Source of the DNA: Flavobacterium cupriresistens
Lineage (GTDB): Bacteria; Bacteroidota; Bacteroidia; Flavobacteriales; Flavobacteriaceae
Length of the DNA: 64,000 nucleotides
Reading direction: 5' to 3'
Assembly: GCF_020911925.1 (NCBI RefSeq)
Contig: NZ_CP087134.1
Span: forward strand, 2,728,001 to 2,792,000
A program made the position numbers and the translations under genes. The stretch's first letter is position 1. Each line of letters opens with the position of its first letter. Below the pieces are notes generated by a model. It had not been told where the DNA came from. It saw only the letters and a list, made by a program, of their open reading frames with translations, and searched no databases. Of this stretch, positions 1 to 64,000 are shown piece by piece.

Positions 1-787
1 TTTTTGTGTAAATAGCTTTAATAATCCCAATTAAACCTGCTTTTTTTAAAAATAAGTAGATTAAAGTTAGTTTAGCATCTTTGTAAGCTAACTTTTGAGA
101 GTTTATTAAGGTATATAAAGTAGTTACAGCTGTTTCTGTTTTTGCTATAAAATCTTTGCTGGATTCAGTATTGTCATGTATTAGTGGATTTTCAATATGA
201 TGTATGGGTACAGAATTCAACTGTAGGTTTTTTATGAAAACTAAATCTTCATAACCATATTCAGTAATGAATTCGGGGAATGGGTATTTTAAAAGGATAT
301 CTTTTCTTAAAACTAAATTCCAGGTAAAAACAAAATCGTAATTATTTTTAAGTCTGTGTTTTAGAGACTTGGTTTCTCGGTACAAGCCATATTTCCATCG
401 AAGTTTTTTTTCTTTCGGAGGAATACTATCAGTGTATTTAACACCGCCAAAAATTATTGTAGTTGATCTTGAGAGTAACACAACATAGTTTTTCAGATAT
501 AATTTAGTACAAGGGAAACTATCCGCTTCCAAAATTAAAACATATTCGTATTTTGATTTTGAGCATAACAAATTAATGTTTTTTCCTCTGCCTAAATTTT
601 GGTGGTTTATAGAATAACTACAATTTTGCAATGCAGTTATTGCCGTATTTTCGATAATAAATTTTTGACTTAAATCATCTTGCACTAAGATCTCATATTT
701 GATTCCTAAAGCATCAGCCAGTTGTTTGATTTCTAAAACAAGTGGATAAACGTTATAATTGTAAACCGGAATAAGTATCGACAGCAT
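1..787 (-). CDS. Family 2 glycosyltransferase, C-terminus cut by window edge
   Basis: The frame opens at an ATG at 787 and stays open to the left edge, giving 262 visible residues. The N-terminus SILIPVYNYN (residues 3-12) is the usual start of a GT-A fold family 2 glycosyltransferase. LEADS (86-90) sits where the metal/nucleotide-binding acidic motif is expected, and GYED (178-181) matches the acceptor-side ED motif of the family. Such enzymes transfer a sugar from a nucleotide donor during glycan or exopolysaccharide assembly at the cytoplasmic membrane. The sugar and acceptor cannot be read from the sequence. It is divergent from the methyltransferase gene that starts 109 bases away, so the two may belong to a larger polysaccharide locus extending left. 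Family assignment is firm; specificity is unknown. Confidence 0.85.
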   Translation of the reverse strand, partial: MLSILIPVYNYNVYPLVLEIKQLADALGIKYEILVQDDLSQKFIIENTAITALQNCSYSINHQNLGRGKNINLLCSKSKYEYVLILEADSFPCTKLYLKNYVVLLSRSTTIIFGGVKYTDSIPPKEKKLRWKYGLYRETKSLKHRLKNNYDFVFTWNLVLRKDILLKYPFPEFITEYGYEDLVFIKNLQLNSVPIHHIENPLIHDNTESSKDFIAKTETAVTTLYTLINSQKLAYKDAKLTLIYLFLKKAGLIGIIKAIYTK

Positions 788-895
788 GAAAAAAATCTTC
801 TTTAATTATTATTGTAAAGAAAATGTTTTTTATTAAACGATTTCTTATGTTTACAAAATTGATTTCAAAGTTCTGAAAAAAAAATAAAACATCAA

Positions 896-1729
896 ATGAA
901 TCTAAGATCTGTTTATTATACAATTTCACCAAAATCGAGACTTCTGGTTAGAAAAATATACTATTTTCCAATAGATTTTTTTGATTTACTTAGAGGCCGT
1001 AAGAATAAGTTTGTTCCAAATAAAGGAGATATTTTTATTGGCTCGGGTGATTTTGTTGCTCAGGGAAAACATCATTTAATGCTTTTAGAACAGTTAGCTT
1101 CTTTGCAATCTAATCATGCAGTCCTGGATATAGGTTGCGGCATTGGAAGAGCAGCCGTTCCATTGACACAATTTTTGAAGAATGAGGCTAAATATGAAGG
1201 TTTTGATGTGGTTAAAAAAGGAATTCTTTGGTGCAAAAAAAATATAACTAAAGATTTCCCTAATTTTAATTTCCAATACATTCCTTTAAATAACGATTTG
1301 TATTATTTAACAAGTCAAAAGGCTGAAAATTTTGTATTTCCATACCGTGACCATTCTTTTGATACGGTGTTTTTATTTTCAGTGTTCACACACATGCAGC
1401 CAGTCGAGGTTCAAAACTATCTCAATGAGATTAGTAGAGTATTAAAACCCGGAGGAAAATGTTTGTCTACATTTTTTATTTATAATGATGAAATAGAAAC
1501 TGCCATTTCAAAACAAAATTCGGCATTCAATTTTCCTTATAAAGAGGAAGGTTACAGACTTATGAATCAAAAAGTTCCTTCAGCAAACATAGCTTTCGAG
1601 GAAGAGTATTTATTGAATATGATTACTCAAAGTAATTTAAAATTAAAAAAGAAAATATATGGAAGCTGGGCAAACAGACAAAATAAAAATCTGTTTGACT
1701 ACCAGGACATTCTAATTCTCGAAAAATAA
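896..1729 (+). CDS. Class I SAM-dependent methyltransferase
   Basis: This 277-residue protein has the SAM-binding motif I VLDIGCGIG at residues 76-84. An SFDTVFLF segment near 154-161 corresponds to motif post-II/III, and LKPGG at 183-187 is the typical strand-turn of Methyltransf_11/25-type enzymes. The first 60 residues, rich in aromatic and basic residues, lie ahead of the Rossmann core and are not recognised. It presumably methylates a small molecule or sugar. Its neighbour on the other strand is a glycosyltransferase, which hints at a polysaccharide or glycolipid substrate, but that is inference. The stop lies 10 bases from the end of the convergent ABC ATPase gene. Confidence 0.8.
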   Translation: MNLRSVYYTISPKSRLLVRKIYYFPIDFFDLLRGRKNKFVPNKGDIFIGSGDFVAQGKHHLMLLEQLASLQSNHAVLDIGCGIGRAAVPLTQFLKNEAKYEGFDVVKKGILWCKKNITKDFPNFNFQYIPLNNDLYYLTSQKAENFVFPYRDHSFDTVFLFSVFTHMQPVEVQNYLNEISRVLKPGGKCLSTFFIYNDEIETAISKQNSAFNFPYKEEGYRLMNQKVPSANIAFEEEYLLNMITQSNLKLKKKIYGSWANRQNKNLFDYQDILILEK

Positions 1730-1739
1730 TTAAGCAAGT

Positions 1740-2423
1740 TTACACTGATCTTTGCACGACTTCAAAAATCCTCTCATCTTCACATTTTAATGTTTTCGAA
1801 GGGAATTTCATCAATAAAGCATAATCGTGAGTGGCCATGATAATCGTTTTACCGTTAGCATTGATTTTTTTCAATACCTCTAAAACCTCAGAACTTGTTT
1901 GTGGATCAAGGTTTCCGGTTGGTTCATCGGCCAAAATAAATTCAGGATCGTTTAGTAAAGCTCTTGCGATGGCAACACGTTGTTGTTCACCTCCCGAAAG
2001 TTGGTGTGGCATTTTGTTCACAAATTCCTTCATACCTACTTTGTCCAGAACTTCATCAATTTTGTGCTCCATTGCCTCTTTTTCATGCCAGCCCGTTGCT
2101 TTTAGAACAAAAAGCATATTGTCTTTTACAGAGCGGTCCGGTAGCAATTTGAAATCCTGAAATACGATTCCGATTTTACGTCTCAAAAACGGGATTTCGC
2201 TTTCTTTTAAAGCAGCCAAATCAAATTCAACAATGTGACCTTCTCCTTCGCTTAAAGGCAAATCACCGTATAAAGTTTTCATGAAGCTACTTTTTCCGGA
2301 ACCGGTTTTTCCAATTATGTAGATGAATTCTCCGTGTTGGACATCTAAATTAATATGAGATAAAATTTTTCTTCCTTCCTGATATATAGTTACTTCTTTA
2401 AGAGACAGTACGGTTTGTGACAT
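1740..2423 (-). CDS. ftsE: FtsE-type ABC transporter ATP-binding protein
   Basis: A 227-residue ABC ATPase. Walker [10 protein letters not shown] is at residues 38-46, the signature LSGGEQQR at 142-149, Walker B FILADEP at 162-168 and the switch His in MATHD near 199. The overall length and the [10 protein letters not shown] stretch match the FtsE/LolD/MacB group. FtsE is best supported because it is short, single-domain and resembles the cell-division ATP-binding proteins of Bacteroidota. FtsE pairs with the membrane protein FtsX and controls peptidoglycan hydrolases at division. No ftsX is next to it; in this phylum the two are often apart. LolD remains an alternative. Confidence 0.75.
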
Positions 2424-2662
2424 AATAAATTGATTTGAATGGTAAAAGTAATAAGATAACGGTTGGATTCAAAATAAATTTTAATCATTTCTGAAGAAAA
2501 CGTTATAAAAAATAATAGTTTTAGAACATTTGAGAACCAATATTTTGAGGATTAATAAGCTGTTAAATAAGCACGATTAAAAAAAAGAATCATAATAAAA
2601 GATTGAAACGTTTCGTTATAAACGGTAGAAAATGATAAATTTGAATACTAAATAAAACTAAA

Positions 2663-5600
2663 ATGCGTAGACTTTCCTGGTTCTTTTTATTCCAAATTAT
2701 CCTTATTTCGACGACGGTTTCGGCACAAAAATCAGCTATTTATACCTACGATTTAAAGGATTTTGACAAAGCACTGGCTTTATACAAAGACAAACAATAT
2801 GCTTCGGCAAAACCTATTTTTGAATATGTAAAAAACAATGCAACGACAGAAGAAGTTCAGTCCGATTGTGCTTATTATATCGCCAACTGTGCCATTAGAA
2901 CCAATCAGCCGAATGCAGATGAACTGATGGAAAAGTTTGTAACCGATTATCCAACCAGTACTAAGCAGAATCAGGCTTATATTGAAGTTGCTCATTTTTT
3001 CTTTGAGCAGGGAAATTATCCAAAAGCGTTGCAATGGTTTGATAAAGTTGACGAAAGTTACATGAGCAAGTCTGATCTGGATAAGTTTAATTTTCAAAAA
3101 GGCTACAGCTATTTTAATGCTAAAAAGAAGAAGGAAGCCACCACGTATTTTAATAAAGTGGTTAATTCCGCCGAGTTTGGTTCTCAGGCCAAATATTACT
3201 TAGGATTTATGGCCTATGAAGGCGACGATTATAAAGAAGCAACCAAATATTTTGATGAGGTTTCAGGCGAAGAAAAGTACAAAGAAAAGCTTTCATACTA
3301 TCAGGCTGATATGAATTTTAAATTAGGAAATTTTCAAAAAGCAATTGATTTAGGGCAAAAAGCAATGAACAAATCAAATGAAATTGAAAAATCAGAATTG
3401 AATAAAATCATCGGAGAGTGTTATTTCAATCTAAAACAATACGACAAAGCGATTCCGTTTTTAGAAGAATACAAAGGAAAAAAAGGAAAGTGGAACAACA
3501 CCGATTTTTATCAATTAGGATATGCCTATTACGAGCAAAAAAACTACGAAAGTGCTATCTCTCAATTTAATAAAATTATTGAAGGAAAAGATTTCGTTGC
3601 ACAAAATGCCTACTATCATTTAGGTTTAAGTTACCTGAATACGGGTAAAAAACAAGAAGCTCTGAATGCTTTTAAAAACGCGTCTGAAATGGAGTTCAAT
3701 ACTCAAATTCAGGAAGATGCCGCTTTGAATTACGCTAAGTTGAGCTATGAAATCGGGAATGCATATCAAACGGTTCCGGGAATTTTGCTTGATTTTTTGA
3801 AAAAATACCCAAACAATTCCAGTAAAGGTGAAGTAGAAAAATTATTAGTTGATTCTTATATCTCTTCTAAAAATTATAAAGAAGCCTTGGTTTTATTAGA
3901 GAAAAACAGATCTGCGGAAAACAAACTAGCTTACCAAAAAGTGCTTTTTTATAGAGGTCTGGAATTGTATTCGGAATCCAATTATGCAGAAGCGTTAAAG
4001 ATGTTCAATACTGCGATCAAAGAGCAAAAGAATCCTGAGTTTACAGCACGTGCAACTTTCTGGAAGGCAGAATCAGAATATGTAACTGACGATTTTCAAT
4101 CGGCATTGTTGAGTTACAAACAATTTGCTGGTTTGGCGGGTGCTAAAACGACAGAAGAATACAAAAACATTAACTATAATATTGCTTACGCTTATTTTAA
4201 ACTAAAAGAGTACGATCAGGCCGGAAATTCTTTTCAAGCACAAATTGACAATTCAAAAGAAGACAAAGTACGTTTGAATGATTCGTATTTACGCTTAGGG
4301 GATTGCCGATTTGTAACTGCAAAATATGCTCCTGCGATGGAAGCTTATGCAAAAGCAATTGATGCAAAAGGCGTTGATGCCGATTATGCACAATATCAAA
4401 AAGCACTTTCGTATGGTTTTATGTCTAAAAACGACAAAAAAATCGAGGAACTGAATAATTTCCTGCTGATGTATAAAAAATCATCGTACCGAGATGATGT
4501 TTTATATGAATTGGGGAATACCTACGTTGCTCAGAAAAAGAATGATTTAGCGATTAAAACGTACGATCAGTTAATTTCTGAGTACAAAAACGGTTCGTTT
4601 ACTTCAAAATCTATTCTGAAACAAGGTCTGATTTATTACAATACAGATCGTGACGAACAGGCTTTAGTTAAATTTAAAAAAGTAGCGGCTGAATTTCCAA
4701 AAACATCAGAAGCTTTAGAAGCCGTTTCAACAGCAAGATTAATCTACGTTGACTCAGGAAAAGTAGATGAATATGCTACCTGGGTACGAACATTGGACTT
4801 TGTTGCGGTTACAGATGCAGAATTGGATAACGATACGTACGAAGGAGCTTTTAAACAGTACAGTCAAAATAACAGCAAAGCCGCTATTACAGGTCTTGCA
4901 GGTTACATCGCTAAATTTCCATCCGGGATTCATGCAGTGGAGGCTAATTTTCACGTAGCACAGTTGTATTATGCAGAAGGTTCCGAAAATAAATCGGTAG
5001 CCAATTACCAATATGTGATTGATCAGCCAAGAAATGAATTCACAGAACAGTCGTTAAGCCGATTGTCTCAGATTTTCTTGAAAGCAAAAGACTGTGACAA
5101 AGCAATTCCCGTATTGGTTCGTTTAGAGGACGAAGCCGACTTTCCTCAGAATAAAACTTTCGCTCAGGCGAATTTAATGAAGTGTTATTATGATAAAAAA
5201 GATTATAACAATTCGGTAGTTTATGCAGATAAGGTTTTGCAAAATCCAAAAGCTGATGCCAATGTAAAATCAGATGCACAAATTATTGTAGCACGTGCTG
5301 CCATGCAAACCGGAGATCAGGACAAAGCAAAAGCAGCGTATGCAAAATTGTCTGCAACATCAAAAGGAGAATTAGCAGCCGAAGCCTTGTATTATGATGC
5401 CTATTTTAAAACGAAAGAAGGCAAATTTGAAGCCTCAAATGTTTCCGTTCAGAAATTAGCCAAAAGCTACTCCGCTTATAAGTATTACGGAGCAAAGAGT
5501 TTGGTTTTGATGGCCGAAAATTTCTACGGATTAAAAGACAGTTATCAGGCGACTTATATTTTAGATAATGTAATTAACAATTTTACTGATTATCCGGATG

Positions 5601-5677
5601 TAGTAGAGGAAGCTAAAAAAGAACTAAGTGTTATTAAGTTAGAGGAGTCAAAAACAAATTCATCAATTACGAAATAG
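2663..5677 (+). CDS. Large exported tetratricopeptide-repeat protein
   Basis: A 1004-residue protein with an N-terminal signal peptide (MRRLSWFF to VSAQ, cleavage near residue 21), followed almost entirely by TPR units. Many repeats of the form YxxALxxFxxA...YxLGxxYxxxKxYxxAIxxF can be followed through the chain. It probably sits in the periplasm or on the outer-membrane inner face as a protein-interaction scaffold. It is followed by a PhzF isomerase and an outer-membrane barrel on the same strand, with repeat-filled spacers of about 120-130 bases between them. Proteins of this layout are widespread in Flavobacteriia, but their partner is not established to my knowledge. The start has good support because the signal peptide begins at it. 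A -7 promoter-like TAAATTTG lies at 2636-2643. Confidence 0.85.
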   Translation: MRRLSWFFLFQIILISTTVSAQKSAIYTYDLKDFDKALALYKDKQYASAKPIFEYVKNNATTEEVQSDCAYYIANCAIRTNQPNADELMEKFVTDYPTSTKQNQAYIEVAHFFFEQGNYPKALQWFDKVDESYMSKSDLDKFNFQKGYSYFNAKKKKEATTYFNKVVNSAEFGSQAKYYLGFMAYEGDDYKEATKYFDEVSGEEKYKEKLSYYQADMNFKLGNFQKAIDLGQKAMNKSNEIEKSELNKIIGECYFNLKQYDKAIPFLEEYKGKKGKWNNTDFYQLGYAYYEQKNYESAISQFNKIIEGKDFVAQNAYYHLGLSYLNTGKKQEALNAFKNASEMEFNTQIQEDAALNYAKLSYEIGNAYQTVPGILLDFLKKYPNNSSKGEVEKLLVDSYISSKNYKEALVLLEKNRSAENKLAYQKVLFYRGLELYSESNYAEALKMFNTAIKEQKNPEFTARATFWKAESEYVTDDFQSALLSYKQFAGLAGAKTTEEYKNINYNIAYAYFKLKEYDQAGNSFQAQIDNSKEDKVRLNDSYLRLGDCRFVTAKYAPAMEAYAKAIDAKGVDADYAQYQKALSYGFMSKNDKKIEELNNFLLMYKKSSYRDDVLYELGNTYVAQKKNDLAIKTYDQLISEYKNGSFTSKSILKQGLIYYNTDRDEQALVKFKKVAAEFPKTSEALEAVSTARLIYVDSGKVDEYATWVRTLDFVAVTDAELDNDTYEGAFKQYSQNNSKAAITGLAGYIAKFPSGIHAVEANFHVAQLYYAEGSENKSVANYQYVIDQPRNEFTEQSLSRLSQIFLKAKDCDKAIPVLVRLEDEADFPQNKTFAQANLMKCYYDKKDYNNSVVYADKVLQNPKADANVKSDAQIIVARAAMQTGDQDKAKAAYAKLSATSKGELAAEALYYDAYFKTKEGKFEASNVSVQKLAKSYSAYKYYGAKSLVLMAENFYGLKDSYQATYILDNVINNFTDYPDVVEEAKKELSVIKLEESKTNSSITK

Positions 5678-5685
5678 TTTTTTTA

Positions 5686-5800
5686 GGTGAGATGTTGAAT
5701 GTGAGATGTTAAAAGTTAAAAGTGAAATGTTTTCCATTTTACAACTCACAAAATACATTTTACAATTCACAAATCACAAAGTACATCTCACAAAATAGAT
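5686..5800. repeat. Intergenic repeat block with inverted GTGAGATGT/ACATCTCAC ends
   Basis: The spacer after the TPR gene is built from short related words. GTGAGATGTT appears twice at the left, followed by AAGTGAAATG. ACAACTCAC, ACAATTCAC and ACATCTCAC appear at the right as the reverse complements. The block can fold as one imperfect long hairpin. No reading frame of note is present. It resembles other flavobacterial intergenic palindromes and a similar block follows the next gene. Confidence 0.6.
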
Positions 5801-5809
5801 TTTACAAAC

Positions 5810-6673
5810 ATGACTTTACCATTTTATATTATTGATGTTTTTGCTGAAAAAAAATACGCCGGAAATCAGTTGGCGGTTTTTTTAGAGGCGGGTAATCTTA
5901 GTTCGGAAGAAATGCAAAAAATAGCCAAAGAGATAAATTTCGCTGAAAGCACTTTTATTACAAAGCTTGATTTTGAAAACAATAAAGCAGAGATTAAAAT
6001 TTTTACGCCGGCACACGAAATGAAGTTTGCCGGACATCCGATTATTGGAACTTCTTGGGTGTTGATGCATAAAATATTCCAAAATGCTCCTGAAGCAATT
6101 ACACTTCAGGTTCCGATTGGTGAAATTCCGATTCATAAAACGGAGGATTTGATTTGGTTAAAAGCAGCTCAACCGGAGTTTTTAGAGGCGTTTGATAAGG
6201 AAGGTTTTTTATCCTTCAGTAATCTGAAAAGTGATGACTTTTATGTGCAATACCCAATTCAGGAAGTGACAACGGGAAGTGCTTTTGTAATTGTTCCTTT
6301 AAAAAACACAGAAGTCTTAAAAGCTTTGGTTCTCGATAAAGATAAAATGAACGATTGGCTGATAAAGAATTGCAAAACAAACCACAGGGCTCTTTATTTT
6401 TATGTTTGGGAAGATTCAAAAATAATAAGCAGAATGTTATGCGTAGAACACAACCAATTGGTTGAAGATGCTGCAACGGGAAGTGCCAGTACGTGTTTAC
6501 AGGCTTTTCTTTTAAAATACCACTCGGCTAAGATTGAAACAATAAATCAGCAGGGGGATTATATAAACCGTCCGTCGCAGATTTATTTTAAAGGAGCATT
6601 AACAGAAGATAATTTTGCCATACAAATTGGAGGCAAAAGTCAGTTTATCGCCAAGGGTGATTGGGAAGTTTAG
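5810..6673 (+). CDS. PhzF-family isomerase/epimerase-like protein
   Basis: A 287-residue protein of the PhzF/YddE family, which has the diaminopimelate-epimerase fold. The catalytic Glu is in NFAEST (E46), the substrate loop GHPIIGT is at 75-81 and the second conserved loop EDAATGSAS is near residue 220. Length equals the family norm. PhzF itself isomerises a phenazine precursor, but most family members occur in genomes without phenazine genes and have unknown substrates; none of the other phz genes is here. It is cytosolic. The gene lies between an exported TPR protein and a barrel protein, and is flanked on both sides by similar palindromic repeats. Family is certain, function is not. Confidence 0.88.
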   Translation: MTLPFYIIDVFAEKKYAGNQLAVFLEAGNLSSEEMQKIAKEINFAESTFITKLDFENNKAEIKIFTPAHEMKFAGHPIIGTSWVLMHKIFQNAPEAITLQVPIGEIPIHKTEDLIWLKAAQPEFLEAFDKEGFLSFSNLKSDDFYVQYPIQEVTTGSAFVIVPLKNTEVLKALVLDKDKMNDWLIKNCKTNHRALYFYVWEDSKIISRMLCVEHNQLVEDAATGSASTCLQAFLLKYHSAKIETINQQGDYINRPSQIYFKGALTEDNFAIQIGGKSQFIAKGDWEV

Positions 6674-6698
6674 AATAGAAAGATAAATTAAGAAATAA

Positions 6699-6790
6699 GA
6701 TAATGTAAAATGTAATTTGTGAAAAGTGAAATGTAAAATGCCTTAAAAAGACCTTTTACATTTTACGAAAACACCTTTTACAAAATAAGA
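6699..6790. repeat. Intergenic repeat block, inverted AATGTAAAATG/CATTTTACA words
   Basis: This spacer holds AATGTAAAATG twice on the left and CCTTTTACATTTTACG and CACCTTTTACA on the right, giving an imperfect hairpin. It shares vocabulary (GTGAAATG, TTTTAC) with the block at 5686-5800. No coding potential is evident. Confidence 0.55.
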
Positions 6791-6795
6791 GAAAT

Positions 6796-8550
6796 ATGAA
6801 AATTAATTTCCAGAATAAATCCATCATTTTGATAATGCTGTTTGCTTTTCAGCTTTCCTTTTCGCAGAAGAAAGAGGAGAGCATTGGGACAGAAACGGTA
6901 AATGTTGTAAAACCTTATTCACCAACCATTTCGGATGCCTTTAAAGTAAAAGAAACTCCTTCGCTTGACGATTCAGGAAATCAACCTAAAGAAACGATCA
7001 AATACAGTATTTTATCGGTTCCGGTGGCTTCGACTTTTACACCCTCAAAAGGAAAAGCAGAAGGGGTTGAAAAATCAAAACAAGAACGTTTATTCAGTAA
7101 TTACGCCACTGTTGGAGTTGGAAATTATGGAACTCTAAACGGGGAATTGTTTGTAACGCAGGATCTGGGAAACAGCGATTATATTACTGGAATGTTTCGC
7201 CATCATTCTTCTCAGGGAGGTATCAAGGATATAGAATTAAATGATGAATTTTACGACACAGCCTTAAATGTTGGGTATGGTGTTGACAATCGCGATATGT
7301 CCTGGGCGGTAGATTTAGGATACCAGAATCAAATATACAATTGGTACGGTTTACCTGCCGAATTTGGTGCGACATTGCTTCCGGGTGAGCGTTTTGATTT
7401 AGTGAATAAAATGAATCCAAATCATTCTTATAATACCATTTCTTTAGGTGGAAATATTGAATTTAATGAAGGCATTTTTAGCAAAGTAAAAGCAAGGTTT
7501 ACTAATTTCTCAGATAGTTTTTCTTCTTCTGAAAACCGGTTTTATGTAAAGCCGTCGTTTAAAGTAGAGGTAATGGATCAATCTATAAATACAAATGTTA
7601 TTATTGATCATGTAAGCGGCTCGTTCGAAAATAATTATGCCCGTGATAATACGAAGCCTTTAAAATACAGCCTTACCAATTTTGGAATTGAACCTAGTTT
7701 TGTGATTCTGGAAAATGATTGGACCTTGGAATTAGGAGCCGGAATATTTTATGGTTTAGATTCTGAAAACAGTGGAAATAAGTTTTATCTGTATCCAAAA
7801 GTAAATGCTTCGTATAAATTAGTAGGGGATTTGATGATTTTTTATACGGGAGTAAATGGTGGACTAAATCAGAATTCCTATGCTGATTTTGTGACCGAAA
7901 ATCCGTTTTTATCACCAACGCTCGCTGTGAAACCTACAAACAATCAATACACTGTTTTTGCAGGTTTAAAAGGAAAATTGGCTAATAATATCAATTACAA
8001 CATTACAGGATCTTATTTGAATGAAAAAGACAGAGCCTTGTTTAAAAGTAATGATTATACAGAAGTTATCTCAAATGAAAACTATGCTTACGGAAACTCT
8101 TTTGGAGTGGTTTATCAGGACCTGAGAACATTCCGTTTTTATGGAGAATTAAAAGCTGATTTTTCCGAGAATGTCAGTTTTGGAATCAATGGAACTTTCA
8201 ATAGTTACAAAAATGACGGCCAATTAGAAGCATGGAATTTACCAACGGTTAAATTGAGTTCTAATCTGGATGTTACTATTACAAAACAGTGGTACGCCGG
8301 TTTAAATGTTTTTTATGTGGGAGATCGTAAAGACATGCAGACTAATTTGACTATTGCACCCGTTGCAACTCCGGTTACTTTAAAAAGCTATTTTGATGCC
8401 AATGCTCACGTAGGGTATAAGTTCAGCGAACGTTTGACTTTCTTTTTGAAACTTAATAATATTGGTAATCAGGCCTATGAAAAATGGCTAAATTATCCGG
8501 TGCAGGGCTTCCAGGTTTTAGGAGGAGGAAATTATAAGTTCGACTTTTAA
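6796..8550 (+). CDS. TonB-receptor-like outer-membrane barrel without evident plug domain
   Basis: A 584-residue protein with a signal peptide (cleavage near FSFSQ, residue 23). It then has a segment with VNVVKPYSPTISDAF and a long run of alternating amphipathic strands ending in GGNYKFDF, the C-terminal aromatic typical of barrel insertion by BAM. The barrel region resembles the last two-thirds of TonB-dependent receptors. I find no recognisable plug: no RG, GG or IEVLRGP-type motif precedes the barrel. It is therefore shorter than the usual 700-1000 residues. It may be a porin-like or structural barrel acting with the TPR protein upstream. Substrate unknown. Confidence 0.8.
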   Translation: MKINFQNKSIILIMLFAFQLSFSQKKEESIGTETVNVVKPYSPTISDAFKVKETPSLDDSGNQPKETIKYSILSVPVASTFTPSKGKAEGVEKSKQERLFSNYATVGVGNYGTLNGELFVTQDLGNSDYITGMFRHHSSQGGIKDIELNDEFYDTALNVGYGVDNRDMSWAVDLGYQNQIYNWYGLPAEFGATLLPGERFDLVNKMNPNHSYNTISLGGNIEFNEGIFSKVKARFTNFSDSFSSSENRFYVKPSFKVEVMDQSINTNVIIDHVSGSFENNYARDNTKPLKYSLTNFGIEPSFVILENDWTLELGAGIFYGLDSENSGNKFYLYPKVNASYKLVGDLMIFYTGVNGGLNQNSYADFVTENPFLSPTLAVKPTNNQYTVFAGLKGKLANNINYNITGSYLNEKDRALFKSNDYTEVISNENYAYGNSFGVVYQDLRTFRFYGELKADFSENVSFGINGTFNSYKNDGQLEAWNLPTVKLSSNLDVTITKQWYAGLNVFYVGDRKDMQTNLTIAPVATPVTLKSYFDANAHVGYKFSERLTFFLKLNNIGNQAYEKWLNYPVQGFQVLGGGNYKFDF

Positions 8551-8560
8551 GTATAGTGGG

Positions 8561-8729
8561 TTAACCGCAAGGTGCGCGAAGGTTTACGCAAGGAACGCGA
8601 AGTTTTTTTAGCCACGAATTAACGAATTATTCTTTAATGATATTCGTTAATTCGCGGCTAATTTTTTTTAGAAATAAAATGAGATTAATTTGCGATCTTT
8701 GCGTAAACCTTCGCGTACCTTGCGGTTAA
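8561..8729. repeat. Nested pair of intergenic inverted repeats
   Basis: The outer arms 8561-8591 and 8699-8729 are inverted copies matching at 30 of 31 positions (core GCGTAAACCTTCGCG). Inside them a second pair, 8608-8627 and 8642-8661, matches at 19 of 20 (core CGAATTAACGAAT). The whole could form a long cruciform or a hairpin in RNA. It lies between the barrel gene and the GreA-like gene. Such palindromes are typical of flavobacterial intergenic repeats; none of them codes for protein. Confidence 0.8.
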
Positions 8730-8781
8730 ACAAAAATCTTAGCAACTTAGAACCTCAGTAACTTAGCCCCTCAAAAAAAAA

Positions 8782-9231
8782 ATGACTTTCAAAGAAAAAA
8801 TATATTCCCATTATCTACAAATGGTTCAGGACCGCATTGATGTTTTTAGAGACATGATTTCGGCCTTGACCGAAGATTCTAAAAACGATGCAAAAGGATC
8901 AGCCGGCGATAAACACGAAACCGCTTTGTCGATGATGCATATTGAGCAAGAGAAGTTAACGAATAAACTAAAAGAAGCCATAACCCAAAAAGCCGTTTTA
9001 GATAAAATTGAAGCATCAAAAAGTACAGAAAATATAGTTTTAGGGAGTTTGGTAAAGGCTAACGGAATTTATTTATACCTCAGTGTAGCACTTCCTAAAA
9101 TTACAATTGATGGTATAAACGTTATTGCACTTTCGCCTCAATCTCCGTTGGGGAATCATTTAATGGGTAATAAAGTAGGGTTTGAATTTGAGATTAATAA
9201 AACACATTATACTATTGAAAGTGTTTTGTAA
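8782..9231 (+). CDS. GreA/GreB-like protein
   Basis: A 149-residue protein with a helical N-terminal half (about 1-82) containing SAGDKHETALSMMHIEQEKL, and a C-terminal half with SPLGNHLMGNKVG at 121-133. The two parts match the coiled-coil domain and the FKBP-like domain of GreA/GreB transcript cleavage factors. From memory, close flavobacterial relatives are often labelled 3-oxoacyl-ACP synthase, which nothing in the sequence supports: it is far too short and has no Cys-His-His active site. The acidic tip of the coiled coil needed for transcript cleavage is only partly recognisable (TEDSKNDA near 30-37), so it may bind RNA polymerase without cleavage activity. It stands alone. Confidence 0.65.
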   Translation: MTFKEKIYSHYLQMVQDRIDVFRDMISALTEDSKNDAKGSAGDKHETALSMMHIEQEKLTNKLKEAITQKAVLDKIEASKSTENIVLGSLVKANGIYLYLSVALPKITIDGINVIALSPQSPLGNHLMGNKVGFEFEINKTHYTIESVL

Positions 9232-9252
9232 TTAATTTAAAAGAAGAAAGTT

Positions 9253-10821
9253 ATGAGAATATTTTTTGTTTTGATGGTTTTGTTTTGCATGGATTTAACT
9301 GCTCAGAATACAGAATTTAAAGTTTACGATAATGGACTGATTTATTCTGAAAACTCAGTTGGAAAACTGAAGCATATTGTTGATTCGTTGAATTTGAAAT
9401 TTAAAGTATGTGATTTCAAGAAGATCTTTCTTTCCTCTGCCCAGACAAAAGTCAATTTTATTGAGATAAACAAATCCGATGCATCAGAAGCTAAAAAAGA
9501 TCTGGAAAATAATATATCGTATTCCGACTTTAAAACGAAGTATCCAAAGGCTACTTTTGATGAGAACTTAGTTGTGATAAAATCTCACTACACTAATTAT
9601 GAACATGTGAAAAATGTAAATTTTTCAAGCTTAGAATTAGGGGAAAGGCAAAGACAGACAATAAGTTCTAGTCAAAATGAGATAGATTCTTATAACAATA
9701 ATTTTAAAGGTAAATGGGTTTTTGAATATCAGGAAAAAACAAAGTATTCAAAGGAGTCATTACGTGCTTTTTATTTTATAGAAGAATTTAAGTCAAAACC
9801 AATTGTAGATAAGTATGCTAAATTAATTCAGTATGCGGATTGTTTAATAGACACAACTGCGCAAATTTTTTATAAAGATGCAAAAAACTCAGGTGTTAGA
9901 TATTTCGATAGTTTGCCAAACAAGGCAACAAAATTTAAAGAGTATGTTAATAATACTTTGAAAAAGCCAAGTTTTAGCTATGAGAAATTATCTCTTATTT
10001 ATGGTTATGACGAAATGGCTTTCGATGCTGATTCAATGAAAAAGAATAAAGAGAATATAGCGAATAAAGAGCTTGCAGAAAAAGAATATAAGGTTTACCA
10101 AAAGAATTTAGAAAAATGGGAATCCGTAAAATTTACTCGATTAGATTCTATAGAAAAGGCTGATAAAAATTTTGATTTAATGTTGAATGAAGCATTTATT
10201 GAAGCGAAAATAAATAAATCCTCAGACGAAGAATTTGAAGAATATGTAGGTCGTTTTATTGGAAAAAGGGAAGAACTCGAATTAAAAAGAAACAGGCGGG
10301 TTATTGGTGGCTGTAGTATGGATGACAGCCCAAGAGTACATGCTTTGAATATTGCAATGCTTTCTGCAGAAACTACAAAATGGGAAATTTTTCTTCGATC
10401 TCACCTTAATATAATGAATGATCGTTTTGACAGGGCTAGTGACGGGAGTTATGCTCAAGGGGCAAGAAATACGTATATCAAGGAGATTGAGGTTTTAGAT
10501 ATAAATGTTTTAGATTTGATTTTAGGGATATCTTTAAGAATAGAAAATCCATCCGAGAACCATTATTTCTCCAATATAAATAGGGTTGGGCGTGCTCTTT
10601 CTGAAAGTTCCAATCCTACAGTAGTGGAAATGAATTTGCTAAATATGATAGTTGATACTGATTTGGACGACTATAATAGAGTATTAATGTATTATTTGTT
10701 TGATAATTATAATTACAATTTGAAAGATGAAAATGCAAAAAAGCTAAATCAATCTAAATTGCAAGTGGCTGTTTCTAAATTGCCAGACTATATTTCTTCC
10801 AGAATTATTTTTAAAAATTAA
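9253..10821 (+). CDS. Exported protein of unknown function
   Basis: A 522-residue protein beginning with a clear signal peptide (MRIFFVLMVLFCMDLTAQ), so it is exported. The mature part is Lys- and Glu-rich and mostly helical by composition, with a charged stretch around residues 255-345 (KKNKENIANKELAEKEYKVY and on) that could be a coiled coil. After about residue 350 a different, less charged region starts, with GGCSMDDSPRVHALNIAML. I recognise no family or catalytic motif. Only 21 bases separate it from the GreA-like gene, so the two may be cotranscribed. Its AT-rich, lysine-heavy composition differs somewhat from its neighbours and suggests a fast-evolving or lineage-specific gene. Confidence 0.7.
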   Translation: MRIFFVLMVLFCMDLTAQNTEFKVYDNGLIYSENSVGKLKHIVDSLNLKFKVCDFKKIFLSSAQTKVNFIEINKSDASEAKKDLENNISYSDFKTKYPKATFDENLVVIKSHYTNYEHVKNVNFSSLELGERQRQTISSSQNEIDSYNNNFKGKWVFEYQEKTKYSKESLRAFYFIEEFKSKPIVDKYAKLIQYADCLIDTTAQIFYKDAKNSGVRYFDSLPNKATKFKEYVNNTLKKPSFSYEKLSLIYGYDEMAFDADSMKKNKENIANKELAEKEYKVYQKNLEKWESVKFTRLDSIEKADKNFDLMLNEAFIEAKINKSSDEEFEEYVGRFIGKREELELKRNRRVIGGCSMDDSPRVHALNIAMLSAETTKWEIFLRSHLNIMNDRFDRASDGSYAQGARNTYIKEIEVLDINVLDLILGISLRIENPSENHYFSNINRVGRALSESSNPTVVEMNLLNMIVDTDLDDYNRVLMYYLFDNYNYNLKDENAKKLNQSKLQVAVSKLPDYISSRIIFKN

Positions 10822-10991
10822 AATTTTTAAGTTCCAACCTGTTTTTTATACTAAAATTTTACATTTTATATGTAAAATTGATTTTATGGTTTTAAATTAT
10901 AACTGAAATTAGCTTTTGTGTTTTTCAATTGTAACCATTACTGCATCTTTGCCTTATCAAAATAAAATTTATAAAATAAAAAGATATAGTT

Positions 10992-12668
10992 ATGTGTGGA
11001 ATTGTATGTGCCTTTGATCTGAAGCAAAAAGCAGAAAGTTTAAGACCTCAAGTTTTAGAAATGTCTAAAATCATCCGTCACCGTGGACCGGACTGGAGCG
11101 GTATTTATAGCAACGATAAAGCAATTTTATCTCATGAGCGTTTGGCAATTGTAGATCCGGCTTCGGGGAAACAGCCTTTGTTTACAGCAGATAAAAAATT
11201 GGTTTTGGCAGCAAACGGTGAAATCTATAACCACAGAGAATTACGCAAACAATTTGAAGGAAAATACGACTTTCAAACCGAAAGTGATTGCGAAGTTATT
11301 TTAGCACTTTACAAGGAAAAAGGCCCTCATTTTATTGACGAAATGAACGGAATCTTCGGATTTGCAATTTATGATGTAGACAAAGATGAGTACTTTATCG
11401 CTCGTGATCATATGGGAATTATTCCGTTATACATTGGTTGGGATCAGGACGGAACTTTTTATGTAGCATCAGAATTGAAAGCTTTAGAAGGGTATTGTAC
11501 AAAAATTGAATTGTTTCCTCCGGGACATTATATGACCAGTAAAGACGGTGAATTTGTACAATGGTATAAAAGAGACTGGACGGACTACGATGCGGTAAAA
11601 GACAACGAAACAAGTATTCCTGAAATTAAAAAAGCATTGGAAGCAGCCGTTCACAGACAACTGATGAGTGATGTTCCTTACGGAGTTTTACTTTCCGGAG
11701 GTTTAGATTCGTCTATTACTTCAGCAGTAGCTAAAAAATATGCACAAAAACGTATTGAGTCAGACGATACTACAGATGCCTGGTACCCACAATTGCACTC
11801 TTTTTCAGTTGGACTGGAAGGTTCACCTGATTTGGCAGCTGCGAGAGTTGTTGCAGATCATATCGGAACTATTCACCATGAAATTAAATTTACAATTCAG
11901 GAAGGCTTAGATGCAGTTCGTGATGTGATTTATAACTTAGAAACCTATGATGTAACTACAGTGAGAGCATCGACTCCGATGTGGTTGATGGCGAGAGTTA
12001 TTAAATCAATGGGGATCAAAATGGTCCTTTCGGGAGAAGGAGCTGATGAATTGTTTGGAGGTTATTTATACTTTCATAAAGCACCAAACGCAAGAGAATT
12101 TCACGAAGAAAACGTACGCAAATTAGGGAAACTACATATGTACGATTGTTTGCGTGCCAACAAAAGTCTGGCAGCTTGGGGAATCGAAGGACGTGTACCA
12201 TTTTTGGATAAAGAATTTATGGATGTTGCCATGCGCATCAACCCACAAGATAAAATGATCAACAAAGAACATCCGATGGAAAAATGGGTGGTTCGTAAAG
12301 CTTTTGAAGAAATGTTGCCCGAGAGTGTGGCGTGGAGACAAAAAGAACAATTTTCTGATGGAGTAGGATACAGCTGGATTGATACTTTGAAAGAAGTAGT
12401 AGCAAGAGAAGTTTCAGATGAACAATTGGCAAATGCCAGATTTAAATTTCCGTTGCAGACGCCAACTTCAAAAGAAGAATATTACTACCGTTCTATTTTT
12501 GCAGAACACTTCCCAAGTGATGCAGCAGCATTATGTGTACCTCAGGAAGCCAGTGTAGCATGTAGTACCAAAATCGCTTTGGAGTGGGATGAGGCTTTCA
12601 AAAACATGAATGATCCATCAGGAAGAGCTGTTGCCAGCGTTCATGATGATGCCTACGCTAAAGCATAA
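10992..12668 (+). CDS. asnB: Asparagine synthase (glutamine-hydrolysing), intact copy
   Basis: A 558-residue class II glutamine amidotransferase. After removal of Met the N-terminal Cys1 is the glutaminase nucleophile (MCGIV). Arg49 (SHER), Asn74-Gly-Glu76 (NGEIYN) and Asp98 (ESDCEV) form the glutamine site, numbered exactly as I recall for the E. coli enzyme. The synthetase domain has the PP-loop SGGLDS at 235-240 and SGEGADELFGG near 345-355. It converts aspartate, glutamine and ATP to asparagine, glutamate, AMP and PPi in the cytosol. A second, degenerate paralogue follows 241 bases downstream with its own promoter. Length and motifs are normal; confidence is high. Confidence 0.97.
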   Translation: MCGIVCAFDLKQKAESLRPQVLEMSKIIRHRGPDWSGIYSNDKAILSHERLAIVDPASGKQPLFTADKKLVLAANGEIYNHRELRKQFEGKYDFQTESDCEVILALYKEKGPHFIDEMNGIFGFAIYDVDKDEYFIARDHMGIIPLYIGWDQDGTFYVASELKALEGYCTKIELFPPGHYMTSKDGEFVQWYKRDWTDYDAVKDNETSIPEIKKALEAAVHRQLMSDVPYGVLLSGGLDSSITSAVAKKYAQKRIESDDTTDAWYPQLHSFSVGLEGSPDLAAARVVADHIGTIHHEIKFTIQEGLDAVRDVIYNLETYDVTTVRASTPMWLMARVIKSMGIKMVLSGEGADELFGGYLYFHKAPNAREFHEENVRKLGKLHMYDCLRANKSLAAWGIEGRVPFLDKEFMDVAMRINPQDKMINKEHPMEKWVVRKAFEEMLPESVAWRQKEQFSDGVGYSWIDTLKEVVAREVSDEQLANARFKFPLQTPTSKEEYYYRSIFAEHFPSDAAALCVPQEASVACSTKIALEWDEAFKNMNDPSGRAVASVHDDAYAKA

Positions 12669-12776
12669 AGGGGTTTTGTTTATTAATTAGTATCAGGAAA
12701 GACGTTCTTAATTGTAAGGACGTTTTCTTGGTTTAAGATAATAAATTGTATTATTTCAGCTACTTGAGATAATAAT

Positions 12777-12809
12777 TTGGGAATTATTTAACTTTCTTTT
12801 TTATATTTG
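12777..12809 (+). promoter_or_regulatory. Bacteroidota-type promoter before the second asparagine synthetase
   Basis: TTG at 12777-12779 and TATATTTG at 12802-12809 are separated by 22 bases. This fits the Flavobacterium consensus TTG, 17-23 nt, TAnnTTTG. It would leave a leader of about 95 bases before the ATG at 12910, so the second asnB paralogue can be transcribed independently of the first. Confidence 0.6.
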
Positions 12810-12909
12810 ACATTACTCAAGAGAGTGATTTAAGTTTAATTTAGAAAGTGGCATAAAATGAGGTTTATGTTTACTTTGAATAACATTTAGAAATAAAAAA
12901 AAGAATAGT

Positions 12910-14526
12910 ATGTCCGGAATATTAGCTGTTATCGGTAAAGGAAAAGATCCCCAGCTCGTTAGAGCGCTTTCTGAAAGAATGTCGCACCGTGGTCCTGATG
13001 AAAGAGGTTATCAGATCATGGAAAATGGAAGCATTATTTGTCACGAGAGTTTGTCGATTATAGATCTTAATTCAGGGAAACAACCTATTCAGGGGACTAA
13101 TAAAGCCTGGATGGTGCACGATGGTGAAATTTATAATTACCAGGAATTAAGAAATGGAATTTTGAAAGACCACACTTTCAGAACAAAATCAGACTCAGAA
13201 GTGATCGTGCATTTGTACGAAGAGTATGGATATGATTTTTGTAACAAATTAGATGGTGACTGGACTTTCGTAATCGTTGACGGTGATGATTATATTGCCG
13301 GCAGAGACCCATTGGGAGTAAAACCGCTGTATTATGGTTTGGACGAAAGAGGAAGAATTTACTTTTCTTCAGAAATGAAGCCAATTGCAGATCAATGCAA
13401 AACATTTTCAACTTTCCCTCCGGGGCATTATTATACTCCAAAAACAGGTTTTGTGAAATATTACCGTCCGGAGTATGAGGATTATGAAAAAGCAGGTCAG
13501 GATCTTGAATTGTCTTTGATCAGAGAAAGTCTTACAGCAGCGGTGAGTAAACGTTTGATGAGTGAAGTGCCCATTGGAGCACTGCTTTCCGGTGGTTTGG
13601 ATTCTTCTTTAATTGCGGCCATCACTTCCCGACTGAAAGCTGACAAAGGAAAAAAACTGAAAACTTTTTCGATTGCTTTAGATGCGAATGCACCCGATGC
13701 TATTGCTGCCAGAAAAGCGGCTGAATTTTTGGGAACAGACCATCATGAAGTTCATTTTTCAGTAGCAGAAGGAATTGGACTTTTAGAAAAAATAATTTTT
13801 CATATCGAAACCTACGATATCATATCGGTTAGAGCCAGTGTGCCCATGTACCTGTTGTCTAAAGCGATTGCCGATAAAGGAGTAAAAGCAATTCTTTCCG
13901 GAGAAGGTGCTGACGAAATCTTTGGAGGACATTTGTATTTCAGAAATGCTCCATCAACAGAAGAATTTCAAAAGGAAAGTATCGAGAGAGTCCAAAAATT
14001 ATTTACGGCCGATTTATTGCGTGCCGATAAATCTACAATGGCAAATGGTTTAGAAACAAGAATTCCGTTTTTAGACCGAAACTTTCTGGATGTTACGATG
14101 TTGATTAAACCCGAAGAAAAACAGCCTAAAACATACGAGGGAATCGAAAAATACATCTTAAGAAAAGCATTTGATACCCCGGAAACGCCTTATTTGCCAT
14201 CGGATATTTTATGGCGTCAAAAAGAACAATTCTCGGATGGAGTGGGGTATAATTGGATTGATGAATTAATCGAATATTGTGCGACTCAGGTTTCTGATCA
14301 GCAATTAGAAGGAGCAAATACAGAGTTTCCGTATAATTCTCCTACTACCAAAGAAGCCTATTTGTACCGTTCCATTTTTCATAAATATTATCCACAGGTT
14401 AGTGCGGCGCAAACCGTTCGAAAATGGATACCAAAATGGCAGGAAAATCAAGACCCAAGCGGACGTGCAAATGCAGCCCATTTAAAGGCAGCTGTTGCAA
14501 CAACAAACTCCGGCGCAGCAGTGTAA
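12910..14526 (+). CDS. Asparagine synthase paralogue with degenerate glutaminase site
   Basis: A 538-residue homologue of the preceding AsnB over its full length. The synthetase half looks functional: PP-loop SGGLDS at 227-232, SGEGADEIFGG, and the C-terminal QKEQFSDGVGY shared with the first copy. The glutaminase half is altered at three key positions. The nucleophile is Ser (MSGIL), the Arg that binds the glutamine carboxylate is Ser47 (CHES), and the Asn of NGE is Asp71 (HDGEIYN). Gly-Glu of that motif and Asp95 remain. Known AsnB Cys1-to-Ser enzymes lose glutamine use but keep ammonia-dependent synthesis. This copy is therefore likely ammonia-dependent, or repurposed to another acceptor. 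The coding frame is uninterrupted, so it is not a pseudogene. Confidence 0.92.
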   Translation: MSGILAVIGKGKDPQLVRALSERMSHRGPDERGYQIMENGSIICHESLSIIDLNSGKQPIQGTNKAWMVHDGEIYNYQELRNGILKDHTFRTKSDSEVIVHLYEEYGYDFCNKLDGDWTFVIVDGDDYIAGRDPLGVKPLYYGLDERGRIYFSSEMKPIADQCKTFSTFPPGHYYTPKTGFVKYYRPEYEDYEKAGQDLELSLIRESLTAAVSKRLMSEVPIGALLSGGLDSSLIAAITSRLKADKGKKLKTFSIALDANAPDAIAARKAAEFLGTDHHEVHFSVAEGIGLLEKIIFHIETYDIISVRASVPMYLLSKAIADKGVKAILSGEGADEIFGGHLYFRNAPSTEEFQKESIERVQKLFTADLLRADKSTMANGLETRIPFLDRNFLDVTMLIKPEEKQPKTYEGIEKYILRKAFDTPETPYLPSDILWRQKEQFSDGVGYNWIDELIEYCATQVSDQQLEGANTEFPYNSPTTKEAYLYRSIFHKYYPQVSAAQTVRKWIPKWQENQDPSGRANAAHLKAAVATTNSGAAV

Positions 14527-14588
14527 TTTTAAAATTTAATAGAGTAGAAAATAAAATTCAAACCCCAATTGAATTTCGATAATTTCAG

Positions 14589-14629
14589 AAAATCCGAGAC
14601 GACATTTTAACTGTTTGTTTCGGATTTTT
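14589..14629 (+). terminator. Terminator after the second asparagine synthetase
   Basis: The inverted arms AAAATCCGAGAC and GTTTCGGATTTT are followed by a T-run, 63 bases after the stop. An almost identical hairpin follows the next gene (17517-17557). Confidence 0.75.
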
Positions 14630-14675
14630 TTATTAAAGTGGATTTTAAATTATTTATTTTGTATTTGAAAAGCAC

Positions 14676-14683
14676 TATATTTG
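14676..14683 (+). promoter_or_regulatory. Possible -7 element for the M16 peptidase gene
   Basis: TATATTTG fits TAnnTTTG, 44 bases before the chosen ATG. The nearest TTG at 14659-14661 leaves a 14-base spacer, shorter than consensus, so only the -7 element is supported. Confidence 0.4.
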
Positions 14684-14727
14684 ATAAAGTCATAAAAGAA
14701 TAGTTTACTTTATAATTGAATAAAAAT

Positions 14728-17460
14728 ATGAAAAAATTAGTGCTTGGGGGAATTTTGTATTGCTCATTGGGTGTAATAAGTTCTGTTTACGCTCAGAAAA
14801 AAGAACAGCCTAAATACATTACAAATGTAGAAGGGGTAAAGGAATATGCTTTAAATAACGGATTAAAAGTTCTTTTAATTCCGGACGCTTCACAAAGTAA
14901 TATGATTGTAAATATCGTTTACAAAGTGGGGTCGATTAATGAGGGATACGGCGAAAAAGGAATGGCGCATTTGTTGGAGCACATGCTTTTTAAGAGTACT
15001 AAAAATTTGGGAGACATAAAAAAGATGCTTTCCGATAAAGGAGGAAATGCAAACGGAACGACCTGGTTTGACCGAACCAATTATTATGAAGTTTTTCCTT
15101 CCAGTGATGCGAACCTGAAATGGAGTCTCGAGATGGAGGCCGACCGAATGATTAATTCGACAATTTTACAAGCAGATTTAGATAAAGAATTTTCTGTTGT
15201 TAGAAATGAATTTGAAATAGGTGAAAATAATCCCGACGCAGTTTTACAAGAAAGAATCCTGTCAACAGCTTATTTATGGCATAACTACGGAAATAGTACT
15301 ATTGGAAGTAAAGAAGATATTGAACGTGTAAAAGCAAATACATTAAGAGTTTTTTACGAAAAGTATTATCAGCCTGATAATGCAGTTTTGGTTATTGCAG
15401 GTAAGTTTGATGAGCAGAAAGCATTAGAATATATTGGACAGTATTTTGCTGTGATCCCAAAACCGAAAAGAGTTTTGGCTAAGCCTTACACACTCGAACC
15501 GGCTCAGGACGGAGAAAAGTTTGTAGAACTAAAAAGAGCAGGTGAAAGCAAAAATGTTGGGGCAGTGTATCATACCGCACCATATGCAGATAAAGATTAT
15601 GCTGCAATTGATGCGTTGGCTGAAATTTTAACGGCAGATCCATCAGGTTATCTGTATAAATCTTTGGTAGAAACACGTAAAGTTTCAAGTATCTACACTT
15701 GGCAGCCTACCGTAAAAGATGCAAGTTTTATGTATTTTGGAGTTGCAGTGCCAAACGATAAAGATATTAAAGAGACCGAAAATATCGTAAGAGCAGAATT
15801 AGATAAAATTACAACTACAAAATATACAGATGAAGATGTAAACAGAGCTAAAGCAAAATTAATTAAACAAATTGAAAGTGTAAAAAACAATACTATTTCG
15901 TTTGCAGTTGGTCTGACAGAAATTATTGGAGCAGGAGATTACAGACTTGGTTTTATTTATAGAGATGCGGTTGAAAAACTGACAAAGGAAGATATACAAA
16001 GAGTAGCAGAAAAATACTTTAAAAGTAACAACAGAACAGTAGGTATATTTATTCCGTCAAAAGACGAACAAAGACTGAAAGCGGTAGAATATACCGACGA
16101 ACAATTGGTTGCTTTAACGAAAGACTACAAAGGAAAAGCAATCGAAAAAGAAGCAGCTCCATTTGAAGCTTCCATAAAAAATTTAAAGCAAAATCTTGTT
16201 GAAGGCAAATTAAGTAATGGTGCAAAATACGGATTGGTTAAAAAAGAAATAAAAGGAGGCAAGGTTCAGGCGAGTTTTAAATTCTATGTAAGTAATGAGA
16301 AGGATTTAGAGGGTAAAGCAGATGTTGGAGGAATTTTGGCACAATTGCTTAAAACAGGTACTAAAACCAGAACAAAAGAACAAATTCAGGATCAGTTAGA
16401 TCAATTGAAGTCTAGTGTGAATTTTGGTTTCTCAGAACAAGTTTTATCGGTTAATATTAATACCTATAAAGAGAATTTCAAAGATGTAATGGGCATATTA
16501 GGTGATTTACTGGTTAATTCTACCTTTCCTGAAAATGAGCTGCAAAAGACAATTACAGAATACAATACCTACTTAGAATCCAATCTTAATGATCCTCAGG
16601 CGATAGCCTTTAATGAAATTTCAAGATTAACGGCTAAATATCCGAAAGGAAATATCTTCTACACGGCAACAATTCAAGAACAAATAGATGCGTTTAAAAA
16701 GATAAAACAATCCGAGTTAGTAGATTTTTACCAAAACATTTTAGGAGCAAATAATGGGGTAGGTTGTGTTATTGGAGATTTAGATACTAAAACTACAGTC
16801 GAAATTCTTGAAAATACTTTTGGGAAGTGGAATTCGAAGTCTAAATACGAACGTGCAAAACCAACTTATTTTGATAGTCAGAAAGTCGACAAAGACTATA
16901 TTACTCCGGATAAAGAAAATGCTGTGGCAACTGGAAAAATCAGCTTAAAAATGGATCGAAAAAGTCCGGATTATCCAGCCTTTATTATGGTGAATGAAAT
17001 CATTGGAAGTGGTGGCTTTTTGACGGCAAGAATCCCAATGCGATTAAGAGAAAAAGAAGGAATTAGTTATGGAGCTGGTTCATTTATCAATGTGCCGGTT
17101 GATAATGATGTTGCTTTTTGGGAATATTATGCTTTTCTAAATCCAACTAAAAAAGGAGCGGTTGAAGCGGCTACAAAAGAAGAAATCACAAAAGCACTAA
17201 AAGACGGATTTACGGAGGAGGAATTAAAAACAAACTTAGTAAGCTGGCAGAATGGAAGAAAAACCAGATTAGGAAGCGATGATACTTTGATGGGGCTTGT
17301 GAATACACATCTTATTTACGGAATCCCATTGGAAGATTACGATGATTTAGAAAGCAAAGTTAAAGCATTGAAAATTCAGGAAGTAAATACGGTATTGAAA
17401 AAGTATATCAGTCTGGATAAAATGACTTCTATTTATGTAGGGGACTTTACTAAAAAATAA
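14728..17460 (+). CDS. Secreted M16-family zinc metallopeptidase
   Basis: A 910-residue pitrilysin-type protease. I place the start at the ATG at 14728, not at an in-frame TTG at 14716, because MKKLVLGGIL to VYAQ then forms a clean signal peptide. The inverted zinc motif HLLEH is at residues 81-85 (His81, His85, catalytic Glu84), with the third ligand Glu161 in NEFE. The chain contains two M16 halves; the second half lacks a zinc motif, as usual, and has RLREKEGISYG near its end. It probably acts in the periplasm, or anchored to the envelope, degrading peptides or misfolded fragments. It stands alone between two hairpin terminators. Family certain, substrates unknown. Confidence 0.93.
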   Translation: MKKLVLGGILYCSLGVISSVYAQKKEQPKYITNVEGVKEYALNNGLKVLLIPDASQSNMIVNIVYKVGSINEGYGEKGMAHLLEHMLFKSTKNLGDIKKMLSDKGGNANGTTWFDRTNYYEVFPSSDANLKWSLEMEADRMINSTILQADLDKEFSVVRNEFEIGENNPDAVLQERILSTAYLWHNYGNSTIGSKEDIERVKANTLRVFYEKYYQPDNAVLVIAGKFDEQKALEYIGQYFAVIPKPKRVLAKPYTLEPAQDGEKFVELKRAGESKNVGAVYHTAPYADKDYAAIDALAEILTADPSGYLYKSLVETRKVSSIYTWQPTVKDASFMYFGVAVPNDKDIKETENIVRAELDKITTTKYTDEDVNRAKAKLIKQIESVKNNTISFAVGLTEIIGAGDYRLGFIYRDAVEKLTKEDIQRVAEKYFKSNNRTVGIFIPSKDEQRLKAVEYTDEQLVALTKDYKGKAIEKEAAPFEASIKNLKQNLVEGKLSNGAKYGLVKKEIKGGKVQASFKFYVSNEKDLEGKADVGGILAQLLKTGTKTRTKEQIQDQLDQLKSSVNFGFSEQVLSVNINTYKENFKDVMGILGDLLVNSTFPENELQKTITEYNTYLESNLNDPQAIAFNEISRLTAKYPKGNIFYTATIQEQIDAFKKIKQSELVDFYQNILGANNGVGCVIGDLDTKTTVEILENTFGKWNSKSKYERAKPTYFDSQKVDKDYITPDKENAVATGKISLKMDRKSPDYPAFIMVNEIIGSGGFLTARIPMRLREKEGISYGAGSFINVPVDNDVAFWEYYAFLNPTKKGAVEAATKEEITKALKDGFTEEELKTNLVSWQNGRKTRLGSDDTLMGLVNTHLIYGIPLEDYDDLESKVKALKIQEVNTVLKKYISLDKMTSIYVGDFTKK

Positions 17461-19705
<2,245 letters not shown>

Positions 19706-19723
19706 AATAAAAGTTTAATAGGT

Positions 19724-19768
19724 CAATTCGTTTAATTGTTTAAATTTACTAAACGATTAAACGAATTG
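19724..19768. repeat. Inverted repeat after gyrB
   Basis: The arms CAATTCGTTTAATTGTTTA (19724-19742) and its inverted copy (19750-19768) match at 18 of 19 positions with a 7-base loop. No T-tract follows, so it is not a typical terminator. Related GTTTAAT words recur at 27650-27700 and 28091-28145. Confidence 0.7.
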
Positions 19769-19816
19769 TCAATTTAAAGACATACAAATTAATTAATAAC
19801 CGATAAAGTATAAAAT

Positions 19817-20752
19817 ATGAAAGTTACCATTGTAGGAGCAGGAAATGTTGGAGCTACATGTGCAGATGTTATTTCTTATAGAGGAATTGCTAGTGAAGTA
19901 GTATTGTTGGATATTAAAGAAGGCTTTGCTGAAGGAAAGGCATTAGATATCACGCAATGCGCTACAAATACAGGGTTTAATACCAAAGTTTCAGGTGTAA
20001 CCAACGATTATTCTAAAACTGCCGGGAGTGATGTAGTAGTAATTACATCCGGAATTCCAAGAAAACCAGGAATGACCCGTGAAGAATTAATAGGTATAAA
20101 TGCAGGGATTGTAAAAACAGTTGCTGAGAATGTATTAAAACATTCACCAAATACAATTATTGTTGTGGTTTCTAATCCAATGGACACAATGACTTATTTG
20201 GCTTTAAAATCTACCGGATTACCAAAAAACAGAATTATAGGTATGGGTGGAGCTTTAGATAGTTCACGTTTCAGAACGTATCTTTCTTTGGCTTTAGACA
20301 AACCGGCAAATGATATTTCTGCTATGGTTATAGGTGGTCATGGTGATACAACTATGATTCCTTTGACACGTTTGGCATCTTACAACGGAATTCCGGTTAG
20401 CGAATTTCTTTCTGAAGAAGTGTTAGCGAAAGTGGCTGCAGATACGATGGTAGGAGGAGCAACTCTTACAGGTCTTTTAGGAACTTCAGCGTGGTATGCG
20501 CCGGGAGCTTCTGTAGCGTATCTTGTGGATAGTATTTTAAACGATCAGAAGAAAATGATTGCTTGTTCTGTTTATGTAGAAGGAGAGTACGGACAAAATG
20601 ATATCTGTATCGGAGTACCTTGTATAATTGGTAAAAATGGAATTGAAGAAATTTTGGATATCCAGTTAAACGACGCAGAAAAAGCTTTATTTGCTAAAAG
20701 TGCTGATGCAGTTAGAGGGATGAATGATGCTCTAAAATCGATTTTAGTATAA
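19817..20752 (+). CDS. mdh: Malate dehydrogenase
   Basis: A 311-residue NAD-dependent malate dehydrogenase of the LDH-like (tetrameric) type that oxidises malate to oxaloacetate in the TCA cycle. Visible features are the nucleotide loop GAGNVGA at 7-13, the mobile-loop arginines in IPRKPGMTREE, the substrate Arg in LDSSRFRTYL and the catalytic His in IGGHGDTTMIP. The Arg pair in the mobile loop selects malate over lactate. Length is normal. It is monocistronic: a repeat lies before it and a strong terminator 22 bases after the stop. Confidence 0.97.
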   Translation: MKVTIVGAGNVGATCADVISYRGIASEVVLLDIKEGFAEGKALDITQCATNTGFNTKVSGVTNDYSKTAGSDVVVITSGIPRKPGMTREELIGINAGIVKTVAENVLKHSPNTIIVVVSNPMDTMTYLALKSTGLPKNRIIGMGGALDSSRFRTYLSLALDKPANDISAMVIGGHGDTTMIPLTRLASYNGIPVSEFLSEEVLAKVAADTMVGGATLTGLLGTSAWYAPGASVAYLVDSILNDQKKMIACSVYVEGEYGQNDICIGVPCIIGKNGIEEILDIQLNDAEKALFAKSADAVRGMNDALKSILV

Positions 20753-20773
20753 TGATTTTGATAAAAAAAAGAT

Positions 20774-20799
20774 AAGGCTGCACTTTTGCAGTCTTTTTT
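20774..20799 (+). terminator. Terminator after mdh
   Basis: AAGGCTGCA and TGCAGTCTT pair around a short CTTT loop and are followed directly by a run of T. Confidence 0.85.
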
Positions 20800-20821
20800 T
20801 TGAGATTAATTAATAAATAAA

Positions 20822-20852
20822 TTGGTTAATCTTTTCGTAAATTATATATTTG
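20822..20852 (+). promoter_or_regulatory. Bacteroidota-type promoter for secDF
   Basis: TTG at 20822-20824 and TATATTTG at 20845-20852 are 20 bases apart, a good fit to the Flavobacterium consensus. It leaves a leader of about 120 bases before the secDF start. Confidence 0.65.
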
Positions 20853-20979
20853 CTCGGTTTAAAAAAAATGTTGTAATTCGTGATCTAGTTTTTTAGTTTT
20901 AAAAAAATCATGTCAGGGCTTATTCTATAGGACTTTAAAACAAAAACAAACAATAAAACTTAATTAATTTTTAGTAATA

Positions 20980-23952
20980 ATGCAGAATAAAGGACTTATT
21001 AAATTTTTCGCAATTCTATTTGCGTTGGTAAGTATTTACCAACTTTCGTTCACTTACGTGGCAAGCAATGTCAAAAGTGAGGCCAAAGCTTTTGCAGGAG
21101 ATAATCCTGATAAAGAGCTAAAATATTTAGATTCTATTGGTAAAGTAAAGGTACTGAATCTTGGATTTACGGATTTTACTTATGATGAAGTAAAAAACAA
21201 ACAAATCAATAAAGGTCTTGACTTAGAAGGAGGAATCAACGTTATTCTTCAAATTTCTATTAAAGATGTTTTGAAAGGATTAGCCAACAATTCTAAAAAT
21301 CCGGTATTTAATAAATCATTGGCTGATGCGACTGCAAATTTAGAAGGTAACAAAAGTTATTTAGATAAATTTTTTGAGGCTTTTGATGCAAATTCAAGCG
21401 GAACAACAAAATTAGCTTCTCCTGAAATCTTTGCTAACAGAAACTTGCAAGGTGAAGGCGGAATTGCTTTTGAAATGTCTGATGCTCAAGCTAAGAAAGT
21501 AATTAGAAAAAAAGTAGATGAGTCTATCGAAAGTGCTTACAAAGTATTAAGAGAGCGTATCGATAAATTTGGTGTTACACAACCAAACATCCAAAAATTA
21601 GGTGCCACAGGAAGAATCTTAGTGGAGCTTCCAGGTGCTAAAGATGTGGATAGAATTAAAAAATTATTAGGTGGAAAAGCTCAATTAGAGTTTTGGGAAA
21701 CGTATAAGATTGAAGAAATCGGAAACTTTTTAGTAGCAACTAACGAAGCTTTAAAAAAGACTGAAATCAAAAAAACAGAAACTAAAACAGTTGCTAAAGA
21801 TTCATTGAATGCTTTATTGACTGATACACAAGATTCAACTAAAGCTAAAAAAGGAAACGACCCATTATTTGACAAAATTGTTGGACAAGGTGGTGGACCG
21901 GTTTTAGGTTATTTTGCTCCAAAAGATACAGCAACAATCAATGCTTATTTTAAAAGACCGGAAATCAGAATTTTATTAGCTGCTGATCAACATTATGCAA
22001 AATTTGTTTGGAGTAAACCAACTACAATAAAAGATGCAAAAGCAAAAGATGTTGAAGTAGTTGAATTATACGCTTTAAAAGGAAACAGAGACAATGTACC
22101 AGCTATGAACGGTGGTCTTGTAACAGATGCGAAAGATACATTTGACCAAATGGGTAAACCAGCTGTTTCTATGCAAATGAACAGCCAAGGTGCTAAAGTT
22201 TGGGAAGAATTAACAGGTAGAGCTTTTTCTCAGAAAAGTTATATTGCTATTGTTTTAGATAATATCGTGTATTCTGCGCCAGGTGTTACTAGTGGTCCAA
22301 TTGCAGGTGGAAGATCTGAAATTACAGGTTCTTTTGATGTAGCTGAAACTAAAGATTTAGCAAACGTATTAAATGCAGGTAAATTACCGGCTTCTGCAGA
22401 CATTATTCAATCAACTGTTGTAGGACCATCTTTAGGTCAGGCAGCTATTGATGCAGGAACAATTTCTTCTGTATTAGGATTTTTATTAGTTTGTTTATGG
22501 ATGGTATTCTATTATGGTAAAGCAGGTTGGTATGCTAATCTTGCGTTATTATTAAACTTACTTTTCTTATTCGGAATTATGGCAAGTTTTGGTTTTGTAT
22601 TAACATTACCAGGTATCGCAGGTATCGTATTAACATTAGGTACGGCGGTAGATGCGAACATTATTATATTTGAAAGAGCAAAAGAAGAATTACGTGAAGG
22701 TAAATCATTGTCTGAAGCAGTTGTTGCTTCTTACGGATGGCACGGAGCAATGCGTTCTATCATTGATGCAAACGTAACGCATGTTTTAACTGGAGCAATC
22801 TTGTTTATTTTTGGAACAGGTCCAATTAAAGGTTTTGCTTTAACATTACTTATTGGTATCGTAACTTCTATGTTTACGTCAATCTTTATTGCGAGAATCT
22901 TTATTGATAGAAACATTGCAGGTAAAGGAGATTTAACTTTCTCTACTAATATTACTAAAAACTGGTTTACTAATTTCCACTTTGATTTTATCAAAATTAA
23001 AAAATTCACTTACATCTTCTCTTCAATTGTTGTTGTAGTAAGTTTGGTTTCTATCTTTTTCGTTAACGGATTAGATGAAGGTGTTGATTTTGTTGGAGGA
23101 AGAACTTTCCAGGTTAAATTTGAAAAACCAATTGATGCTACTGTAGTTTCAGATGAATTATCTGCTGCTTTCGGAACTCCGGTTGAGGCTAAAATTTTAG
23201 GAGATGACGATCAGTTGAAAATCACAACTAAATACAAGATCCAACAAGATGGAGTAGCGGTTGATGAAGAAGTAAATCAAATTTTATACAAAGCGTTAGC
23301 AAAATACTATCCTAATACTTCTTATGATAAATTTACTAATACTTACGATGGTAAAAAAGTTGGAGTATTACAAGCTTCTAAAGTTGGAGCTTCTATCTCT
23401 GAGGATATTAAAACGAACTCTTACTGGGCAGTTTTAGGTGCTATGGCAGCGATCTTCTTATACTTAATGGTATCGTTCCGTAAATGGCAATATTCATTAG
23501 GTGCGATTGCAGCTGTTGCGCATGACGTTATCTTTGTATTGGGAATCTACTCTTTATGTTATAAATTCATGCCATTCCACATGGAAATGGATCAGCACTT
23601 TATCGCTGCGATTCTTACGGTGATTGGTTATTCTATGAATGATACTGTAATTGTATTTGACAGAATTAGAGAGTTCATCATCGGAAACCGTAAAGGTAGT
23701 TTTGAAGATATTGTAAACGCTTCTATTAATACTACATTGTCAAGAACATTGAATACTTCATTAATGATGATCATTGTATTGTTAACGATGTTTATTTTTG
23801 GTGGAGAGTCAATTAGAGGATTCATCTTCGCGATGTTGGTTGGTATTGTAGTAGGAACTTATTCTTCTCTATTTATTGCTACACCGGTATTGGTGGATAC
23901 AATTTCTAAAGATGATAAACACAATATCGAAGACAAGCACAATAAAGAATAA
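20980..23952 (+). CDS. secDF: SecDF fusion, protein translocase subunit
   Basis: A 990-residue natural fusion of SecD and SecF, the proton-driven accessory subunits that pull proteins out of SecYEG into the periplasm. The N-terminal membrane helix is followed by the SecD signature GLDLEGGINV, the P1 domain (FGVTQPNIQKLG) and the first six-helix RND-type block with LGTAVDANIIIFERAKEEL. The SecF half begins near residue 660 with DEGVDFVGGRTFQV and has IGYSMNDTVIVFDRIRE in its helix block. A periplasmic insertion around 250-310 rich in Lys and Thr is typical of Bacteroidota. A promoter at 20822 and a terminator after the stop show a single-gene unit. Confidence 0.97.
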   Translation: MQNKGLIKFFAILFALVSIYQLSFTYVASNVKSEAKAFAGDNPDKELKYLDSIGKVKVLNLGFTDFTYDEVKNKQINKGLDLEGGINVILQISIKDVLKGLANNSKNPVFNKSLADATANLEGNKSYLDKFFEAFDANSSGTTKLASPEIFANRNLQGEGGIAFEMSDAQAKKVIRKKVDESIESAYKVLRERIDKFGVTQPNIQKLGATGRILVELPGAKDVDRIKKLLGGKAQLEFWETYKIEEIGNFLVATNEALKKTEIKKTETKTVAKDSLNALLTDTQDSTKAKKGNDPLFDKIVGQGGGPVLGYFAPKDTATINAYFKRPEIRILLAADQHYAKFVWSKPTTIKDAKAKDVEVVELYALKGNRDNVPAMNGGLVTDAKDTFDQMGKPAVSMQMNSQGAKVWEELTGRAFSQKSYIAIVLDNIVYSAPGVTSGPIAGGRSEITGSFDVAETKDLANVLNAGKLPASADIIQSTVVGPSLGQAAIDAGTISSVLGFLLVCLWMVFYYGKAGWYANLALLLNLLFLFGIMASFGFVLTLPGIAGIVLTLGTAVDANIIIFERAKEELREGKSLSEAVVASYGWHGAMRSIIDANVTHVLTGAILFIFGTGPIKGFALTLLIGIVTSMFTSIFIARIFIDRNIAGKGDLTFSTNITKNWFTNFHFDFIKIKKFTYIFSSIVVVVSLVSIFFVNGLDEGVDFVGGRTFQVKFEKPIDATVVSDELSAAFGTPVEAKILGDDDQLKITTKYKIQQDGVAVDEEVNQILYKALAKYYPNTSYDKFTNTYDGKKVGVLQASKVGASISEDIKTNSYWAVLGAMAAIFLYLMVSFRKWQYSLGAIAAVAHDVIFVLGIYSLCYKFMPFHMEMDQHFIAAILTVIGYSMNDTVIVFDRIREFIIGNRKGSFEDIVNASINTTLSRTLNTSLMMIIVLLTMFIFGGESIRGFIFAMLVGIVVGTYSSLFIATPVLVDTISKDDKHNIEDKHNKE

Positions 23953-23970
23953 TAATTAAGTTTTATATAA

Positions 23971-24006
23971 AAAAAAGGATTCAACGAAAGTTGGATCCTT
24001 TTTTTT
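23971..24006 (+). terminator. Terminator after secDF
   Basis: AAAAAGGATTCAAC and GTTGGATCCTTTTT pair around a GAAA tetraloop closed by C-G and run into a T-tract. Confidence 0.88.
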
Positions 24007-24037
24007 TGTGCTATATTTAAATTTATAAATGTAATTT

Positions 24038-24661
24038 ATGAGTAGAACATTACTATTGGGTTTGTTGGTTTTTTTAGGTGTCTTCAGGATGTGCGGACAA
24101 GAGCGTGAGGGTAATTTGAGGGTCGGGTTTAATTATGGTTTTGGAAGTGAATTAAAGAATAGGAATTACACCTTCACCAATCACTTTTATAAAGCTCAAT
24201 TGTATTACCGGTTAAAAGAAACAAGACATTTTCAATACGAAGTTTTGGTCCAGCCCGAAGTTAATTTTGGAACGCACCAATTGCTGAATTTCTATTTTGT
24301 TAAACCGGAGGAGCCTGATTATCTTGAAAAACGTGCTGTTTATACGAAACTAAAAAACATTCATGAATATGTGCTGAATATTGGTTTTTTGATCCGAAAG
24401 CCGATAAATAAAAGTCTTTCCGTTTATTTTTTAGGAAGCATTGGTCCGATGATCACAGACACAGAAACAGAACGCATGTCTGAAGGATTTGCTTTTGCTG
24501 ATGTGTTAGCGCTTGGATTTTCGGTGAAAGCGCAAAGATTCCATTTTGATGTACGTCCAAGTGTCAGGCATGTTTCTAATGCAGGTCTAGGAAGCTCAAA
24601 TGCGGGCTATAATACAAAGAATATTGAGTTTGGTGTTTCGTATTCTCTTGGGAAGGATTAA
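24038..24661 (+). CDS. PagL-like (acyloxyacyl hydrolase/lipid A deacylase) outer-membrane protein
   Basis: A 207-residue protein with a signal peptide (cleavage after MCGQ, near residue 22) and an eight-strand barrel pattern. The C-terminal part has RHVSNAGLGSSNAGYN, which matches the HxSN(A/G)G...NxG motif of the PagL family that carries the catalytic His and Ser. PagL removes the 3-O-linked acyl chain of lipid A in the outer membrane. I could not place the third catalytic residue (Glu in Pseudomonas PagL) with certainty; an Asn sits near that position. Activity therefore remains open. It is a single gene between terminators. Confidence 0.65.
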   Translation: MSRTLLLGLLVFLGVFRMCGQEREGNLRVGFNYGFGSELKNRNYTFTNHFYKAQLYYRLKETRHFQYEVLVQPEVNFGTHQLLNFYFVKPEEPDYLEKRAVYTKLKNIHEYVLNIGFLIRKPINKSLSVYFLGSIGPMITDTETERMSEGFAFADVLALGFSVKAQRFHFDVRPSVRHVSNAGLGSSNAGYNTKNIEFGVSYSLGKD

Positions 24662-24845
24662 AGTTCTAGAACTTGATTTCGATGAATATTAAGTTGCTGA
24701 TTTTTCTACCTTATGATTTTCCGCACAACTTTTGGACTTGATCCTTTTTCGGTAAGTAACGCAAAGTAAATCTAAAATGAACTTACATTACTTATATGGT
24801 TTAAAAATTTTCCAGCTTTTGCCCCTGAACCTGTGAACACAAAAA

Positions 24846-24884
24846 AAGCGAGGCTGTTTCATTTGTATTGAAACAGCCTCGCTT
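24846..24884. terminator. Bidirectional terminator between the PagL-like gene and lgt
   Basis: AAGCGAGGCTGTTTCA and TGAAACAGCCTCGCTT pair perfectly over 16 bases with a 7-base loop. An A-run precedes and T-rich sequence follows, so it can serve both converging genes. Confidence 0.9.
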
Positions 24885-24905
24885 GTATTTTTGACTTTAT
24901 TGTGA

Positions 24906-25838
24906 TTAAGAAGTCGCTAAAGGATTTCTTTGTGCTCTGATAATAAAGTATAGTCCAACAATAATAAATGGAATACTTAGCCATTGTCCTGTTGAGAAGA
25001 GACCAAGTTCTTCTTCGATTCCGCCTTGGCTTTCTTTTACATACTCGACAACAAAGCGAACCGCAAATAACAATACTAAAAATAGTCCAAACAGATAACC
25101 TGATTTAAGTCTTGCATTTGTTTTCCAGTACAAGAAAAATAAGATTGCAAACACAAAAATATAACAAAAGCCTTCATATAATTGTGTCGGATGTTTTGCT
25201 GGTACTTGTGCTAACAAATCGGCAAATTTTGGATCTGCTACGATAGCATTATAAGCTTCTTTAGGATTTTGTATACTGGTCGCATTTACAGCTTCTGCTT
25301 TGCTGAATTGATCGTGAAGAAAACGAATTCCAAATGGAGAAGTAGTCTCGTGTCCGATGATTTCAGAATTGAAAAAATTTCCTAAACGAACAAAAATAGC
25401 ACCACTGGCAACCGGTATTACAACTCGGTCTAAGATCCATAACAAAGGACGTTTTAAAACTACTTTACTAAAATAATACATGGCCACAATGATGGCAATT
25501 GCAGCGCCGTGACTTGCTAATCCCTGGAATCCTGTAAATTCAAACTTTGGTTCAAATCTAAAAGGCAGAAAGATTTCAAGTAAATGATTTCTGAAATATT
25601 CCCAATCATAAAATAAAACATGACCTAAACGTGCACCGATTAAAGTGGCTAAAACAGTCCATACAAATAAAGAATCTAATTTGTCGATCGGTTCGTTTTC
25701 GCGTTCGAAAATCTTTTTCATTAAGTACCATCCTAATCCAAAAGCGATTACGAACATTAAACTGTAATAACGAATCATAAAAAATCCTAAATCGATTCCT
25801 TCTGAAGGATTCCAAATGATGTTTAAGGCATGTGTCAT
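24906..25838 (-). CDS. lgt: Prolipoprotein diacylglyceryl transferase
   Basis: A 310-residue polytopic membrane enzyme that transfers diacylglyceryl from phosphatidylglycerol to the lipobox Cys of prolipoproteins. Key sites are visible: the His of GLASHGAAI, the Lgt signature VRLGNFFNSEIIG, and the late Arg in FAVRFVVEYVKESQ, which corresponds to the second essential Arg. About seven membrane segments can be traced. An insert of roughly 40 residues between the signature and the HPTQLYEG motif is common in Bacteroidota. It is the last gene of a minus-strand run cysS, yidD, lgt. Two lipoprotein candidates lie elsewhere in this window. Confidence 0.96.
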   Translation of the reverse strand: MTHALNIIWNPSEGIDLGFFMIRYYSLMFVIAFGLGWYLMKKIFERENEPIDKLDSLFVWTVLATLIGARLGHVLFYDWEYFRNHLLEIFLPFRFEPKFEFTGFQGLASHGAAIAIIVAMYYFSKVVLKRPLLWILDRVVIPVASGAIFVRLGNFFNSEIIGHETTSPFGIRFLHDQFSKAEAVNATSIQNPKEAYNAIVADPKFADLLAQVPAKHPTQLYEGFCYIFVFAILFFLYWKTNARLKSGYLFGLFLVLLFAVRFVVEYVKESQGGIEEELGLFSTGQWLSIPFIIVGLYFIIRAQRNPLATS

Positions 25839-25904
25839 ATGTTGAATTGTTTTTTTTGTGTTGTAAAAATAAATATTTATAACAGAGTAAGTCTTTATTA
25901 AAAG

Positions 25905-26144
25905 TTAATGTTTGTGCAAACATTTCTTTTCGGGAACAGGATCGTAACCGGTTTTTCCCCAGGGATGACAACTCAAAATACGTTTAATTCCGAGGTAACC
26001 ACCATAAAATAATCCATGCATCTGCAGCGCCTGAATCATATAACTGGAACAGGTTGGCTCAAATCTGCAACTTGCCGGTGTAAAGGGCGAAATGGCATTT
26101 TGATAAAAACGCACTAATAAAACAAATGGAGTGATTACTTTCAT
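25905..26144 (-). CDS. yidD: Membrane protein insertion efficiency factor YidD
   Basis: A 79-residue protein with the YidD pattern: an N-terminal amphipathic segment ([17 protein letters not shown]), the cysteine-containing core [16 protein letters not shown] and the end [15 protein letters not shown]. YidD assists YidC-dependent membrane insertion. In many bacteria it sits near yidC and rpmH; here it lies between cysS and lgt, 21 bases after cysS. Confidence 0.95.
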
Positions 26145-26165
26145 GGTTTATTAGAAATTGAATGT

Positions 26166-27641
26166 TTACAAGGAAAAACTGGTGCCTTCTTTTCCGTCTT
26201 TTAATTGAATACCAAGTTCAATTAACTGGTCACGAATCTGGTCAGAAAGAGCAAAGTTTTTATCTGCTCTGGCCTGATTTCTCATTCCGATAAGCATATT
26301 TACAACACCGTCTAATTTGTCATTATTACCCTCCGCTTTTTCGTCAATCAAACCTAAAACATCAAAAACAAAAGCATTGATGGCAGCGGTAAAGATTGCT
26401 AAATCCTCTTCAGAAATAGTTTCTTTTCCTTCTTTTAATAAGTTGATGTAACGAACAGCTTCAAATAGTTGTGCGATTAAGATAGGCGTGTTAAAATCAT
26501 CATTCATGGCATCATAACACAACTGTTTCCAAGATGTAATGTCTATAGAGCTTGTTGCACTTGAAGTGATTGCCGGTAAAGCGTTAACGGCTTCCATTAA
26601 TCTTTTATACCCTTTTTCTGCGGCTACAATAGCATCGTCAGAGAAGTCCAAAATACTTCTGTAATGTGCCTGTAACATAAAGAAACGGGTCACAGAAGCC
26701 GAAAAGGCTTTGCTTAGAATATTGTTGTCTCCACTTAATATTTCACCCGGTAAAATGTTATTTCCGGTTGATTTTGCCATTTTTTTACCATTTAGGGTAA
26801 GCATGTTGGCATGCATCCAGTAATTAACCGGAGAGTGACCCGTGCAAGCTTCATTTTGTGCGATTTCACATTCATGATGCGGGAATTTTAAATCCATTCC
26901 ACCTCCGTGAATATCAAAATGATTACCCAGATATTTGGTGCTCATGGCAGTACATTCAAGATGCCAGCCAGGGAAACCATCACTCCATGGAGACGGCCAT
27001 CTCATAACATGTTCCGGTTCTGCTTTTTTCCAAAGCGCAAAATCCTGTGGGTTTCTTTTGTCAGACTGCCCGTCAAGATCACGTGTATTAGCAAGCATAT
27101 CTTCGATGTTTCTGCCGCTTAATATGCCATAATTTTTGGTTTCGTTATATTTTACAACATCAAAATAAACCGATCCGTTAGATTCGTATCCGATTCCGGT
27201 ATCGATTATTTTTTTGATGACTTCAATTTGCTCAATAAGGTGTCCCGTAGCAGTTGGTTCAATGCTTGGCGGCAGAAAGTTAAATGATCTTAAAATATCA
27301 TGAAAATCTACCGTATAGCGTTGTACAATTTCCATTGGTTCAACCTGCTCTAAACGTGCTTTTTTGGCAATTTTATCTTCTCCTTCATCCACATCATCCA
27401 CAATATGTCCAACATCGGTAATGTTTCTTACGTAGCGCACTTTGTATTCCAGATGCGAAAAATATCTGAAAATAATATCAAAAGACATAAAGGTTCTAAC
27501 ATTGCCCAAGTGTACATTGCTATAAACCGTAGGTCCGCAAACATACATTCCAACATTTCCTACATGTATAGGGTTGAAACTTTCTTTTTCACCCGAAAGT
27601 GAGTTGTATATTTTTAGAGGTTGACTTGTGTATAGTGGCAT
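26166..27641 (-). CDS. cysS: Cysteinyl-tRNA synthetase
   Basis: A 491-residue class I synthetase charging tRNA-Cys. The HIGH-type motif is NVHLGNV near residue 43, and KMSKS is KKMAKSTGN near 291. The zinc that selects cysteine is held by Cys in VCGPTVY, Cys in WHLECTAMS and His/Glu in [13 protein letters not shown]. The C-terminal helical anticodon region ends normally. Length is usual for the family. It leads a run with yidD and lgt. Confidence 0.98.
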
Positions 27642-27724
27642 AATGTTATTTTGTTTAATCGTTTAACTGTTAAAGTGTTAATTCGTTTAATCCGGATTGG
27701 TCAATTTTATTCTTTTGAAAGATA

Positions 27725-28074
27725 CTATTTTTTTAGATTATTTATCTGATTGCAAATTTTTTCAAGTTTTTCGCGGCATTGAATATATTTTTCTTCCGAA
27801 ACGTAACCTAAATTTTTTGAAAGAATCAAATGATTTAAAGTTTCCATTGCTGATGCGTATGAAATTGTCAAAAAACAAGCTTTCTCTTTATTTGTATCTC
27901 TCTTGATGTTCCTTCTGCAATGTTGGTAACGATTGACGAAGTACTTCTTCTTATTTGAGATGTAATTCCAAATAATTCATTTGATGGAAATTTACTAGTT
28001 AATTTGTAAATATCCAAAGTAAAAAATCATGAGTTTTGCCAAACTTCTAACTTTTCAAATGAAAAAACGTACAT
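27725..28074 (-). pseudogene. Broken four-helix-bundle (23S rRNA IVS-type) protein gene
   Basis: Read on the minus strand from an ATG at 28074, the translation starts MYVFSFEKLEVWQNS, then hits TGA where the family normally has Arg (CGA). It continues in the same frame with DIYKLTSKFPSNELFG, then SIVTNIAEGTSR. It then needs a frame change at an AGAGAGA run near 27905 to continue as TNKEKACFLTISYASAMETL and ends ...QINNLKK stop. These blocks match the four-helix-bundle family first found in 23S rRNA intervening sequences and now common as a free gene in Bacteroidota. With one nonsense and one frameshift change it cannot make the full product of about 115 residues. Sequencing error at the repeat could explain the shift but not the stop. 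Confidence 0.8.
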
Positions 28075-28090
28075 TGGTTTTGGTTTAGTC

Positions 28091-28145
28091 GTTTAATTGT
28101 TGATTTGTTTAATCGGTTAAACAGTTAAACAAATCAACGATTAAC
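28091..28145. repeat. Inverted repeat directly after folE
   Basis: The arms 28091-28113 and 28123-28145 are inverted copies (core GTTGATTTGTTTAA) with four mismatches in 23. The element abuts the folE stop codon and may serve as its transcription end or RNA-stabilising hairpin. The words match the repeat after gyrB. Confidence 0.65.
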
Positions 28146-28817
28146 CTAGAACTGAGTTTCTAATTTTATGTAATCAAGAAATTCTCTTTTGGTTTGCGGA
28201 TCTTTGAATTTTCCACCAAATTCTGAGGTTACGGTACTGCTTTCGATATCTTTGATTCCTCTTGAATTAACGCAAAGGTGTTTGGCATCGATCACGCAGG
28301 CAACATCTTCTGTACCAAGAGCTTTTTGTAATTCCTGAACAATCTGCATGGTTAGACGCTCCTGAACCTGAGGTCTTTTGGCATAATACTCAACAATTCG
28401 GTTCATTTTAGATAAACCAATAACTCTTCCGCTCGAAATATAAGCAACATGAGCTCTTCCGATGATTGGTAATAAATGGTGTTCGCAGGTAGAATAAACG
28501 GTAATGTTTTTTTCAACTAACATTTCACCGTATTTGTAATTATTATCAAAAGTAGAAGCTTTTGGTTGTTTGGAAGGATTAAGACCACCAAAAATTTCTT
28601 TTACAAACATCTTAGCAACTCGGTTTGGAGTACCTTTTATGCTGTCGTCCGTCAAATCCATTCCAAGCGTTTGCAGAATGTTTTCGACATCTTTTTTTAT
28701 TTTTTCTATTTTTTCATCGTCACTTAAGTCAAAAGCGTCCTTTCTAAGAGGGTTTTGCGCATTACTGCTAAAGTGATTGTCACCCATTTCGTCTAAAAAA
28801 TCTTCGTTATTTATCAT
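28146..28817 (-). CDS. folE: GTP cyclohydrolase I
   Basis: A 223-residue type I GTP cyclohydrolase making 7,8-dihydroneopterin triphosphate, the first step to folate and pterins. The zinc site is visible in STCEHHLLP (Cys and His) and KHLCVNSRGIKD (second Cys). The allosteric and substrate region VIGLSKMNRIVEYYAKRPQVQERL is complete. The N-terminal 40 residues (EDFLDEMGDNHFSSN on) are an extra acidic arm typical of Bacteroidota proteins. It is transcribed alone, as a hairpin follows its stop. Confidence 0.97.
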   Translation of the reverse strand: MINNEDFLDEMGDNHFSSNAQNPLRKDAFDLSDDEKIEKIKKDVENILQTLGMDLTDDSIKGTPNRVAKMFVKEIFGGLNPSKQPKASTFDNNYKYGEMLVEKNITVYSTCEHHLLPIIGRAHVAYISSGRVIGLSKMNRIVEYYAKRPQVQERLTMQIVQELQKALGTEDVACVIDAKHLCVNSRGIKDIESSTVTSEFGGKFKDPQTKREFLDYIKLETQF

Positions 28818-28963
28818 TAAAAACTACTATTATATGTGGTAAATCTTTTTAAGGCGGTAAAGATAATTAATAAAAAGCAAACCTTTTCTATCGTTTTTAT
28901 TATTTAGTGCCTACTTTTTGGATATCGTTTAAATTAAAACCAAAGAGCGCTTTATTTAAAATA

Positions 28964-28999
28964 CAAAAGACAATAACTTTAAGCTGTTATTGTCTTTTG
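28964..28999 (-). terminator. Terminator after the aminotransferase gene
   Basis: CAAAAGACAATAAC and its exact inverted copy pair over 14 bases with an 8-base loop, 23 bases past the stop of the minus-strand aminotransferase gene. Confidence 0.75.
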
Positions 29000-29022
29000 C
29001 GATTGATGTTATTGGAGTGGTC

Positions 29023-30222
29023 TTATTTTTTGCTGTTATAAACTAAAAGAGCTTCTTTAAGAACATTTACGGCACTAACTAAGTCTTTTTTGTTCAGGAC
29101 ATAGGCAATTCTAACCTGATTCAGTCCCATTCCGGGAGTAGAATAAAAACCTGCGGCAGGAGCGACCATTACGGTTTCTCCATTCAAATCATAACTTTCC
29201 AAAAGCCATTGTGCAAAATCATCAGCATTATCAATTGGTAATTGAGCAATACAGTAAAAAGCACCTTTGGGTTTGGTTACAATTACGCCTTCTATTTTAT
29301 TTAATTCTGTAATCAAAGTATCACGACGCTCTTTGTATTCTGAAATAACCTCGTCAAAATAACTCTGAGGAGTGTCTATAGCAGCTTCACAGGCAATCTG
29401 TTCGATCGTCGGAGGACTTAGTCTTGCTTGAGCAAATTTCATTACGGTTGCCAAAACTTCTTTGTTTTTGGTAACCAGACAGCCAATTCTTGCGCCACAC
29501 ATACTGTAACGTTTAGAAACAGAATCGACCATAATTACATTTTGTTGTACGTCATCTAAATTCATTACCGAGTAATGAACATCATCTGTATCGTACAGAA
29601 ATTCACGATAAACCTCGTCGGCGATTAAGTATAAGTCGTATTTTTTAATCAAACCGGCCAGTTGTTTAATTTCTGATTCGGAGTATAGGTATCCTGTTGG
29701 ATTCCCCGGATTACAGATTAAGATGGCCTTTGTTTTTGGTGTGATTAATTTTTCAACTGTTTCAATGCTTGGCAATGCAAATGCCGTTTCGATAGTCGAA
29801 ATAACAGGAACCACAGTAGCACTGGTTGATGATGCAAAGGCATGATAATTAGCATAAAAAGGTTCCGGAATGATAATCTCATCTCCCGGATCTGTTATAG
29901 TGGCCAACGCAAACAATAAGGCTTCAGAACCACCGGTAGTGATAATGATATCTTCAGAGTTGACATTTACATTTTGGCGTTGGTAAAACTGTGCTAGTTT
30001 TTTTCTATAACTTTCATAGCCGGCAGACGGGCTGTATTCTATAATAGTTAAGTCAATATTTTTTACCGCCTGGATGGCTACTTCGGGTGTCTTGATATCC
30101 GGTTGACCAATGTTTAAATGATACACTTTATGTCCTTTTTGCTTTGCAATATCTGCATAAGGAGCAAGTTTACGTATCGGTGATTCGGGCATGTTGATGC
30201 CTTTTTGCGAAATTGTTGGCAT
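29023..30222 (-). CDS. Pyridoxal-phosphate aminotransferase, class I/II fold
   Basis: A 399-residue fold-type I aminotransferase resembling aspartate aminotransferase of the I-gamma/AspC-like group. PLP-site features are the NPGNPTG loop, the Asp of LIADEVYREF and the Lys of DSVSKRYSMCGARIG that forms the Schiff base. The N-terminus MPESPIRKLAPYADIAK after a short lead is typical for this group. Aspartate or aromatic amino acids are likely substrates, but the sequence does not fix which. The gene stands alone with a terminator after it. Confidence 0.93.
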   Translation of the reverse strand: MPTISQKGINMPESPIRKLAPYADIAKQKGHKVYHLNIGQPDIKTPEVAIQAVKNIDLTIIEYSPSAGYESYRKKLAQFYQRQNVNVNSEDIIITTGGSEALLFALATITDPGDEIIIPEPFYANYHAFASSTSATVVPVISTIETAFALPSIETVEKLITPKTKAILICNPGNPTGYLYSESEIKQLAGLIKKYDLYLIADEVYREFLYDTDDVHYSVMNLDDVQQNVIMVDSVSKRYSMCGARIGCLVTKNKEVLATVMKFAQARLSPPTIEQIACEAAIDTPQSYFDEVISEYKERRDTLITELNKIEGVIVTKPKGAFYCIAQLPIDNADDFAQWLLESYDLNGETVMVAPAAGFYSTPGMGLNQVRIAYVLNKKDLVSAVNVLKEALLVYNSKK

Positions 30223-30345
30223 GAGCTATTTGTATTGAAGTGCAAATTTGCATTTTTTTTTCGAATTTAACGTAAACATTATAGTGACTTATGAAAATGT
30301 AACAATTATGAATATATTTACTAAATTTATACTAAAATATTATAA

Positions 30346-31671
30346 ATGAAAAAATATATAGTGTTGTTTTTTGGGCTTTTAACACCTTTTCTATTAAATG
30401 CTCAAAATGATTTTATGATAGAAAACCAGCGCTCGAAGGTTACTATCCCTTTTAAATTGATCAACAATCTTATTTTTATTCCTATAAAGGTAAATGGAGT
30501 AGAATTAAATTTTCTACTGGATTCCGGTGTAGAAGAAACCATCTTGTTTAGTATGGACGAAAGACAAGAAGTTCATTTTAATAATGTTGAAAAAATAAAA
30601 CTGAGAGGATTAGGAGGTGACGAAGAAATTGAAGGATTGAAATCGACCAACAACGTCTTAGAAACCCACGGCTTGAAATCTATAAATCAATTGCTTTATA
30701 TTATTCTCGATCAGGAATTTAATTTGTCCTCACATATCGGAATTCCCGTAAATGGAATTATTGGCTATAAATTTTTTAAAAATAATTTAGTTGAAATTAA
30801 TTATCAAAAAAAGAAAGTTACTATACATCTCAATAACGAAAAGACCAGAAAGAGACTTGAGAAAAAATTTGAAACAATTCCAATAACAATTGAACGATCC
30901 AAACCTTATATACAATCAACGGCTGTTGTTGACGGTGTGGATATTCCTGCTAAACTGCTTATTGATATTGGCAACAGTGATGCTTTTTGGGTTTTTGAAA
31001 ATGATAAAATAAAATTGCCAACAAAAAACTTTCCTGATTTTTTAGGAAAAGGCTTCAGTGGGGACATTGAGGGACACAGGGCAAAAATTTCAAAATTTTC
31101 GATCGCGGACTTTGAGTTTAAAAATCCAATTGTTTCTTTTCCCGATTCAACATCAGTTCGGAATGTAAAAATGGTTCCCGGGCGTATTGGTTCTCTTGGG
31201 GGTGAAGTTTTAAAAAGATTTACAGTGGTGTTAGACTATGCAGATCAAAAGCTGTTTCTGAAAAAAAACAGCAAATTTTCGGAACCGTTCACTTATAATA
31301 AAAGCGGTATTACAGTTCAACACAATGGTTTGCAATGGGTACAGGAGACTGTTCACTTAGAAACGGTGCAAGTTACATCATCTCTGGGTGAGATGGAAGC
31401 AAATGCAAGAAAAGGAAATGATTTTAGGTACAAATTTAGTTTAAAGCCCGTTTTTGAAATCGTAAACATCCGCAAGTTTTCGGCTGCTGAAAAATGCGGT
31501 TTGATGAAAGGAGATATTATTGTGAGTATCAATAGTGTATTGCCATACAAATATTCGCTTCAACAAATAAATGCGCTTTTAAAATCGGAAGATGATATTT
31601 GGATTACTTTAGAAGTAGAGCGAAATAGTTTGATTTTGAAATTCAGATTTAAGCTTGAAGACGAATTGTAG
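30346..31671 (+). CDS. Exported retropepsin-like protein with two aspartyl-protease repeats and a PDZ domain
   Basis: A 441-residue protein with a signal peptide (cleavage near NAQN, residue 22). The first pepsin-like half carries LLDSGVEETILF near residues 56-69, a D-S-G motif. A second half carries LLIDIGNSDAFWVF near 204-217, where the Ser/Thr of DSG/DTG is Ile. A PDZ domain occupies about the last 80 residues (EIVNIRKFSAAEKCGLMKGD). The layout fits periplasmic aspartyl-protease-family proteins of Bacteroidota, whose substrates are unknown to me. Two half sites in one chain could form a pseudo-dimer like pepsin; the altered second motif makes catalysis uncertain. Confidence 0.85.
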   Translation: MKKYIVLFFGLLTPFLLNAQNDFMIENQRSKVTIPFKLINNLIFIPIKVNGVELNFLLDSGVEETILFSMDERQEVHFNNVEKIKLRGLGGDEEIEGLKSTNNVLETHGLKSINQLLYIILDQEFNLSSHIGIPVNGIIGYKFFKNNLVEINYQKKKVTIHLNNEKTRKRLEKKFETIPITIERSKPYIQSTAVVDGVDIPAKLLIDIGNSDAFWVFENDKIKLPTKNFPDFLGKGFSGDIEGHRAKISKFSIADFEFKNPIVSFPDSTSVRNVKMVPGRIGSLGGEVLKRFTVVLDYADQKLFLKKNSKFSEPFTYNKSGITVQHNGLQWVQETVHLETVQVTSSLGEMEANARKGNDFRYKFSLKPVFEIVNIRKFSAAEKCGLMKGDIIVSINSVLPYKYSLQQINALLKSEDDIWITLEVERNSLILKFRFKLEDEL

Positions 31672-31810
31672 GTCGTTTGTCGATAAAGTAGGTTTATTAG
31701 GGGTTAAGGAATGTTAATCTTTTCAATTTTAAGTTAAAATTAACAAGAAAATTTTGTTTTTTATTTACGAGGGATTAATATTTTCATATGTTTGTCTAAA
31801 AATAGAATCT

Positions 31811-34441
31811 ATGTTCAAAAATCACATCAAATTCTTATATTTTATATTGTTTTTTGTCTTTTTCTCGTTTATGCCTTCTTCAGTTTTTGCACAATGTGCC
31901 GGGAATGATGGTAATCTTACGGTATGTGATATTCCTAATCCTGCTAATCAATCGATTAATTTATATGCAGCATTGGGAGGAACACCAACAGCGGGAGGAG
32001 TATGGTCAGATGACGATGAGACAGGGGGATTAAATGCGACAACAGGAGTTTTAAATGTACATCTTATTCGCCAAAGCGGAATTTACCATTATACGTATAC
32101 AGTTAATGGCGGGGCTGGCTGTACAGATAATTCTGCCACAGTAACGGTAACCATTGGTGGTTATTCGGGGATTACCTCAAATTCAACACAGTGTAGCGCA
32201 ACCGGCAGTTTTAATCTTTTTGAAGCCTTTAATGGTCTCTTTTTAGGACCACAGTATAATGGACAATGGTTCGATAACACGACCAATAAAAATGTTGATG
32301 CTTCAATTAATATTACTGATTTTGAAGGAGATTATAAATTTACCTATACAATGCCCGCCATTGGTAGCTGTCCTGCTGTATCATCATCGGCTGTTATAAC
32401 CGTTGTCAGGGCACCGAAATCAGGAGAACCAATACGTTTGTCTTTGTGTGCAAGTGATGGTTTGTCTGCTTATACCAATTTTGATCTTTATACATTGCTA
32501 AAAGATCAGGATGCAGGTGGAACTTGGAGTGACAGTAACCGCATAAATACAGGAGAATTAACTTTTTCAGGCGACCATTTTGTAGATATGGAAAAGATAT
32601 ACGACCGATTTGGAGAAGGTTATTTTTACTTTACCTATAGGGTTTTATCTCCAAAACCAATTTGCGACCCAGAAGAGACAATCGTATGGTTTAGGCTTGA
32701 AAAAAAGCTTGATTTTACAGGAGCTACCCTTACTGTTAATACGGATATCTGTGAAACGGAGATTGCAACGGCAAATTATTCCGTTACAATAAGAAAAGGA
32801 AACGCCGTTATTCCCAATGGAAGCTATTTTGTACAATATAAGGTGTCAGGGCCAAATGGAGGAGCGGTAGAGGTAATAGCAAATTTTACTAACGGAGTTC
32901 TTATATTCCCATTAGATTCAAAGTTTTTTCAACAGGTAGGAAGCTTTAACGTAAGTATTCTGGATATTTTTGCATTTAATAGTTCCAGGAAATGTACCAA
33001 TATTATCAATAATTTATCCGATGACTTAGTTGTATATGCGATACCGGATTTAAGTGATGCCAAAATTACACCAATTACAACTTGTCAGAACGAGAGTGCA
33101 ACAGTGCAGATTTCTGATGCCATAAAAATTACAGACGGAACCTATGATCTTGTTTATAATTTAACGGGAGCCAATACGGCCACCGGACAAATAGCAAGAG
33201 CTACATTTACGGCTGGCAATGCGAGTTTTTCGCTTCCGGCTATTTTAAATTCCAATGCGGGTACTGCGGTATTAACGATTACAAATATCAGTCATGTGAT
33301 TTCTCAATGTGCCAATACTGCTAATTTGAGTGGTGATATTTTGATAAATCCATTACCAGCTACAGCAACAGTAAGAATGCAAATTAAAGACGTTTGTTTT
33401 GGAGAGCCTGTTTCTGTTCAAGTTAGTGGACTAGGAACTTTAACAGATATTTCATTATCGTATACTGTAGCAGATAACACCACTTCTACACCGTTAACCG
33501 TTAGTTTGCCTGTATCGGGTGGCAATGCAAGTTTTGTACTTCCTTCCGGTCCCGCGACAAATCCGGGAACCTATACTGTTTCGATTACGAGACTGACTAA
33601 TAATATAACAGGTTGTGGTACCAATATAACCAATTTGTCAGATGTTTTTTTGATAAATGCGATTCCTGTTGCTCCATCGGCAAATCCTCAGTCTTTTTGT
33701 AAAGCTGACGGTCCGACAATTGCCAACTTACAACCTAATGGAGCTCCATATAAATGGTATATTTCTGAAACAGCAACTACACCACTTGCCGCAACATACA
33801 TTCTGAAATCAGAGAATTATTATGTAAGGGAAACTTCCAGTGCCGGTTGTACATCAGAACCAACGATGATTGCGGTTACGATAAATGATTCTGCGGCTCC
33901 GGTATTAAATTCAGAGGGAGCAGGTTTTTGTGGACTAGATAGGCCTACGATTGCAGATTTGACTAATCGAACCAATTCACCCTTATCGGTCGTTTGGTAT
34001 GACGCTCGTGTCAATGGAAATGTAGTGTCATCAACTACGCCATTGGTTGAAAATGGACATTATTTTGGGTTCGATTTTGAAAGTACAACAGGTTGTATTT
34101 CGGAGAACAGTCTTGAAGTTGTTGTGTTTTTAACAAAATGTGATTCTTTAGAAAATGTTTTTATCCCTGATGGATTTTCGCCTAATGGAGATGGTGTAAA
34201 TGATTCTTTTGTAATTCAGGATATCGACTTTTTGTATCCGAGTTATACACTTCAGATTTTCAACAGATATGGAAACGAAATGTATAAAGGATTTAAGAAT
34301 AAACCGGGTTGGGACGGATTAAATTATGAAGCCAGTGGCATTAGCAGCGGAATAGCACCGAACGGCGTTTATTTTTATGTGCTCTATTTTAATAAAGGAA
34401 ACAAACCACCAAAACAAGGACGTCTTTATTTAAACAGATAA
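31811..34441 (+). CDS. T9SS-secreted multidomain surface protein (gliding-motility type C-terminal domain)
   Basis: An 876-residue protein. I use the ATG at 31811, not an in-frame TTG at 31754, because MFKNHIKFLYFILFF to SVFAQ is then a normal signal peptide. The middle consists of Ig/PKD-like beta modules with regularly placed cysteines. The end has FIPDGFSPNGDGVNDSF, then YTLQIFNRYGNEMYKG and NGVYFYVLYF, which is the TIGR04131/CHU_C (type B) C-terminal sorting domain. Such domains direct export by the type IX system and in Flavobacterium need a partner PorP/SprF-like protein. One is encoded 32 bases downstream, followed by an OmpA-family protein. A likely adhesin; ligand unknown. Confidence 0.9.
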   Translation: MFKNHIKFLYFILFFVFFSFMPSSVFAQCAGNDGNLTVCDIPNPANQSINLYAALGGTPTAGGVWSDDDETGGLNATTGVLNVHLIRQSGIYHYTYTVNGGAGCTDNSATVTVTIGGYSGITSNSTQCSATGSFNLFEAFNGLFLGPQYNGQWFDNTTNKNVDASINITDFEGDYKFTYTMPAIGSCPAVSSSAVITVVRAPKSGEPIRLSLCASDGLSAYTNFDLYTLLKDQDAGGTWSDSNRINTGELTFSGDHFVDMEKIYDRFGEGYFYFTYRVLSPKPICDPEETIVWFRLEKKLDFTGATLTVNTDICETEIATANYSVTIRKGNAVIPNGSYFVQYKVSGPNGGAVEVIANFTNGVLIFPLDSKFFQQVGSFNVSILDIFAFNSSRKCTNIINNLSDDLVVYAIPDLSDAKITPITTCQNESATVQISDAIKITDGTYDLVYNLTGANTATGQIARATFTAGNASFSLPAILNSNAGTAVLTITNISHVISQCANTANLSGDILINPLPATATVRMQIKDVCFGEPVSVQVSGLGTLTDISLSYTVADNTTSTPLTVSLPVSGGNASFVLPSGPATNPGTYTVSITRLTNNITGCGTNITNLSDVFLINAIPVAPSANPQSFCKADGPTIANLQPNGAPYKWYISETATTPLAATYILKSENYYVRETSSAGCTSEPTMIAVTINDSAAPVLNSEGAGFCGLDRPTIADLTNRTNSPLSVVWYDARVNGNVVSSTTPLVENGHYFGFDFESTTGCISENSLEVVVFLTKCDSLENVFIPDGFSPNGDGVNDSFVIQDIDFLYPSYTLQIFNRYGNEMYKGFKNKPGWDGLNYEASGISSGIAPNGVYFYVLYFNKGNKPPKQGRLYLNR

Positions 34442-34473
34442 TTGATTTTTGCGTTCTTTAATATGATTTTCAA

Positions 34474-35409
34474 ATGAAAAAAATAATACTTTTTATAAGT
34501 TTCCTCTTTTATATAACCTCAGTTTCAGCACAGCAAGATCCGGAGTATACGCATTATATGTATAATATGAGCGTCGTAAACCCCGCTTATGCAACAGGTA
34601 CACCTGCGATGTTGAATGTTGGTGGTTTGTATAGAACACAATGGGTTGGAGCTATCGGTGCTCCAAAAACATTTACCTTTTTTGGACATACAGCCGTGAG
34701 TGATAAAGTAGAAGTAGGAATGTCGCTGATCTCTGATGATATTGGAGATGGCGCTAAAAAAGAGAATAATTTTTATGCTGATTTTGCCTATGTCTTAAAT
34801 TTAGGTGGGAAAAATAAACTTTCACTTGGATTAAAAGCCGGATTTACGTCCTTGCAAACCAATTTTAACGGTTTCTTACTGCAAAGCGGAAATGCCAATA
34901 CCGATTTGGCTTTTGCTCAAGACGTTAATGTAACCAAACCTAATATAGGAGTAGGTGCTTATTATTTCAGAGATAATTTATATGTAGGAATATCGTCCCC
35001 TGGTTTATTGAAGACTAAACATATTGAAGAAAGATCCGGAATAAATGCTTTCGGGTCCGAAAATGTTCATACTTTTTTAACGGCCGGATATGTTTTTCAA
35101 ATGAATGACATGTTAAAATTAAAGCCAGCCTTTATGTCAAGATTTGTTAAAGGAGCTCCGATTGCTTTAGATCTATCGTTAAACGTTTTATACAATGAAA
35201 AGTTTGAGTTAGGAGCAGCTTACCGATTAGATGATGCAGTGAGTATTTTGGCAAATATAAATATTACACCAACCCTTAGAGTAGGTTATGCTTACGACTA
35301 CACGCTTTCTAATTTAGGACAGTTTAATTCAGGTACCCATGAAATTATGCTGCTTTTTGATTTGGACTTATTAGGAAAAGGGTTTGATAAATCACCAAGA
35401 TTCTTTTAA
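34474..35409 (+). CDS. Type IX secretion PorP/SprF family outer-membrane protein
   Basis: A 311-residue barrel protein with a signal peptide (cleavage after SVSAQ) followed by QDPEYTHYMYNMSVVNPAYA, the hallmark N-terminus of the PorP/SprF family. The rest is a 14-strand-type barrel ending in GKGFDKSPRFF. SprF-like proteins are dedicated partners for particular cargo with type B C-terminal domains. The cargo gene lies just upstream and an OmpA-family gene begins one base after the stop, so these three form one transcription unit. It is not necessarily the SprF that serves the motility adhesin SprB. Confidence 0.93.
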   Translation: MKKIILFISFLFYITSVSAQQDPEYTHYMYNMSVVNPAYATGTPAMLNVGGLYRTQWVGAIGAPKTFTFFGHTAVSDKVEVGMSLISDDIGDGAKKENNFYADFAYVLNLGGKNKLSLGLKAGFTSLQTNFNGFLLQSGNANTDLAFAQDVNVTKPNIGVGAYYFRDNLYVGISSPGLLKTKHIEERSGINAFGSENVHTFLTAGYVFQMNDMLKLKPAFMSRFVKGAPIALDLSLNVLYNEKFELGAAYRLDDAVSILANINITPTLRVGYAYDYTLSNLGQFNSGTHEIMLLFDLDLLGKGFDKSPRFF

Positions 35410-35410
35410 A

Positions 35411-37546
35411 ATGAAAAATATGAAAAAACTACTCGTTATTATATTCGTATTTTCAATACAGTTTATAAAGGCCCAGGATCAGGATTTGGTAAGAGCCAAA
35501 CGTTTTTTTGATAAAACGTATTACAGTGAAGCTATCGTATTATATGGAAAACTAGCGGTGGATAAACCGTCTCAGGAAGTGATTAAAAACTTGGCAGATT
35601 CTTATTATTACACCAATGATTTGATAAAAGCCCAGCGTTATTACAGACTTTTGATAAATAGCTACAATAAAGATTTAGACAGAGAATATTATTACCGATA
35701 CGCACAAACATTAAAAGCCAGTAACAGTGACGATCTGGCTAATGCTGCGCTAAGAGAATATTATGCCAAATCAGCCAATGCAGAAGAGGCTGTTTATTTT
35801 GAGAAAGAATTAAAAGAACTGGAAAATGTCTCTGCCATCGGGAATCGATTTGAGATTAAAAATTTAGCTATAAATACCCCTAATTCCGAGTTTGGGGCGG
35901 TGGAGTACAAAGACAATTTGGTTTTTGCCGGGGTTAAATTAAATCCGGGTCTGTTTGATAAAAAGTTTAAATGGGATAATGAAACCTATTTAAATTTAGT
36001 TGCAGTACCAACAAAAAACAGTAATTCCAAAGAGGCAGTGTTACAATATTTTGCAGATGAATTAAAAACCGGAATGCACGAATCGAATGCCGTTTTTACA
36101 AAAGACGGCAAAACCATTTATTTTACCCGTAACAATTCGAAAAACGGAAAGAAAAGAAAAAACGAACAGAAAATTTCAAACCTTCAAATTTTTAAAGCCG
36201 AATTAGTTGAGGGAAAATGGACAAACTTAACGGCACTTCCGTTTAACAGTCCGAATTATTCCGTTGAACATCCTGCTTTAAGTGCGGATGAAAAAGTACT
36301 GTATTTTTCTTCAGATATGCCGGGAACATTAGGGTCTTTTGATATTTTTTCGGTGAACATCAATAAAGGAGCATTTGATACTCCAAAAAACCTTGGACCT
36401 GCTGTTAATACCAACAAAAGAGAACAGTTTCCTTTTGTTTCGGAAGATAATAAGCTCTATTTTTCTTCGGACGGTCATTTAGGATATGGATCACTGGATG
36501 TTTTTGTTTCAGAAATTAATGGAAATGACTATTCAAAACCGGTAAATATCGGTTTGCCTTTAAACTCTAATTTAGATGATTTTTCTTTTACGATTTCAGG
36601 AACTAAAGAAGGTTATTTTGCATCAAACAGAGAAGGAGGAAAGGGGAGTGACGATATTTATCAATTTACCGAAACTAAAGAATTAATTGTAGAAGATTGT
36701 AAACAGTTTATTGCGGGAATCATTACTGATTTTGATACAAAACAGGTATTGGAAAATGCAACGGTAATGTTACAAGATTCAGAGAAAAAAACAATAAGTA
36801 CAGCTACTACTGCCGCAGATGGAAAGTTTAGTTTTACAGTTGGCTGTGAAAGCTCGTTTATCGTTCTGGCATTCAAAGAAAAATACACCAACGAATCAAG
36901 AGCGGTAACATCGGGAAAAACCAGAAATGCCAGTAATGATGCTTCGATGACGCTCCGATCCATAGAAGCTATTAAATTAGAAGAACAACAAATAGCCGAA
37001 AATAAAAGAAAAGAAGAGCAACGACTGGCTGAACAGAAAAAAGAGAAAGAAGCGTTGGCAGTTATCGCTTTAAAAGAGGCAGAGAAAAAAGCAAAAGCTG
37101 AGGAAATTGTAGCGGCAGAAATTAAGAAAAAGGAAAAAGAGGACCAGATTTTAAAACAAGAAAAAGATGTTGTAAAAGAAAAGGACCGATTGCTTATAAA
37201 AACCGATCCGATTTATTTTGATTACAATATGTGGTACATTCGTAAAGAGTCCAAAGTAGTTTTGGGCAGAGTTGTTGCCCTGATGAAAAAATATCCGGAG
37301 ATGGTTATTGAGATAGGTTCCCATACAGATTCGAGAGGAAATGCTAAATTTAATGAAGAATTATCTCAGAAAAGAGCTTCTTCGACCAGAGAGTTTTTAT
37401 TAGAATCCGGAATTGAGCCCAAGAGAGTACTTGCTAAAGGTTATGGAGAATCAATCCCAATTGTAAAATGTAAAACCGATGATTCCTGCACAGAAGAGCA
37501 GCACGAATTAAACAGACGAAGCGAATTTGTGATTAAGAATTTATAA
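35411..37546 (+). CDS. OmpA-family outer-membrane/peptidoglycan-binding protein with PD40-like repeats
   Basis: A 711-residue protein. The start ATG at 35411 lies one base past the PorP gene stop; a longer reading from a TTG at 35384 would overlap it and spoil the signal peptide. Order: signal peptide, two TPR-like helices pairs (about 25-140), a WD40-like PD40 propeller (KDGKTIYFTRNNSK, DEKVLYFSSDMPG, DNKLYFSSDGHLG), a carboxypeptidase-regulatory beta domain near 430-510, a Lys/Glu-rich coiled linker (LEEQQIAENKRKEEQ on), and a C-terminal OmpA domain (EIGSHTDSRGNAKFNEELSQ). This is the PorE-type layout that ties type IX machinery to peptidoglycan. It ends the three-gene secretion unit. Confidence 0.92.
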   Translation: MKNMKKLLVIIFVFSIQFIKAQDQDLVRAKRFFDKTYYSEAIVLYGKLAVDKPSQEVIKNLADSYYYTNDLIKAQRYYRLLINSYNKDLDREYYYRYAQTLKASNSDDLANAALREYYAKSANAEEAVYFEKELKELENVSAIGNRFEIKNLAINTPNSEFGAVEYKDNLVFAGVKLNPGLFDKKFKWDNETYLNLVAVPTKNSNSKEAVLQYFADELKTGMHESNAVFTKDGKTIYFTRNNSKNGKKRKNEQKISNLQIFKAELVEGKWTNLTALPFNSPNYSVEHPALSADEKVLYFSSDMPGTLGSFDIFSVNINKGAFDTPKNLGPAVNTNKREQFPFVSEDNKLYFSSDGHLGYGSLDVFVSEINGNDYSKPVNIGLPLNSNLDDFSFTISGTKEGYFASNREGGKGSDDIYQFTETKELIVEDCKQFIAGIITDFDTKQVLENATVMLQDSEKKTISTATTAADGKFSFTVGCESSFIVLAFKEKYTNESRAVTSGKTRNASNDASMTLRSIEAIKLEEQQIAENKRKEEQRLAEQKKEKEALAVIALKEAEKKAKAEEIVAAEIKKKEKEDQILKQEKDVVKEKDRLLIKTDPIYFDYNMWYIRKESKVVLGRVVALMKKYPEMVIEIGSHTDSRGNAKFNEELSQKRASSTREFLLESGIEPKRVLAKGYGESIPIVKCKTDDSCTEEQHELNRRSEFVIKNL

Positions 37547-37684
37547 TTTAGTTTCTTATTCGATTGAAAATCAATACGGTTTATTAAATCGAGTTAAATC
37601 AATTGAGATTTAATTTAGAAATCTTTTTTTTGGAACGTTTTTTATTTAATTTTATAAAATAACCATGAAATTAAATATTTAACT

Positions 37685-38173
37685 ATGAGAAATCTAGCCT
37701 TATCCTGCCTGCTTTTAACCTGTATTGGATTCCAAAGCTGTAAAAATGATGAAAAGTGGAAAGCAATTGAAGCTGCCAAAACTGAAGCTGAAAAAGTTGT
37801 AAGTGTTCAATGTTACAAAGCAATATACGAAAAGGATACTATTGACTTAAAGTTGAATACTTTGAAAGATGGTAAAATAACGGGTAACATGGTAATGAAG
37901 GTTGCTCAGGCAGCAGAGAAGATTGGCGATATCAAAGGAGAATTTCATGGAGATACCTTATTTGTAGATTATACGTTTAGTGACAAGACCAACAAGAATA
38001 CCAAATTCAAAAATCCGATGGCTCTTTTAAAACGAGACAAACAGCTTATTTTAGGAAATGGAACAATGCAGACTACGATGGGCGTAACTTATTTGGTAAA
38101 AGATAAACCTATCGATTTTGATAACGTTAAATATAAATTTACAACTGTAGACTGTGTGGAAGAGTCAAAGTAG
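37685..38173 (+). CDS. Putative lipoprotein, function unknown
   Basis: A 162-residue protein with a signal sequence ending in GFQSC followed by KNDEK. The Cys is a probable lipidation site, and the Lys/Asp that follow resemble the surface-export signal of Bacteroidota lipoproteins. The mature part has a beta-rich pattern (KITGNMVMKV, GEFHGDTLFVDYTF) and two further Cys. I recognise no family. It is convergent with the DUF1573 gene and shares its terminator. Confidence 0.75.
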   Translation: MRNLALSCLLLTCIGFQSCKNDEKWKAIEAAKTEAEKVVSVQCYKAIYEKDTIDLKLNTLKDGKITGNMVMKVAQAAEKIGDIKGEFHGDTLFVDYTFSDKTNKNTKFKNPMALLKRDKQLILGNGTMQTTMGVTYLVKDKPIDFDNVKYKFTTVDCVEESK

Positions 38174-38198
38174 TTATTTAAATAAAAAAAAGCAGAAA

Positions 38199-38232
38199 AA
38201 AAGCCGTTTCTCAATTTAAGAAACGGCTTTTA
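38199..38232. terminator. Bidirectional terminator
   Basis: AAAGCCGTTTCT and AGAAACGGCTTT pair with a 7-base loop, with an A-run before and T-rich bases after, between the converging lipoprotein and DUF1573 genes. Confidence 0.85.
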
Positions 38233-38253
38233 CTATTTTTGATTTTAATTTTT

Positions 38254-38634
38254 TTATAAAACTTCTCCCTTAATTTTTAGGGCGACTCTACCGTCAGGGT
38301 AATTTACGGCATTAGTTTCAACAGTGATTGTTTTACGAATCGGGCCGGCAGCCATGTTATATTTTACATCAATTTTTCCTTTTTTACCGGGTAAAATTGC
38401 TGCGGCTGGTTTGGTAACAATAATGGAGCTAACTGTAGATTCAGCGCCAGTAATCAATAGTGGTGCATCTCCTGTATTGGTGAATTCAAAAGAGCGGAGT
38501 CCATTATCACCTTTAGAAATTTTTCCATAATCAATTGTGTTGTCCGAGGCTGCAAATTCAATTTTTGGGCCGTTTTGCGTATAACCAATTGTGGTAAACA
38601 ATGCGATTACGATAAAAGTGGCTACATTTTTCAT
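38254..38634 (-). CDS. DUF1573 domain protein, exported
   Basis: A 126-residue protein with a signal peptide (MKNVATFIVIALFTTIGYTQ) and one DUF1573 domain. The mature start KIEFAASDNTIDYGKISKGD, then RSFEFTNTGDAPLLI and LPGKKGKIDVKYN, are the family pattern, an Ig-like (ASH/MSP) fold. The family is abundant in Bacteroidota envelopes; its role is not established. Transcribed alone. Confidence 0.9.
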   Translation of the reverse strand: MKNVATFIVIALFTTIGYTQNGPKIEFAASDNTIDYGKISKGDNGLRSFEFTNTGDAPLLITGAESTVSSIIVTKPAAAILPGKKGKIDVKYNMAAGPIRKTITVETNAVNYPDGRVALKIKGEVL

Positions 38635-38725
38635 TTTGAAATTATTTTTGAGTTGTAAGTAAATATACTTTCTTTTAATTAATACACAAATTATTATTTC
38701 GCTTTTTATAGTGTACTTAATTATT

Positions 38726-38733
38726 TACTTTTG
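38726..38733 (+). promoter_or_regulatory. Possible -7 element for valS
   Basis: TACTTTTG fits TAnnTTTG, 133 bases before the valS start. No clear TTG lies at the right distance upstream, so this is only a half-match. Confidence 0.35.
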
Positions 38734-38866
38734 CTGTCAATAATAAATACAAAAATTAAACCAAAGTCTAAAAGTTTACAGGTCAATGTGTTTATTGGTT
38801 ATTTTAGAGCCAAAAAAACAAGCAGGACCAATGAATATTAAACAGAAATAACATATCCAATATACA

Positions 38867-41500
38867 ATGACAATTCCAGCACAATTTGACGCTAAAACGA
38901 TCGAGAATAAATGGTATGATTACTGGATGAAAAATAATTATTTTCATTCAGAGCCAGATCATAGAACGCCTTATACAATTGTAATTCCGCCGCCAAACGT
39001 CACAGGAGTCTTGCATATGGGGCATATGCTGAACAATACCATTCAGGACGTTTTAATCAGAAGAGCGCGTCTTAAAGGATTCAATGCTTGTTGGGTTCCC
39101 GGAACAGATCACGCATCGATTGCTACAGAAGCAAAGGTTGTGGCTAAATTGAAAGCGGAAGGAATCAATAAAAATGATTTAACACGTGAAGAGTTTTTAG
39201 CTCACGCCTGGGAATGGACAGATAAATATGGTGGGGTAATCTTAGATCAGCTTAAAAAATTAGGTGCTTCCTGCGATTGGGAACGTACCAAGTTTACTAT
39301 GGATCCCGATATGTCTGCATCTGTAATTCGTTCTTTTGTTGATTTGTACAACAAAGGATTAATCTACAGAGGATACCGAATGGTAAACTGGGACCCGGAA
39401 GCCAAAACTACTTTGTCTGACGAGGAAGTAATTTACGAAGAACAACAAGGAAAATTATTTTTCTTAAACTATAAAATTGAAGGTTCAGAAGATTTCTTAA
39501 CGATCGCTACAACCCGTCCGGAAACTATTTTTGGAGATACTGCTATTTGTATCAATCCAAATGACGAACGTTTCACCCATTTAAAAGGTAAAAACGCCAT
39601 CGTTCCAATTTGCGGAAGAGTAATTCCTATTATTGAAGACGAGTATGTAGATGTGGAGTTCGGAACAGGTTGTTTAAAAGTGACTCCTGCGCACGATATG
39701 AACGATAAAACCTTAGGAGAGAAACACAACCTTGAAATCGTTGATATTTTTAATGAAGATGCTACATTAAACAGCTTCGGATTACATTATCAAGGTAAGG
39801 ATCGTTTTGTTGTTCGTACTGAAATTGCAAAAGAACTGGAAGAAATTGGAGCTTTGGCAAAAACTGAAATCCATTTAAATAAAGTGGGAACTTCTGAAAG
39901 AACCAAAGCGGTAATCGAACCAAGATTATCAGACCAATGGTTCTTGAAAATGGAAGATTTAGTAAAACCGGCAATTCAATCAGTTTTGGTTGATGGTGAT
40001 ATTAAATTACACCCAAAACGTTTCGAAAACACTTACGCACATTGGTTAAACAATATTCGTGATTGGAATATCTCTCGTCAATTATGGTGGGGACAACAAA
40101 TCCCGGCTTATTATTATGGAGACGGAAAAGAAGATTTCGTAGTAGCAGAAACTATCGAAGAAGCTTTAGCGTTAGCTAAAGAGAAAACATCAAACTTGAA
40201 ACTTGAAACAAAAGATCTAAGACAAGATGTTGATGCTTTAGATACCTGGTTCTCTTCCTGGCTTTGGCCAATGTCCGTTTTTGGCGGAATAATGGATCCT
40301 GAAAGCGAAGATTACAAATATTATTATCCAACAAATGATTTAGTAACCGGTCCGGATATTTTGTTTTTCTGGGTAGCGAGAATGATTATTGCAGGTTACG
40401 AATATGCCGGCGAAAAACCATTTACCAATGTGTATTTAACCGGTTTGGTACGTGATAAACAACGTCGCAAAATGTCTAAATCATTAGGAAATTCTCCTGA
40501 TCCTTTAGATTTAATCGACACCTTTGGTGCCGATGGTGTTCGTGTAGGATTACTTTTAAGTGCTTCTGCCGGAAACGATATTATGTTTGATGAAGAATTA
40601 TGTAATCAAGGAAAAGCATTCTCTAACAAGATTTGGAATGCCTTTAAATTGATAAAAGGATGGGAAGTTTCAGAAACGATTCCACAACCGGAATCATCAA
40701 AAGTAGCCATCGAGTGGTATGCAGCAAAATTGCAGCAAACGCTAGTTGACATTGAAGATAACTTTGAGAAATACAGAATTTCTGATTCTCTAATGGCCAT
40801 TTACAAATTGGTTTGGGATGATTTCTGTTCTTGGTTCCTTGAAATGATTAAACCGGCATACCAACAACCAATCGATAAAAAGACGTTTGACAGCGCTATC
40901 GAAATGTTAGAAAGTAACTTAAAGTTGCTTCACCCGTTTATGCCTTTCCTTACCGAGGAAATCTGGCATTTAATTGCTGAAAGAACGTCGGAAGAAGCTT
41001 TAATTGTTTCGACCTGGCCGGAATTGAAGCCATTTGATGCAAAATTAATTGCTGATTTTGAAAATGCAATGGAAGTAATCTCGGGAATCAGAACGATTCG
41101 TAAAGACAAGAATATTCCGTTTAAAGATGCTATTGAATTGAAAGCGGTAAACAACGATAACGCTTCTACTTATTTTGATACTGTAATAACGAAATTAGGA
41201 AATATTACAGCATTAGAATATGTTTCTGATAAAGTAGACGGAGCTTTGTCTTTCCGTGTAAAATCAAACGAATATTTTATTCCGATTACAGGAAATATTG
41301 ATGTAGAAGCTGAAATTGCAAAATTGAATGCAGAGTTAGTTTATACTCAAGGTTTCTTAAAATCGGTTCAATCTAAGTTAGCAAACGAAAAATTTGTTGC
41401 CGGTGCACCGGAAAAAGTTCTGGCTAACGAAAGACAAAAAGAAGCTGATGCCTTAGCAAAAATTGCTACAATCGAGCAGAGCTTAACCGGTTTGAAGTAA
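38867..41500 (+). CDS. valS: Valyl-tRNA synthetase
   Basis: An 877-residue class I synthetase charging tRNA-Val. HIGH motif PPNVTGVLHMGHMLNNT is near residues 43-59, with GTDHASIATE following. The editing domain carries TTRPETIFGDTA and GTGCLKVTPAHD. KMSKS appears as RRKMSKSLGNSPDP near 535. The C-terminal coiled-coil arm (residues about 810-877) is present. Length is normal. It is followed by a strong terminator. Confidence 0.99.
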   Translation: MTIPAQFDAKTIENKWYDYWMKNNYFHSEPDHRTPYTIVIPPPNVTGVLHMGHMLNNTIQDVLIRRARLKGFNACWVPGTDHASIATEAKVVAKLKAEGINKNDLTREEFLAHAWEWTDKYGGVILDQLKKLGASCDWERTKFTMDPDMSASVIRSFVDLYNKGLIYRGYRMVNWDPEAKTTLSDEEVIYEEQQGKLFFLNYKIEGSEDFLTIATTRPETIFGDTAICINPNDERFTHLKGKNAIVPICGRVIPIIEDEYVDVEFGTGCLKVTPAHDMNDKTLGEKHNLEIVDIFNEDATLNSFGLHYQGKDRFVVRTEIAKELEEIGALAKTEIHLNKVGTSERTKAVIEPRLSDQWFLKMEDLVKPAIQSVLVDGDIKLHPKRFENTYAHWLNNIRDWNISRQLWWGQQIPAYYYGDGKEDFVVAETIEEALALAKEKTSNLKLETKDLRQDVDALDTWFSSWLWPMSVFGGIMDPESEDYKYYYPTNDLVTGPDILFFWVARMIIAGYEYAGEKPFTNVYLTGLVRDKQRRKMSKSLGNSPDPLDLIDTFGADGVRVGLLLSASAGNDIMFDEELCNQGKAFSNKIWNAFKLIKGWEVSETIPQPESSKVAIEWYAAKLQQTLVDIEDNFEKYRISDSLMAIYKLVWDDFCSWFLEMIKPAYQQPIDKKTFDSAIEMLESNLKLLHPFMPFLTEEIWHLIAERTSEEALIVSTWPELKPFDAKLIADFENAMEVISGIRTIRKDKNIPFKDAIELKAVNNDNASTYFDTVITKLGNITALEYVSDKVDGALSFRVKSNEYFIPITGNIDVEAEIAKLNAELVYTQGFLKSVQSKLANEKFVAGAPEKVLANERQKEADALAKIATIEQSLTGLK

Positions 41501-41523
41501 GAATTAGATTTTTTAAATATACA

Positions 41524-41562
41524 AAACCCGACAGGTTTCAAAAACCTGTCGGGTTTATTTTT
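41524..41562. terminator. Bidirectional terminator after valS
   Basis: AAACCCGACAGGTT and AACCTGTCGGGTTT form a perfect 14-base stem with a short loop and a long T-run. It lies between converging valS and the permease gene. Confidence 0.93.
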
Positions 41563-42882
41563 TTATTTATTTTTTATTCGATTTAAAATCAAAAACAAAG
41601 GATAGGAAATTAAGGTGATAATCACAATAATTCCAAAACTTTTCGGATCACTGTATATAAAACCAATTAATAACGCCAGTGAAACGATAATAGCAATAAT
41701 AGTAGACCAAGGATACCAAAAAGAGTGGTAAGGTCTTGGTAAATCAGGTTCTTTTGCTCTAAGTTTCAATAACGAAAGATAGGCTAGTCCCCAAACAATA
41801 ATAGAGGTAAAGGCTGCAAACGAAAATAAGGCTTCGAAAGAACCAATACAGATTAAAATTAAGCTGAACAAAGAAGAAACTAAAAGCGCTACAATTGGAG
41901 TTCCGCCTTTATTGACGTTTGTTCCTTTGTCAACAAAAAAGCCATCTCTGCTTAGTCCGTATAAGATTCTTGGCGGAATCATCATAAAGGCATTTAGAAT
42001 ACTGATTAATGAAAAAATAGAAATAACGGTAACGATGATAGCACCGTTTTTTCCGAAAATAATGTTCGCTACATCTGCGGCAGCCAAATTAGATTTTGCT
42101 AAAGTTTCGACCGGCAGTACATGGAAAAAAGCAACATTCAATAAAACATAAATGGCAATTACCAATAACACGCCACTGTATAGCGAACGTGGAATGTCTT
42201 TACCCGGATTGTCATTTTCCTCTGCAAAAAAGCAAACGCCATTCCAGCCATTATAAGTTCCGATGATCAATTGGAGTGATTTGAAAAAACCAAGCAGAAG
42301 TCCCATCTGAAAAAACGAATTGTCTTTTGGAATAGCAGGCAATTTTACTCCCGAATACATAAAACAAGCAACCAATAAACAGACGAAACAAATCACTTTT
42401 ATAAAACTCGTGATTTGCTGAATGGCACTTCCGTTTTTTACACCGCTTAAATGCAGCAGTACAAAGGTAAGTAATAACGAAATCGCAATCGCGGTAGAAT
42501 AACTGGCCAGATCGGGAAATAAAATAATGATATATTCGCTGATTACGATACAGTAAAAAGCAGGTGGGATTACATTAGTAATATAGTCAAACCAGCCCGA
42601 TAAAAAACCGGCATAGTCCCCAAATGCTCTTTTGATATAATTGTAGGAACCTCCCGCTTTTGGAAGCATGGTGGCCAGTTCGGCATAAGAGTTTGCCCCT
42701 AAAAGCACATACAATCCGCCAATGAGCCATGAAATAATAATAAGCCAGTAATTGTCCAGTAAGGAAGCGATTGTACCGGGAGTTCGTAAAATTCCGACTC
42801 CAATGGTTCCCCCAATTAAGACGGCAATATTAAAACTTAATCCTAAGCTTTTCTTTAATTGGTTTTTTTTGGAATCTATCAT
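41563..42882 (-). CDS. APC-family amino acid permease
   Basis: A 439-residue membrane protein with about twelve helices. I start it at the ATG at 42882 (MIDSKKNQLKKSLGL); a TTG-initiated extension from 42948 adds residues that do not fit the family. The first helix has GGTIGVGILRTPG, the unwound substrate-binding helix of APC transporters. Helix 6 contains IGTYNGWNGVCFFAEE. It most resembles the LAT-like/amino-acid exchanger group within APC. It moves amino acids across the inner membrane; the substrate is not evident. Convergent with valS. Confidence 0.9.
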   Translation of the reverse strand: MIDSKKNQLKKSLGLSFNIAVLIGGTIGVGILRTPGTIASLLDNYWLIIISWLIGGLYVLLGANSYAELATMLPKAGGSYNYIKRAFGDYAGFLSGWFDYITNVIPPAFYCIVISEYIIILFPDLASYSTAIAISLLLTFVLLHLSGVKNGSAIQQITSFIKVICFVCLLVACFMYSGVKLPAIPKDNSFFQMGLLLGFFKSLQLIIGTYNGWNGVCFFAEENDNPGKDIPRSLYSGVLLVIAIYVLLNVAFFHVLPVETLAKSNLAAADVANIIFGKNGAIIVTVISIFSLISILNAFMMIPPRILYGLSRDGFFVDKGTNVNKGGTPIVALLVSSLFSLILICIGSFEALFSFAAFTSIIVWGLAYLSLLKLRAKEPDLPRPYHSFWYPWSTIIAIIVSLALLIGFIYSDPKSFGIIVIITLISYPLFLILNRIKNK

Positions 42883-42944
42883 TTGTAATGGTTTTGTTTG
42901 GTGAGCAAAAGTAGTTATAATAAAAAAATAATCTTTTGTTAAAG

Positions 42945-43058
42945 CCAAAAACCTCGTCTAGGACTAAACGAGGTTTTGGTGTTTTTAAAATGTATTAATT
43001 GCTATAAAAGACCAAAGCCTTTTCTGTTTCCCGAGATCGAGTACAGAAAAAGCTTTGG
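42945..43058. other. Two hairpins between the permease and the TonB receptor
   Basis: Hairpin one pairs 42945-42957 with 42968-42979 (ACCTCGT/ACGAGGT core). Hairpin two pairs 43012-43027 with 43043-43058 (CCAAAGCCTTTTCTGT and its inverted copy, one mismatch). Both lie just downstream of the minus-strand receptor gene and probably end its transcript. Confidence 0.65.
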
Positions 43059-43083
43059 AAGTTAAAAATCTAATTCAAAAAAT

Positions 43084-45399
43084 TTAGAACTTATATTTAA
43101 GGCTTGTCATAATCTGACGCGGTGCGATTGGGTTTACGCTGTAATTTTCGTGAACCGTATAATTTAATTCGTTTGTAACATTAGATAATTTACATAGAAT
43201 AGAGAATTTTCTCCACTCATAACCGGCAGATACATCAATAGTAGTATATGCTTCTAAAGGAATATCACGATCTCTAATAGTTACGGTGTATGTTTTCGGG
43301 TTTGTTGCAGGTTTATTTTCTGTCCATAAATAATCATCATTCCATCCGCCTAAACGATTCCCGATGTAGTTTCCGATGGCTCCGAATGAAAGACCTTTAA
43401 ACATTCCGTCATTTAGTTTGTAGAAGAAACTTAAATTAGCTGTAGTCTGTGGCGTTCTTGCTACACGATCCCCTTCAACAAAACTTCCGTTTGTTCCTGA
43501 AGTATTGGTATAACGCATATCGTTATAACTGTAACCTGCATTTACAGAAAGACCTTCTACTGGAGTTGCTGTAACATCAATTTCCACACCTTTACTTCTT
43601 GTTCCTCCGCCTAATACTTTTAATTGTGAATTTACATTAAGAGCTCCGTTTGCGTCAAATTCTGCTGTTTGTGCCAGGTTACTGTTGGTGATTTGGTAAA
43701 CGGTAACGTTTGTAGTCAACATTCCTTGTAAGAAGTCTATTTTAATCCCTGTTTCGTATTGGTCAATAATAGAAGGGGCGATTGGTTTTGAGTCAACAGT
43801 TGTTCCGGTATTTGGTGTAAACGAGCTTGAGTAGCTACCAAATAAAGAGATTTCTTTTATTGGTTGGTAGATTAATCCCACTTTTGGAGAAAAAGCATTG
43901 TCTAATTTTTTAGGAGCAACAACAGCTGTCGCGTTTTCTGGAGCTACAACTTGAGCCGTTTTAGCAGCATTTAATATTTCTGAATAAGTACTAACTTCTG
44001 TTTCCTGCCAAGACCAACGAAGACCAGCCAGTACTTTGAATTTTTCTGTAATCGAAACTAAATCTTGAAAATAAACCCCAAAACGATTAGTGTCAGTTTT
44101 GCTTATTGCAGTTGCTCTGTCTGTAGTAGGGATATCTTTTCTTTGAGTATTAGGATCAAACGTAAATAAGTTTATGGTGTCGTACAATGTTGGTCCATAT
44201 ACTGGTAGTCCATTCTTTGTACCTGTTTGAACATATTTTTCGTCAAATGTATAGGTATAAGCAGTCGCGAAAGAGTTTTCCCAATCGACACCCGTATATA
44301 ATTGGTGTTTTACCGATCCGGTATAGAAATTTCCTTGTAAACTCAATTGGTCTCCAAGTATTTGCTCTAGGTTTTTAGTTTTTGACAAACCTCTATTCCA
44401 ATCACCAGGAGTTGCATAGGTTTCTAAGCCAGATAATTGAGCTGTTGACAATTGAGCTCTATCGTAACTTTGGAAAGAACTATTGAAATTAAGTTTCCAG
44501 TTTTTATTAAAATCATGGTTCAATAAAACCGAAGCACTGGCTGATTTGGTAGTACCATTAGACCAAAGAGATCCGTAAAAAGCATTACGAGGTAAATCAA
44601 GGATTTCTTTTCCTATAATTCCTGTTCCGAAATCAGGAGTCCAATCTGCTGTCAGGTAATCTCCCTGAACAGTAATTTGTGTTTTTGGATTGATCACAAA
44701 AAGTAAAGACGGATTGATGTACAAACGCTCGTTTTTCACAACATCTCTGAAACTTTCCGAGTTTTCGTAAGAACCGTTTATTCTAAAAGCAACGGATTTA
44801 CTAAGCGGACCATAAAAATCAAAAGAAGGCTTGTAGAAAGCATAACTTCCCATTTGCATGGAGATTTCACCACCTGCTTTAAATAATGGAGTTTTAGTAA
44901 CCAGGTTTAAGATTCCACCCGGAGCTACATTTCCGAATAATAGTGCAGAACCCCCTTTTAGAAATTCCACTTTCTCTAAACCTGAAACATCAGGAATAGA
45001 GCCCGAATTGTAACGGAATCCATTTTTAAACATATTATTGGCAGACATATCATATCCTCTTGAGAAGAAAGATTCTTGCGCGCCACCACGAGCAGAGCTC
45101 ACATAAACACCATTGGCATTTTTTATAACATCACTCAAACGAATGGCTTGTTGTTGTTCGATTACTTCAGAACCGATCACTTGTATGCTTTGTGGGTTGT
45201 CCATTGGTTTTAAACCCGAACGAACTGCGGTAACTGGTTTAGGCTCTCTGTTAGTTGTAATGATAACGCTTTTAAGCTCTTCACCTTTTCTTTTTTTAAC
45301 AGTATCGTTTATCGAACTACCACTATCATTGTTTGTATATTGCTGACCGTAAGAGGTTAAGCTTAGAATGGATAATCCGAAGAGTAGAATATATTTCAT
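43084..45399 (-). CDS. TonB-dependent siderophore receptor
   Basis: A 771-residue outer-membrane receptor with a signal peptide (cleavage after TSYGQ). The plug has DNPQSIQVIGSEVI, SDVIKNANGVYVSS, FFSRGYDM and VEKVEFLKGG-type sequence VEFLKGGSALLFGNVAPGGILNLVTK. This is the TIGR01783 siderophore-receptor pattern. The 22-strand barrel ends in TSLKYKF. Unlike the other three receptors in this region it lacks the N-terminal carboxypeptidase-regulatory-like domain. It imports a ferric siderophore using TonB/ExbBD energy. A -7 promoter element TACTTTTG (minus strand, 45437-45444) precedes it. Confidence 0.93.
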   Translation of the reverse strand: MKYILLFGLSILSLTSYGQQYTNNDSGSSINDTVKKRKGEELKSVIITTNREPKPVTAVRSGLKPMDNPQSIQVIGSEVIEQQQAIRLSDVIKNANGVYVSSARGGAQESFFSRGYDMSANNMFKNGFRYNSGSIPDVSGLEKVEFLKGGSALLFGNVAPGGILNLVTKTPLFKAGGEISMQMGSYAFYKPSFDFYGPLSKSVAFRINGSYENSESFRDVVKNERLYINPSLLFVINPKTQITVQGDYLTADWTPDFGTGIIGKEILDLPRNAFYGSLWSNGTTKSASASVLLNHDFNKNWKLNFNSSFQSYDRAQLSTAQLSGLETYATPGDWNRGLSKTKNLEQILGDQLSLQGNFYTGSVKHQLYTGVDWENSFATAYTYTFDEKYVQTGTKNGLPVYGPTLYDTINLFTFDPNTQRKDIPTTDRATAISKTDTNRFGVYFQDLVSITEKFKVLAGLRWSWQETEVSTYSEILNAAKTAQVVAPENATAVVAPKKLDNAFSPKVGLIYQPIKEISLFGSYSSSFTPNTGTTVDSKPIAPSIIDQYETGIKIDFLQGMLTTNVTVYQITNSNLAQTAEFDANGALNVNSQLKVLGGGTRSKGVEIDVTATPVEGLSVNAGYSYNDMRYTNTSGTNGSFVEGDRVARTPQTTANLSFFYKLNDGMFKGLSFGAIGNYIGNRLGGWNDDYLWTENKPATNPKTYTVTIRDRDIPLEAYTTIDVSAGYEWRKFSILCKLSNVTNELNYTVHENYSVNPIAPRQIMTSLKYKF

Positions 45400-45436
45400 T
45401 GGTAACTTATTTAGAATAAATAAAAATAATTTTGCG

Positions 45437-45444
45437 CAAAAGTA
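45437..45444 (-). promoter_or_regulatory. -7 promoter element of the TonB receptor gene
   Basis: On the minus strand TACTTTTG fits TAnnTTTG, about 38 bases before the start. The same TACTTTTGCG string precedes the receptor gene that starts at 53761. A partner TTG at consensus distance is not seen. Confidence 0.45.
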
Positions 45445-45572
45445 GGCTTGGACTTTCGTTATTAAAACTTATTTGTCTTAAGGTTGTCTTAAGATAGTCT
45501 TAGGATTTATTAACGTTATTCTTGTTTTATTTTAATCTACGGCAGTATTGAACAAGGAATTGCTTGTAAATA

Positions 45573-45609
45573 AAAAACGAGACCTATTTTTTAAGTAGGT
45601 CTCGTTTTT
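45573..45609. terminator. Terminator after the DUF4198 gene
   Basis: AAAAACGAGACCTA and TAGGTCTCGTTTTT form a perfect 14-base stem, T-rich on both strands, about 85 bases past the stop of the minus-strand DUF4198 gene. Confidence 0.85.
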
Positions 45610-45692
45610 AAGGAAAATGTATATTTAATCGAGCTAGTAATTCATTGAATTTTTGTAAGTATTTGAATTATAGCTATTCGTATTTGTTGTTT

Positions 45693-46418
45693 TTATTTTA
45701 CTGTAATTTGGTAAGTAGCCATTTTCCAGATTTCATTGTATTTTTTACCGTTATGCTCACCTTCTGCTTTATCAGTGTGTGCATATTCTACCATGTAATT
45801 TCCTGACCAGATCGGAGTGAATGAAAATTCTCCTTTGTCATTCGTCCAAAGCTCTTTTTCCCAACCGTTTGGAGCAATTACTTTAATTTTGGTCTCTTTT
45901 GCAATAGCACCATCAAATAAAGCAAGTCCTGCTATTTTGGTATCTTTTTTAGCAACATCGGCATTTTCAGAAAATACACTAATTGTATTTTTGTTTGCTG
46001 TAGCAGTATTTCCGGCAGTTTTGTTTCCAACTACTACTGTTGCACTTGAATTGTAATCTAATTTCATTGTACCGTAAACATCTTTTACGGTATGGTGCAT
46101 CACAACCGTATAAACACCGTCTTCATCGGGAGTAAAAAAGGCTTGGTATCTGTTGTCTAAAGCTTTTGCCGTTAGCTTAGTTTCTTTTTTCGATGGACTG
46201 ATCAATACCAAAGAGAAATCTTTTAAATCAGAAAACCATTTATCTGCTTTTGTAATATCGTTTTCAGAGAATTCTCCAAAGTAAATTGAAATTTCCTGTG
46301 CTTTTCCTTTTGTTCCGGTAGCTTTAGTATCAATCCAAAGTGCGTGAGCAAATAATTGAGGGGCAGCAACGAACATTAAAAATAAAAATGTTATTGTTTT
46401 TAAAGTGTTTGATTTCAT
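45693..46418 (-). CDS. DUF4198 periplasmic protein, metal-uptake associated
   Basis: A 241-residue protein with signal peptide (to LFAHALWID; cleavage near residue 24). The mature N-terminus HALWIDTKATG, the segment YQAFFTPDEDGVYTVVMHHTVKD and a second Ig-like part (GLALFDGAIAKETKIKVI, GEFSFTPIWSGNYMVEYAH) match DUF4198, related to NikM-like periplasmic parts of metal transporters. It follows a siderophore-type receptor gene by 76 bases on the same strand and presumably acts with it in the periplasm. The bound metal or ligand is unknown. His is mature residue 1 (HALWI), a position sometimes used for metal binding. Confidence 0.83.
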   Translation of the reverse strand: MKSNTLKTITFLFLMFVAAPQLFAHALWIDTKATGTKGKAQEISIYFGEFSENDITKADKWFSDLKDFSLVLISPSKKETKLTAKALDNRYQAFFTPDEDGVYTVVMHHTVKDVYGTMKLDYNSSATVVVGNKTAGNTATANKNTISVFSENADVAKKDTKIAGLALFDGAIAKETKIKVIAPNGWEKELWTNDKGEFSFTPIWSGNYMVEYAHTDKAEGEHNGKKYNEIWKMATYQITVK

Positions 46419-46452
46419 AATAAATTAGGATTAAAATTAATAGTTAAAAGAA

Positions 46453-46482
46453 ATCCCTTAAACCTTTTGAGTAATAAGGGAT
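46453..46482 (-). terminator. Hairpin between the receptor gene and the DUF4198 gene
   Basis: ATCCCTTA and TAAGGGAT pair over 8 bases with a 14-base loop, just past the receptor stop on the minus strand. It may only attenuate transcription into the DUF4198 gene. Confidence 0.45.
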
Positions 46483-46494
46483 CTTATTTTAGGA

Positions 46495-48867
46495 TTAGAA
46501 TTTGTAAGTAACAGTTACCCTTGCGTTGGTTCCTGCTTCGGCTTGTAGGTAATACATGTCAGAATAGGCGTAATAACCTCCTGAGTATAAGTATTTGTTA
46601 AAGATGTTATTAACAATAAGATTTACTGAAACTTTTTTATTTTGGTAAGACAGACCTCCGTCTACACGGAAATAATCCGGTAAAGTACCACTGTTACCAT
46701 TTGAAATAAACCAAGGAGCTCTTTTTACCTGATATTGGTAACCTAATGATGCACCAAATCCATTTAGTAGACCATTGTCAAATCTATAGTTTAACCAAGT
46801 GTTTTGAATATGTCTTGTAGATCCCGGAATTTGATTTCCAATCAGATTTTCATGGCTATCTTTTGTTATTTTACCTTGTGTAAAGGCATAATTTAAGATA
46901 ACATCAAAGTTTTTAAGGATTTCTCCTCTAACATCGACCTCAACACCTTTTACTTTTTGTTGACCATTTTCTTTGAAATTTTGTTTAGTTCCACTATATG
47001 GATTTTCTAAATCCGGTGTAAGTACATTGTTCATCGTAATTTGGTAAGCCGCAACAACAGAATTCCATTTTCCGTTGAACCAGTCTCTTTTATAACCTAG
47101 TTCTAAATTAGTTCCCGTTTGTGGTTTAAAACTTTTTTCGTTCACATCTGTTCCATAATTTTCTGTAAAAGATTGATCACGTACAAAATAAAAAGCATTG
47201 TTTTTGTCTAAAGAATAACTCAATCCCACACGAGGAGTAAATTTTTCATTAGAGGTTCCGCCAGAATAATCATTAGAGGCTTGTAGTAAGGTAAATCTTC
47301 CCGCTAATGTCAAGCGAAGTGAATTTTCAAAAAAACCAATTTCATCTTGTACGTAGCTTGCGGTGTAACTATTCTTGTATGCTGTGCCTCTTTCTTTTAT
47401 GCTTTTGCTTCTGTCAAAAACAGGAGATTCAGCAAGAGTTCCATGTACCGGATTGTAGATGTCCAAATCTGACATTACAAAAGATTGCCCGAAATCATGA
47501 TAATACGCTTTATTGCTCATATCTATTCCTCCCAATATTTTGTGAGAAATAGGTCCCGTTTGGAAAGAACCATTTGCAAAAGCTTGTATCATATAGGTTT
47601 TTCCTAAAACATCCCAAATACTTCCGGCTCTTTTAAGGATTCCAACTTTATTTTTTTCAAAGCCAGTAGGCCATAAAGACAGTCCTTGTTGCTTGAAATT
47701 TAGATAAGACCCTTGTAAAGTTACCTTCCAGTTATCGTCAAATTTGTGTTCGATAATTCCTAAAATACTTCTCTCAAGCATTGTTGTTGCATCTAAATTT
47801 GGCTCTGAGGTAGTAGAACTTCTTGGCAGTTCCTGATAATCATTCTGCATAAACAAATAGTTACTACCAATCGCATTTACTTTAGAAAATTGCTGCGTAT
47901 ATTCAAGTGTTATAGCCGTTTTGTCTGTTGCTAAATATTTTAAAACGGGAGCAAAAGTATAACGGTCATTAAAATCAAAATCACGGAAACTGTTTTTCTT
48001 TTCGCCCATCGCATTAAAACGGTATAAAAGTTTTCCGTCTTTGGTCAATTTTCCGTCCAGATCTATTGTACCTCTGTACATGTCAAAACTTCCGTAAGAT
48101 AAACTCGCTTCTGCTTTGTTTCTTCCACTTGGTTTTTTAGTTACAACATTATAAAATCCGCTTGGGTTTCCGTTGGCAAGCATAAAACCTGCCGGTCCTT
48201 TTACAAATTCTATTCTTTCTACCAAGCTCATATCTTCGGTCAAGGGTCCCCAGGTTGTACTTACGTTCATACCATTTCTGAAAGCAGCAACTTGACTTCC
48301 TCTCATAGTGATATTAGCATAATTATCCCAGTGTTCTACTCTTGTAGCCCCACTCACGTTACGGGTAACCCCTTCAAGCATATCAAAAATTTGTTGATCC
48401 TGCATTAATTTTCCGGTAATTACCTGAATGTTTTGCGGAATTTCAATAATGGCTGATTGCAAACGAAGAGAAGATGAAATTCTATTGGTTTTAAAAGCAC
48501 TTTTATTACTCAAAACCACCACCTGATTCAATTCGGTATTCGATAAATCTAATTTTAAATTTAAATTAGTAATTTCTCCTGCATTAACGGTTACTTGCTG
48601 TAGTAGGTCATTGTAACCCACTAATGTAACAATTAAGGTCTGAGTTCCAGCAGGGACATTTTTTAACTCAAAAAATCCATTGTTTCTGGCAATTGTGTTT
48701 TTGTTTGTACCTTTAATAGAGACAGATACTCCTTCTGCCGCTTTACCATCGCTGGTTTCAATTTTACCGTTTATAGTTCCTCCCTGTTGTGCAAAAGATG
48801 TCCCTATAGAAAGCATAAAAATACTTAAGACCAGTATAAATTTTTTGCAATACTTCAATTCATTCAT
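46495..48867 (-). CDS. TonB-dependent siderophore receptor with N-terminal CarboxypepD-like domain
   Basis: A 790-residue receptor. After the signal peptide (to TSFAQQG) comes a carboxypeptidase-regulatory-like beta domain of about 85 residues (GTINGKIETSDGKAAEGVSV). The plug follows with EIPQNIQVITGKLMQDQ, NITMRGSQVAAFRNGM and VERIEFVKGPAGFMLANGNPSG, and the barrel ends ARVTVTYKF. This is the FhuE/FpvA-type siderophore receptor pattern. It has a consensus promoter at 48914-48943 and is followed by the DUF4198 gene. Ferric-siderophore import is likely; ligand unknown. Confidence 0.93.
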   Translation of the reverse strand: MNELKYCKKFILVLSIFMLSIGTSFAQQGGTINGKIETSDGKAAEGVSVSIKGTNKNTIARNNGFFELKNVPAGTQTLIVTLVGYNDLLQQVTVNAGEITNLNLKLDLSNTELNQVVVLSNKSAFKTNRISSSLRLQSAIIEIPQNIQVITGKLMQDQQIFDMLEGVTRNVSGATRVEHWDNYANITMRGSQVAAFRNGMNVSTTWGPLTEDMSLVERIEFVKGPAGFMLANGNPSGFYNVVTKKPSGRNKAEASLSYGSFDMYRGTIDLDGKLTKDGKLLYRFNAMGEKKNSFRDFDFNDRYTFAPVLKYLATDKTAITLEYTQQFSKVNAIGSNYLFMQNDYQELPRSSTTSEPNLDATTMLERSILGIIEHKFDDNWKVTLQGSYLNFKQQGLSLWPTGFEKNKVGILKRAGSIWDVLGKTYMIQAFANGSFQTGPISHKILGGIDMSNKAYYHDFGQSFVMSDLDIYNPVHGTLAESPVFDRSKSIKERGTAYKNSYTASYVQDEIGFFENSLRLTLAGRFTLLQASNDYSGGTSNEKFTPRVGLSYSLDKNNAFYFVRDQSFTENYGTDVNEKSFKPQTGTNLELGYKRDWFNGKWNSVVAAYQITMNNVLTPDLENPYSGTKQNFKENGQQKVKGVEVDVRGEILKNFDVILNYAFTQGKITKDSHENLIGNQIPGSTRHIQNTWLNYRFDNGLLNGFGASLGYQYQVKRAPWFISNGNSGTLPDYFRVDGGLSYQNKKVSVNLIVNNIFNKYLYSGGYYAYSDMYYLQAEAGTNARVTVTYKF

Positions 48868-48913
48868 TTTATAAAATTCGTTGGTTATTATTTAGACTTG
48901 TTAAAAATAATTG

Positions 48914-48943
48914 CAAATGTAAAATATAATATTAGTTCAACAA
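48914..48943 (-). promoter_or_regulatory. Bacteroidota-type promoter for the receptor gene
   Basis: On the minus strand TTG (48941-48943) and TACATTTG (48914-48921) are 19 bases apart, in good agreement with consensus, about 47 bases before the start. Confidence 0.65.
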
Positions 48944-49031
48944 GTCTTATTTAGATTAAATATTAATAATAGTTTATAACTGAATGGTTTTTTAATGTTA
49001 AGAGAATGAAGAAGTAAGTTTATTCTTTAAG

Positions 49032-50135
49032 TTATTTTTTATCCTTTGTTTTTTGCTTTTCTACTGTTTGATTTAATACTGTTATGGCAGTTGTACTTAA
49101 TGGGTAATAATGGGTTGCCATTTTAAAAAAACGAACAGCGTTATCTATTTTGTCAATTCCTAAACAATAATTTCCCATCCAGTTCAGATAACTTTCAGAA
49201 GGGGTAAAGGAAAAACCAAGTTGTTCAGAAAGTTTCGCATATTGTTGTTCTACTAAGGAGGGATCTTGTACCGCTTCTTTTACCTGGACCAGATGGTCTT
49301 CAAAAATAAAACGCAAACCGTCATACTCTGCCGGAATAGGAATAGTTCCATGATCTTCGTTTTCGTAATATTTAAAATTCCATCGCAGATTTTTAGGTTT
49401 TTTCACTTTTAACAAATTTTCAAACTTCCTGATTCCTCGGGCCATATCGGTTGTAGTATCCTGAGGGATGCTTTTTTTATTGGCCATAGCCAGATAAATA
49501 CTTCTTTTAGCAAAATCCTTTTTATTGAAAATAGAATCGGCTTTTTTGTTCATAATTTCATTGTCCCACCAAAGACTCGGGTCAATGATAACATAAGAAT
49601 TAAATAAAGAGGTGTGGTGCAGTAGAATATTCACGGCAGTCAGGCCTCCAAAAGAGTGTCCGTTTAAAACATTGTAACCCGAAGTTCTGTAAGTGGTATC
49701 GATATAAGGTCTGAGTTCTTTTTCTAAAAAAGTGATGAAATTTTTATTGCCGCCGCTTTGTTGAAACTGCTTTTTTGTCTTATCAAAAAAGGCCTGACGA
49801 TTCGCTTCAGTTGGAGTTAAATCTCTTGTGCGGTTAGTATTGGTGATTCCTATTACAATCATTTGCGGAGTCATAGAATAAGGTCCTTTGGCTAATGATT
49901 GTTGAAGGCCGGTAAAGGAATGGAAGTTATTTTCGGCATCTAACAAATAAACAACAGGGTATTTTGCCGGAGCAAGTTTAGAATTGTTGTAATCCGGTGG
50001 CAGATAAATCCAAAAAGTGCGTTCTTCATTCAATGCTTTCGAAAAAATACGGTGTTTACTGCCAATAGTGATGCTGTCTTGTGAAAACACAGCAGTAAAC
50101 GAAAATAAGAGAAAGAGAAGGAGAAATTTTTTCAT
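49032..50135 (-). CDS. Fes/IroE-like esterase, alpha/beta hydrolase
   Basis: A 367-residue exported protein (signal peptide MKKFLLLFLLFSFTAVFSQ) of the esterase D/ferric-enterobactin esterase family. The nucleophile elbow is NGHSFGGLTAVNIL near residues 155-168. The acid Asp in VIIDPSLWWDN and the His in NEDHGTIPIP complete the triad. Homologues hydrolyse trilactone siderophores in the periplasm or cytosol to release iron. The PepSY gene just upstream (7 bases) and nearby receptors support a siderophore role. The C-terminal 90 residues form TPR-like helices after the hydrolase fold. Confidence 0.88.
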   Translation of the reverse strand: MKKFLLLFLLFSFTAVFSQDSITIGSKHRIFSKALNEERTFWIYLPPDYNNSKLAPAKYPVVYLLDAENNFHSFTGLQQSLAKGPYSMTPQMIVIGITNTNRTRDLTPTEANRQAFFDKTKKQFQQSGGNKNFITFLEKELRPYIDTTYRTSGYNVLNGHSFGGLTAVNILLHHTSLFNSYVIIDPSLWWDNEIMNKKADSIFNKKDFAKRSIYLAMANKKSIPQDTTTDMARGIRKFENLLKVKKPKNLRWNFKYYENEDHGTIPIPAEYDGLRFIFEDHLVQVKEAVQDPSLVEQQYAKLSEQLGFSFTPSESYLNWMGNYCLGIDKIDNAVRFFKMATHYYPLSTTAITVLNQTVEKQKTKDKK

Positions 50136-50142
50136 TTTTAAT

Positions 50143-51312
50143 TTAAGTAAGGGAAGTTTTTTTCTTTTTATTTTGACGGCCGTACCAAATCAAGAATCCT
50201 GTTATAGGCAGAAACATACAGACTAAACCAACAAGGAGCGTGAAAATTTTTCCGAGCCATCCAGCCCAGAAGCCAATATGAAGGTTCATGGTTGTTTCAT
50301 CAATATACAATCCGTTAATCACTTTTACCGGAATTTCAATTTCCTGACCGGTGTAGCGGTTAATTGCGAATGTTTTTCCGTTTTGAACGCCCTTCAGACC
50401 AATGTCTTTAGCGGCAACAGCCGAGAGACTTGTGATACTGTCTTTTGCTGCTATAGAAAGTTTGACTTGTTCTACAGCTGCATCTTTTAAGAACAGCCGT
50501 TTTACAATTGGATTTAATGCCGCAAATGTTTTAGTACTGTCGTATTCCGGTTTGATATCCCGCATTGCCGCATAAGAGCGAGGGAAACCATCGAATACTT
50601 TGTGCGTTGTTTTGTTTAAAGTTTTGTTTACAATGACCAGACCGGTAATGGTAATGAGAAGTGCCGGAAGTAAATTATAGAAGCCGGGTACATTGTGCAG
50701 ATCATAATTCAGCCGTTTAAAACTGGCATTCTTCTTTATAGTGAAACTCTGAAGTCTGGTAGAGCGATTCCATTTTTTGGGCCACCAGAGAATAATTCCT
50801 GTAATTAGTTCGATTAAGAATATCCAAACGGAGATTTCTACGATGAGATTTCCGGTTTTTCCAAAGGGCATTTCACCGCTGTGAACATGCGCCACAACAT
50901 AAAAGAAATCGTAAGCCTTGCCGGAAGTTAAGACTTTGCCTGTATAAGGGTCAACCCATGAGAATTGTAAATCTCTTTCTTTGGTCGAAGAAGCAAGTTT
51001 TACACTTCGTTTTGGATCCCGATACGTAATAAAATAACTCGCTTTTCGATCGGGATGTTGTTTTTTAAAAGCTTTTAGGATTTCTTCCGGAGTTAATCTT
51101 TGTTCTTTAACTTCTTTAACGTACAAAGCATCAGAAGCCAGTCCGTCTATAATATCATCACAAAAAATAAATAATATTCCGGTAAGTGAAACAATAAAAA
51201 CGATGATACCCGAACTTAGTCCTAACCATAAATGGAGCCAGTGATTTAATTTGCTCCATTGGCTCTTTTGTTTGACTTTTTTTTCAGTTCTTTTAATTGG
51301 ATTTTTGGTCAT
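50143..51312 (-). CDS. PepSY-associated transmembrane protein, likely iron-siderophore reductase
   Basis: A 389-residue inner-membrane protein of the PepSY_TM family. Starting at the ATG at 51312 gives MTKNPIKRTEK. An upstream in-frame ATG at 51342 lies inside a terminator-like hairpin and is less likely. Helix 1 HWLHLWLGLSSGIIVFIVSL, helix 2 (NLIVEISVWIFLIELITGII) with WWPKKW after it, and a C-terminal pair ending GFLIWYGRQNKKKK are clear, and the first PepSY domain lies between helices 1 and 2. Family members such as FoxB and PiuB reduce or release iron from siderophores. It forms an operon with the esterase gene. Confidence 0.88.
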   Translation of the reverse strand: MTKNPIKRTEKKVKQKSQWSKLNHWLHLWLGLSSGIIVFIVSLTGILFIFCDDIIDGLASDALYVKEVKEQRLTPEEILKAFKKQHPDRKASYFITYRDPKRSVKLASSTKERDLQFSWVDPYTGKVLTSGKAYDFFYVVAHVHSGEMPFGKTGNLIVEISVWIFLIELITGIILWWPKKWNRSTRLQSFTIKKNASFKRLNYDLHNVPGFYNLLPALLITITGLVIVNKTLNKTTHKVFDGFPRSYAAMRDIKPEYDSTKTFAALNPIVKRLFLKDAAVEQVKLSIAAKDSITSLSAVAAKDIGLKGVQNGKTFAINRYTGQEIEIPVKVINGLYIDETTMNLHIGFWAGWLGKIFTLLVGLVCMFLPITGFLIWYGRQNKKKKTSLT

Positions 51313-51330
51313 AATAGAAAGCGATAAAAA

Positions 51331-51366
51331 CCAAGCCGGCATTTCGAGAACGATAAGCCAGCTTGG
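51331..51366 (-). terminator. Terminator between the receptor gene and the PepSY gene
   Basis: CCAAGCCGGC and GCCAGCTTGG pair with one mismatch. On the minus strand the hairpin is followed by GGTTTTTATC. It lies about 23 bases after the receptor stop and covers the ATG at 51342. Confidence 0.7.
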
Positions 51367-51388
51367 AAAAAAACTAATTTAAGTGGTA

Positions 51389-53761
51389 TTAAAATTTGAA
51401 AGTAAGATTAGCAACTAATTGTCTTGTTGGCATCATGGTAGCCCAGTAATCAGACGTCCAATATTCTTTGTTTGCAATGTTGTTTAGTTTTAGACCCAAT
51501 CTGATTTTTTGTTTTTCGTAAAAAACAGTGGCGTCCATTACCGTATATCCGTTTACTTTAAAGGTATTCGTATCGTTTATGTAGGTGTCACTTTGTGTAT
51601 TACCTCCAAAACCAAAACCAAGTCCTTTTACTTGACCATCTAATATTTTATAACTTACCCAAAGGTTTGCTACATTGGCAGGTGTAGAATAAGGTCTTTT
51701 TCCCTGAGTTGCCGCATTTGTTTTGGTAAATTTACTTTCGTTGTAGCCATACCCTAATATAATGTGTAAACCTCTAATTGGATTTGCGATTAAATCTGCC
51801 TCAAAACCTTTGCTTCTTTGAGTAGCGTCTTGAATAGAATACAAGTTGTTAGTAGGGTCGGTACGGACTTTATCTTTTACTTCAATATCATAATAGCTTA
51901 AAGTTCCGTTTAGTTTTCCTCCTAACAATTCAACCTTCACACCACCTTCAATTTGGTTGGCTTGTTCTGGTTTGAATTCTGTTAATTCCGTTGGATTTGC
52001 AGCTGTAGTTCCTGGACCTACATTGGTAAAGCCGTTCATATAATTTCCAAATAAAGAGACTTTATCCTTAACCACCTGATAAATCAAACCCATTTTTGGA
52101 GAAACGGCAATCTGATTGTATTTCGCAATTTTGTTTTCGTAACGATCAACACGCACACTGGCCATTGCAATAAATCGGTCTGTAAAGTTAATTACATCCG
52201 ATACATAACCGCTTAACGTTCTGAAATCTCGGATACCAACTACACTTGGAGCCGGCAAGGCAGCAATCAGCTGTTTGTATTTTTCCATGTTTATAAAAGC
52301 AGCATTTCCGTTGATTGCCAATGCAGGATTTCCGGCCGCAGCATCGTATGAATTAATGACCCATCTGTTATCGTTGGTACTGATGTAAGTATAATCAAGT
52401 CCGATCAATGCGCGGTGTTTTATACTTCCGGTATGAAATGTTCCAACAAAATTTTGTTGCAATTGTGTTGTTTTGAAAACACTATTGATGTTCATTAGCC
52501 TTCTTTGTAACGTTACATCACCATTGGCTGCGGTATTAAAAAGGAGGAACAAATAGTTGGCCTTGTTGTCTGTATAAGCATTTGAAAAATTGGTCTGTGA
52601 AACCCAATTATCAGACAATTGGTAGGTAGCTCTGGCGTAAATATTAGTGTTTTTTGACTCCGACTGTAAATCGTCTGTTGTATATGATTTTTTGAAATCA
52701 AAATTCAATTGATCTATATTTTTTGCAGTTGGATTCCCGGATCCAAGACCTATCCAGCTTGAGTTACGACTTCCTTTGTACAATTCTGCATCAAAATCTA
52801 AAGTTAATTTATCGCTTACTTTATAGGTAAATGACGGTGCAATTATAAAGGTGTTGCTTTTTCCTTGATCTTGCCATGTTTTTTGATTGTCCAGAGCAGC
52901 ATTTACTCTAAAAAGCATTGTTTTTTCTTCGTTCAAAGGCGTATTAAAATCTATAGTTGTTCGACTTAACGCCCAGTTTCCGGTAGTGTAACTCACTTCA
53001 CCTTTAGTAAATTCAAATGGTTTTTTGGTTACGCGGTTGATAAGACCTCCGTAGGTAGTTAAAGCAGATCCGAAGAGTGTTGCAGATGGTCCTTTTATTA
53101 CTTCAATGCTTTCCAGATTTACAGGATCGCTTAAAGTTACCCAGTTGGTGTTCATTCCGTTACGGATAGATCCTGCTGCAGATGCACCACTAAAACCACG
53201 CATTCTGATGCTCAGACCAATTCCTCCTGATCCCAAACTTTGTGTTACATTATTTAATCCCGGTGCTGAATTTAATGCGCTTCTAAAATCAACTGCAATT
53301 TGCTCCTGGAAAAGTTCTTTTGGCACTACCGTATAAACCTGAGGATTCTCAAGATTACTAATTGGTAGTCTTGCAACAAATTCACTTTTCTTTTCAGCGA
53401 ATTTTTTAGCTGCAGAGACTACAACAACTTCGTTTAATTCTTTTAACGAAGACTGAAGCTGAAAAGAAACTGTAGCAGTTTCTCCTGTGGTTACGGTTAC
53501 TTCTTGTTTTGATGGTGTATGTCCCGTCATATTAATTTCAATCTGATACGTTCCTGCCGGTACTTTGTGAAAAAGGAACACACCATTTTCGTCTGTAGTT
53601 GCTGATTTTTTTAATTCAGCTATAATTACATTTACCGATACCGCATTTTGATCATCAGCTGTGATTACGGTTCCTTTTATCGAACCGGTGTTTTGTTGTG
53701 CAAATGTCTGCGTTATAGACAGACACAGCAGTATTGCCCCTAAAAATAGCTTGTTTAACAT
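51389..53761 (-). CDS. TonB-dependent siderophore receptor with CarboxypepD-like domain (paralogue A)
   Basis: A 790-residue receptor counted from the ATG at 53761 (MLNKLFLGAILLCLSITQTFAQ); an ATG 30 bases upstream would add a charged lead before the signal peptide. Order: signal peptide, carboxypeptidase-regulatory-like domain (SIKGTVITADDQNAVSVNV), a plug with NPQVYTVVPKEL, IRMRGFSG and ESIEVIKGPSATLFGS, and a barrel ending QLVANLTFKF. It shares plug blocks with the receptor at 55064 (NPQVY, IEVIKGPS, YGGLIN-VTKKPF), so the two are paralogues on either side of an AraC regulator. Likely imports a ferric siderophore. Confidence 0.93.
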   Translation of the reverse strand: MLNKLFLGAILLCLSITQTFAQQNTGSIKGTVITADDQNAVSVNVIIAELKKSATTDENGVFLFHKVPAGTYQIEINMTGHTPSKQEVTVTTGETATVSFQLQSSLKELNEVVVVSAAKKFAEKKSEFVARLPISNLENPQVYTVVPKELFQEQIAVDFRSALNSAPGLNNVTQSLGSGGIGLSIRMRGFSGASAAGSIRNGMNTNWVTLSDPVNLESIEVIKGPSATLFGSALTTYGGLINRVTKKPFEFTKGEVSYTTGNWALSRTTIDFNTPLNEEKTMLFRVNAALDNQKTWQDQGKSNTFIIAPSFTYKVSDKLTLDFDAELYKGSRNSSWIGLGSGNPTAKNIDQLNFDFKKSYTTDDLQSESKNTNIYARATYQLSDNWVSQTNFSNAYTDNKANYLFLLFNTAANGDVTLQRRLMNINSVFKTTQLQQNFVGTFHTGSIKHRALIGLDYTYISTNDNRWVINSYDAAAGNPALAINGNAAFINMEKYKQLIAALPAPSVVGIRDFRTLSGYVSDVINFTDRFIAMASVRVDRYENKIAKYNQIAVSPKMGLIYQVVKDKVSLFGNYMNGFTNVGPGTTAANPTELTEFKPEQANQIEGGVKVELLGGKLNGTLSYYDIEVKDKVRTDPTNNLYSIQDATQRSKGFEADLIANPIRGLHIILGYGYNESKFTKTNAATQGKRPYSTPANVANLWVSYKILDGQVKGLGFGFGGNTQSDTYINDTNTFKVNGYTVMDATVFYEKQKIRLGLKLNNIANKEYWTSDYWATMMPTRQLVANLTFKF

Positions 53762-53829
53762 TTTTTTTGCTTTGGTTTTAATAAAAAACATTTTATCCTT
53801 ATTTAGATTAGTTATAAATTGATAATTTT

Positions 53830-53891
53830 ACGCAAAAGTAATGTGTTAACAAAAACTTAATAAACGCAAAAAGGATTAATATAAACGCAAA
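53830..53891. promoter_or_regulatory. Three ACGCAAAA direct repeats in the regulator/receptor intergenic region
   Basis: ACGCAAAA occurs at 53830-53837, 53864-53871 and 53884-53891. The last two lie in a longer shared word TAAACGCAAAAnGGATT and are exactly 20 bases apart (two DNA turns), the spacing expected for AraC-type binding. The first overlaps the -7 element TACTTTTG (minus strand 53833-53840) of the receptor gene. They are candidate operators for the regulator encoded next door. Confidence 0.5.
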
Positions 53892-53990
53892 AGGGATTTT
53901 GTGAAACTTGCCTAGCCTCAGTTAGTTGCAACGGCTGTAAGGAATGTAAGCGCTATCTTACGCAATAAAAAAGTGGATAAAAAAGGGCCA

Positions 53991-54980
53991 ATGAAAACAA
54001 TGATGAGAAGTGATATCTTCAAAAAAGAAGTGGTGGTTGTAAATGATCCTATTCGATTTAATAAAGAAGATCTTATTGAGAAAAAAATCAATTTTGACAA
54101 CAAAGGAATCAAAGGTGTAATCACTGATATTATGCTAAACGGAATTCACGTGGTTGCGAGAGATTTGACAATGGAGAATGATTCGTATGCGATTGAAGTA
54201 GAACATGATTTTTCTTTTGTAAAACTTCATATTGAAATGGAGGGAGATAACGAATATTGTCCTGAAGATAAATCCCAGCGTGGAATTTACATTCCGCAAG
54301 GACATTATAATTTATTTTATTTACCCAAAATAAAAGGAGTTCTAAACTACAGAACCAAAAGAAGAAGAACGCTCGAAATTACTTTTACGGAAGCGTATTT
54401 AGAGAAGTTATTTTATCCGAATTTAAAAACTACCATACCATTGCTGGCAGACGCAATAACAAACCAGACTTCATACGCCATGTGGGAAACCAGTAAAAGT
54501 ATTTCGCCAAAACTAAATATTTTGATTGAAGATATTCTGCAATGTTCTTATTCGGGAGCGATCAAAAAAGCCTTTTTAGAGTCAAAAATAGTAGAGATTC
54601 TTTCGTATTTGTTTACGATAATTAACGAAGAGGAAAACACTTCAGTAAGTGTCGAAATAAGCGCCGGTGATTATGCAAAAGTTCTGGAAGTCGAGAATAT
54701 CTTAAAAACACAATTCAAAGAGAAACTTACGCTGGCAGGTATTGCCGCTGAGGTTGGGTTGAATAATTTTAAAATTAAAAAGTATTTTAAATTAGTTTAT
54801 AATACTACTGTTTTTAATTATCTGACAATGGTGAGAATGGAATATGCCAAACAATTGTTGGTCGAAAAAGACTATCCGATTTCTGCCGTTTCAGAAGAAT
54901 TGGGATATAAAAATCAACATCATTTCACAGTAGCTTTTAAAAAGACATTCGGCTATTTGCCTAGTAAATTGAAGCAATAG
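53991..54980 (+). CDS. AraC-family regulator, PchR-like
   Basis: A 329-residue regulator from the ATG at 53991 (MKTMMRSDIF); a GTG at 53973 and ATGs at 54000 and 54003 are alternatives. The N-terminal 200 residues form an effector-sensing domain with FVKLHIEMEGDNEY and RGIYIPQGHYNLFYLP, as in PchR-type siderophore-sensing AraC proteins. Two C-terminal helix-turn-helix motifs follow: KLTLAGIAAEVGLNNFKIKK and YPISAVSEELGYKNQHHFTV. It diverges from one TonB receptor gene and converges on another. It most likely activates them when a ferric siderophore is bound. Confidence 0.9.
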   Translation: MKTMMRSDIFKKEVVVVNDPIRFNKEDLIEKKINFDNKGIKGVITDIMLNGIHVVARDLTMENDSYAIEVEHDFSFVKLHIEMEGDNEYCPEDKSQRGIYIPQGHYNLFYLPKIKGVLNYRTKRRRTLEITFTEAYLEKLFYPNLKTTIPLLADAITNQTSYAMWETSKSISPKLNILIEDILQCSYSGAIKKAFLESKIVEILSYLFTIINEEENTSVSVEISAGDYAKVLEVENILKTQFKEKLTLAGIAAEVGLNNFKIKKYFKLVYNTTVFNYLTMVRMEYAKQLLVEKDYPISAVSEELGYKNQHHFTVAFKKTFGYLPSKLKQ

Positions 54981-55002
54981 CTTTTAACTTTAATAAAAAA
55001 AC

Positions 55003-55043
55003 AAGCCTCGAAATCACTAATTGCATATAGGATTTCGAGGCTT
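55003..55043. terminator. Bidirectional terminator after the AraC regulator
   Basis: AAGCCTCGAAATC and GATTTCGAGGCTT form a perfect 13-base stem with a 15-base loop, A-rich before and T-rich after, between the regulator and the converging receptor gene. Confidence 0.88.
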
Positions 55044-55063
55044 TTTATTTAAATTGAAATGGA

Positions 55064-57490
55064 TTAAAACTTATACGAGAAGCTTGCTACCAGATTTCTT
55101 GGTTTTTGTGGATTTACGGTAGACCAGCCACCGTTAAAGTAATCTTTGTTAGCCATATTATTAAGATTTAAAGCCACACGGAATTTAGTAGAGCTGTAAA
55201 AAACAGAACTATTTACAACCGTATATTCAGGAAGTACAAATTTCCCTGTTTTTGGACTGTCCAAAATAGCGTTTTCGCTGGCATAATTTCCTCCAAATCC
55301 TAAACCAAATCCTTCAAGAGTACCGGAATCAAATTTGTAAGTAGCCCAAAGATTGATCAGGTTTTTTGGTCCGGCCCAGAAAGGTCTTTTTCCATTTTCC
55401 AACCAGACATCACCGTCGTTTCCTTTGGTAATTTTACTGTCATTGTAGCTATATCCTGCTATGATGCTTAATCCTTTTATTGGAGCCGCATTCAAGTCAA
55501 GTTCAAAACCTTTACTTCTTGATTCACCTCCCTGCACAGTAAATGTATTGGAGCTTACTACTAAATTGGCAACATTAATATCATAAAAACTTACAGTTGC
55601 ATTTAATTTATCAGAAAGAAGATTGGCTTTAACTCCAAATTCTAATTGATTGGCATGTTCAGGTTCAAAAGTTTTAGGTTGTATATCTCCGTTAGCATCA
55701 GTAGTACTGCCTGGAGCAACATTTCTAAAACCATTCATATAATTGGCAAATACAGCTAGTTTATCTTCAATAGGCTGATACAATAATCCGAATTTTGGAG
55801 ATAAAGCTGTTTGAGTATAATCGTCTTTGTCATTTTTGATGTCGCCTTTTGTGTCAAAATAATCAACTCTCAAGCTGGCCATTGCCAATAAAGTTGGCGT
55901 AATGTTAAGTACGTCTGAAGCATAAGCACTATAGGTCGCATCTTGTTGGTTAAAGTTTTGTGCTGCTTCCTTAGAAAGAACATTATCAACCGATGTTCTG
56001 GTCAGGTAATTTGGAGCTAAAGGATCAAATTGTCTGACTTCTCCTTGTGCGGTAATATTGTACAATTTTGCATATCCTGATCCTGCATAGGTTACATTTC
56101 TTTCAAAATAATCAAGACCGGCCACGATACGATTGCGCAGGTTCCCAATTTTAAAATCACCTACAAAATTCTGTTGTATGTCTGTTGTACTGGTTTGGGA
56201 CTGTTGGTCGCTAATCCAAAAAGCAAAATCTCCTTTTCCATCTTCGTTATCATAAATATAAGAGTAGTATCCGTTTGATTTAGAAGAACCTCGTGATAAA
56301 ACCGTTTGAGATGTCCATTGATCAGAGATTTTATAATTCATCTGTGCCTGTAAACTAAAACGAGGATTTTTTATCGATAAATCATTGCTGTAAAAAGAAA
56401 GATCGGTGTTGTAATTTAATTCCCCAAGGTTTGCAAATTGCAGCTGCTGGTCTCTTCCTAAAAACAACATGGACGGAGTTGTTTTTTCTTCCTGCATAAA
56501 CTCGGTGTTGATAAGGAAAGACAATTTATCATTTACCTTATAAGAAAGGGAAGGAGCTACAAACAAAGCTGTACGAAAGCCCGCGTCCTGAAAACTGTTT
56601 TCTGTTTGATACGAAGTATTGATGCGAAACAAAATGTTGTCGTTATCGTCCAGCGCTGTATTGACATCTGCCGTTACTCTGTTTAGTCCAAAACTTCCGC
56701 TTGTATACGAAACTTCGCCGGCGAAACCAACAAATGGTTTTTTGGTAACGGTATTAATAAGACCACCATAACTAACTAAGGAGCTTCCGAACAAAGTTCC
56801 GGATGGTCCTTTAATTACTTCTATTCGTTCTATATTGGCAGGATCAAGACTTCCGTTTGTTAAGCCCGGCAATCCGTTTACAACATTGGCTTGAACTTCA
56901 AAACCACGTAAAGTATAGTAAGATCCTCCATCACCACCACGTCCGGTAGATTCCCAAAGTTTTTGAATTCCGGGAACATTTTTTAAGGCATCTTCATAAT
57001 TGGTAATGGCTTGCTCTTTCATTATTTCAGAAGAAACAACATTATAAACTTGCGGATTTTCAATGTTTTTCAATGGCATTTTAGAAACGTAAGTACTTTG
57101 CTTTGGAAAAGCCTTTCCTTTATTACTGGTAATTACAACCTCTTTTAATTGTTTGTTAGAAACCGTTAACTGTAATTGTAGTGTAGTAACCTGATTTTCG
57201 GTAACGATTATTTCTTGTGTCAGTTTTTCATAACCGGCCAATGAAATTTGTAAAGTATAACTTCCCGATTTTACTCGGTTTAGTTCAAATGCGCCATATT
57301 CGTTGGAAGTTGTAGCGTATTTTGAATTTTTTAAGTTCAAGTAAACATCTTCTGCCTTTTCGCCGTCAGAAGTTGTTATGGTTCCTTTAATACTTCCGAA
57401 AGATTGTTGGGCAGAAATAGTAGTTATTGAAAATAAGAATAAGAAGAAAACAAAAAGAATTTGTTGCACTCTGGGGTTTAGATAATTCAT
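55064..57490 (-). CDS. TonB-dependent siderophore receptor with CarboxypepD-like domain (paralogue B)
   Basis: An 808-residue receptor with signal peptide (to TTISAQQ) and a carboxypeptidase-regulatory-like domain (SIKGTITTSDGEKAEDVYL). The plug has NPQVYNVVSSEIM, YYTLRGFEV, IERIEVIKGPSGTLFGS and YGGLINTVTKKPF, and the barrel ends NLVASFSYKF. The same plug words occur in the receptor at 51389, so they are paralogues. A consensus promoter lies at 57542-57571. Substrate is probably a ferric siderophore related to that of its paralogue. Confidence 0.93.
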   Translation of the reverse strand: MNYLNPRVQQILFVFFLFLFSITTISAQQSFGSIKGTITTSDGEKAEDVYLNLKNSKYATTSNEYGAFELNRVKSGSYTLQISLAGYEKLTQEIIVTENQVTTLQLQLTVSNKQLKEVVITSNKGKAFPKQSTYVSKMPLKNIENPQVYNVVSSEIMKEQAITNYEDALKNVPGIQKLWESTGRGGDGGSYYTLRGFEVQANVVNGLPGLTNGSLDPANIERIEVIKGPSGTLFGSSLVSYGGLINTVTKKPFVGFAGEVSYTSGSFGLNRVTADVNTALDDNDNILFRINTSYQTENSFQDAGFRTALFVAPSLSYKVNDKLSFLINTEFMQEEKTTPSMLFLGRDQQLQFANLGELNYNTDLSFYSNDLSIKNPRFSLQAQMNYKISDQWTSQTVLSRGSSKSNGYYSYIYDNEDGKGDFAFWISDQQSQTSTTDIQQNFVGDFKIGNLRNRIVAGLDYFERNVTYAGSGYAKLYNITAQGEVRQFDPLAPNYLTRTSVDNVLSKEAAQNFNQQDATYSAYASDVLNITPTLLAMASLRVDYFDTKGDIKNDKDDYTQTALSPKFGLLYQPIEDKLAVFANYMNGFRNVAPGSTTDANGDIQPKTFEPEHANQLEFGVKANLLSDKLNATVSFYDINVANLVVSSNTFTVQGGESRSKGFELDLNAAPIKGLSIIAGYSYNDSKITKGNDGDVWLENGKRPFWAGPKNLINLWATYKFDSGTLEGFGLGFGGNYASENAILDSPKTGKFVLPEYTVVNSSVFYSSTKFRVALNLNNMANKDYFNGGWSTVNPQKPRNLVASFSYKF

Positions 57491-57541
57491 GGTTATTTAA
57501 ATTAATTAAAATATCTTTATTTGGAATAAATAAAAACTGTG

Positions 57542-57571
57542 CAAATTTAAAAATTAATATTATTTTAACAA
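57542..57571 (-). promoter_or_regulatory. Bacteroidota-type promoter for the receptor gene
   Basis: On the minus strand TTG (57569-57571) and TAAATTTG (57542-57549) are 19 bases apart, about 52 bases before the start. Confidence 0.65.
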
Positions 57572-57712
57572 TTGTAATTCTTTAAAATTTGGTGATGAAA
57601 TTGTTAAATGTTGATTTTGCAGTAATTAAAGTAAGAATCGTCTTTACAACTGCATTAGGCAGGGATTAAAAAAGTCTTATTTTTGCAACTTAATTAAGTG
57701 CAGATACAATCG

Positions 57713-58876
57713 ATGATAAAAGCCTATTTTGATAAACTTCGCCATTCTCCTAAAGGATACAGACTGGCCAATACCGTATTTTTTTTCCTGTCCGGATTTG
57801 GATATTCTTCCTGGGCATCACGGATTCCACACATCAAAGCACAATTACATTTGACCGAGGCCCAATTTGGAGCTGTTTTATTTGCATTCCCGATTGGTTT
57901 AATGCTGACAATGCCCTTTACAGGAAAGCTGTTAAACAAATACAGCAGTCGTTACATCATGCTTTTAGGAGCGGTGATGTTTAACCTTGTATTGGCCTTG
58001 CCGGGTTTTGCCGCTTTTGTGTGGCAGCTAATTATTATACTTTTAGTTTTTGGAGCGTCACGGAATATTTTCAATTTATCGATTAATGCGCAAGCTCTTG
58101 AAGTGCAAAAACTGTATCCAAAATCAATTATGACGCGTTTTCATGCGGTTTGGAGCCTAGCCGGATTTGCCGGTGCGGGTTTGGGTTATGTAATGGTAAC
58201 GCAGCACATCGATCCATCTCAGCATTTGTTGGGTGTTAGTATTTTGATGCTGGCCGTTACAGCTTGTTTTTACCCGCTGAGTATTCATACAGAACCGGTT
58301 CCCGAGAAAAAGAAATTCTTTTCTATGCCGGAAAAAAACCTGATTAAGTTTGCCATGATTTGCTTCGTCTCCATGGCATGCGAAAACACCATGTACGACT
58401 GGAGCGGGATTTATTTCCAGAATATATTACATGCTTCTCCCAAATTAACCACCGCAGCATTTGTATTTTTTATGACTGCTGTTACCTTAGGACGTTTCTT
58501 GGGAGATTATGCTGTAACAAAATTCGGGATTAAGAATATCTTATTAAACAGCGGTGTTTTTATCACTGTGGGATTTTTAATCTGCTTTTTGTTACCTTAT
58601 ATTTATCCAACAATTTTTGGATATGTTTTAATCGGAGTAGGGGTTTCCTGCGTTGTGCCGTTGGTATTTAGTATCGCCGGAAGATCATCAAAATTAAGCA
58701 GCGGATCAGCCTTAACCTCAATATCAACAATAGGTTATCTCGGATTTCTACTTGTGCCGCCAATGGTTGGTTTTATCTCAGAATATCTAAGTATGAAATG
58801 GGCTTTTCTGATAATGGCCCTTCTAGGCGGACTTATGATTTTGATGGTTAATAAGATTGGAGAGGAAGAGGAGTAG
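57713..58876 (+). CDS. Major facilitator superfamily transporter
   Basis: A 387-residue protein with twelve predicted membrane helices, started at the ATG at 57713 (MIKAYFDKLRHSPKG); a GTG at 57698 is an alternative. Features are GYSSWASRIPHIKAQLHLTE at the first loop and the loop-2 motif GKLLNKYSSRY, as in the YbjJ-like MFS branch. The substrate cannot be told from sequence. Its position at the edge of the iron region might suggest siderophore or metabolite transport, but no sequence feature supports that. Divergent from the receptor gene. Confidence 0.88.
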   Translation: MIKAYFDKLRHSPKGYRLANTVFFFLSGFGYSSWASRIPHIKAQLHLTEAQFGAVLFAFPIGLMLTMPFTGKLLNKYSSRYIMLLGAVMFNLVLALPGFAAFVWQLIIILLVFGASRNIFNLSINAQALEVQKLYPKSIMTRFHAVWSLAGFAGAGLGYVMVTQHIDPSQHLLGVSILMLAVTACFYPLSIHTEPVPEKKKFFSMPEKNLIKFAMICFVSMACENTMYDWSGIYFQNILHASPKLTTAAFVFFMTAVTLGRFLGDYAVTKFGIKNILLNSGVFITVGFLICFLLPYIYPTIFGYVLIGVGVSCVVPLVFSIAGRSSKLSSGSALTSISTIGYLGFLLVPPMVGFISEYLSMKWAFLIMALLGGLMILMVNKIGEEEE

Positions 58877-58939
58877 AAGAGTAAAGTTGCTGAGGTACAA
58901 AGTTGCAACGACACAAAGACACAAAGTTTTCTTTCCCCA

Positions 58940-59011
58940 TATGTCAGGCTGAGCGAAGTCGAAGCCCCCCTTTTATCTAACAAGCCTTCGACTTCGCTCA
59001 GGTTGACACAT
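58940..59011. repeat. Palindromic repeat with GAGCGAAGTCGAAG core
   Basis: TGTCAGGCTGAGCGAAGTCGAAG on the left (58942-58964) is the near-exact inverted copy of the right arm (58986-59008), with a C-run in the loop. Repeats with this GCGAAGTCGAAG word are, from memory, common in many flavobacterial genomes. It lies between the MFS gene and the converging lipoprotein gene and has no coding role. Confidence 0.75.
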
Positions 59012-59043
59012 GGTACAGAAAAAAAATTTCACAAAAAAAAGAG

Positions 59044-59520
59044 CTACTTCTTAGTCATAATAAACCTTTCCGTAGTCAATTTCCCTTGTAGTTTCCCGGA
59101 AATCTCGGCTGTCATAGTATTATTGGCTCCTTTGGTATAAGTAATTTTTTGAGGATAATCGTGTTTTGGATTCTCAAAAACCAATTGTTTATCGTTTGAA
59201 ATTGTAGAAGGAAATGAAACCGCTTTACCATCATTTTGCCCTTTTACGGTTGCTTTGTACGTTAAGGTTTCGCCTAATTGTGCCAAAACGATGCTTTCAA
59301 AATGGATAGTATCTTTTCCTTTTATAAAATACGATGCAGCGCTAAAAGTGCTGTCGTTTAGTTTTTGCCAGTTTTCGGTAAGTACACCATCCGGATTTTT
59401 ATTCTCCCAATTTCCGATAAGCCAGTCGGCTACTTTGATTTTGTCTTTTTCTACAGTTGCTTTTTTCTGGCAGGAAACAGAGGCTAGAACAAGCGCTAAA
59501 AGAGTAATTTTCTGAAACAT
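59044..59520 (-). CDS. Small lipoprotein, DUF6265-like
   Basis: A 158-residue protein whose signal sequence ends ASVSC followed by QKK, a plausible lipoprotein cleavage site. The mature domain begins VADWLIGNWENKNPDGVLTENW, then ...AASYFIKGKDTIHFESIV and FENPKHDYPQKITY, a calycin-like beta-barrel pattern I associate with DUF6265. Function is not known. Transcribed alone, facing the MFS gene. Confidence 0.75.
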   Translation of the reverse strand: MFQKITLLALVLASVSCQKKATVEKDKIKVADWLIGNWENKNPDGVLTENWQKLNDSTFSAASYFIKGKDTIHFESIVLAQLGETLTYKATVKGQNDGKAVSFPSTISNDKQLVFENPKHDYPQKITYTKGANNTMTAEISGKLQGKLTTERFIMTKK

Positions 59521-59618
59521 ATTTAGAGATATTTAGTGTTAGATTAATGAGCTAAGTTAGTAAAAAAAAGGTTGCTGCGAATTGCATAATTTTACACGAA
59601 TTAATCATGAAAAAGAAT

Positions 59619-59731
59619 GCCACAGATTACAGGATTAAAATGATTTTACCCGCAACAGCATAGAAACAATTTGTGAAAATTAGTGTAATTCGCGGCAAAA
59701 AGAAATCACTTTAATCCTTCTAATCTGTGGC
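59619..59731. repeat. 113-nt palindrome-ended repeat, copy 1
   Basis: The element starts GCCACAGATTA and ends TAATCTGTGGC. The outer 28-29 bases at each end are inverted copies (GCCACAGATTA..GGATTAAA). The unit is non-coding and matches copy 2 at about 104 of 113 positions. This is MITE-like in form, with no transposase nearby. Confidence 0.8.
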
Positions 59732-59836
59732 AAAAATATTTTCTAGTTTGGAGTTAGATCAATGCAAACAAGATGTTGCCACGAATTACACGAATTTCCA
59801 CGAATTAAATTTTAAAATTATTGGTGGATAAATAGT

Positions 59837-59949
59837 GCCACAGATTACAGGATTAAAATGATTTTCCCCGCAACAGCAAAGAAACAATTCGTGAAAATTA
59901 GTGTAATTAGTGTTGAAAAGAAATCACTTTAATCTTTCTAATCTGTGGC
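59837..59949. repeat. 113-nt palindrome-ended repeat, copy 2
   Basis: Same length and direction as copy 1, with about nine substitutions, five of them clustered near the centre (TCGCGGCA versus TAGTGTTG). It ends 18 bases before the stop end of the topoisomerase gene and could act as its transcript end. Confidence 0.8.
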
Positions 59950-59967
59950 AAAAAAATACTATTTGTA

Positions 59968-62271
59968 TTAAACGCTTTCAGACAAAATAGAATAAACCAA
60001 TTCTCTAGTTGGTTTATTGTCTCCGAGTTTGATTCTGACATCATCAAAAGTCACTTTAAAATCACAACCCAATTTATAGTCACCACAACCATAAGCGGTT
60101 TTTCCTTTTAGAATTGTCCCTTTTTTACATTTTGGACACGTCAAAGAATCTGCTGTGGTCTCTGATGTCGGCTTTGATGGTGTTTTCTTTGGTTCTAATT
60201 TGAGTTTGAAGTTCTCTTCAAAACGAATTAAACCCTCAACCGTTCCCGAATCATCTTTAAAACCTTTTATGTTTACCGTTGAGCCTTTTTGAAGCAATCT
60301 CAAATATTGGCTTTCGGTTATTTTTTTTCCGGCAAAAACATTAGGTAATACAAAATCACAACCCGATTTGTATTCACTGCATCCAAAAGCCGTTTTTCCT
60401 TTTATAAGTGTCGCTTTTTTACACTTTGGACAAACTTCTGCGGCAATTCCGGCAGCTTTCTTTTTTTCTACTTTAGCAACTGGTTTGGGAACATTGGCGA
60501 CATGCGAGATATTAGCATGTTTGGTTTCACTTCGGACTTCATAAACCAAAGCTTCCACCATACGTTTCATGTTTCTAATAAAGGCGGCGGCGGTAAAAGT
60601 GCCTTTTTCGATATCTTTCAGTTGTTTTTCCCAGGAACCGGTAAGTTCAGCCGACTTTATCAACTCATTTTGAATGGTTTCTATAAGCTGAATCCCTGTT
60701 GGTGTTGGTAAAACCTGTTTTTTATTTCGAACAATGTATTGACGTTTAAAAAGCGTTTCAATAATATTTGCCCGCGTTGACGGACGACCAATACCATTTT
60801 CTTTCATCAACTCGCGTAAATCCTCATCATCGACTTGTTTTCCGGCGGTTTCCATGGCGCGCAGCAAAGTTGCTTCCGTAAACTGATTCGGTGGTTTGGT
60901 TTCTTTTTCCAGAAATGATGGTTCGTGTGGCCCTTTTTCACCCACAACAAAACTAGGTAACAAATCGGGTTCTTTTTCTTTACCGTTAGGATCTTCGAAA
61001 ACAATTTTCCATCCTTTTTTTAAGATTTCTTTTCCGGTAGTTCTAAAAGTTACCTCGGCGGCTTTTCCAATTACTGTGGTATTGGCAACCAAACAATCAT
61101 CATAAAACACTGCAATAAAACGCTTGGTAATAATATCATAGACCTGTTGCTGATTGTATTGCAAATTGCTTTGAATCCCTGTTGGAATAATCGCATGGTG
61201 ATCGGTTACTTTTTTATCATTAAAAACCTTAGGTGATTTTTTGATTTTCTTTTCTAAAACGGGCTGAGTTAGTGTCGCATAATCCGTTAGTTTCTGCAGT
61301 ATGCCTTGCACTTTCGGGTAAATGTCATTCGGTAAAAATGTCGTATCCACTCTGGGATAGGTGATTACTTTTTGTTCGTATAAGGTTTGGGCAATTTTCA
61401 GCGTTTCATCTGCCGAAAATCCAAACTTTGTATTGCAAAAAACCTGTAATCCTGTTAGGTCAAACAATTTGGGAGCGTATTCATTTCCGTTCTTTTTTTC
61501 AACAGAAACAATTTCAAATTCACTTTCTTTAACTTTATTCGCTAAATGTTCCCCATCTTCTTTTTTCAAAAAGCGACCTTCCTCATAGCTAAAAAGCACT
61601 TCTCGGTATAAAGTCTGAAGTTCCCAGTAGGGTTGAGGTTTAAAGTTTTCAATTTCTTTAAAACGATCTACAACCATTGCCAGTGTTGGGGTTTGCACAC
61701 GTCCAATAGACAAGACCTGTTTGTAACCACCATGTTTTACGGTATACAAACGGGTCGCATTCATACCTAATAACCAGTCACCAATGGCCCTGGAAAATCC
61801 GGCGTAGAATAAATTATCGTAGTTGGCTGATGGTTTTAAGTTCTCAAAACCTTCTTTTATGGCTTCGGTTGTTAGGGACGAAATCCATAAACGTTGTACT
61901 TCACCTTTATAATGAGCTTCATTCATCACCCAACGCTGAATGAGTTCTCCTTCTTGCCCGGCATCCCCGCAGTTGATCACTACTTCGGCTTTGTCAAATA
62001 AGGTTTTTATGATTTTAAACTGCTTCTGAATTCCCGTATTCTGTACCACTTTGGTTTCGAATTTTTCGGGAAGCATCGGAAGATTGTTCAAATCCCAGCT
62101 TTTCCAATGTGGTTTGTAGTCGTTGGGTTCTTTCAAGGTGCATAAATGCCCAAAGGTGTAGGTCACCGCATAACCATTGCCTTCGTAATAGCCATCGTGT
62201 TTGGTATTGGCACCCAAAACGGATGCTATTTCTCGTGCTACACTTGGTTTTTCAGCAATACAGACCTTCAT
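59968..62271 (-). CDS. topB: DNA topoisomerase III
   Basis: A 767-residue type IA topoisomerase. The TOPRIM domain opens MKVCIAEKPSVAREIASVLG and holds INCGDAGQEGELIQRWV, where the second Asp of the usual DxD is Gly, a variant also seen in other TopB proteins. The gate contains SIGRVQTPTLAMVVD and the catalytic Tyr in ITYPRVDTTFLPND. The tail has two four-Cys zinc ribbons (CPKCKKATLIKGKTAFGC and CPKCKKGTILKGKTAYGC) separated by an OB-like linker. It relaxes and decatenates single-stranded regions. Single gene; genomic context does not suggest a mobile element. Confidence 0.95.
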   Translation of the reverse strand: MKVCIAEKPSVAREIASVLGANTKHDGYYEGNGYAVTYTFGHLCTLKEPNDYKPHWKSWDLNNLPMLPEKFETKVVQNTGIQKQFKIIKTLFDKAEVVINCGDAGQEGELIQRWVMNEAHYKGEVQRLWISSLTTEAIKEGFENLKPSANYDNLFYAGFSRAIGDWLLGMNATRLYTVKHGGYKQVLSIGRVQTPTLAMVVDRFKEIENFKPQPYWELQTLYREVLFSYEEGRFLKKEDGEHLANKVKESEFEIVSVEKKNGNEYAPKLFDLTGLQVFCNTKFGFSADETLKIAQTLYEQKVITYPRVDTTFLPNDIYPKVQGILQKLTDYATLTQPVLEKKIKKSPKVFNDKKVTDHHAIIPTGIQSNLQYNQQQVYDIITKRFIAVFYDDCLVANTTVIGKAAEVTFRTTGKEILKKGWKIVFEDPNGKEKEPDLLPSFVVGEKGPHEPSFLEKETKPPNQFTEATLLRAMETAGKQVDDEDLRELMKENGIGRPSTRANIIETLFKRQYIVRNKKQVLPTPTGIQLIETIQNELIKSAELTGSWEKQLKDIEKGTFTAAAFIRNMKRMVEALVYEVRSETKHANISHVANVPKPVAKVEKKKAAGIAAEVCPKCKKATLIKGKTAFGCSEYKSGCDFVLPNVFAGKKITESQYLRLLQKGSTVNIKGFKDDSGTVEGLIRFEENFKLKLEPKKTPSKPTSETTADSLTCPKCKKGTILKGKTAYGCGDYKLGCDFKVTFDDVRIKLGDNKPTRELVYSILSESV

Positions 62272-62511
62272 TTTCTCCTTCTAATTTGAAGGGGTAAAAT
62301 TAGGGATTTAGAAATTGGTATTGAAGTTTTTTGCCACAAAGGGATAAAGGCACTAAGTTTTTTTGTTTTTTGGCATGTGAGGAGCTGGACTTTAAAGTAT
62401 TTATTGTTTTGCGTTAAAGAGACTTGGATACAAAGTTTTTTTTTCGAAGAGACACGCTAAGTTTCTCGTATTTGGGCTGCTTTTAGGTTGGTGTGAAAGT
62501 CATTTTTGCTT
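62272..62511. other. Intergenic region with short degenerate repeats
   Basis: This 240-base spacer holds loose direct repeats such as CACTAAGTTTTTTTG, ACAAAGTTTTTTTTTC and GCTAAGTTTCTCG. No gene, promoter or clear hairpin was found. Confidence 0.5.
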
Positions 62512-63675
62512 TTAATTTTCTCCTTTGAAAAAATCTAACATTGTTTTTAAGGCGTCTTTCGAATGCATTTTTTCACCGTTTTCAAGGGACTCTTGTATTG
62601 CTTTTGCGGCTCTTTTGCGCATATTTTTTTCATAAAAAGAGAGTGCTTCTTGCACATTTTCATGTTGATCAGAGGTTAAACATTCACTTAATTCCAACGC
62701 ATCCAGCATGGCCATATTGGCTCCTTCGCCTGCAAAGGGGGGCATAACATGGGCAGCGTCGCCAATTAAGGTGGCATTAGGCAAAGTTTTCCAAGTCTGA
62801 TCTAAGGGCATGTAATTAATAGGACGAGGGATATATGGTACACTGACATTTTGAAATAATTCATACCAAATGCTGCTCCATTCCGGATATTCTTTTTTAA
62901 ACCATTCCAGTATTTGTGTGTTGTTAGAAAAGTCCAATCCACTGTTTATTGACCAGTTTTCATCGGTTTTAAAACTGGCATAGAAACCAAGATTTCCGTC
63001 TCCTTTTTGTCCAAGTAATAGATTTTGGGAATCTCCAAAGGCCATTATTTTTCCGCCATTGAGTAAGGATGAAATATAAGGAGCCGTTTTTTGAGATTCG
63101 TAAATATTTCCTTCAAGCATTGTTATACCTGAATATAATGCTTTGATGTCGGTGATATAAGGTCGTATTTTTGAATTGGCGCCATCCGAACCAATTACAA
63201 TATCGGCATAAATTGATAAACCGTTTTTGAAATGCAATAGCCAGCCTTCATTTTGTTTTTCCATTGCCATAAAATGACTGTCCCAGACTACCGTTTCCGG
63301 TTGTAAAGATTCCAGCAATATTTTTCTTAATGAACCTCGGTCAATTTCAGGACGAAAATGTTCATCGCCAAAATCCTCCTGACCATTTGTTTCGTGGTCA
63401 CTGAAAAATATTTCAGCATGTTCGTTTACAATCAGTGTTTTGTCGGCACCGGGAAGAAAATTGGTTTTAAATTCGTTCAATAAACCGGCCTTTCTAATCG
63501 CTGCCAGTCCTGAATCGTCATGCAGATCCAGTGGTGATCCCTGCACTCGTGCTTCTTTATTAAAATCTCTTTCGTATACTTTTACATTTACGTTTTGCAA
63601 TTGTAAAAGTCTTGCCAATGTAAGTCCGCCAGGACCGCCGCCAATGATCGCGACTTGTTTATTTTGTAGTATCAT
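62512..63675 (-). CDS. TetX-like FAD-dependent monooxygenase
   Basis: A 387-residue flavoprotein. The FAD-binding GxGxxG motif is AIIGGGPGGLTLARLL at 9-24. VYERDFNKEARVQGSPLDLH follows, then the DG motif in VIGSDGANSKIR and the second FAD motif LIGDAAHVMPPFAGEGANMA. These segments match Tet(X), the tetracycline-inactivating monooxygenase, closely in order and spacing. The substrate side is less similar, so tetracycline activity cannot be claimed; many flavobacterial relatives act on other aromatic compounds. It lies 60 bases after an AraC regulator on the same strand, which may control it. Confidence 0.85.
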   Translation of the reverse strand: MILQNKQVAIIGGGPGGLTLARLLQLQNVNVKVYERDFNKEARVQGSPLDLHDDSGLAAIRKAGLLNEFKTNFLPGADKTLIVNEHAEIFFSDHETNGQEDFGDEHFRPEIDRGSLRKILLESLQPETVVWDSHFMAMEKQNEGWLLHFKNGLSIYADIVIGSDGANSKIRPYITDIKALYSGITMLEGNIYESQKTAPYISSLLNGGKIMAFGDSQNLLLGQKGDGNLGFYASFKTDENWSINSGLDFSNNTQILEWFKKEYPEWSSIWYELFQNVSVPYIPRPINYMPLDQTWKTLPNATLIGDAAHVMPPFAGEGANMAMLDALELSECLTSDQHENVQEALSFYEKNMRKRAAKAIQESLENGEKMHSKDALKTMLDFFKGEN

Positions 63676-63734
63676 TTTGTATCGTATTCCGTTAATTTTA
63701 TTCCGTTTGGCTTATCTGCCTCGGTCGGAACAAA

Positions 63735-64000
63735 ATTATTGCTGTTTCAGAACGGATAATAGTACAAATCGGTCATCTTTATTTTTTAATAATTCACTTG
63801 GCACTACACCTGAGAATTTTTTGATCTCTTTGATAAAGTGGGTTTGATCCGTGAAGTTTAATTCGGGGTAAAGTTTGCCTTGTGCAATATGCTCTAAGGA
63901 GGCTTTAAAACGTAAAATTTTGCAGAATGCGTTTAAAGAAAGTCCAAACTGTTTATTGAAATAGCGGTTGATTTCTCTGCTGCTCCAGGCTATTTTTTCA
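63735..64000 (-). CDS. AraC-family regulator, N-terminus cut by window edge
   Basis: The minus-strand frame runs from the right edge to a TAA at 63735. The visible 88 residues are the DNA-binding end: EKIAWSSREINRYFNKQFGL is a first helix-turn-helix and NFTDQTHFIKEIKKFSGVVP the second, the AraC signature. The tail is PSELLKNKDDRFVLLSVLKQQ. It is upstream of the TetX-like gene in the same direction and is a likely regulator of it. The sensing domain lies outside the window. Confidence 0.85.

Follow-up and report, generated by a model that had tools for sequence, protein, structure and literature searches.

The window, by which we mean the whole 64,000-nucleotide stretch of Flavobacterium cupriresistens DNA analysed here, carries two asparagine synthetase B (AsnB) genes in tandem, and the second of these, asnB2 (positions 12910..14526, + strand), encodes a paralogue with a dead glutamine site. 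Comparison with its orthologues indicates that the change in this site is old and fixed, and is not decay. The explanation we favour, with slightly less than even confidence, is that AsnB2 may be an ammonia-using isozyme beside the glutamine-using AsnB1, in parallel to AsnA and AsnB of E. coli.

The glutamine site of AsnB2

The asnB2 frame is intact and full-length in the ORF list and its translation (538 aa). At the glutamine site, Ser2 (codon TCC, 12913..12915, +) replaces the Cys nucleophile, Ser47 (AGT, 13048..13050, +) replaces the glutamine-binding Arg49 of E. coli AsnB, and Asp71 (GAT, 13120..13122, +) replaces Asn74 of the same enzyme. These replacements had been noticed from the letters of the window alone, and both the codons and the alignments to AsnB1, human ASNS and E. 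coli AsnB (1ct9) agree with that reading. In the phmmer match to 1ct9 (E 9.3e-139), Ser47 falls on Arg49 and Asp71 on Asn74; this alignment begins at residue 22, and the Cys position was therefore read from the alignments to AsnB1 and human ASNS instead. As also originally described, the PP-loop SGGLDSS (13588..13608, +) and the SGEGADE motif (13897..13917, +) are kept.

AsnB2 thus lacks the N-terminal Cys nucleophile of AsnB and the Arg49 and Asn74 of its glutamine pocket, and retains the PP-loop and the residues of the aspartyl-AMP site, with deviations at two positions, 305 and 341. The two-domain Ntn/PP-loop fold is predicted to be intact (a first structure prediction, from alignment A2, had a pLDDT of 57.8 and was set aside). 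The protein exceeds the curated cut-offs of NF006949 (676.2 versus 499 bits) and TIGR01536 (426.5 versus 267.1 bits), and a Pfam search of it did not find the AsnA domain, PF03590.

Residue classes among the orthologues

Our survey covers 190 loci, every one of which contains AsnB2: 80 from GTDB contigs, 29 and 80 from genomes of the genus, and the window itself. Together they hold 157 distinct AsnB2 proteins. The sample is one of closer relatives, as the GTDB part consists of the best 80 of 284 relatives, nearly all named Flavobacterium, and the genus part of the best 30 of 150 listed matches (one being the window) followed by 80 from the remaining 120, with a bias to higher identities. Classes are named by residues 2, 47 and 71, and the AsnB1 control row has been removed from the Cys count. 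Ser/Ser/Asp (SSD) is found in 86 of the 157 proteins, Cys/Arg/Asn (CRN, or Cys-type) in 62, Gly/Arg/Asn (GRN) in six, Gly/Arg/Asp (GRD) in two and Ser/Gly/Asp (SGD) in one, so that only nine depart from the two main combinations; residue 2 is Ser in 87 and Gly in eight. Ser2, Ser47 and Asp71 are conserved together across a clade, and random variation among orthologues, the refuting outcome named at the outset, is ruled out. A sequencing error, which the original prediction had already discounted, is likewise ruled out by the 86 proteins sharing the triple. The TCC codon at residue 2 is found only in the asnB2 of the window; the other 86 Ser2 proteins have TCT.

A family scan at E <= 1e-150 gave matches in 15 of 349 genomes. 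Of these genomes 12 do not belong to the genus, and their orthologues (one partial, 368 aa) all have Cys, Arg and Asn at the three positions, together with Thr305 and Tyr341. The same residues are found in AsnB1, human ASNS and nine IMG/VR rows of alignment A3, and E. coli AsnB agrees where it is aligned. These agreements make Cys the ancestral state.

In a tree built without the trait columns, SSD, SGD and GRN form one clade (support 100/100) and GRD forms a separate one (100/100). The GRN proteins are nested within SSD with support of 99/97, but the AU test does not reject SSD and SGD as a single clade (p 0.086 for the whole protein, 0.445 for the glutaminase part and 0.206 for the synthetase part), in which case GRN, placed beside the Ser clade, may have lost the nucleophile on its own. 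We therefore count at least two losses of the nucleophile on this tree, one in the SSD, SGD and GRN clade and one in GRD, and not three. The change of Asn71 to Asp is found in both the SSD and the GRD lines.

The synthetase site

The PP-loop core is invariant in all 157 proteins, as are D231, D335 and the equivalents of E348 (E332), D384 (D368), R387 (R371), K449 (K438) and R325 (R308, which we take to be R325 in the literature numbering of AsnB). E348, D384, R387, K449 and R325 have active-site roles in AsnB. The statement that the rest of the synthetase domain was kept holds for these residues and fails at two others: Thr305 has become Ile (13822..13824, +) and Tyr341 has become His (13930..13932, +), both conserved in AsnB. 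The two changes are present in all 93 SSD, SGD and GRN proteins, in contrast to the Cys-types, which have Thr305 in 59 of 62 (Ile in three) and Tyr341 in 62 of 62; the GRD proteins keep both ancestral residues. Residue 341 aligns with Y357 of E. coli AsnB, and the counterparts of residue 305 are human T337 and one of the E. coli AsnB threonines studied by mutagenesis. Changes at the 305-equivalent Thr impair known enzymes, and human T337I is a variant of ASNS deficiency. Within the PP-loop itself (codons 227–233), SGGLDSS is replaced by SGGLDTS in 40 of the 86 Ser-types and in the SGD protein, and in none of the 62 Cys-types.

Selection on the two domains

The original prediction took the three changes in one pocket as a sign of relaxed or redirected selection there. 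Relaxation is contradicted by the data. Median pairwise omega in SSD is 0.054 for the glutaminase domain, equal to that of the Cys-types (0.056), and 0.084 for the synthetase domain (Cys-types, 0.050), with values in GRN of 0.042 and 0.046, respectively; as dS is near 1, these absolute values are rough. Tree-based counts of amino acid changes per site give a glutaminase-to-synthetase domain ratio of 0.63 for SSD, against 0.94 for the Cys-types as a whole and 0.87 for those with AsnB1 in the locus. The SSD ratio is thus 0.67 relative to all Cys-types (95% site bootstrap 0.51–0.85) and 0.73 relative to those with AsnB1 (0.56–0.94). For AsnB1 the corresponding domain ratio is 1.71 (55 sequences) or 1.44 (22 sequences). 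The two analyses place the shift differently, omega in a faster synthetase domain and the change counts in a slower glutaminase domain, but they agree that the dead glutaminase domain is not relaxed; by the change counts it is the more constrained half of the protein. Both domains are under strong purifying selection, and relaxed selection, or a pseudogene, is ruled out.

The tandem with asnB1 and its surroundings

Upstream of asnB2, asnB1 (10992..12668, +) encodes a normal glutamine-type enzyme of 558 aa with Cys2, the Arg and the Asn in place (motifs MCGI, SHERL and NGE), which scores 945.6 bits against NF006949 and matches 1ct9 with E 3.4e-256. The two proteins are 46% identical, and asnB2 begins 241 bp 3' of asnB1 on the same strand. 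Between them lies a terminator-like hairpin of the intrinsic type (12699..12726, +; z -5.49), and a crude terminator motif is found in the intergenic regions of 69 of 83 SSD, 6 of 6 GRN and 4 of 9 CRN loci. Intergenic alignment also revealed a -7-like element, TATATTTG (12802..12809, +), as a putative asnB2 promoter; it matches the Bacteroidota -7 element, consensus TAnnTTTG. It occurs in 74 of 83 SSD intergenic regions (4.4 expected from shuffles), in the single SGD and all six GRN regions, and in one of nine CRN regions. This enrichment between the genes in SSD, SGD and GRN, with its rarity in the Cys-types, suggests that asnB2 is probably transcribed from its own promoter.

On the 3' side, asnB2 is followed by an M16 peptidase gene and gyrB, and its neighbours do not form a biosynthetic cluster. 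No Rfam family reached the gathering threshold between 8500 and 15000 of the window. Farther 5' of asnB1, two + strand ORFs (6796-8550, 584 aa, and 9253-10821, 522 aa) gave no match in Pfam, NCBIfam or PADLOC at E 0.001. In the host genome (5.74 Mb, a single contig), AsnB1 and AsnB2 are the only AsnB proteins found; one extra weak match to PF00733 (E 1.3e-4) lies in a 401-aa frame, and a similar one is present in each of seven other genomes checked. The genome has AsnRS, and a genome search found neither AsnA (PF03590) nor GatB.

Pairing with other asparagine routes in the genus

We searched 299 genomes of the genus, 110 of which were typed for AsnB2 class. AsnB1 occurs in all 48 SSD genomes, in the single SGD genome and in all six GRN genomes, in neither of the two GRD genomes, and in 20 of 53 Cys-type genomes. 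All 57 dead-type genomes have another probable glutamine-dependent route to asparagine, namely AsnB1 in 55 and a GatA-like protein with a GatB-AspRS fusion in the two GRD genomes. The same pairing is seen in 20 of 53 Cys-types (Fisher p 1.6e-14, to be read with the caution that related genomes are not independent and that the 57 represent only two or three independent losses). AsnA was not found in any of the 57. Of the 78 SSD, SGD and GRN loci whose upstream sequence extends for 2.2 kb or more, 77 have AsnB1 5' of asnB2 on the same strand at a distance of 202–325 bp; at the one exception (L026, with the same protein as G099) it is on another contig. The AsnB1 beside a dead AsnB2 starts with MCGI in 61 of 61 cases where the start lies within the locus (54 SSD, 1 SGD and 6 GRN), a count that leaves out 29 further SSD copies truncated where the retrieved sequence stops. 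One AsnB1 match in the genus, at G124:C12:34048-35715, contains one in-frame TAG.

Among the typed genomes, GatB is confined to the two GRD ones. On the side where AsnB1 stands in the window, that is 5' of asnB2, these two carry a GatA-like gene and, by domain search, a GatB-AspRS fusion of 1109–1110 aa with a bacterial-type AspRS (L192:11044-14376 and L193:14970-18299, both − strand), separated from asnB2 by 0.85 kb (G282) or 6.2 kb (G269); gyrB follows directly 3' of asnB2. The G282 fusion is above the curated cut-offs for GatB (352 versus 314.8 bits) and bacterial AspRS (634 versus 374), and the adjoining GatA-like proteins are below that for gatA (436 and 438 versus 481.1 bits). Both genomes also have AsnRS. 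We had considered the GRD protein, as the sole AsnB-like protein of its genome, to be proof of ammonia use, but dropped this argument because the GatA-like protein and the GatB-AspRS fusion could supply asparagine. In G269 a Lamassu-like defence island (L193:11171-14668, −) lies between asnB2 and the fusion, with LmuA, LmuC and LmuB matches in two separate frames.

GatB_N is found in 38 of the 299 genomes, in 34 of them in open frames of at least 1069 aa, and the domain search covered the two GRD cases. Of these 38 genomes, AsnB1 accompanies GatB in G040 and G074 alone, and a typed AsnB2 does so in just the two GRD genomes. AsnA is found in 13 of the 299, all of them lacking AsnB1, GatB and a typed AsnB2 (AsnB2 matches in this group reach 4.1e-19 at best). 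An ammonia-type route by itself therefore seems to be enough for life in this genus, and from these distributions its routes to asparagine look mutually exclusive.

A possible ammonia-fed isozyme

The nucleophile is absent from the whole SSD, SGD and GRN clade, and in SSD the Arg and Asn are gone as well; with all three lost together, normal use of glutamine by AsnB2 is very unlikely. Laboratory Cys1 mutants of E. coli AsnB and human ASNS do not use glutamine and retain ammonia activity. An enzyme that is ammonia-dependent or redirected, as first suggested, would be the likely outcome of losing the glutamine site across a clade. We propose that AsnB2 may still be active as an ATP-dependent amide synthetase with the AsnB fold, but one that no longer draws on glutamine. 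The C-terminal site would activate aspartate, or a close analogue, as its beta-AMP ester, and ammonia would enter unaided, probably via the old glutaminase pocket and tunnel; such a role as entrance would explain why the glutaminase domain is kept. With a glutamine-fed AsnB1 and an ammonia-fed AsnB2, the host, in which AsnA is missing, would have a two-isozyme system. We favour this proposal because the synthetase site is kept, purifying selection is strong and another probable glutamine-type route is constantly present. Two observations pull the other way: T305I and Y341H are fixed in the Ser clade at otherwise conserved positions, and one would expect the glutaminase domain to drift in an enzyme that simply uses ammonia, when here that domain is the more constrained.

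These two observations keep a pair of rivals serious. The synthetase site may now serve a different acceptor or amine, T305I and Y341H having altered its specificity and the product being another amide. We regard this as unlikely but well worth attention: the two changes separate the Ser clade from nearly all Cys-types, and AsnB2 matches the beta-lactam and carbapenam synthetases, which, like TsnB9 within the same fold, act on other substrates. It sits less well with the retention of the equivalents of E348, D384, R387, K449 and R325, with neighbours (asnB1, M16 peptidase, gyrB) that are not a biosynthetic cluster, and with the independently dead GRD group, which retains T305 and Y341. A main role for AsnB2 as partner or regulator of AsnB1, for instance in a mixed dimer through a conserved contact of the N-terminal domain, would account for the unusual constraint on the dead domain relative to the synthetase domain, for the near-constant position of AsnB1 directly upstream and for its presence in all 55 typed SSD, SGD and GRN genomes. 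We nonetheless consider it rather improbable, since the PP-loop and catalytic residues of a partner need not be invariant, the terminator-like and promoter-like signals speak against a fixed 1:1 operon, and the GRD genomes do without AsnB1.

Far less probable is a glutaminase that still works, on glutamine or another amide, with Ser as its nucleophile. Other Ntn hydrolases can use Ser as their nucleophile, and AsnB2 keeps Asp95, the equivalent of a residue holding the glutamine amino group, but the Arg49 and Asn74 equivalents are also lost, GRN and GRD have a Gly that is unable to act, and C1S in AsnB is reported to be inactive with glutamine. We give hardly any credence to the view that AsnB2 is a redundant copy heading for loss. 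AsnB1 does make glutamine-dependent synthesis redundant, and in dead-type genomes AsnB2 diverges faster (about 77–88% identity to the window's copy, versus 96–98% for AsnB1), yet no listed genus match has an internal stop, median omega is 0.04–0.08 in both domains and the active-site residues are invariant. As a further and unlikely elaboration of the ammonia-fed isozyme, the pocket may have been converted rather than simply disabled, the changes of Arg to Ser and of Asn to Asp rendering it acidic and thereby able to gather ammonium at the tunnel mouth or to sense a cationic ligand, with T305I and Y341H retuning the synthetase; Flavobacterium would then have made an "AsnA" from AsnB repeatedly, on every occasion alongside another, glutamine-dependent route to asparagine.

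Comparison with known systems and significance

Compared with E. coli AsnB and human ASNS, AsnB2 is without Cys1, Arg49 and Asn74 and differs at residues 305 (T to I) and 341 (Y to H). It resembles the laboratory Cys1 mutants of these enzymes in that the nucleophile is replaced and the synthetase site left, but unlike them it is natural and fixed in a clade, has lost two more pocket residues and is changed at two synthetase residues. In its proposed role as the ammonia-fed partner of a glutamine-fed AsnB it would be like AsnA (PF03590), which belongs to another Pfam family and is absent from the host genome. Beta-lactam synthetase and the carbapenam synthetase CarA, which carry out intramolecular lactam chemistry and belong to natural-product clusters, are about 20% identical to AsnB2, and its matches to them (1jgt, E 2.3e-13; 1q15, E 1.2e-14) are far weaker than that to AsnB; they are not its close kin.

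In a long-studied enzyme, AsnB2 is a natural experiment that asks which purpose a glutamine amidotransferase domain serves after losing the ability to use glutamine. As Cys-type and dead-type orthologues are about 80% identical, they can be compared directly, and exchanges between them can test what the pocket and residues 305 and 341 contribute. For annotation the case is a warning, as AsnB2 passes the cut-off of an "asparagine synthase (glutamine-hydrolyzing)" model although its glutamine site is gone. It also belongs to a wider setting in the genus, where the routes to asparagine (AsnA, AsnB, and the GatA-like protein with GatB-AspRS) seem to replace each other.
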